Below are positions 1-15,773 of a stretch of DNA of 15,773 nt, piece after piece. This DNA comes from Verrucomicrobiota bacterium (GTDB taxonomy: Bacteria > Verrucomicrobiota > Verrucomicrobiia > Limisphaerales > AV2). Position numbers and translations under genes: made by a program. Location: positions 1 through 15,773 of the forward strand of contig QHPA01000074.1 in assembly GCA_003218935.1 (NCBI GenBank), read 5' to 3'. The stretch's first letter is position 1; each line of letters begins with the position of its first letter. The notes beneath the pieces were generated by a model that did not search any database, was not told the origin of the DNA, and saw nothing but the letters and a program-made list of their open reading frames with translations.

Positions 1-34
1 GGGCCGCGACCTCACGGCGCCGCCCAGGCGGGTT

Positions 35-1161
35 TCATCCGCGGCAGGTTCGCCGGTTGCCGCGCCGAAACCGCAGCCACAACAGAACGGGCAACCCCGC
101 CGCGAGGAGCCCGCTGACCGCCCAGGTGCCGCTGTTTCTCTGTTCGGGGAAAACATGCAACGCTGCCGCGCCGACGGCTGGACCGATGAAGTTGCCCACG
201 GCAGCCCCACGGCCGCGCCGAAGAGGATTTGCGCGCCGGCGAGCACCCGAAGATCGGACCCCGTCAGCATCAGCGCAAAACACGCGAGCATCGCGAGATA
301 AGCGCCCCCCATCCAGCGAAAGCGATAATGCCAGCCGGGCCAGAGCCAAAGAACCAGAAACGCAATCGCCCGGAAAAACAACCACGCCGAACAGAAAAAA
401 CCCGCCAGTCTCGGCGACAATTCCAGGCGTCGCGCGAGCGCTGGAATCGTTGGAATAACGGTGTTGATGGCGATGTAGGCCAGCGGATTGGCCAGCCACG
501 CCATTCGCAGGAATGTTTTCACACGCTGGATCGGACGCGGGTTCAGCGGAATTTCCGCCAGGACCACCGGCCCGGAACGCGGCGATCCACCGGAAAGCGC
601 GCTCGAACGCGCCTGCGATTCCAGCCAATGCGCCAGCGCCCATTCAAAGACATGGACCGCGAGCGGGACGGCGAAGATGACCTTTGATCCGAATCGTTCG
701 ATCAACGCTCCGCCGCTGAAATAAGCGATTGCGCCGGTCCCGGCCCAGACCAGATTGTAAACGCCGATCCTCTGTTGGAGTTGCAACGGCGGTTCATTCT
801 CGCTCACCAAAGCCTCCAGCGCCGGCCACGTGAAGCACGTGCCCGACGTGTAAACCAGCAAAACGATCACGTGAGCCGCGACGTTCTCAACAAACAACCC
901 GACCAGCAGGGCCGCCGCCATAATCGACAGGCCAACCCGCAACGCGCTGAAGTATCCCTGCCGCTGACCGAAACGTCCGCCAAACACCGACGCGAAGATA
1001 TAAACGAATCCGATTGTCGCGGCGAGGACCAGGTTCTTCTGGCTGGCAAACCCGAACTTCGCCTGCGTAAAAAAGTAGAGGTAGTAGAGGTAGAGCGTGA
1101 CCGAAAAGGAGTTCAGCCCTTCGAGGAGAAACACGCCCGCTTTTACCCGGTTGGAATTCAT
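35..1161 (-). pseudogene. MFS transporter, frameshifted with an apparent internal deletion
   Basis: Read from an ATG at 1161 the minus strand gives a hydrophobic multi-pass membrane protein beginning MNSNRVKAGVFLLEGLNSF, with repeated membrane segments and the MFS-like loop GGRFGQRQG near residue 65. Around 195-216 the reading moves to another frame, which carries a typical last-helix sequence (GNFIGPAVGAAALHVFPEQ) and ends at a TGA at 35-37. The first frame stays open to the window edge but turns into non-membrane, Arg/Ser-rich sequence. Transporters of this type that I remember have a further segment of roughly 25-30 residues (a Tyr/Ser-rich helix and an HEA motif) between 'GAAVGL' and 'GNFIGP'; it is missing here. 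A near-tandem 11-bp repeat (195-205 and 206-216, 10/11 identical) sits at the junction. A sequencing or assembly error remains possible. Substrate unknown. Confidence 0.7.
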
Positions 1162-1184
1162 TCGGGGCGCCGGGAAACCGGCGC

Positions 1185-1448
1185 TCAACCGCGGCCCCTG
1201 AACTTCGCGGTCTGGACTTCTTCCACGGCCTTGCGGCAATACCATTTCACGGCGTGGCTCATCGGTGGCTGGAGTGTGTCGAGGTCAGCCGAAGAACACC
1301 AGCGAATATCGTGATGCTCATCGGCAGAAAGAGTTGCTTCGCCGTTCCTGGGCCGCGCCCAGTAAATCATGCCGATGTGCTCGTGCGTGTCGGTGATGCG
1401 ATGGATGTCGAGGGATTTCTTTGGATTTTGGAACTTGGAAATTGGAGT
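1185..1448 (-). pseudogene. Nudix hydrolase, C-terminal remnant without the Nudix box
   Basis: This frame opens directly after the TAA of the FmdB gene (1449-1451) and reads PKKSLDIHRITDTHEHIGMI, YWARP, then DEHHDIRWCSSADLDTL and HAVKWYCRKAVEEV before a TGA at 1185. The pattern of His-Glu-His-Ile-Gly-Met/Ile-Tyr, then a 'WCSSADLDTL' helix and a 'KWYCRKA' helix, matches the C-terminal half of MutT/Nudix proteins. The N-terminal part, which would carry G-x5-E-x7-REUxEExGU, is absent. The first ATG (1370) would give 61 residues and no catalytic site. The upstream end coincides with a heptamer repeat (1420-1447), the probable breakpoint. It lies 23 bp upstream of the damaged MFS gene, so two neighbouring genes are decayed. 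I regard it as non-functional. Confidence 0.6.
1420..1447. repeat. Tandem heptamer repeat (TTTGGAT type), four units
   Basis: Four consecutive 7-bp units on the plus strand: TTTGGAT, TTTGGAA, CTTGGAA, ATTGGAG. The GG recurs at exactly 1423, 1430, 1437 and 1444. It occupies the junction between the fmdB-type stop codon and the truncated Nudix gene. Confidence 0.75.
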
Positions 1449-1946
1449 TTAATAGTCGTACAACCCGCTGTCGTGCGTGTAGCCGCCTCCGCCTGCCCCC
1501 CCTTCTTCACCGCCCATGAAATCGCCGAGCAGGTCGCCCATGTCCTCCTCGATCTTCTCCGGGTCTTCGCCGGCTTCGAGACGTTTGATGGCCACGTCCA
1601 GTTCCTTCGGCACCATTCCGGGAGGCATGAGGTCTTTCATTTTCTTCATCATGTGGGCCATGTGCTTCGGGTTGTTCTCGTCCAGATGTTCCATGTCGCG
1701 TTCCAGCTCGCTCATGGCGCGCATCACGCGCGGATCGTCCATGTCCGGCATCGGCTCGTCGCCCGCGGCGTCGCTCTTTGCGGCGGGTTCCTTCAGTCCT
1801 TTCGTCATGGCGAAGCGGCTCATCTGTTTGGCCATTTTTTTGTTGCCGCACCTGGGGCAGCTTGGCAGTCGGTCGGGGTTCAGCCTTTTGGACAGGAAGT
1901 TGAAAATTCTCCGGCACTTCGGACAGGCAAATTCGTAGATTGGCAT
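1449..1946 (-). CDS. FmdB-family zinc-ribbon protein
   Basis: The 165-residue product begins MPIYEFACPKCRRIFNFLSK and has CPKC (residues 8-11) and CPRC about 20 residues later: the two-knuckle zinc ribbon of the FmdB/CxxC_CxxC_SSSS family, usually at the N-terminus. The rest is Met-, Asp- and Glu-rich (PMPDMDD, HMAHMMKKMKDLMPPGM) and probably helical, ending in a Gly-rich tail GGEEGGAGGGGYTHDSGLYDY split by short acidic runs. The frame is open to 2012, but the upstream 22 codons lie in a repeat element and are not protein-like, so the ATG at 1946 is preferred. No Shine-Dalgarno is visible. FmdB-like proteins were proposed as regulators; a real function is not established. The family call is firm, the role unknown. 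Confidence 0.85.
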   Translation of the reverse strand: MPIYEFACPKCRRIFNFLSKRLNPDRLPSCPRCGNKKMAKQMSRFAMTKGLKEPAAKSDAAGDEPMPDMDDPRVMRAMSELERDMEHLDENNPKHMAHMMKKMKDLMPPGMVPKELDVAIKRLEAGEDPEKIEEDMGDLLGDFMGGEEGGAGGGGYTHDSGLYDY

Positions 1947-1952
1947 ACCGGG

Positions 1953-2042
1953 ATTTACGATTTTCGATTTACGATTTGCGCGCCAGCAAAAAAATTGCGG
2001 GTCCGGCGTCAAATCCGCAGGGCTCGTAATCGTAAATCGTAA
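1953..2042. repeat. Palindromic heptamer element, copy 1 (ATTTACG type)
   Basis: The left arm has four exact 7-bp units (1953-1980: ATTTACG, ATTTTCG, ATTTACG, ATTTGCG) followed by CGCC. The right arm (about 2021-2042) is its imperfect inverse and shares the core CGATTTACGATT. About 36 bp of unrelated sequence lies between. The element fills the whole gap between the korB stop (2044) and the fmdB-type start (1946), so it would form the 5' leader of the latter and could act as a terminator or processing hairpin; that role is inference. It is related to 7641-7723. Confidence 0.7.
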
Positions 2043-2043
2043 C

Positions 2044-2988
2044 TTATTTCATCCGGTCGAAGTTCTGTTGCAGGATTTGCCAGTGCTTCAGTCCTTTGAC
2101 TTTTTCCTGCGCCTTCGCGTTGATGCCTGCTTCGAGCTTGTTTTTTGTCGGACGATCGACTTTGTAAAAGATGCCGAACCTGCCGGGGAACGGCTCATCG
2201 GCGAGTTTGTACGCCGCAATTTCGTCGGTCACGTCGTGGGTTTCGGGCACCAGATTGAACGCGCCGCCTTTGCGCGGGTTCGAGGAGTCGAATGCGCCGG
2301 GATAAAATTCCACGCATTCGCTGAGGCATTCAATGAAGCCGAAGCCGTCGTGGTCCATCGCCGCTTCCATCATCTGCAGAACGTGGTTCGGATTGGTGTG
2401 CGTGGTGCGGGCAACAAACGTGGCGCCGGCGGCGATCGCCTGTTTCATCGGGTTGATCGGCTCGTCCACCGCGCCCCAGGTGTCAGTCTTGCTCTTGAAG
2501 CCGGGCGGCGACGTGGGCGAAGTCTGTTTCTTCGTCAGGCCGTACACCCAGTTGTCCATGACCACGTAGGTCATTTTGATGTTCTTGCGCGACGTATGAT
2601 TGAAATGATTGCCGCCGATGGAAAATGCGTCGCCGTCGCCCCCGAACACGAACACGTGCAAATCAGGCCGGCTCAGCGAAACGCCGCTGGCGAACGGCAG
2701 CGCGCGGCCGTGAATGTAATGCACGCCGTGGGCCTGAACGAAATACGGGAAGCGGCTCGAACAACCGATGCCGGCGATCGTGGTGATTTTCTCGTGCCAG
2801 AGTTTGCGCTTCTCGATCAATTTGAAGTAAAGGGCGAGCACGGAGAAATCGCCGCAACCGGGGCACCACGTCGGATGGTCAGCGGACATTTCTTTTTTTG
2901 TGAGCGGCTTGCGCTCGGAATCGGGCAGCGGCGGTACCGCGGTGATGTTGCCGCCGCGAACGGGAATATCGGTCACAGGTGAACTCAT
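2044..2988 (-). CDS. korB: 2-oxoglutarate:ferredoxin oxidoreductase, beta subunit
   Basis: The 314-residue TPP-binding subunit works with KorA in CoA-dependent oxidative decarboxylation of 2-oxoglutarate to succinyl-CoA, reducing ferredoxin; it is cytoplasmic. Signatures: HPTWCPGCGDFSVLALY near residues 38-54, GIGCSSRFPYF near 74, and the TPP/Mg motif GDGDAFSIGGNHF followed about 20 residues later by VMDNWVYGLTKKQTSP. These are diagnostic of the 2-oxoacid:ferredoxin oxidoreductase beta family. The C-terminal part (PGRFGIFYKVDRP) matches its usual end. The start is the ATG at 2988, 24 bp after the korA stop; no Shine-Dalgarno is evident because the spacer is a repeat. The first ~30 residues before ADHPTW are longer than in some relatives. 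2-Oxoglutarate rather than pyruvate is favoured by the two-subunit organisation with a fused KorA; specificity is inferred. Confidence 0.92.
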   Translation of the reverse strand: MSSPVTDIPVRGGNITAVPPLPDSERKPLTKKEMSADHPTWCPGCGDFSVLALYFKLIEKRKLWHEKITTIAGIGCSSRFPYFVQAHGVHYIHGRALPFASGVSLSRPDLHVFVFGGDGDAFSIGGNHFNHTSRKNIKMTYVVMDNWVYGLTKKQTSPTSPPGFKSKTDTWGAVDEPINPMKQAIAAGATFVARTTHTNPNHVLQMMEAAMDHDGFGFIECLSECVEFYPGAFDSSNPRKGGAFNLVPETHDVTDEIAAYKLADEPFPGRFGIFYKVDRPTKNKLEAGINAKAQEKVKGLKHWQILQQNFDRMK

Positions 2989-2993
2989 AATTT

Positions 2994-3034
2994 CGCTAAA
3001 CCGTTAAAAACGTTAAATCCGTTGAATCGTTACG
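2994..3034. repeat. AT-rich tandem repeat (CGTTAAA type) in the korA-korB junction
   Basis: Degenerate units CGCTAAAC, CGTTAAAAA, CGTTAAATC, CGTTGAAT, CGTTA recur with an 8-9 bp spacing (CG at 2994, 3002, 3011, 3020, 3028), unlike the exact 7-bp spacing elsewhere in the window. The repeat supplies the last codons of korA (VTIQRI) and its TAA stop. Confidence 0.6.
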
Positions 3035-4863
3035 CCCGTCGCAGGTTGCGCTTTGGCGGCAGCCAACCTGGCTCTTGTTTGTTCGAGGATTTCCTTCACT
3101 TTGAAAGTCAGGCCGTCGGTCTTGTTGATACCCTGAATCTTCGCATCGCAGTAACGCGCGCGCAGCAGGCCGGCCAGTTGACCGTAGCCGTAAATGCCCT
3201 CGTCGTTCAGCTCGACGACGAACACGTGGTTGAAGCCGGAAAAAATATTTTCCAATCCCGGCGGCAGCGGGTTGATATAACGGATGTGCAGCGACGAAAC
3301 ACTGTCGCCGGCGGCGCGGGCGCGATCCACCGCCTCGCGAATCGGGCCCTGGTTTGAGCCCCAGCCGACGAGCAGCACATTGCCTTCGGGCGGGCCGTAA
3401 ACCTGCGGCACGGGCAATTCGGAGGCGAGCTTGCGAAGTTTGTTCCGGCGTTTTGCGTTCATCGCCATGTGCAACTTCGGCGATCCGGTCGGATGTCCCA
3501 TTTCGTCGTGTTCGAGGCCGGTGACGACGGGATATTTGCCGCTGGCAATTCGTTTGCCCGGCGGCGCGTGACGCGTGAGTCCGTCCGATGCGGAGAGATC
3601 ATATGGCTTGAAGTCGGCAATGGGTGTCAGGTCGGGCGAGATGTCCTGGCAAACTTTTTCGAGGTTTGGCTCCTCGAAGGCCTCGATGCGCGTGGCGATG
3701 GCCTGGTCGGTTAGAATCACCACCGGCACACTGTATTTGCGGGCGATGTTGACCGCTTCAATCGCCGTGTAAAAACAATCTTCGACGTTGGCCGGCGCCA
3801 GGACGACACGCGGCGAATCGCCGTGTCCGCCAAAGCAGGCGATGTTGAGGTCGGATTGTTCAACGCTCGTGGGCATGCCGGTGGACGGACCGCCGCGTTG
3901 CACATCGATCACCACCAGCGGCAACTCCGCCATGACGGCGTAACCCAAGGCCTCTGTCTTCAGCGAAATGCCCGGACCGCTGGAACCCGTGACCGCCACG
4001 CGCCCGGCGTAACTCGCGCCGAGCGCCATCGAAATGGAGGCAATTTCATCTTCGCATTGAACAAAGGTCCCGCCGTATTTGGGCAGCTCGCGTCGCAGCA
4101 ATTCCATAATGTCCGACCAGGGGGTGATTGGATAACCGGCGCCAAAACGAACACCCGCAGCGATCAGGCCGTAACCGAGCGCTTCGTTGCCGGTCATTAC
4201 GACCTGATGGCCGGCCCTTTTCTGGCCTTCGACGAATCGGAATGTTTCCATGACGTTGTCGAGCGAGTGGCTGTAACCCGCATGGAAAGCGGTCAAGGCA
4301 TTGTTCAAGATGCTTTCATCCTTGCCGCCAAAGCGTTCGCCGATGAGCTTTTCGAGCTTGGGCACATTCAGGTCGAACATCTTCGCGACCAAACCGAGGA
4401 CAAACATGTTCTTGCCCTTGTCCTTGCCGGTGCCGCCGATGGCTTCCACGGTCAGTGACGAGATGGCGACGCCGAGGTGGCGATATTCCTGTTGCCACTC
4501 CGGTTTGGGCTGCACGTGGTCACTGTCAAACAATACGATGCCCCCTTTCCGCAGCGACTTGAGATGATCCTCGTAGGAATGCTGGTAAAAGGCGATGAGC
4601 AGGTCCGCGTCGTCGCCCGCGCTCAACACTTCGCCGGAGCCGACGCGCACCTGGAAAATAGACGGCCCACCGGAAATGGTGGAAGGAATTGTCATGAAGG
4701 TCATGACTTCCTGTTCACTCCGTCCGGCGAGTCGCGCCAGAAAACCGCCGATGGCCTGAATGCCGTCCTGAGAATTACCCGCGATCCGAATGACCGCTTC
4801 GGATATCTTCGAGACTTTGGGTCGGCCGCCCGAGGTGGGGGCGGTCATGGTTGCTTCGCTCAT
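3013..4863 (-). CDS. korA: 2-oxoglutarate:ferredoxin oxidoreductase, fused gamma-alpha subunit
   Basis: A 616-residue partner of KorB. The N-terminal ~200 residues are the gamma (POR gamma) domain: VIRIAGNSQDGIQAIGGFLA at about 25, then GSGEVLSAGDDADLLIAF. The alpha domain begins near residue 220 (MTGNEALGYGLIAAGVRFGA, GYPITPWSDIMELL) and contains QCEDEIASISMALGASYAG, TGSSGPGISLKTEALGYA and QRGGPSTGMPTSVEQSDLN, typical of KorA. The C-terminal transketolase-like part includes VLLVGWGSNQGPIREAVD. Length and domain order match the fused KorA of many bacteria. There is no cysteine cluster for an Fe-S site, so electrons go to a separate ferredoxin not in this window. The start is the ATG at 4863; Met-6 is an alternative. 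The last six residues come from a repeat. It forms an operon with korB and probably serves the TCA cycle. Confidence 0.93.
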   Translation of the reverse strand: MSEATMTAPTSGGRPKVSKISEAVIRIAGNSQDGIQAIGGFLARLAGRSEQEVMTFMTIPSTISGGPSIFQVRVGSGEVLSAGDDADLLIAFYQHSYEDHLKSLRKGGIVLFDSDHVQPKPEWQQEYRHLGVAISSLTVEAIGGTGKDKGKNMFVLGLVAKMFDLNVPKLEKLIGERFGGKDESILNNALTAFHAGYSHSLDNVMETFRFVEGQKRAGHQVVMTGNEALGYGLIAAGVRFGAGYPITPWSDIMELLRRELPKYGGTFVQCEDEIASISMALGASYAGRVAVTGSSGPGISLKTEALGYAVMAELPLVVIDVQRGGPSTGMPTSVEQSDLNIACFGGHGDSPRVVLAPANVEDCFYTAIEAVNIARKYSVPVVILTDQAIATRIEAFEEPNLEKVCQDISPDLTPIADFKPYDLSASDGLTRHAPPGKRIASGKYPVVTGLEHDEMGHPTGSPKLHMAMNAKRRNKLRKLASELPVPQVYGPPEGNVLLVGWGSNQGPIREAVDRARAAGDSVSSLHIRYINPLPPGLENIFSGFNHVFVVELNDEGIYGYGQLAGLLRARYCDAKIQGINKTDGLTFKVKEILEQTRARLAAAKAQPATGVTIQRI

Positions 4864-4953
4864 GAAATGAATTCAATTAACTGTTCTGATGTTTGCCGGC
4901 AGCTTCGCACATGCATTTGAATTTTTGGAAGGCGCCAGATCAATTGCAGTGTC

Positions 4954-4981
4954 ACACTAACATTGCGCGTCTCACTGTCAA
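4954..4981 (-). promoter_or_regulatory. Possible sigma-70-like promoter of korAB
   Basis: In the 220-bp gap between korA and the HAD gene the minus strand has a perfect TTGACA (4976-4981), a 16-bp spacer and the weak -10 match TAGTGT (4954-4959), about 90 bp before the korA ATG. The rest of the gap (4864-5083) is comparatively AT-rich and shows no gene and no clear terminator hairpin. The poor -10 keeps confidence low. Confidence 0.3.
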
Positions 4982-5083
4982 ACGTTTATCTGAAGCCGTA
5001 TCCATTTGAAAACGAATCGGTTGCGGCAAATTTGAAATCCGCTCAAACAACCCGAAACGCGCAGGATTAGGACGATTAATTCC

Positions 5084-5893
5084 TCAGGTCTTTGAGTTAA
5101 GATGGGTTGCCTGCCGCGCCGATGAATCGAGAAAAAACTCCACGCCGCGCGCCACGCCGCAGCCGTGCGGCTCGTCGCTGACGAACCCTTCCTGTCGCCG
5201 AACAGACTCTTTGACCAACTCGATGGCGTTGGACGGTGCCACCAACCAGCGTGCGTGCTCGCGCGAGAGCATCGGCAGGTCGTTCAAGTGATCGCCCGCG
5301 GCGAGAATGTGGTCGCGGCTGACGCCCAATCGACGCGCGATTTCAGACAACGCCGTGCCTTTGCTGTAAGCCTCGTGGCTGAAGCGCGCGTAAACGTCAT
5401 TGCGCACCACGGTCAATTTCGGCACCTGGGCGCAATACTCGTTCAGATATTCGTGAATGAGGTCGGCGTCGCCGTTGTTCTCCGCGACGAGGCAAAAAGG
5501 AGAATACGAATCTTCATACACCGCAGCGTCGAAGCGTTCGTTCACCCAGGCCACCAGCCGGGGCAGGTCGGCACGGACGCGGGCAAACAATTCTGCGTGC
5601 GCTTGCGCGCAAGCGCGGTTCCAATCCTCCAGCCCGAGATACTGCGCCTTTTCGTGGACGTAAATCTCGCGTTCGACCACCACGAGATAGTCCGGGCGCA
5701 CGCTCAGATGGGCGCGCGCCAGCGCCTCCAGCAGACTCGAAAGGTCGCGCCCGGTATTGATCACCCACCTGGCGCCGGCTTCCTGCAAACGCCCAATCAG
5801 GCGCTGCAGTTCCTCCGGCACGGGCGGATTTTCAAACTCCGCGAAAAACGTCCCGTCGAAATCCGTCGAGATGATTTTGATCGGCAAACTCAC
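5084..5893 (-). CDS. HAD-superfamily (Cof-like) phosphatase
   Basis: The 269-residue protein is a haloacid-dehalogenase hydrolase with all four motifs: motif I DFDGT (nucleophile D11, acid D13), motif II NTGRD (T47), motif III lysine in SKGTALSEI (K178) and motif IV GDHLNDLPML (D201, D205). The cap between residues ~80 and 165, and GD-x2-ND-x-PM, place it in the type IIB (Cof/sucrose-phosphatase-like) group, which hydrolyses small phosphorylated metabolites; substrate unknown. The frame is open far upstream (to 6415), but that extension is antisense to the TPR gene and not protein-like. The GTG at 5893, giving VSLPIKIISTDFDGT, is the best start; TTG at 5887 is an alternative. No Shine-Dalgarno is visible. 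It is transcribed divergently from the TPR gene. Confidence 0.85.
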   Translation of the reverse strand: MSLPIKIISTDFDGTFFAEFENPPVPEELQRLIGRLQEAGARWVINTGRDLSSLLEALARAHLSVRPDYLVVVEREIYVHEKAQYLGLEDWNRACAQAHAELFARVRADLPRLVAWVNERFDAAVYEDSYSPFCLVAENNGDADLIHEYLNEYCAQVPKLTVVRNDVYARFSHEAYSKGTALSEIARRLGVSRDHILAAGDHLNDLPMLSREHARWLVAPSNAIELVKESVRRQEGFVSDEPHGCGVARGVEFFLDSSARQATHLNSKT

Positions 5894-6046
5894 GCTGTCT
5901 GCGTCGTTGGCACAGGCGCTCCGTTCGGAGCCTGGCTGTTGTCTGGCTGCTTGCAATCTCACCCTGGGCGGCGCACGATACGACTTGTGTGAATGAAAGC
6001 GAACTTGAGCGAACAGCGCAAGCGAGAGATCACGGTTAATAGATTT
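5894..6046. promoter_or_regulatory. Divergent intergenic region with a short hairpin
   Basis: The 153-bp space between the divergent HAD and TPR genes should hold promoters for both. I see no convincing -35/-10 pair. A compact inverted repeat GCTCC-GTTC-GGAGC lies at 5918-5931, within a longer bulged palindrome starting AGGCGC. An ATG at 5993 in frame with the TPR gene would add 18 residues encoded by a low-complexity GCGA-rich stretch. Confidence 0.35.
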
Positions 6047-6496
6047 ATGCCAATGCTCCAGGAACAATACGACGACGCGATGTTCGACTTCAGCACGGGC
6101 GACTATGACACCGCCATCGCGAAGTTCAAAGCGATCCTGGCGGAAGACCCGGCGCACTTCGACGCGCAACTGTCTCTCGGAATGGCGTACTATCGCAAAG
6201 GCGATTACGCCACGGCTATCGCCGAAGGTCACAAGGCCGAAAAGCTCCGTCCGAACGAGCAACTCGTTCACACGAACCTCTCGCTGTTTTACATGAAGGC
6301 CGGCGACAAGAAGACCGCCGAGCATCACGGCCTGCAAGCGCGCATCGCATCGTGGAAAGGCAACCCCGCGCCGCCCGAACCGTCGCCGGGCGGAGCGAGT
6401 GACTCGGAACTGCAAATGGCCCGGCCGAAGCTGGAGAATGTCAAACTGCCGAGCAAGTTTCCGGACATGCCGTGGAAGAAGAAGCCGCCGCTTTAG
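6047..6496 (+). CDS. Small TPR-repeat protein
   Basis: The 149-residue product begins MPMLQEQYDDAMFDFSTGDY and contains about three tetratricopeptide units: FDFSTGDYDTAIAKFKAILA, then AQLSLGMAYYRKGDYATAIA, then HTNLSLFYMKAGDKKTAEHH. The TPR hallmarks (Gly/Ala at position 8, Tyr at 11, Ala at 20, Pro near 32 in EDPAHF and LRPNEQ) are present. The C-terminal ~45 residues are Pro/Lys-rich (NPAPPEPSPGGASDSE, ending PWKKKPPL) and probably disordered. There is no signal peptide, so a cytoplasmic scaffold role is likely; partners unknown. It is far too short, and lacks any glycosyltransferase domain, to be an O-GlcNAc transferase. The ATG at 6047 is chosen because homology-like sequence starts there; 5993 and 6053 are alternatives. 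It is followed by a repeat and the 93-residue gene. Confidence 0.75.
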   Translation: MPMLQEQYDDAMFDFSTGDYDTAIAKFKAILAEDPAHFDAQLSLGMAYYRKGDYATAIAEGHKAEKLRPNEQLVHTNLSLFYMKAGDKKTAEHHGLQARIASWKGNPAPPEPSPGGASDSELQMARPKLENVKLPSKFPDMPWKKKPPL

Positions 6497-6499
6497 TCA

Positions 6500-6580
6500 G
6501 TTGTCCGTGCTCCGTGGCCAGTGGCAGGAGTTGGCGACACCGCGTTACTGCTGACAACCGACCACGAACCACTGACAATC
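6500..6580. repeat. Palindromic heptamer element (GTTGTCC / GACAACC type)
   Basis: Left arm 6500-6527: GTTGTCC, GTGCTCC, GTGGCCA, GTGGCAG. Right arm 6553-6580: GACAACC, GACCACG, AACCACT, GACAATC. Both arms keep an exact 7-bp period, and the right arm is an imperfect inverse of the left, so a long mismatched hairpin can form. The element occupies the gap between the TPR stop and the start of the 93-residue gene (6586). Confidence 0.7.
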
Positions 6581-6585
6581 GAATT

Positions 6586-6867
6586 ATGAAAACCGCCTAT
6601 GAACTTGCGATGGAGCGACTGAGCAAATCGTCGCCCACGACCAAACTCACGGAACAACAGAAGAAAGAAATCGCCGAACTGGAATCGATCTGCAAAGCGA
6701 AGGTCGCTGATCGCGAAATTTTCGTGAAAGGCGAAATTGCCAAAGCGGTGGATAAAGGCGATGGCGAGGCAATTGAACAACTGGAAAAACAACTCATCAG
6801 TGACCGTAAGACTTTCCAGGCCGAGTTGGAGGAGAAAAAGGAAAAGGTCAGGCAAGCCAGGGGTTAG
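6586..6867 (+). CDS. Conserved small charged helical protein
   Basis: A 93-residue protein beginning MKTAYELAMERLSKSSPTTK, then strongly charged and predicted helical with coiled-coil-like spacing (LTEQQKKEIAELESICKAKV; AIEQLEKQLISDRKTFQAEL). I recall very similar short proteins in other Verrucomicrobia and Planctomycetes, without a known function. There is one cysteine and no membrane segment or signal peptide. The frame is open back to 6472, but the upstream codons are repeat sequence, so the ATG at 6586 is preferred. The TAG stop (6865-6867) overlaps the TAA of the convergent Nudix gene (6864-6866), leaving no room for a terminator between them. It probably shares a transcript with the TPR gene. 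Confidence 0.75.
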   Translation: MKTAYELAMERLSKSSPTTKLTEQQKKEIAELESICKAKVADREIFVKGEIAKAVDKGDGEAIEQLEKQLISDRKTFQAELEEKKEKVRQARG

Positions 6868-7433
6868 ACCGGATTCCCAGGCTCTTTGAACCCGCGCAGC
6901 CGCAGTTCAAAGTGATACAGTGCAACGACGACCAGCGAGTGCCGAATCTTTCCCTCCCCGGCCAGGCGCGGAATATCGGCGACGGGGACGAGCCGGGTGA
7001 TCAGGTCCTCGCCGTGGTCGAAGTCCACAGCGTGTTTCAATCGGCAGTTCTCGACCAGCACGGTATAGCAAGTGTTGCTCTGGATGGCCGGGTTTGGCAG
7101 GATCTGGCCGAGGATTCGCGCGTTCTCGCCTTCGTAGCCGGTCTCTTCGCGCAACTCGCGCACGCCGGCGGCCACCGGCGACGCGTCCTCGCGGTCCACC
7201 ATCCCGCCGGGGATTTCCAACTCGACCGTGTTCGTGCCATGACGATATTGCTCGACCATCACCAGATGATTGTCCGGCGTGACGGCGACGACGTTTACCC
7301 AATCGACGGCGTCGATCACGAACACTTCGTGCTCGCTGCCGTTGCGCGGTGAAACTTTGCGGTCGGAACGAAGGGTAAAGATGCGAAAATCGCCGAGCAG
7401 TTTGGAACTGATCTTTCGCCAGGGCTTGATCAT
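6864..7433 (-). CDS. Nudix hydrolase, ADP-ribose pyrophosphatase-like
   Basis: A 189-residue Nudix protein. It begins MIKPWRKISSKLLGDFRIFT, with a first strand region and then VNVVAVTPDNHLVMVEQYRH, and the Nudix box ELEIPGGMVDREDASPVAAG followed by VRELREETGY. REL-REE-TGY gives the metal-binding glutamates; the loop before it is one residue longer than G-x5-E-x7. The EQYRHG and ELPGG-like surroundings resemble ADP-ribose/GDP-mannose pyrophosphatases (NudF-like), which hydrolyse X-P-P-R nucleotides to house-clean the cytoplasm; substrate not proven. Homologs usually have 170-210 residues, so it is full length. The ATG is at 7433, 9 bp after the stop of the 64-residue gene, which suggests co-transcription. 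Its 3' end overlaps the convergent gene by 4 bp. Confidence 0.88.
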   Translation of the reverse strand: MIKPWRKISSKLLGDFRIFTLRSDRKVSPRNGSEHEVFVIDAVDWVNVVAVTPDNHLVMVEQYRHGTNTVELEIPGGMVDREDASPVAAGVRELREETGYEGENARILGQILPNPAIQSNTCYTVLVENCRLKHAVDFDHGEDLITRLVPVADIPRLAGEGKIRHSLVVVALYHFELRLRGFKEPGNPV

Positions 7434-7442
7434 TTAACCACT

Positions 7443-7637
7443 CTACAATCCTTTCTCCCTGGCCGCCCAGCCTTGCTTCATCAGGTCGAGCAAATGCGTC
7501 ATGGCTTCCTCGTAGGTTTTGCCCTTTTGCTCGGCGAGCTGATGGGCGCGCTTGTTGAGCTGGCTTGCCATCTCCGCCGATTTTTCCTGCGGACAACCCA
7601 GGGAGGCCAGAAGTTTGGCCAGTTCGGAAGTGTCCAT
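7443..7637 (-). CDS. Conserved 64-residue hypothetical protein
   Basis: The product begins MDTSELAKLLASLGCPQEKS and continues AEMASQLNKRAHQLAEQKGK, TYEEAMTHLLDLMKQG, WAAREKGL. It reads as two or three amphipathic helices, with one cysteine and no membrane segment. I do not recognise a named family, but coding character (balanced composition, no stops, sensible ATG) and its tight position 9 bp before the Nudix gene support a real gene. The Leu/Ala heptads could dimerise; that is inference. Its 5' leader consists of the palindromic element at 7641-7723, only a few bases before the ATG, so that hairpin might control its expression. Function unknown. Confidence 0.7.
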   Translation of the reverse strand: MDTSELAKLLASLGCPQEKSAEMASQLNKRAHQLAEQKGKTYEEAMTHLLDLMKQGWAAREKGL

Positions 7638-7640
7638 GTC

Positions 7641-7723
7641 ATTTACGAATTACGATTTACGCGCCAAACGATTCATCGCCCGGCTCGAGTTTTATCAGAG
7701 CGCGTCAATCGTAATTCGCAAAT
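7641..7723. repeat. Palindromic heptamer element, copy 2 (ATTTACG type)
   Basis: Left arm 7641-7664 (units ATTTACG, AATTACG, ATTTACG, then CGC) and right arm 7700-7723 are inverse complements with 22 of 24 positions matching. The intervening loop is 35 bp. CG recurs at 7646, 7653, 7660 and at 7710, 7717, 7724, exactly 7 bp apart. It lies between the cyclophilin stop (7730) and the start of the 64-residue gene (7637), the same arrangement as the element at 1953-2042. Confidence 0.8.
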
Positions 7724-7729
7724 CGTAAA

Positions 7730-8245
7730 TCACTGCACCGAATCCGCCGCAATGATTTTGATGTTTTCCACGCCAACTCGCGAGGTCGGCTTGCTTTGCT
7801 CGCCACTGTTCGACGACGTCACCGAAGTATCGCCGATGGCGCGGAGCACTTCGTCCCCTCTGATCAGTTGGCCAAACCCCGTGTACTGCCGGTCGAGAAA
7901 CCTCGCGTCGGCGAGGCAGATGAAAAACTGGCTGCCGGCCGAGTCGGGATGTTGCGAGCGTGCCATCGAGATAACGCCGCGCACGTGCGACTTGTTGTTG
8001 AACTCGGCCTTGATCTGGTAACCCGGGCCGCCGGTGCCCCAGCGGCCTTCCGCCTGGGCGTCCCTGGTCAACGGATCGCCGCCCTGAATCATGAAGTTTT
8101 TGACGATGCGATGAAAGGCCGTGCCGTCGTAAAAACCCTCACGCGCGAGCTTCTTGAAATTCTCAACCGTCTTCGGCGCGACGTCGACCCAGAATTCGAT
8201 TACCATTTCGCCCGCGGTAGTTTTGATGACGGCGACTTCGTTCAC
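7730..8245 (-). CDS. Cyclophilin-type peptidyl-prolyl isomerase, cytoplasmic
   Basis: The 171-residue protein is nearly all cyclophilin domain: VAVIKTTAGEMVIEFWVDVA, PKTVENFKKL, GTAFHRIVKNFMIQGGDP, GGPGYQIKAEF, SMARSQHPDSAGSQFFICLA. Active-site residues of cyclophilin A are present: Arg (R46 in FHRIV), Phe (F51) and Gln (Q54 in IQGGD). The tryptophan that binds cyclosporin in human CypA is Phe here (ARFLDRQ), as in E. coli PpiA, suggesting low drug sensitivity. There is no signal peptide, so it folds proteins in the cytoplasm. The start is GTG at 8245, well supported by AAGGA six bases upstream. It lies 20 bp after a longer exported paralog (8266-8892) with which it shares most of the domain sequence. 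Confidence 0.9.
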   Translation of the reverse strand: MNEVAVIKTTAGEMVIEFWVDVAPKTVENFKKLAREGFYDGTAFHRIVKNFMIQGGDPLTRDAQAEGRWGTGGPGYQIKAEFNNKSHVRGVISMARSQHPDSAGSQFFICLADARFLDRQYTGFGQLIRGDEVLRAIGDTSVTSSNSGEQSKPTSRVGVENIKIIAADSVQ

Positions 8246-8265
8246 GGAGTTCCTTTCGCGTTGGA

Positions 8266-8892
8266 TTACTTCGCCGAATCAGCCGGGACGATTTTGACGC
8301 TCTCGATACCGATGCGTTTATCCGGCCTGTCCGGAGGATGTGTCTTCGTGGTCGCTATCTTTTCCAACACATCATCGCCTTTGAGCAACTTGCCAAACGC
8401 GGTGTACTTGTGATCCAGGGACGTCGGGTCGCCGTGGCAGATGAAAAACTGGCTGCCGGCGGAGTCCGGGTCTGAGGAGCGGGCCATCGAAACGACGCCC
8501 CGGACGTGGGAACGATCGTTGAACTCCGCCTTGATTTGGTAGCCTGGGCCGCCTTCACCCCAATGGTCTTCCTTGCTTGGATCTTTCGTAAGCGGATCAC
8601 CACCTTGAATCATGAAGCCCTTGATCACGCGATGAAAACAGGTGCCGTCGTAAAATCCCTTTTTGGCGAGCGTTTTGAAATTCTCGACCGTCTTGGGCGC
8701 GACTTCCGGCCAGAATTCAACCACCATCTCGCCTTCGGTCGTCTTGATCACGGCCACTTCTTTGGCGTCGCTTTTGGCCGGTTTGGCTTCTTGATCGTCC
8801 TTCTTTTCAGCTTCTTTCTTGTCGGCCTGGCCGAAGGCGATTGCCAGGCCAAGCGAAAGAACCAGCACGCAACTGAACCAGAATTTCTTCAT
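8266..8892 (-). CDS. Cyclophilin-type peptidyl-prolyl isomerase, exported
   Basis: A 208-residue paralog of the gene downstream. It begins with a signal peptide (MKKFWFSCVLVLSLGLAIAF, cleavage probably near AIA or shortly after), then a Lys/Glu/Asp-rich linker of about 22 residues (QADKKEAEKKDDQEAK) and the cyclophilin domain from ~residue 45. Catalytic Arg (R88 in FHRVI), Phe (F93) and Gln (Q96 in IQGGDP) are kept; the CypA tryptophan position is Ser (PTSLDHK). It probably acts as a periplasmic PPIase for folding of exported proteins. The ATG at 8892 is 36 bp after ygfZ. Protein and DNA similarity to its neighbour (for example a shared ~22-bp block at the GSQFFIC codons) indicates tandem duplication. 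Confidence 0.9.
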   Translation of the reverse strand: MKKFWFSCVLVLSLGLAIAFGQADKKEAEKKDDQEAKPAKSDAKEVAVIKTTEGEMVVEFWPEVAPKTVENFKTLAKKGFYDGTCFHRVIKGFMIQGGDPLTKDPSKEDHWGEGGPGYQIKAEFNDRSHVRGVVSMARSSDPDSAGSQFFICHGDPTSLDHKYTAFGKLLKGDDVLEKIATTKTHPPDRPDKRIGIESVKIVPADSAK

Positions 8893-8928
8893 CGGCTTGG
8901 TGTGCCACGAAGCTGCGGCGTTGTCACG

Positions 8929-10125
8929 CTAAGATTTTTTGAACGGCAACTCCACGATGCGCGCCGGACTTTCGCCTTCGGTGGTGCGCAATGTCAGTTC
9001 CGTGCCGATCCCATTGTGCTCGCGACGGACGTAAGCGAGGGCGACATTGGACCTCAACGTCGGCGAAGCCAGAGCGCTGGTGACAAAACCGATCTCTTTA
9101 TCTCCCCGGTAAAGCTTATCGCCCTTTTGCGGCAAAACTTTTATTGAATCCGCGAGCCGCAGCCCGCGCAGCGCTTTGGCCACCTGGCCGTAAGTGCGAA
9201 CGCGGGCGATGACTTCCTGGCCGATGTAGCAACCTTTGGTATAACTGACCGCCCGCCCTTCGATGCCGGCTTCCGGAGGAAGATTGGTTTCGTCCATATC
9301 GACACCAAACCGCGGAGTGCCGGCCTCGAGGCGCGCCATCTCCAAGGCCTGCCAACCGCACGCGCGACCGCCAACCGCCTTCGCCGCAGTGATGAGTTTG
9401 TCAGTGACTGGACCGAGCGCCGCGGTTGGCACGAACAAGTCGAAACCTGCGGAACCGATTCGCGGCAAATTCATCAAATAAATTTCGCCGAGTGTGGGAG
9501 CTTTGAAGGAGACAAAATTCGCAGGCCTGGTCGGCGGTTGAACGAACCCGGCCCCAGCCGTTCCAAAGGCGGGGAGCGGCGTCGCGCCCGCAGTTGGCTC
9601 GTTCCCCTCTTGGGAGGGGTCAGGGGTGGATTTGCCGGCCGACCTCTCGAAACCCAAAGCGCGCATCACCTCGCTCGCCTCCGGTCCCTGAACACTGATC
9701 AAACCGTAATGCGCCGCCACGTCCACCACCTGCACGTCGTCGGCAATGATGTATTTCTCGAGCCGTTGAACGACTGTTGCGCCGTAACCTGGCTCGAAGT
9801 CGAGCAGGATTTCGTCTTCCAGAATGTAAATGTTCAGGTCGCTCTGCATCCTGCCCTTGGCGTTGACCAGCGCGGCATAACAGCCTTCACCCGTTTTCAG
9901 GTCCTTCACATTGTTGGTGACCTGCCCGTTCAGGAATTTCTGGCGGTCGGCGCCGGTCAGGCAAAGGCGCGAACGGAAGCTCAAATCAAGAACACCCGCC
10001 CTCTCGCGCAGCGCCGCGTGTTCGCTTGGCGGGTCGCCGTAGTGCTCGACGACCTCCATGCCGTTCAGCTCCGTGAAGCGCGCGTTCAGACGTTGATGAA
10101 ACTCTCGGATTGCCAACACGCTCAT
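8929..10125 (-). CDS. ygfZ: YgfZ/GcvT-like folate-binding protein with an internal insertion
   Basis: A 398-residue member of the YgfZ group (aminomethyltransferase fold), tetrahydrofolate-binding proteins that support Fe-S cluster assembly or repair. Signatures: LDLSFRSRLCLTGADRQKFL near 46-65, NGQVTNNV, ALVNAKGRMQSDL, and the hallmark KGCYIGQEV with its conserved cysteine at about 297-305, followed by the C-terminal barrel. Residues ~161-201 are an unusual Pro/Gly/Ala-rich stretch (STPDPSQEGNEPTAGATPLP) that relatives I recall do not have; its DNA contains a REP-like palindrome. The frame runs upstream to 10356 but that part is repeat sequence, so the ATG at 10125 (MSVLAIREFHQ) is preferred. 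It lies upstream of the cyclophilins with short spacing. Confidence 0.88.
   Translation of the reverse strand: MSVLAIREFHQRLNARFTELNGMEVVEHYGDPPSEHAALRERAGVLDLSFRSRLCLTGADRQKFLNGQVTNNVKDLKTGEGCYAALVNAKGRMQSDLNIYILEDEILLDFEPGYGATVVQRLEKYIIADDVQVVDVAAHYGLISVQGPEASEVMRALGFERSAGKSTPDPSQEGNEPTAGATPLPAFGTAGAGFVQPPTRPANFVSFKAPTLGEIYLMNLPRIGSAGFDLFVPTAALGPVTDKLITAAKAVGGRACGWQALEMARLEAGTPRFGVDMDETNLPPEAGIEGRAVSYTKGCYIGQEVIARVRTYGQVAKALRGLRLADSIKVLPQKGDKLYRGDKEIGFVTSALASPTLRSNVALAYVRREHNGIGTELTLRTTEGESPARIVELPFKKS
9523..9645. repeat. In-frame insertion in ygfZ carrying a palindromic repeat
   Basis: This stretch encodes the extra linker at residues 161-201 of YgfZ. It includes CCCCTCTTGGGAGGGG (9604-9619, arms CCCCTC/GAGGGG) followed by TCAGGGGTGG, a pattern like interspersed intergenic palindromes of GC-rich bacteria. 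Its exact borders cannot be set without homologs. Confidence 0.5.
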
Positions 10126-10186
10126 GTCGTCATCATAGCGCAGATCCGTAATGGAGTGGAGGAAAATGCTTGGTCGTTTGCTCCCA

Positions 10187-10225
10187 TTCGATGTTGGGCG
10201 TTGGATGTTCGATGTTGGATGTTCG
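10187..10225. repeat. Tandem heptamer repeat (TTGGATG type), five units
   Basis: TTCGATG, TTGGGCG, TTGGATG, TTCGATG, TTGGATG, then TTCG: five full units in exact 7-bp period. No inverse arm is nearby. On the minus strand it reads as spurious peptide of the type HPTSNIQRPTSN. The 10-mer GGTTCATGGG (10230-10239) follows. It lies in the ygfZ upstream region. Confidence 0.8.
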
Positions 10226-10283
10226 TCCGGGTTCATGGGAAGCCTCCTTTCGCTTTTGCGCACGCATCGGGACCATAAACCAT

Positions 10284-10347
10284 CCCCCTCACCCGCCCTT
10301 CGGGCACCCTCTCCCCCTCCGAGGGGGAGAGGGACGGGGTGAGGGGG
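10284..10347. repeat. REP-like nested palindrome in the 10126-10420 intergenic region
   Basis: Outer arms CCCCCTCACCC and GGGGTGAGGGGG enclose a small hairpin GCCC-TT-GGGC and an inner pair ACCCTCTCCCCCTC / GAGGGGGAGAGGG. As RNA it would be a very stable structure and could terminate transcription from the SIS gene (stop at 10421) or protect a 3' end. GGTTCATGGG follows at 10350-10359. Apart from this, the heptamer repeat and that 10-mer, the 295-bp gap shows nothing recognisable. Confidence 0.75.
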
Positions 10348-10420
10348 GCGGTTCATGGGTGCTGGAGGGCTTCCGCGATGGTGGTGGTATCCAGATGCGC
10401 CCTCCTTCAGGCGCCTCGCC

Positions 10421-11155
10421 TCAAAGGTGCCTTATTCGGCTGGCGTATTTCTGTAGAAGTTTGCCGTTGTGGTCATCGCCGTCCGTGTTGCTGCTGATGT
10501 AAATCTCCGGCGCGACCCCGCGGGCCAGCGCGTTTTCGATCCCCTGAACGACGATCGCGTTCACAATGAACGCGCCGGTGATGGACGAAGTCGGCCCGAT
10601 AGCCGACGGCATTCCGGCCAGCTTGACGCAAGCGTCGCCTTCCACGCCGCAGTTGTCGATGACCAGGTCGCCGACGTCCGCCAGTTTCTTTCCTGACGAC
10701 TGACGCGACGGCCACGCCCGCGTGTGCGCGAGGTTGGTGATGACGATGACTTTCATCCCCCGCTCGCGTCCCAGGAACGCCAGCTCAACCGGAACTGCGT
10801 TTCTGCCGGAATTTGAGGCGACGATCAGCACGTCACCGCGCTCGACCGGGTAGAGCTTCAGCAGCCCGGCGGCGTAGCCTTCCTGGCGTTCAAGGTAAGT
10901 TGCCTCGATGGCTTCCTTGTGCAACATGAGGCGGTCGTCGAGGAGGGGCACGGCGTGGGCGAGACCGCCAGCGCGATAAAAAATTTCCTCGGCCAACAGG
11001 TGCGAATGGCCGGTGCCGAAGGCGTAGAGCCAGTGGTCTTTCGCCAGCGCTTCGCCGAGCCACGCGGCAGCCTGCTCAATCGCGGCGCGCTGAGTCCTAT
11101 AAACTTTCTCCAATTGCTCATGCGCGGCGGCGTAATATTTCTCGTAAGAGTTCAT
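10421..11155 (-). CDS. SIS-domain sugar-phosphate protein (UPF0309-like)
   Basis: A 244-residue SIS (sugar isomerase) domain protein. It opens MNSYEKYYAAAHEQLEKVYR, a helical start typical of UPF0309/MurQ-like SIS proteins, then AFGTGHSHLLAEEIFYRAGG (about 46-65) and VLIVASNSGRNAVPVELAFL, the Ser-rich phosphosugar-binding loop. Further SIS features are VIVITNLAHTRAWPSRQSSG and a Gly/Ser-rich loop near GPTSSITGAF. SIS proteins of this kind bind or isomerise phosphorylated amino sugars, or act as etherases. Position directly after a GlcNAc/GlcN-type kinase suggests the kinase product as substrate; the actual reaction is unknown. The ATG at 11155 is chosen; the next codon upstream is TTG. It is the last gene of the amino-sugar cluster. 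Confidence 0.82.
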   Translation of the reverse strand: MNSYEKYYAAAHEQLEKVYRTQRAAIEQAAAWLGEALAKDHWLYAFGTGHSHLLAEEIFYRAGGLAHAVPLLDDRLMLHKEAIEATYLERQEGYAAGLLKLYPVERGDVLIVASNSGRNAVPVELAFLGRERGMKVIVITNLAHTRAWPSRQSSGKKLADVGDLVIDNCGVEGDACVKLAGMPSAIGPTSSITGAFIVNAIVVQGIENALARGVAPEIYISSNTDGDDHNGKLLQKYASRIRHL

Positions 11156-11211
11156 CAAAATGCGGTCGGTGCATCCTGCGCGCGAGCGCCAATTTGCCAG
11201 CTTCGCGGGAC

Positions 11212-11253
11212 GCGAGGCAAGGATACCTCGCCACTGGCAGGCTGGAAGCCTGC
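11212..11253. repeat. REP-like double hairpin between the kinase and SIS genes
   Basis: Two adjacent inverted repeats: GCGAGG...CCTCGC (11212-11231, 8-bp loop) and GCAGGCT-gga-AGCCTGC (11237-11253). The sequence type GCAGGCTTCCAGCCTGC is a familiar interspersed repeat in GC-rich environmental bacteria. The kinase TAG stop (11255-11257) lies immediately beside it. Confidence 0.65.
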
Positions 11254-11254
11254 G

Positions 11255-12181
11255 CTACGTCTGCTCAAGCAGCTGGACACTCTCAAGCGAACAGGATTGC
11301 GCGAGGTTCGCAGCAAGCCGGTGGGTTGTCTCAACACCGGCATCCCTCAGTGCTATCGCCGCAGCGCCACCCACCGGGGGCAACCTCGGCTGCTCGATGC
11401 GGACCAGGCACGACTTTTTCAAGGCAGCCACAAGGCTGCCACGAACCCAGGCGTTGTTCACCAGGACCCCGCCGACCAGATAAACCGGCAACGGTCGCGT
11501 TTTCAACCGCGCCAGCTCGACCGCAGCCAACGCCTGGGCCGCCAGTTCCCGACCGGCGCGCCGACACGTCTCGCGGAAAACGACATCATGGCGCGCGGCG
11601 TTTTGCGCAAGGTGGCCGGCCAGCGCGGCGATGAGGCGGCTCAGGCTCGTTTCGCGACCGCGTTCCTCCTCGGCTGCGATGGCGGCTTTCACTGATTCCA
11701 GTGCAATCCAGTAAGCGCTGCCGGCGTCGCCGAGAATCGGGCCCCAGCCACCGACTCTGGCACATTTTCCGGCTTCGTTTTGCGCCAGCACAATCGAGCC
11801 GGTGCCGGAGATGATGACCACTCCTGGTTCACCCAGCGTCGCACCGAAGCAAGCCGTCTGACAATCGCTGACGACGCGCGTTCGCGCCAACGGCAAAATG
11901 CCGTGACACAACCTTTCCTTCTCGGTTTTGCTTGCGCTGGAAAACAGCGCGGCGCAACCGACGACGGCCCTTTTGCACCGGCTGTCCGGCGGGAGTTGCC
12001 GTTCGAGCGAGCGGACCAACATCTTCAAGTTACGACGCGCGGCGGGCAGGCCTGAGCTGAAGAAATTCAGCGAACCCGCTCTGGCCGTGGCCAGCAGCTT
12101 GCCAGAGGAATCAACGGCGACTGCGAAACTGTGCGTGCCGCCGCCGTCAATGCCGATAAAGACAGATGTGTTATGACTCAC
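11255..12181 (-). CDS. BadF/BadG-family ATPase, probable N-acetylglucosamine or glucosamine kinase
   Basis: A 308-residue sugar kinase of the ASKHA fold. The N-terminal phosphate-1 loop is FIGIDGGGTHSFAVAVD (residues 8-24), then VVGCAALFSS, the putative catalytic Asp in VVSDCQTACFGA (D106), phosphate-2 VVIISGTGSIVLA (~121-133) and the family motif GGWGPILGDAGSAYWIA. A C-terminal GGVLVNNAWVRGSL completes the fold. This combination is shared by NAGK-type GlcNAc kinases and glucosamine kinases; the neighbourhood (GH84, SIS, sugar ABC permeases) favours an amino sugar. The start GTG at 12181 lies just before the conserved domain with GAGG adjacent. Frames further upstream run into the 73-bp palindrome and GNAT gene and are rejected. 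The 3' end borders a REP-like repeat. Confidence 0.82.
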   Translation of the reverse strand: MSHNTSVFIGIDGGGTHSFAVAVDSSGKLLATARAGSLNFFSSGLPAARRNLKMLVRSLERQLPPDSRCKRAVVGCAALFSSASKTEKERLCHGILPLARTRVVSDCQTACFGATLGEPGVVIISGTGSIVLAQNEAGKCARVGGWGPILGDAGSAYWIALESVKAAIAAEEERGRETSLSRLIAALAGHLAQNAARHDVVFRETCRRAGRELAAQALAAVELARLKTRPLPVYLVGGVLVNNAWVRGSLVAALKKSCLVRIEQPRLPPVGGAAAIALRDAGVETTHRLAANLAQSCSLESVQLLEQT

Positions 12182-12225
12182 CTCAGTAAAAAGAATCTCG
12201 GTCCGAAATTCCTCTCTGTGAACCA

Positions 12226-12298
12226 GGTGGGGCGAGACTCCGTCGAGCCCTGATTTCTGTCCATTGGAGATCAGGGCTCGACGGAGTCTCGCCCCACC
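12226..12298. repeat. 73-bp palindromic element, copy 1
   Basis: Two 29-bp arms that are perfect inverse complements (12226-12254 and 12270-12298), beginning GGTGGGGCGAGACTCCGTCG, surround a 15-bp centre TTCTGTCCATTGGAG. It lies in the 160-bp gap between the GNAT and kinase genes and would form a very strong RNA hairpin in the operon transcript. A second copy is at 15199-15271. No transposase is present; it is REP- or MITE-like. Confidence 0.9.
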
Positions 12299-12341
12299 GG
12301 TCATGGTCCCGATGCGCGCCCCACCATTTCCGGACGCATTT

Positions 12342-12959
12342 TCACGGCAATCGTTTTCCCAGGTAAAGCACATCACCGGCGCGCGCAAGTTCGGTGAACC
12401 CGAGCTTTTTGTAAAATCGCTCCGCGCGCGCGTTCGTTGCGCCCATTCCAAGATGCACGCCGGGCGAACCTTTAGCCACCAGTTCCGCCAGGAACACGCG
12501 CACCATCGCCGCCCCCAACCCACGCCCTTGGGCGCGCGGCTGCAGGTCGATGTGCAGGTGCGACGGGTACTGATCGTGGGGTTCCGGCAGAAAAATGTCC
12601 GGGTGGTGATACTCGTGATAGATTTTTTGCGTCCGCGTCCACGTCGCCGGAGCGCCGGCCGGCTCCGGATGTTGCCTGCGGATTTCCGGGAGCCATTGAT
12701 TGACATACGCGTCGTAAAATTTCTTCGAGTCGAGCGCCCCCAGCACGTAACCGCAGACGCCCCGCGGGTCTTCCAGCACGAACGCCAGGTCCGGTTCCAG
12801 TTTCATGTACGGGCCGACAAAGATATGTCCGAGCGCTTTGGGGTCGTCGAAAAACCGCGTGGCATCATTCCCGTTGTCGCCGGTGCGCAGGCAGACCTCG
12901 TAAACCGCCGCTTCGTCACGCGGCTCGCAGAGGCGAATCTTAAAGGGCGCGGGGACCAT
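12342..12959 (-). CDS. GNAT acetyltransferase, OGA HAT-domain homolog
   Basis: A 205-residue GNAT protein: FKIRLCEPRDEAAVYEVCLR, then LAFVLEDPRGVCGYVLGALD (59-78), and the acetyl-CoA pyrophosphate loop RAQGRGLGA (142-150). The C-terminal part has NARAERFYKKLGF and ends YLGKRLP. From memory, human OGA's C-terminal HAT-like domain reads in parallel: IRPYFPKDEASVYKIC, CFVLEDEDGICGYALGTVD, then FYSKLG and VILGRSL. The human domain has lost the acetyl-CoA loop, whereas this protein keeps R-x-x-G-x-G. There is no signal peptide. The ATG at 12959 lies 20 bp inside the end of the GH84 gene, so translation is probably coupled. The frame runs further upstream to 13088 but that part is antisense to nothing and not protein-like. 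Whether it acetylates a sugar, a protein or nothing is unknown. Confidence 0.85.
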   Translation of the reverse strand: MVPAPFKIRLCEPRDEAAVYEVCLRTGDNGNDATRFFDDPKALGHIFVGPYMKLEPDLAFVLEDPRGVCGYVLGALDSKKFYDAYVNQWLPEIRRQHPEPAGAPATWTRTQKIYHEYHHPDIFLPEPHDQYPSHLHIDLQPRAQGRGLGAAMVRVFLAELVAKGSPGVHLGMGATNARAERFYKKLGFTELARAGDVLYLGKRLP

Positions 12960-14331
12960 CGGGCTTGTGTCGCACAGCGGCTGGAGTCCGGGCACGGAAC
13001 CGTCCGTTCTCGTCCATCGGCAGGAATCGTTGCAAGTCAGCGACCAGTCCGCCGCGATAAATTTTCTGGCGATGGTCTGGTGAAGCAAACGTTTGTTCAG
13101 GGCCCGGCCTGGCCTTGAGCCAATGGAGATATTTTCGCAACAGGACGGCCTCCTCCTTCAGCTCCCAAACGTGCCGGTAAAGCGCGTAAAGCAATTCACG
13201 GTTTCTCAGCGCGGCAATCTTTTCAAACAGGTCCAAAATGTCGGAACATTTCTTTTCAAAGCGCCGGCCGATGACGCCCCACTTCCTCGGCGGCATACGC
13301 AGCAGGAACCGGAAATCTTCGATGAACGTTTCGGCGCAACGCCCGTGCTGAAAAGGCAAATGGAAGCAGTCGCACAGAAACTCCAGTTCACCCGGCGAAA
13401 TCCGGCGTCCATGATGCGCCTTCCACTGAAGCAACCAGTGTCTCAATGCGGTGTGATAAGCCTGCTGTGCGTTCCAATGTCCTTTGGCCTGCGCGAACAT
13501 CGCCAGTGTGCGGAGCGGAATATAGTTCGCCTCAAACTCGCAGTTCGGATTGCTCAGGATGCCGGCGACTTCGTTGCGCAGTTCCAGCGGACGCCCGGCA
13601 TACGGGCCGAGGTAAATGCGGCGAAGGTCGTAGTCATTGGCATGAAGGTTGTCCCAGAGGAGCGGCTTGCGCCGGAGAACTCGCTGTAACTCGCGAATCG
13701 ATTCCGCCGGGATGGTCTCAGAGACTATTTCCGGTCCGGTCCAGAAAATCCCGATGGACGAGTCCAGGAGCTTTCCCAACCGTTTCAGGTAATCGGAATG
13801 CCTGACCGGACCTGACATCCGCTCGCAGTAGTGGGTCGGACAAAAGAGCAAAGTCGCGTCGGGAGCCTGGTCGCGGAGATGTTTCAGGAAATCATTGGCA
13901 ACGACGCTCTGCGCATCCGCGAGAGAGTTGAACATCCTGGAGTCTTCTTTCGAGAGGACCGGCTGAATGTCATCGAAAGTGATGGCGAAATGGGTGCAGC
14001 CGAGCCTCAGCAATTGGCTGGCCTTTCTCCGCAAGCGCGCCATGTCCTTCCTGCTCGAATAGGAGAGGTCCAGGCCAGGCGCAACGGCACAAACGAAATT
14101 CAGACCTTTGCCCCGGCAATGGCGAATCAAGGTCTTCAGCTCGGCCGCATCGCTTTCCGCGTAAAGCTCGCGCCAGAGCAGCCGATGTTTCAGGTCGTCT
14201 TTGGGGGCGTAGAGGTAGGTGTTCATGCCCCACGACTGCATCCACGCGAAGAGTTGTCCGCGTTGCGCAGCGGACCACGGGCGTCCGTAGAAGCCTTCCA
14301 CGACGCCGCAGATAAACGGGTTTGCGCCCAT
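12940..14331 (-). CDS. GH84 beta-N-acetylglucosaminidase, eukaryotic O-GlcNAcase-like
   Basis: A 463-residue glycoside hydrolase 84 enzyme, which removes beta-linked GlcNAc by substrate-assisted catalysis. It begins immediately at the catalytic barrel (FICGVVEGFYGRPW, residues 6-19), with NTYLYAPKDDLKHR (Lys44), the catalytic pair FDDI (D120, D121), FCPTHYC (Y168), LLWDNLHANDYD (W226, N228, D233) and NPNCEFEAN (N261). All correspond to human OGA active-site residues (K98, D174/D175, Y219, W278, N280, D285, N313). The C-terminal ~170 residues match the human stalk: LPFQHG, ALYRHVWELKEE, IYRGGLVADLQRFLPMD. It ends where human OGA passes into its HAT domain; that domain is the next, overlapping gene. 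No signal peptide, so cytoplasmic. The ATG is 3 bp after the permease stop. Confidence 0.93.
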   Translation of the reverse strand: MGANPFICGVVEGFYGRPWSAAQRGQLFAWMQSWGMNTYLYAPKDDLKHRLLWRELYAESDAAELKTLIRHCRGKGLNFVCAVAPGLDLSYSSRKDMARLRRKASQLLRLGCTHFAITFDDIQPVLSKEDSRMFNSLADAQSVVANDFLKHLRDQAPDATLLFCPTHYCERMSGPVRHSDYLKRLGKLLDSSIGIFWTGPEIVSETIPAESIRELQRVLRRKPLLWDNLHANDYDLRRIYLGPYAGRPLELRNEVAGILSNPNCEFEANYIPLRTLAMFAQAKGHWNAQQAYHTALRHWLLQWKAHHGRRISPGELEFLCDCFHLPFQHGRCAETFIEDFRFLLRMPPRKWGVIGRRFEKKCSDILDLFEKIAALRNRELLYALYRHVWELKEEAVLLRKYLHWLKARPGPEQTFASPDHRQKIYRGGLVADLQRFLPMDENGRFRARTPAAVRHKPDGPRAL

Positions 14332-14334
14332 AAA

Positions 14335-15156
14335 TCATTTCACTGCGCCGGCAATCACGCCCCGAATGACGTGTTTGTTAAAAATGGCATAGACGAGCAG
14401 CGTTGGCACGGAAATCAGCGAGAGGCCCGCGAGCAGCGCCGGGTAATCCGTGTTGTGCGCCTGCTCAAAGGCAATCATTCCGACCGGCAACGTTTTCATC
14501 GCCGGGTCCACGATGAACAGCATCGCCATCAGGAATTCGTTCCACGTGTTGAGGCAGGTGATGGCCACGATTGTCGCCACGGCCGGTCTGGCGACCGGCA
14601 GCAGGATACTGAAGTAAAACCGCGCGGTGCGAACGCCGTCGAGCTTCGCCGCTTCCTCGAGTTCTGCCGGCAACGAAACGAAAAAAGCCGCGAACAACAG
14701 AATCGCCACCGGCAGATTTTGCGCGGTGTAGGGCAGAATCAACGCCCAGAGACTGTCGTGAACGCCGAGCGTCTCCAGCAAACCCGTCAACGGAATGAGG
14801 TAGGACTGCACCGGCAGGATCATGCCGATAAAAAACAGGGCGAGCCAGAATTTGCGGAGCGGGAACCGCGCCTTGCTCAACGCGAATCCGGCCCATGCCC
14901 CGAAGCACACGACTGCCGCCGCGCTGAGTCCGGTGACCCAAAGCGAGTTGATGAAGTAAGCGCCCATGTGGCCCTGGCGGACGGCTTTCTGGTAATTCAC
15001 GAGGCTGATTTGATGCGGCAAGGAAAAAGGATGGCCGAAGATTTCGACGTTCGACGATTTGAAGCTGCTCAGCGCCATCCAGAGCATCGGATAAAGAAAC
15101 AGCAGCGCGAGCAGCGCCCACGCAACGGTCTTGAAACAGGTACCTGGCCGGCTCAT
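14335..15156 (-). CDS. ABC sugar transporter permease, MalG-type
   Basis: A 273-residue inner-membrane permease of the CUT1 carbohydrate ABC family. It starts MSRPGTCFKTVAWALLALLF, LYPMLWMALSSFKS, with about six membrane segments. The cytoplasmic EAA loop ELEEAAKLDGVRTARFYFSI, LLPVARP is intact and contacts the ATPase; the C-terminus is HVIRGVIAGAVK, as usual for MalG/AraQ proteins. The start ATG at 15156 overlaps the stop of a 50-codon ORF (ATGA). The frame is also open upstream to 15234, through the palindrome, and is rejected there. Only 3 bp separate it from the GH84 gene, so uptake and hydrolysis are likely co-expressed. The ATPase and solute-binding protein are not in the window. Substrate inferred: a GlcNAc-containing glycan or conjugate. 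Confidence 0.9.
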   Translation of the reverse strand: MSRPGTCFKTVAWALLALLFLYPMLWMALSSFKSSNVEIFGHPFSLPHQISLVNYQKAVRQGHMGAYFINSLWVTGLSAAAVVCFGAWAGFALSKARFPLRKFWLALFFIGMILPVQSYLIPLTGLLETLGVHDSLWALILPYTAQNLPVAILLFAAFFVSLPAELEEAAKLDGVRTARFYFSILLPVARPAVATIVAITCLNTWNEFLMAMLFIVDPAMKTLPVGMIAFEQAHNTDYPALLAGLSLISVPTLLVYAIFNKHVIRGVIAGAVK

Positions 15157-15305
15157 CTTTTGACCCTCGTTGACACCCGCCCCCTTTCCCATGAACCGGG
15201 TGGGGCGAGACTCCGTCGAGCCCTGATCTCCCACGGGTAGAAATCAGTGCTCGACGGAGTCTCGCCCCACCGTTGAAGCGCGCGGGACCATTCTTCGCGC
15301 TTCAT
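15153..15305 (-). CDS. 50-codon ORF bridging the two permease genes, created or extended by the palindrome
   Basis: The ATG (15303-15305) overlaps the first permease's stop in ATGA, and its own TGA (15153-15155) overlaps the second permease's ATG, again as ATGA. The peptide begins MKREEWSRALQRW and then encodes the 73-bp palindrome (GETPSSTDFYPWEIRARR, SLAPPGSW) before ending RGRVSTRVKR. It is probably not a functional protein. It may be the former N-terminus of permease 2, cut off by the repeat, and may let ribosomes reach the second permease by reinitiation. Removing 74 bp (the palindrome plus one base) would join MKREEWSRALQ in frame with the permease. Existence of the frame is certain; meaning is inference. 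Confidence 0.35.
   Translation of the reverse strand: MKREEWSRALQRWGETPSSTDFYPWEIRARRSLAPPGSWERGRVSTRVKR
15199..15271. repeat. 73-bp palindromic element, copy 2
   Basis: Arms 15199-15227 and 15243-15271 are 29 bp with one mismatch, around the centre CTCCCACGGGTAGAA. The centre is the inverse complement relative of copy 1's centre (TTCTACCCGTGGGAG against TTCTGTCCATTGGAG), so the two centres lie in opposite orientation while the arms and the flanking TGAACC side keep the same one. It sits between the two permease genes. Confidence 0.9.
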
Positions 15306-15773
15306 AGCGGACGGCTCCTCCCGCGCCTGAGCGAAAGATTTTTCGCGCCGATAATCACCGCTACGGTGAGCAACACCAGCGCCGTCAGGATCACCGCCAG
15401 CGCGCTGCCGTAGCCTCGGTTGTCGAATTTGATGACTTCCTTGACCAACAGCGTGGAAACGATGCTGGTGTGGTCCTGATTCGGCAGCAACACCCAGAAC
15501 AGATCGAACGCCTTGAACGCGCCGGTGAAACAGATCAGCAACGCCACGAGCATCACTTCCCGGAGCAGCGGAAATTTGATGCGCCAGAACGTCTGCCACG
15601 CGCTCGCGCCGTCCAACCGCGCCGCTTCGAGCACGTCTTCGGGGATGTTGGCCAACCCGGCGAGAAAGACGACCATGAAGAAGCCGGCCGAGGCCCAGCC
15701 GGAAATCACGGAAATCGTCACCAGCGCGCGGCTCTCGTTCAACAGGCCGGGCAACACGCCCACGCCGTCCTTG
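15302..15773 (-). CDS. ABC sugar transporter permease, MalF/UgpA-type (5' end outside the window)
   Basis: The C-terminal ~156 residues of a CUT1 carbohydrate permease; the frame is open through the window's right edge. It contains VISGWASAGFFMVVFLAGLA, the EAA loop EDVLEAARLDGASAWQTFWR, IKFPLLREV, then membrane segments and VKFDNRGYGSALAVILTALV-like sequence before the end RRGRSRPL. The Asn/Gly/Tyr-Gly-x-Ala-Leu-Ala pattern is usual near the last helices of UgpA/LacF proteins. It is the partner of the MalG-type permease downstream, with the 73-bp palindrome in between. The stop TGA (15302-15304) overlaps an ATG. A solute-binding protein gene probably lies upstream, beyond the window. Confidence 0.88.
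   Translation of the reverse strand, partial: KDGVGVLPGLLNESRALVTISVISGWASAGFFMVVFLAGLANIPEDVLEAARLDGASAWQTFWRIKFPLLREVMLVALLICFTGAFKAFDLFWVLLPNQDHTSIVSTLLVKEVIKFDNRGYGSALAVILTALVLLTVAVIIGAKNLSLRRGRSRPL

Follow-up and report, generated by a model that had tools for sequence, protein, structure and literature searches.

An OGA-type GH84 glycosidase and its overlapping acetyltransferase gene as a candidate amino-sugar salvage module in Verrucomicrobiota

Results

The GH84 gene and its overlapping neighbour

Sugar-type ABC permeases, a GH84 beta-N-acetylglucosaminidase of the O-GlcNAcase (OGA) type, a GNAT acetyltransferase (AT), a sugar kinase and a SIS-domain protein are encoded in the window, the 15,773-nucleotide stretch of DNA analysed in this work (Table 1). 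The PF07555 catalytic domain of the GH84 protein scored 278 bits against a cut-off of 25, and pairwise alignment to OGA found its FDDI, YAPKDD, WDNxHANDYD and NPNCEFEAN motifs to be identical to those of 9ba8. We take these motifs to be the catalytic Asp-Asp and GlcNAc-pocket residues, with the role of each residue presumed. The stalk of OGA could also be aligned, with residues 313-442 corresponding to 341-484 of 9ba8, and the stalk chain 5uhk_B matching the protein at 1.4e-16. The original prediction of OGA catalytic and stalk regions with their key residues was therefore borne out: the protein matches the OGA catalytic core and stalk, and hydrolysis of O-GlcNAc is predicted. As the catalytic domain begins at approximately residue 6, there is no room for a signal peptide.

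Table 1. Features of the window, with the basis of each assignment or a remark
Feature	Position	Strand	Basis or remark
SIS-domain protein, above the NCBIfam NF002805 cut-off	10421..11158	-	profile scan
BadF/BadG-type sugar kinase	11255..12187	-	start codon approximate
Near-perfect palindrome, first copy	12219-12299		
GNAT acetyltransferase (AT), OgpAT / OGA-HAT subfamily, 205 aa	12342..12959	-	structure-database comparison, motif alignment
GH84 beta-N-acetylglucosaminidase, OGA type: catalytic domain and helical stalk	12940..14331	-	profile and alignment
Sugar-type ABC transporter permease	14335..15234	-	profile scan
Near-perfect palindrome, second copy	15192-15272		
Sugar-type ABC transporter permease, cut by contig end	15302..15763	-	profile scan

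The AT gene lies immediately downstream on the same strand, overlapping the GH84 gene by 20 bp. Its product retains H136 and the P-loop QGRGLG, equivalent to H135 and QGRGVG of OgpAT, and hence fits the acetyl-CoA P-loop pattern [QR]xxGx[GA] together with the His135 equivalent. Among the matches listed, OGA HAT domains were its nearest relatives, ahead of every other GNAT of solved structure. It is a member of the OgpAT / OGA-HAT subfamily, predicted from these motifs to bind acetyl-CoA. The identification of this gene as the HAT/GNAT domain of OGA, rather than a relative of unrelated acetyltransferases, was thereby upheld, as was the earlier reasoning from linker lengths.

An operon with putative amino-sugar genes

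The closest solved relative of the kinase was the N-acetylmuramic acid/N-acetylglucosamine kinase 8zo3 (6.7e-25), and those of the SIS-domain protein were 3cvj and the UPF0309 protein SCO4393. The latter is NagS, described as a GlcNAc-6P dehydratase, with the reaction restricted by its authors to Streptomycetaceae (PMC12680351). Equivalents of six of the seven NagS substrate residues given there (Ser54, Arg64, Ser91, Glu94, Ser119, Ser121 and Asn228) are kept in the window protein, with Ser91 falling in a gap, by numbering counted by hand. Five genomes of the genus contained no NagA over the curated cut-off, with only sub-cut-off or fragmentary matches, and all five had a NagB-family protein above its cut-off. 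The sugar-cluster setting originally proposed was thus confirmed, and the combination of ABC permeases, GH84, AT, GlcNAc-kinase-like and NagS-family genes points to cytosolic salvage of GlcNAc glycosides.

Gaps of this operon also hold two copies of an 81-base near-perfect palindrome, with 32-nt arms and a 9-nt loop, which is a REP- or MITE-like repeat. The window contains four copies of its 20-base core, which is present in 7 of 157 loci, six of them from the window's genome or close relatives.

The OGA-like architecture and the lack of a signal peptide would also suit a reversible protein O-GlcNAc system, as reported for Thermobaculum terrenum (PMC4683255). However, the operon looks catabolic, and the OGT family (PF13844) was found in none of the five genus genomes, which are 75-95% complete (82% for the window's own), compared with 2 of 14 control genomes. 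This argues against a protein O-GlcNAc cycle, which was rejected as very improbable.

Adjacency and coupling of the two genes

Searching GTDB species genomes with an aligned set of GH84 relatives yielded 334 confirmed relatives, and the top 80 of these were retained. These loci are mostly from Verrucomicrobiota, with others from Devosia, Acidobacteriota, Neomarinimicrobiota and Trueperaceae, and the set is biased towards relatives of the query. An AT lay within 150 bp downstream of GH84 in 58 of the 80 loci (four of these ATs being cut by a contig end), and the two genes overlapped in 35 of the 58, 28 times by 4 bp, taking the start codon nearest to the projected start. Elsewhere in the set, the AT was at 164-862 bp in four loci, fused to GH84 in one and about 9 kb upstream in another; two contigs ended too early, and 14 loci were without an AT in the examined stretch. 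Yet in all 14 an AT was encoded elsewhere in the genome (one cut by a contig end and one broken across frames), in the case of L019 further along the same contig. Hence the GH84-AT partnership is near-obligate within the 80-locus set.

The window pair is therefore not an unusual split, as had been suggested: that description was rejected, because separate adjacent genes prevail (58 of 80) and are already in print. A two-gene operon in which the AT gene directly follows that for OGA was described in Oceanicola granulosus in 2013 (PMC3814719). As in the window, OgOGA is a GH84 protein with an OGA-like extension, followed by a GNAT (OgpAT) resembling the C-terminal domain of human OGA and carrying the same P-loop and base His. 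The window genes differ in overlapping by 20 bp, in their setting amid ABC permeases, a kinase and a SIS protein, and in a host whose close relatives are Verrucomicrobiota. The arrangement is consequently of a known kind, with the window pair a further example; what is new is how prevalent it is, the near-obligate partnership in the examined set, the repeated fusion and the retention of an intact acetyl-CoA site by sponge OGA. For Streptomyces sviceus SsAT (4bmh), unlike the window AT, a GH84 neighbour is not mentioned in the portion of the source drawn on here (PMC3919268).

Across the window's phylum, 47 of 288 genomes drawn had a GH84 match, with up to five candidates scored per genome. A match spanning the OGA-type length (1-454 of 457) came only from the window's own genome; the others covered 1-378 at most, and mostly lay inside longer proteins. 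Hence the OGA-type module is patchy in the phylum. On a plasmid of Deinococcus psychrotolerans, a GH84 gene of a related kind had no AT annotated within 7 kb. In L079, GH84 lies within a 907-codon open frame (8645-11365) that extends about 450 codons ahead of the catalytic domain.

Recurrent fusion

In L071 (Verrucomicrobiales), a single open frame of 652 codons encodes both domains, and kinase- and SIS-type genes come next. A protein search with this fusion, from which the best 120 of 1470 matches were examined, contained at least 26 bacterial fused rows with GH84 first, L071 included, 25 of 26 ranking above the first named eukaryote. Most were metagenome proteins, those with a taxon being L071, P0248 (Verrucomicrobiae) and P0254 (Luteitalea). 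The 637-aa P0292 has the reverse order, with AT first and GH84 second. The structure predicted for the natural fusion P0242 had a pTM of 0.67, with low-confidence linkers.

A quick tree of 104 rows combined the window, 59 separate-gene loci, 26 fused rows and 18 holozoan rows, without P0292, truncated or short sequences, P0242 (which duplicates L071) and the majority of animal rows. The holozoan rows formed one group (98*) beside the fused row P0263 (93). Fused rows occurred in many places, with starred branches forcing at least five changes between fused and separate states. Placing all fused rows in one clade was rejected (p-AU 8e-45, or 2e-7 without P0252), in a test with a simpler model on 43 rows picked after seeing the 104-row tree. 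Such repeated joining or splitting is an argument for the two proteins acting together.

Fused and separate versions are thus both present across relatives, with the separate adjacent form the prevailing one. The original prediction described the window pair as split, which could mean that it derives from a gene that was formerly fused. The scatter of fused forms through the tree accords with this, and the linker lengths do fit a single chain. However, an ancestral split is unproven: the two states are intermingled on the tree, most of the 80 loci have separate genes, and both gain and loss of fusion fit an unrooted tree, making this reading unlikely.

Genomic contexts beyond the window

Members of the kinase cluster occurred in 11 of the 80 GH84 loci, and of the NagS-family cluster in 13. 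Three further conserved genes precede GH84 in eight loci, including the window's relatives L002-L004 and three Devosia. The first of these, tested in the Devosia locus L063, encodes a sugar-type solute-binding protein, whose match to NgcE was weak and below cut-off; the other two are putative permeases.

The AT was directly followed by a PTS IIC permease, assigned by likeness to a cluster, in 7 of the 14 genomes where it lies apart from GH84 (L101, L104, L105, L107, L108, L109 and L112), and the same permease cluster appeared in 22 of the 80 GH84 loci. Permeases of the GH84 loci L005, L049 and L080, and of L109, were above the lactose/cellobiose-family cut-off; that of L109 exceeded the TIGR00410 cut-off and had 3qnq as its only solved relative among the matches listed. 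Other ATs stand beside nagB, amidohydrolase, BadF kinase and ROK genes in Falsirhodobacter, or beside sugar ABC, ROK and BadF genes in Duffyella, with no GH84 annotated nearby in either, while the AT of Deinococcus gobiensis has genes for a BadF protein and an N-acetylmannosamine-6-phosphate epimerase within 4 kb. In the window itself, the kinase-like, NagS-family and permease neighbours suggest a role for the AT in amino-sugar metabolism.

Among genomes of the class of G306, a Devosia genome, 4 of 289 carried an AT (up to 10 candidates scored each), as did 51 of the 397 from the Devosia order (up to seven each). Of these 51, all except the four weakest were followed up, and 45 of the 47 were without GH84. 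Forty regions from this order were examined, which with three plasmid regions, one of them from an actinomycete, made 43. A solute-binding protein was directly beside the AT in 12 of the 43 and a ROK gene was present in 13 (one member of each being checked); an SDR gene was found in 12, and an amidohydrolase cluster took the place of sugar genes in eight. BadF kinase as a universal neighbour of the AT was rejected in this order, with no listed BadF within 10 kb. Plasmid contexts in Mesorhizobium, two Streptomyces and Azospirillum held nothing on amino sugars, and the plasmid regions L113, L114 and L116 were without annotation. In L118, L123, L125, L126, L129, L134, L135 and L136, a solo AT has an SDR or xylose-isomerase-like gene next to it, and the opposite strand bears an adjoining cluster with amidohydrolase and ABC ATPase genes, presumably resembling phosphonate (phn) genes. 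Hence the ATs of this order, being mostly without GH84 and in SDR or amidohydrolase contexts, suggest the wider family may use other acceptors.

Such varied solo contexts are in keeping with an AT that acetylates another small amine, either in detoxification or as a different sugar amine, with GH84 linked through shared regulation only, as is a DegT aminotransferase cluster in 16 of the 80 GH84 loci. This seems doubtful, given that each of the 14 genomes lacking a nearby AT keeps one elsewhere, and that fusion recurs. A protein acetyltransferase, regulating GH84 or the transporter through lysine or N-terminal acetylation, would equally explain the tight genomic partnership and repeated fusion expected of an enzyme and its regulator. 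Furthermore, the next closest GNATs by structure outside the subfamily were mostly protein N-terminal acetyltransferases of the Ard1/NatA/NatC type, among the matches listed. However, the many Devosia-order genomes with an AT and no GH84, the ATs that precede a permease when apart from GH84, and the narrow tunnel over the presumed active site of OgpAT (PMC3814719) make a protein substrate improbable.

Discussion

A proposed salvage mechanism

The homology, the intact cofactor and base residues, the coupling of the genes, their recurrent fusion and the operon neighbours all come from the data. From these, we propose that GH84 and AT form a cytosolic two-enzyme module of amino-sugar salvage, with the AT N-acetylating glucosamine or glucosaminides before GH84 cuts them, a model whose chances we judge to be about even. 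The identity of the acceptor, the physical contact of the proteins, the import of the substrate and the order of acetylation before cleavage are each inferred. Cleavage by GH84 OGAs is assisted by the 2-acetamido group of the substrate itself (PMC10636738). Hence an AT using acetyl-CoA to N-acetylate glucosamine, or the non-reducing end of glucosaminides, would supply this group, and could convert de-N-acetylated substrates that GH84 cannot cut into ones that it can. The GlcNAc set free would then pass to the adjoining kinase and into 6-phosphate metabolism. A need for both products together may explain the overlap of the genes, and their union in a single chain in several lineages, holozoa included. 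Another enzyme reportedly acetylates non-reducing-end GlcN ahead of cleavage by a GlcNAcase.

A functional parallel is the fungal enzyme RmNag, in which a GlcNAcase is coupled to a GNAT that acetylates (GlcN)2 prior to its cleavage, with the transferase being required; its authors compared this layout with that of OGA (PMC4680927). The likeness is one of working only, as RmNag has a GH3 rather than a GH84 domain, and its entry 4ZM6 did not appear in the AT search at E values of up to 0.1, nor among the best 50 matches by structure. The function of OgpAT itself was left open by Rao and colleagues, in the part of their report considered here (PMC3814719).

The acetyl-CoA site from bacteria to animals

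Animal OGA shares with the window pair its catalytic core, stalk and HAT-like domain, and their order. It differs in forming a single chain whose stalk carries an insert, and in a HAT that did not bind acetyl-CoA in the seven animals assayed in a 2025 study: human, mouse, chicken, zebrafish, fly, worm and Trichoplax (PMC12494797). That study calls the eukaryotic OGA HAT unable to bind acetyl-CoA, and the human domain was previously reported not to bind it (PMC3814719). By contrast, OgpAT was solved with acetyl-CoA, with a Kd of 8.7 uM in the text and 8.3 in the table of the original report (PMC3814719), and an affinity printed as 5 mM in the later one (PMC12494797).

Both the OgpAT-type His and the P-loop were present in 27 of 27 fused rows and in 60 of the 63 rows with separate genes (gaps in the remaining three). 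Both were also kept in all four sponge OGAs (Dysidea, Amphimedon, Sycon and Corticium), and in that of the choanoflagellate Salpingoeca rosetta, which however differs at three further contact positions. The other 63 animal-type rows among the matches listed had neither, and no cnidarian or ctenophore rows were among those matches. The intact cofactor site in sponge OGA therefore calls into question the claim that HAT domains of eukaryotic OGAs in general fail to bind acetyl-CoA; the main text of PMC12494797 contains none of the words sponge, Amphimedon, choanoflagellate, Salpingoeca and Porifera.

For the animal HAT-like domain, the bacterial pairs, the recurrent fusion and the sponge site offer a testable origin and a testable acceptor, amino sugars. 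We tentatively suggest, at somewhat less than even chances, that the domain descends not from a histone acetyltransferase, but from a bacterial amino-sugar N-acetyltransferase serving the same GH84 enzyme. The protein would have been bifunctional in early holozoa, may still be active in sponges and perhaps choanoflagellates, and later became a pseudoenzyme. This idea was not found among the matches listed in searches of open-licence literature on sponge or choanoflagellate OGA with acetyltransferase, OGA with glucosamine N-acetyltransferase, and OGA origin.

In individual sequences, chain 6r45 lacked the P-loop in an alignment to the window AT, and P0316, a eukaryote row grouping with S. rosetta, was without the His. 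Among the rows grouping with the sponges, P0267 was without the His, and P0264 kept both the His and the P-loop.
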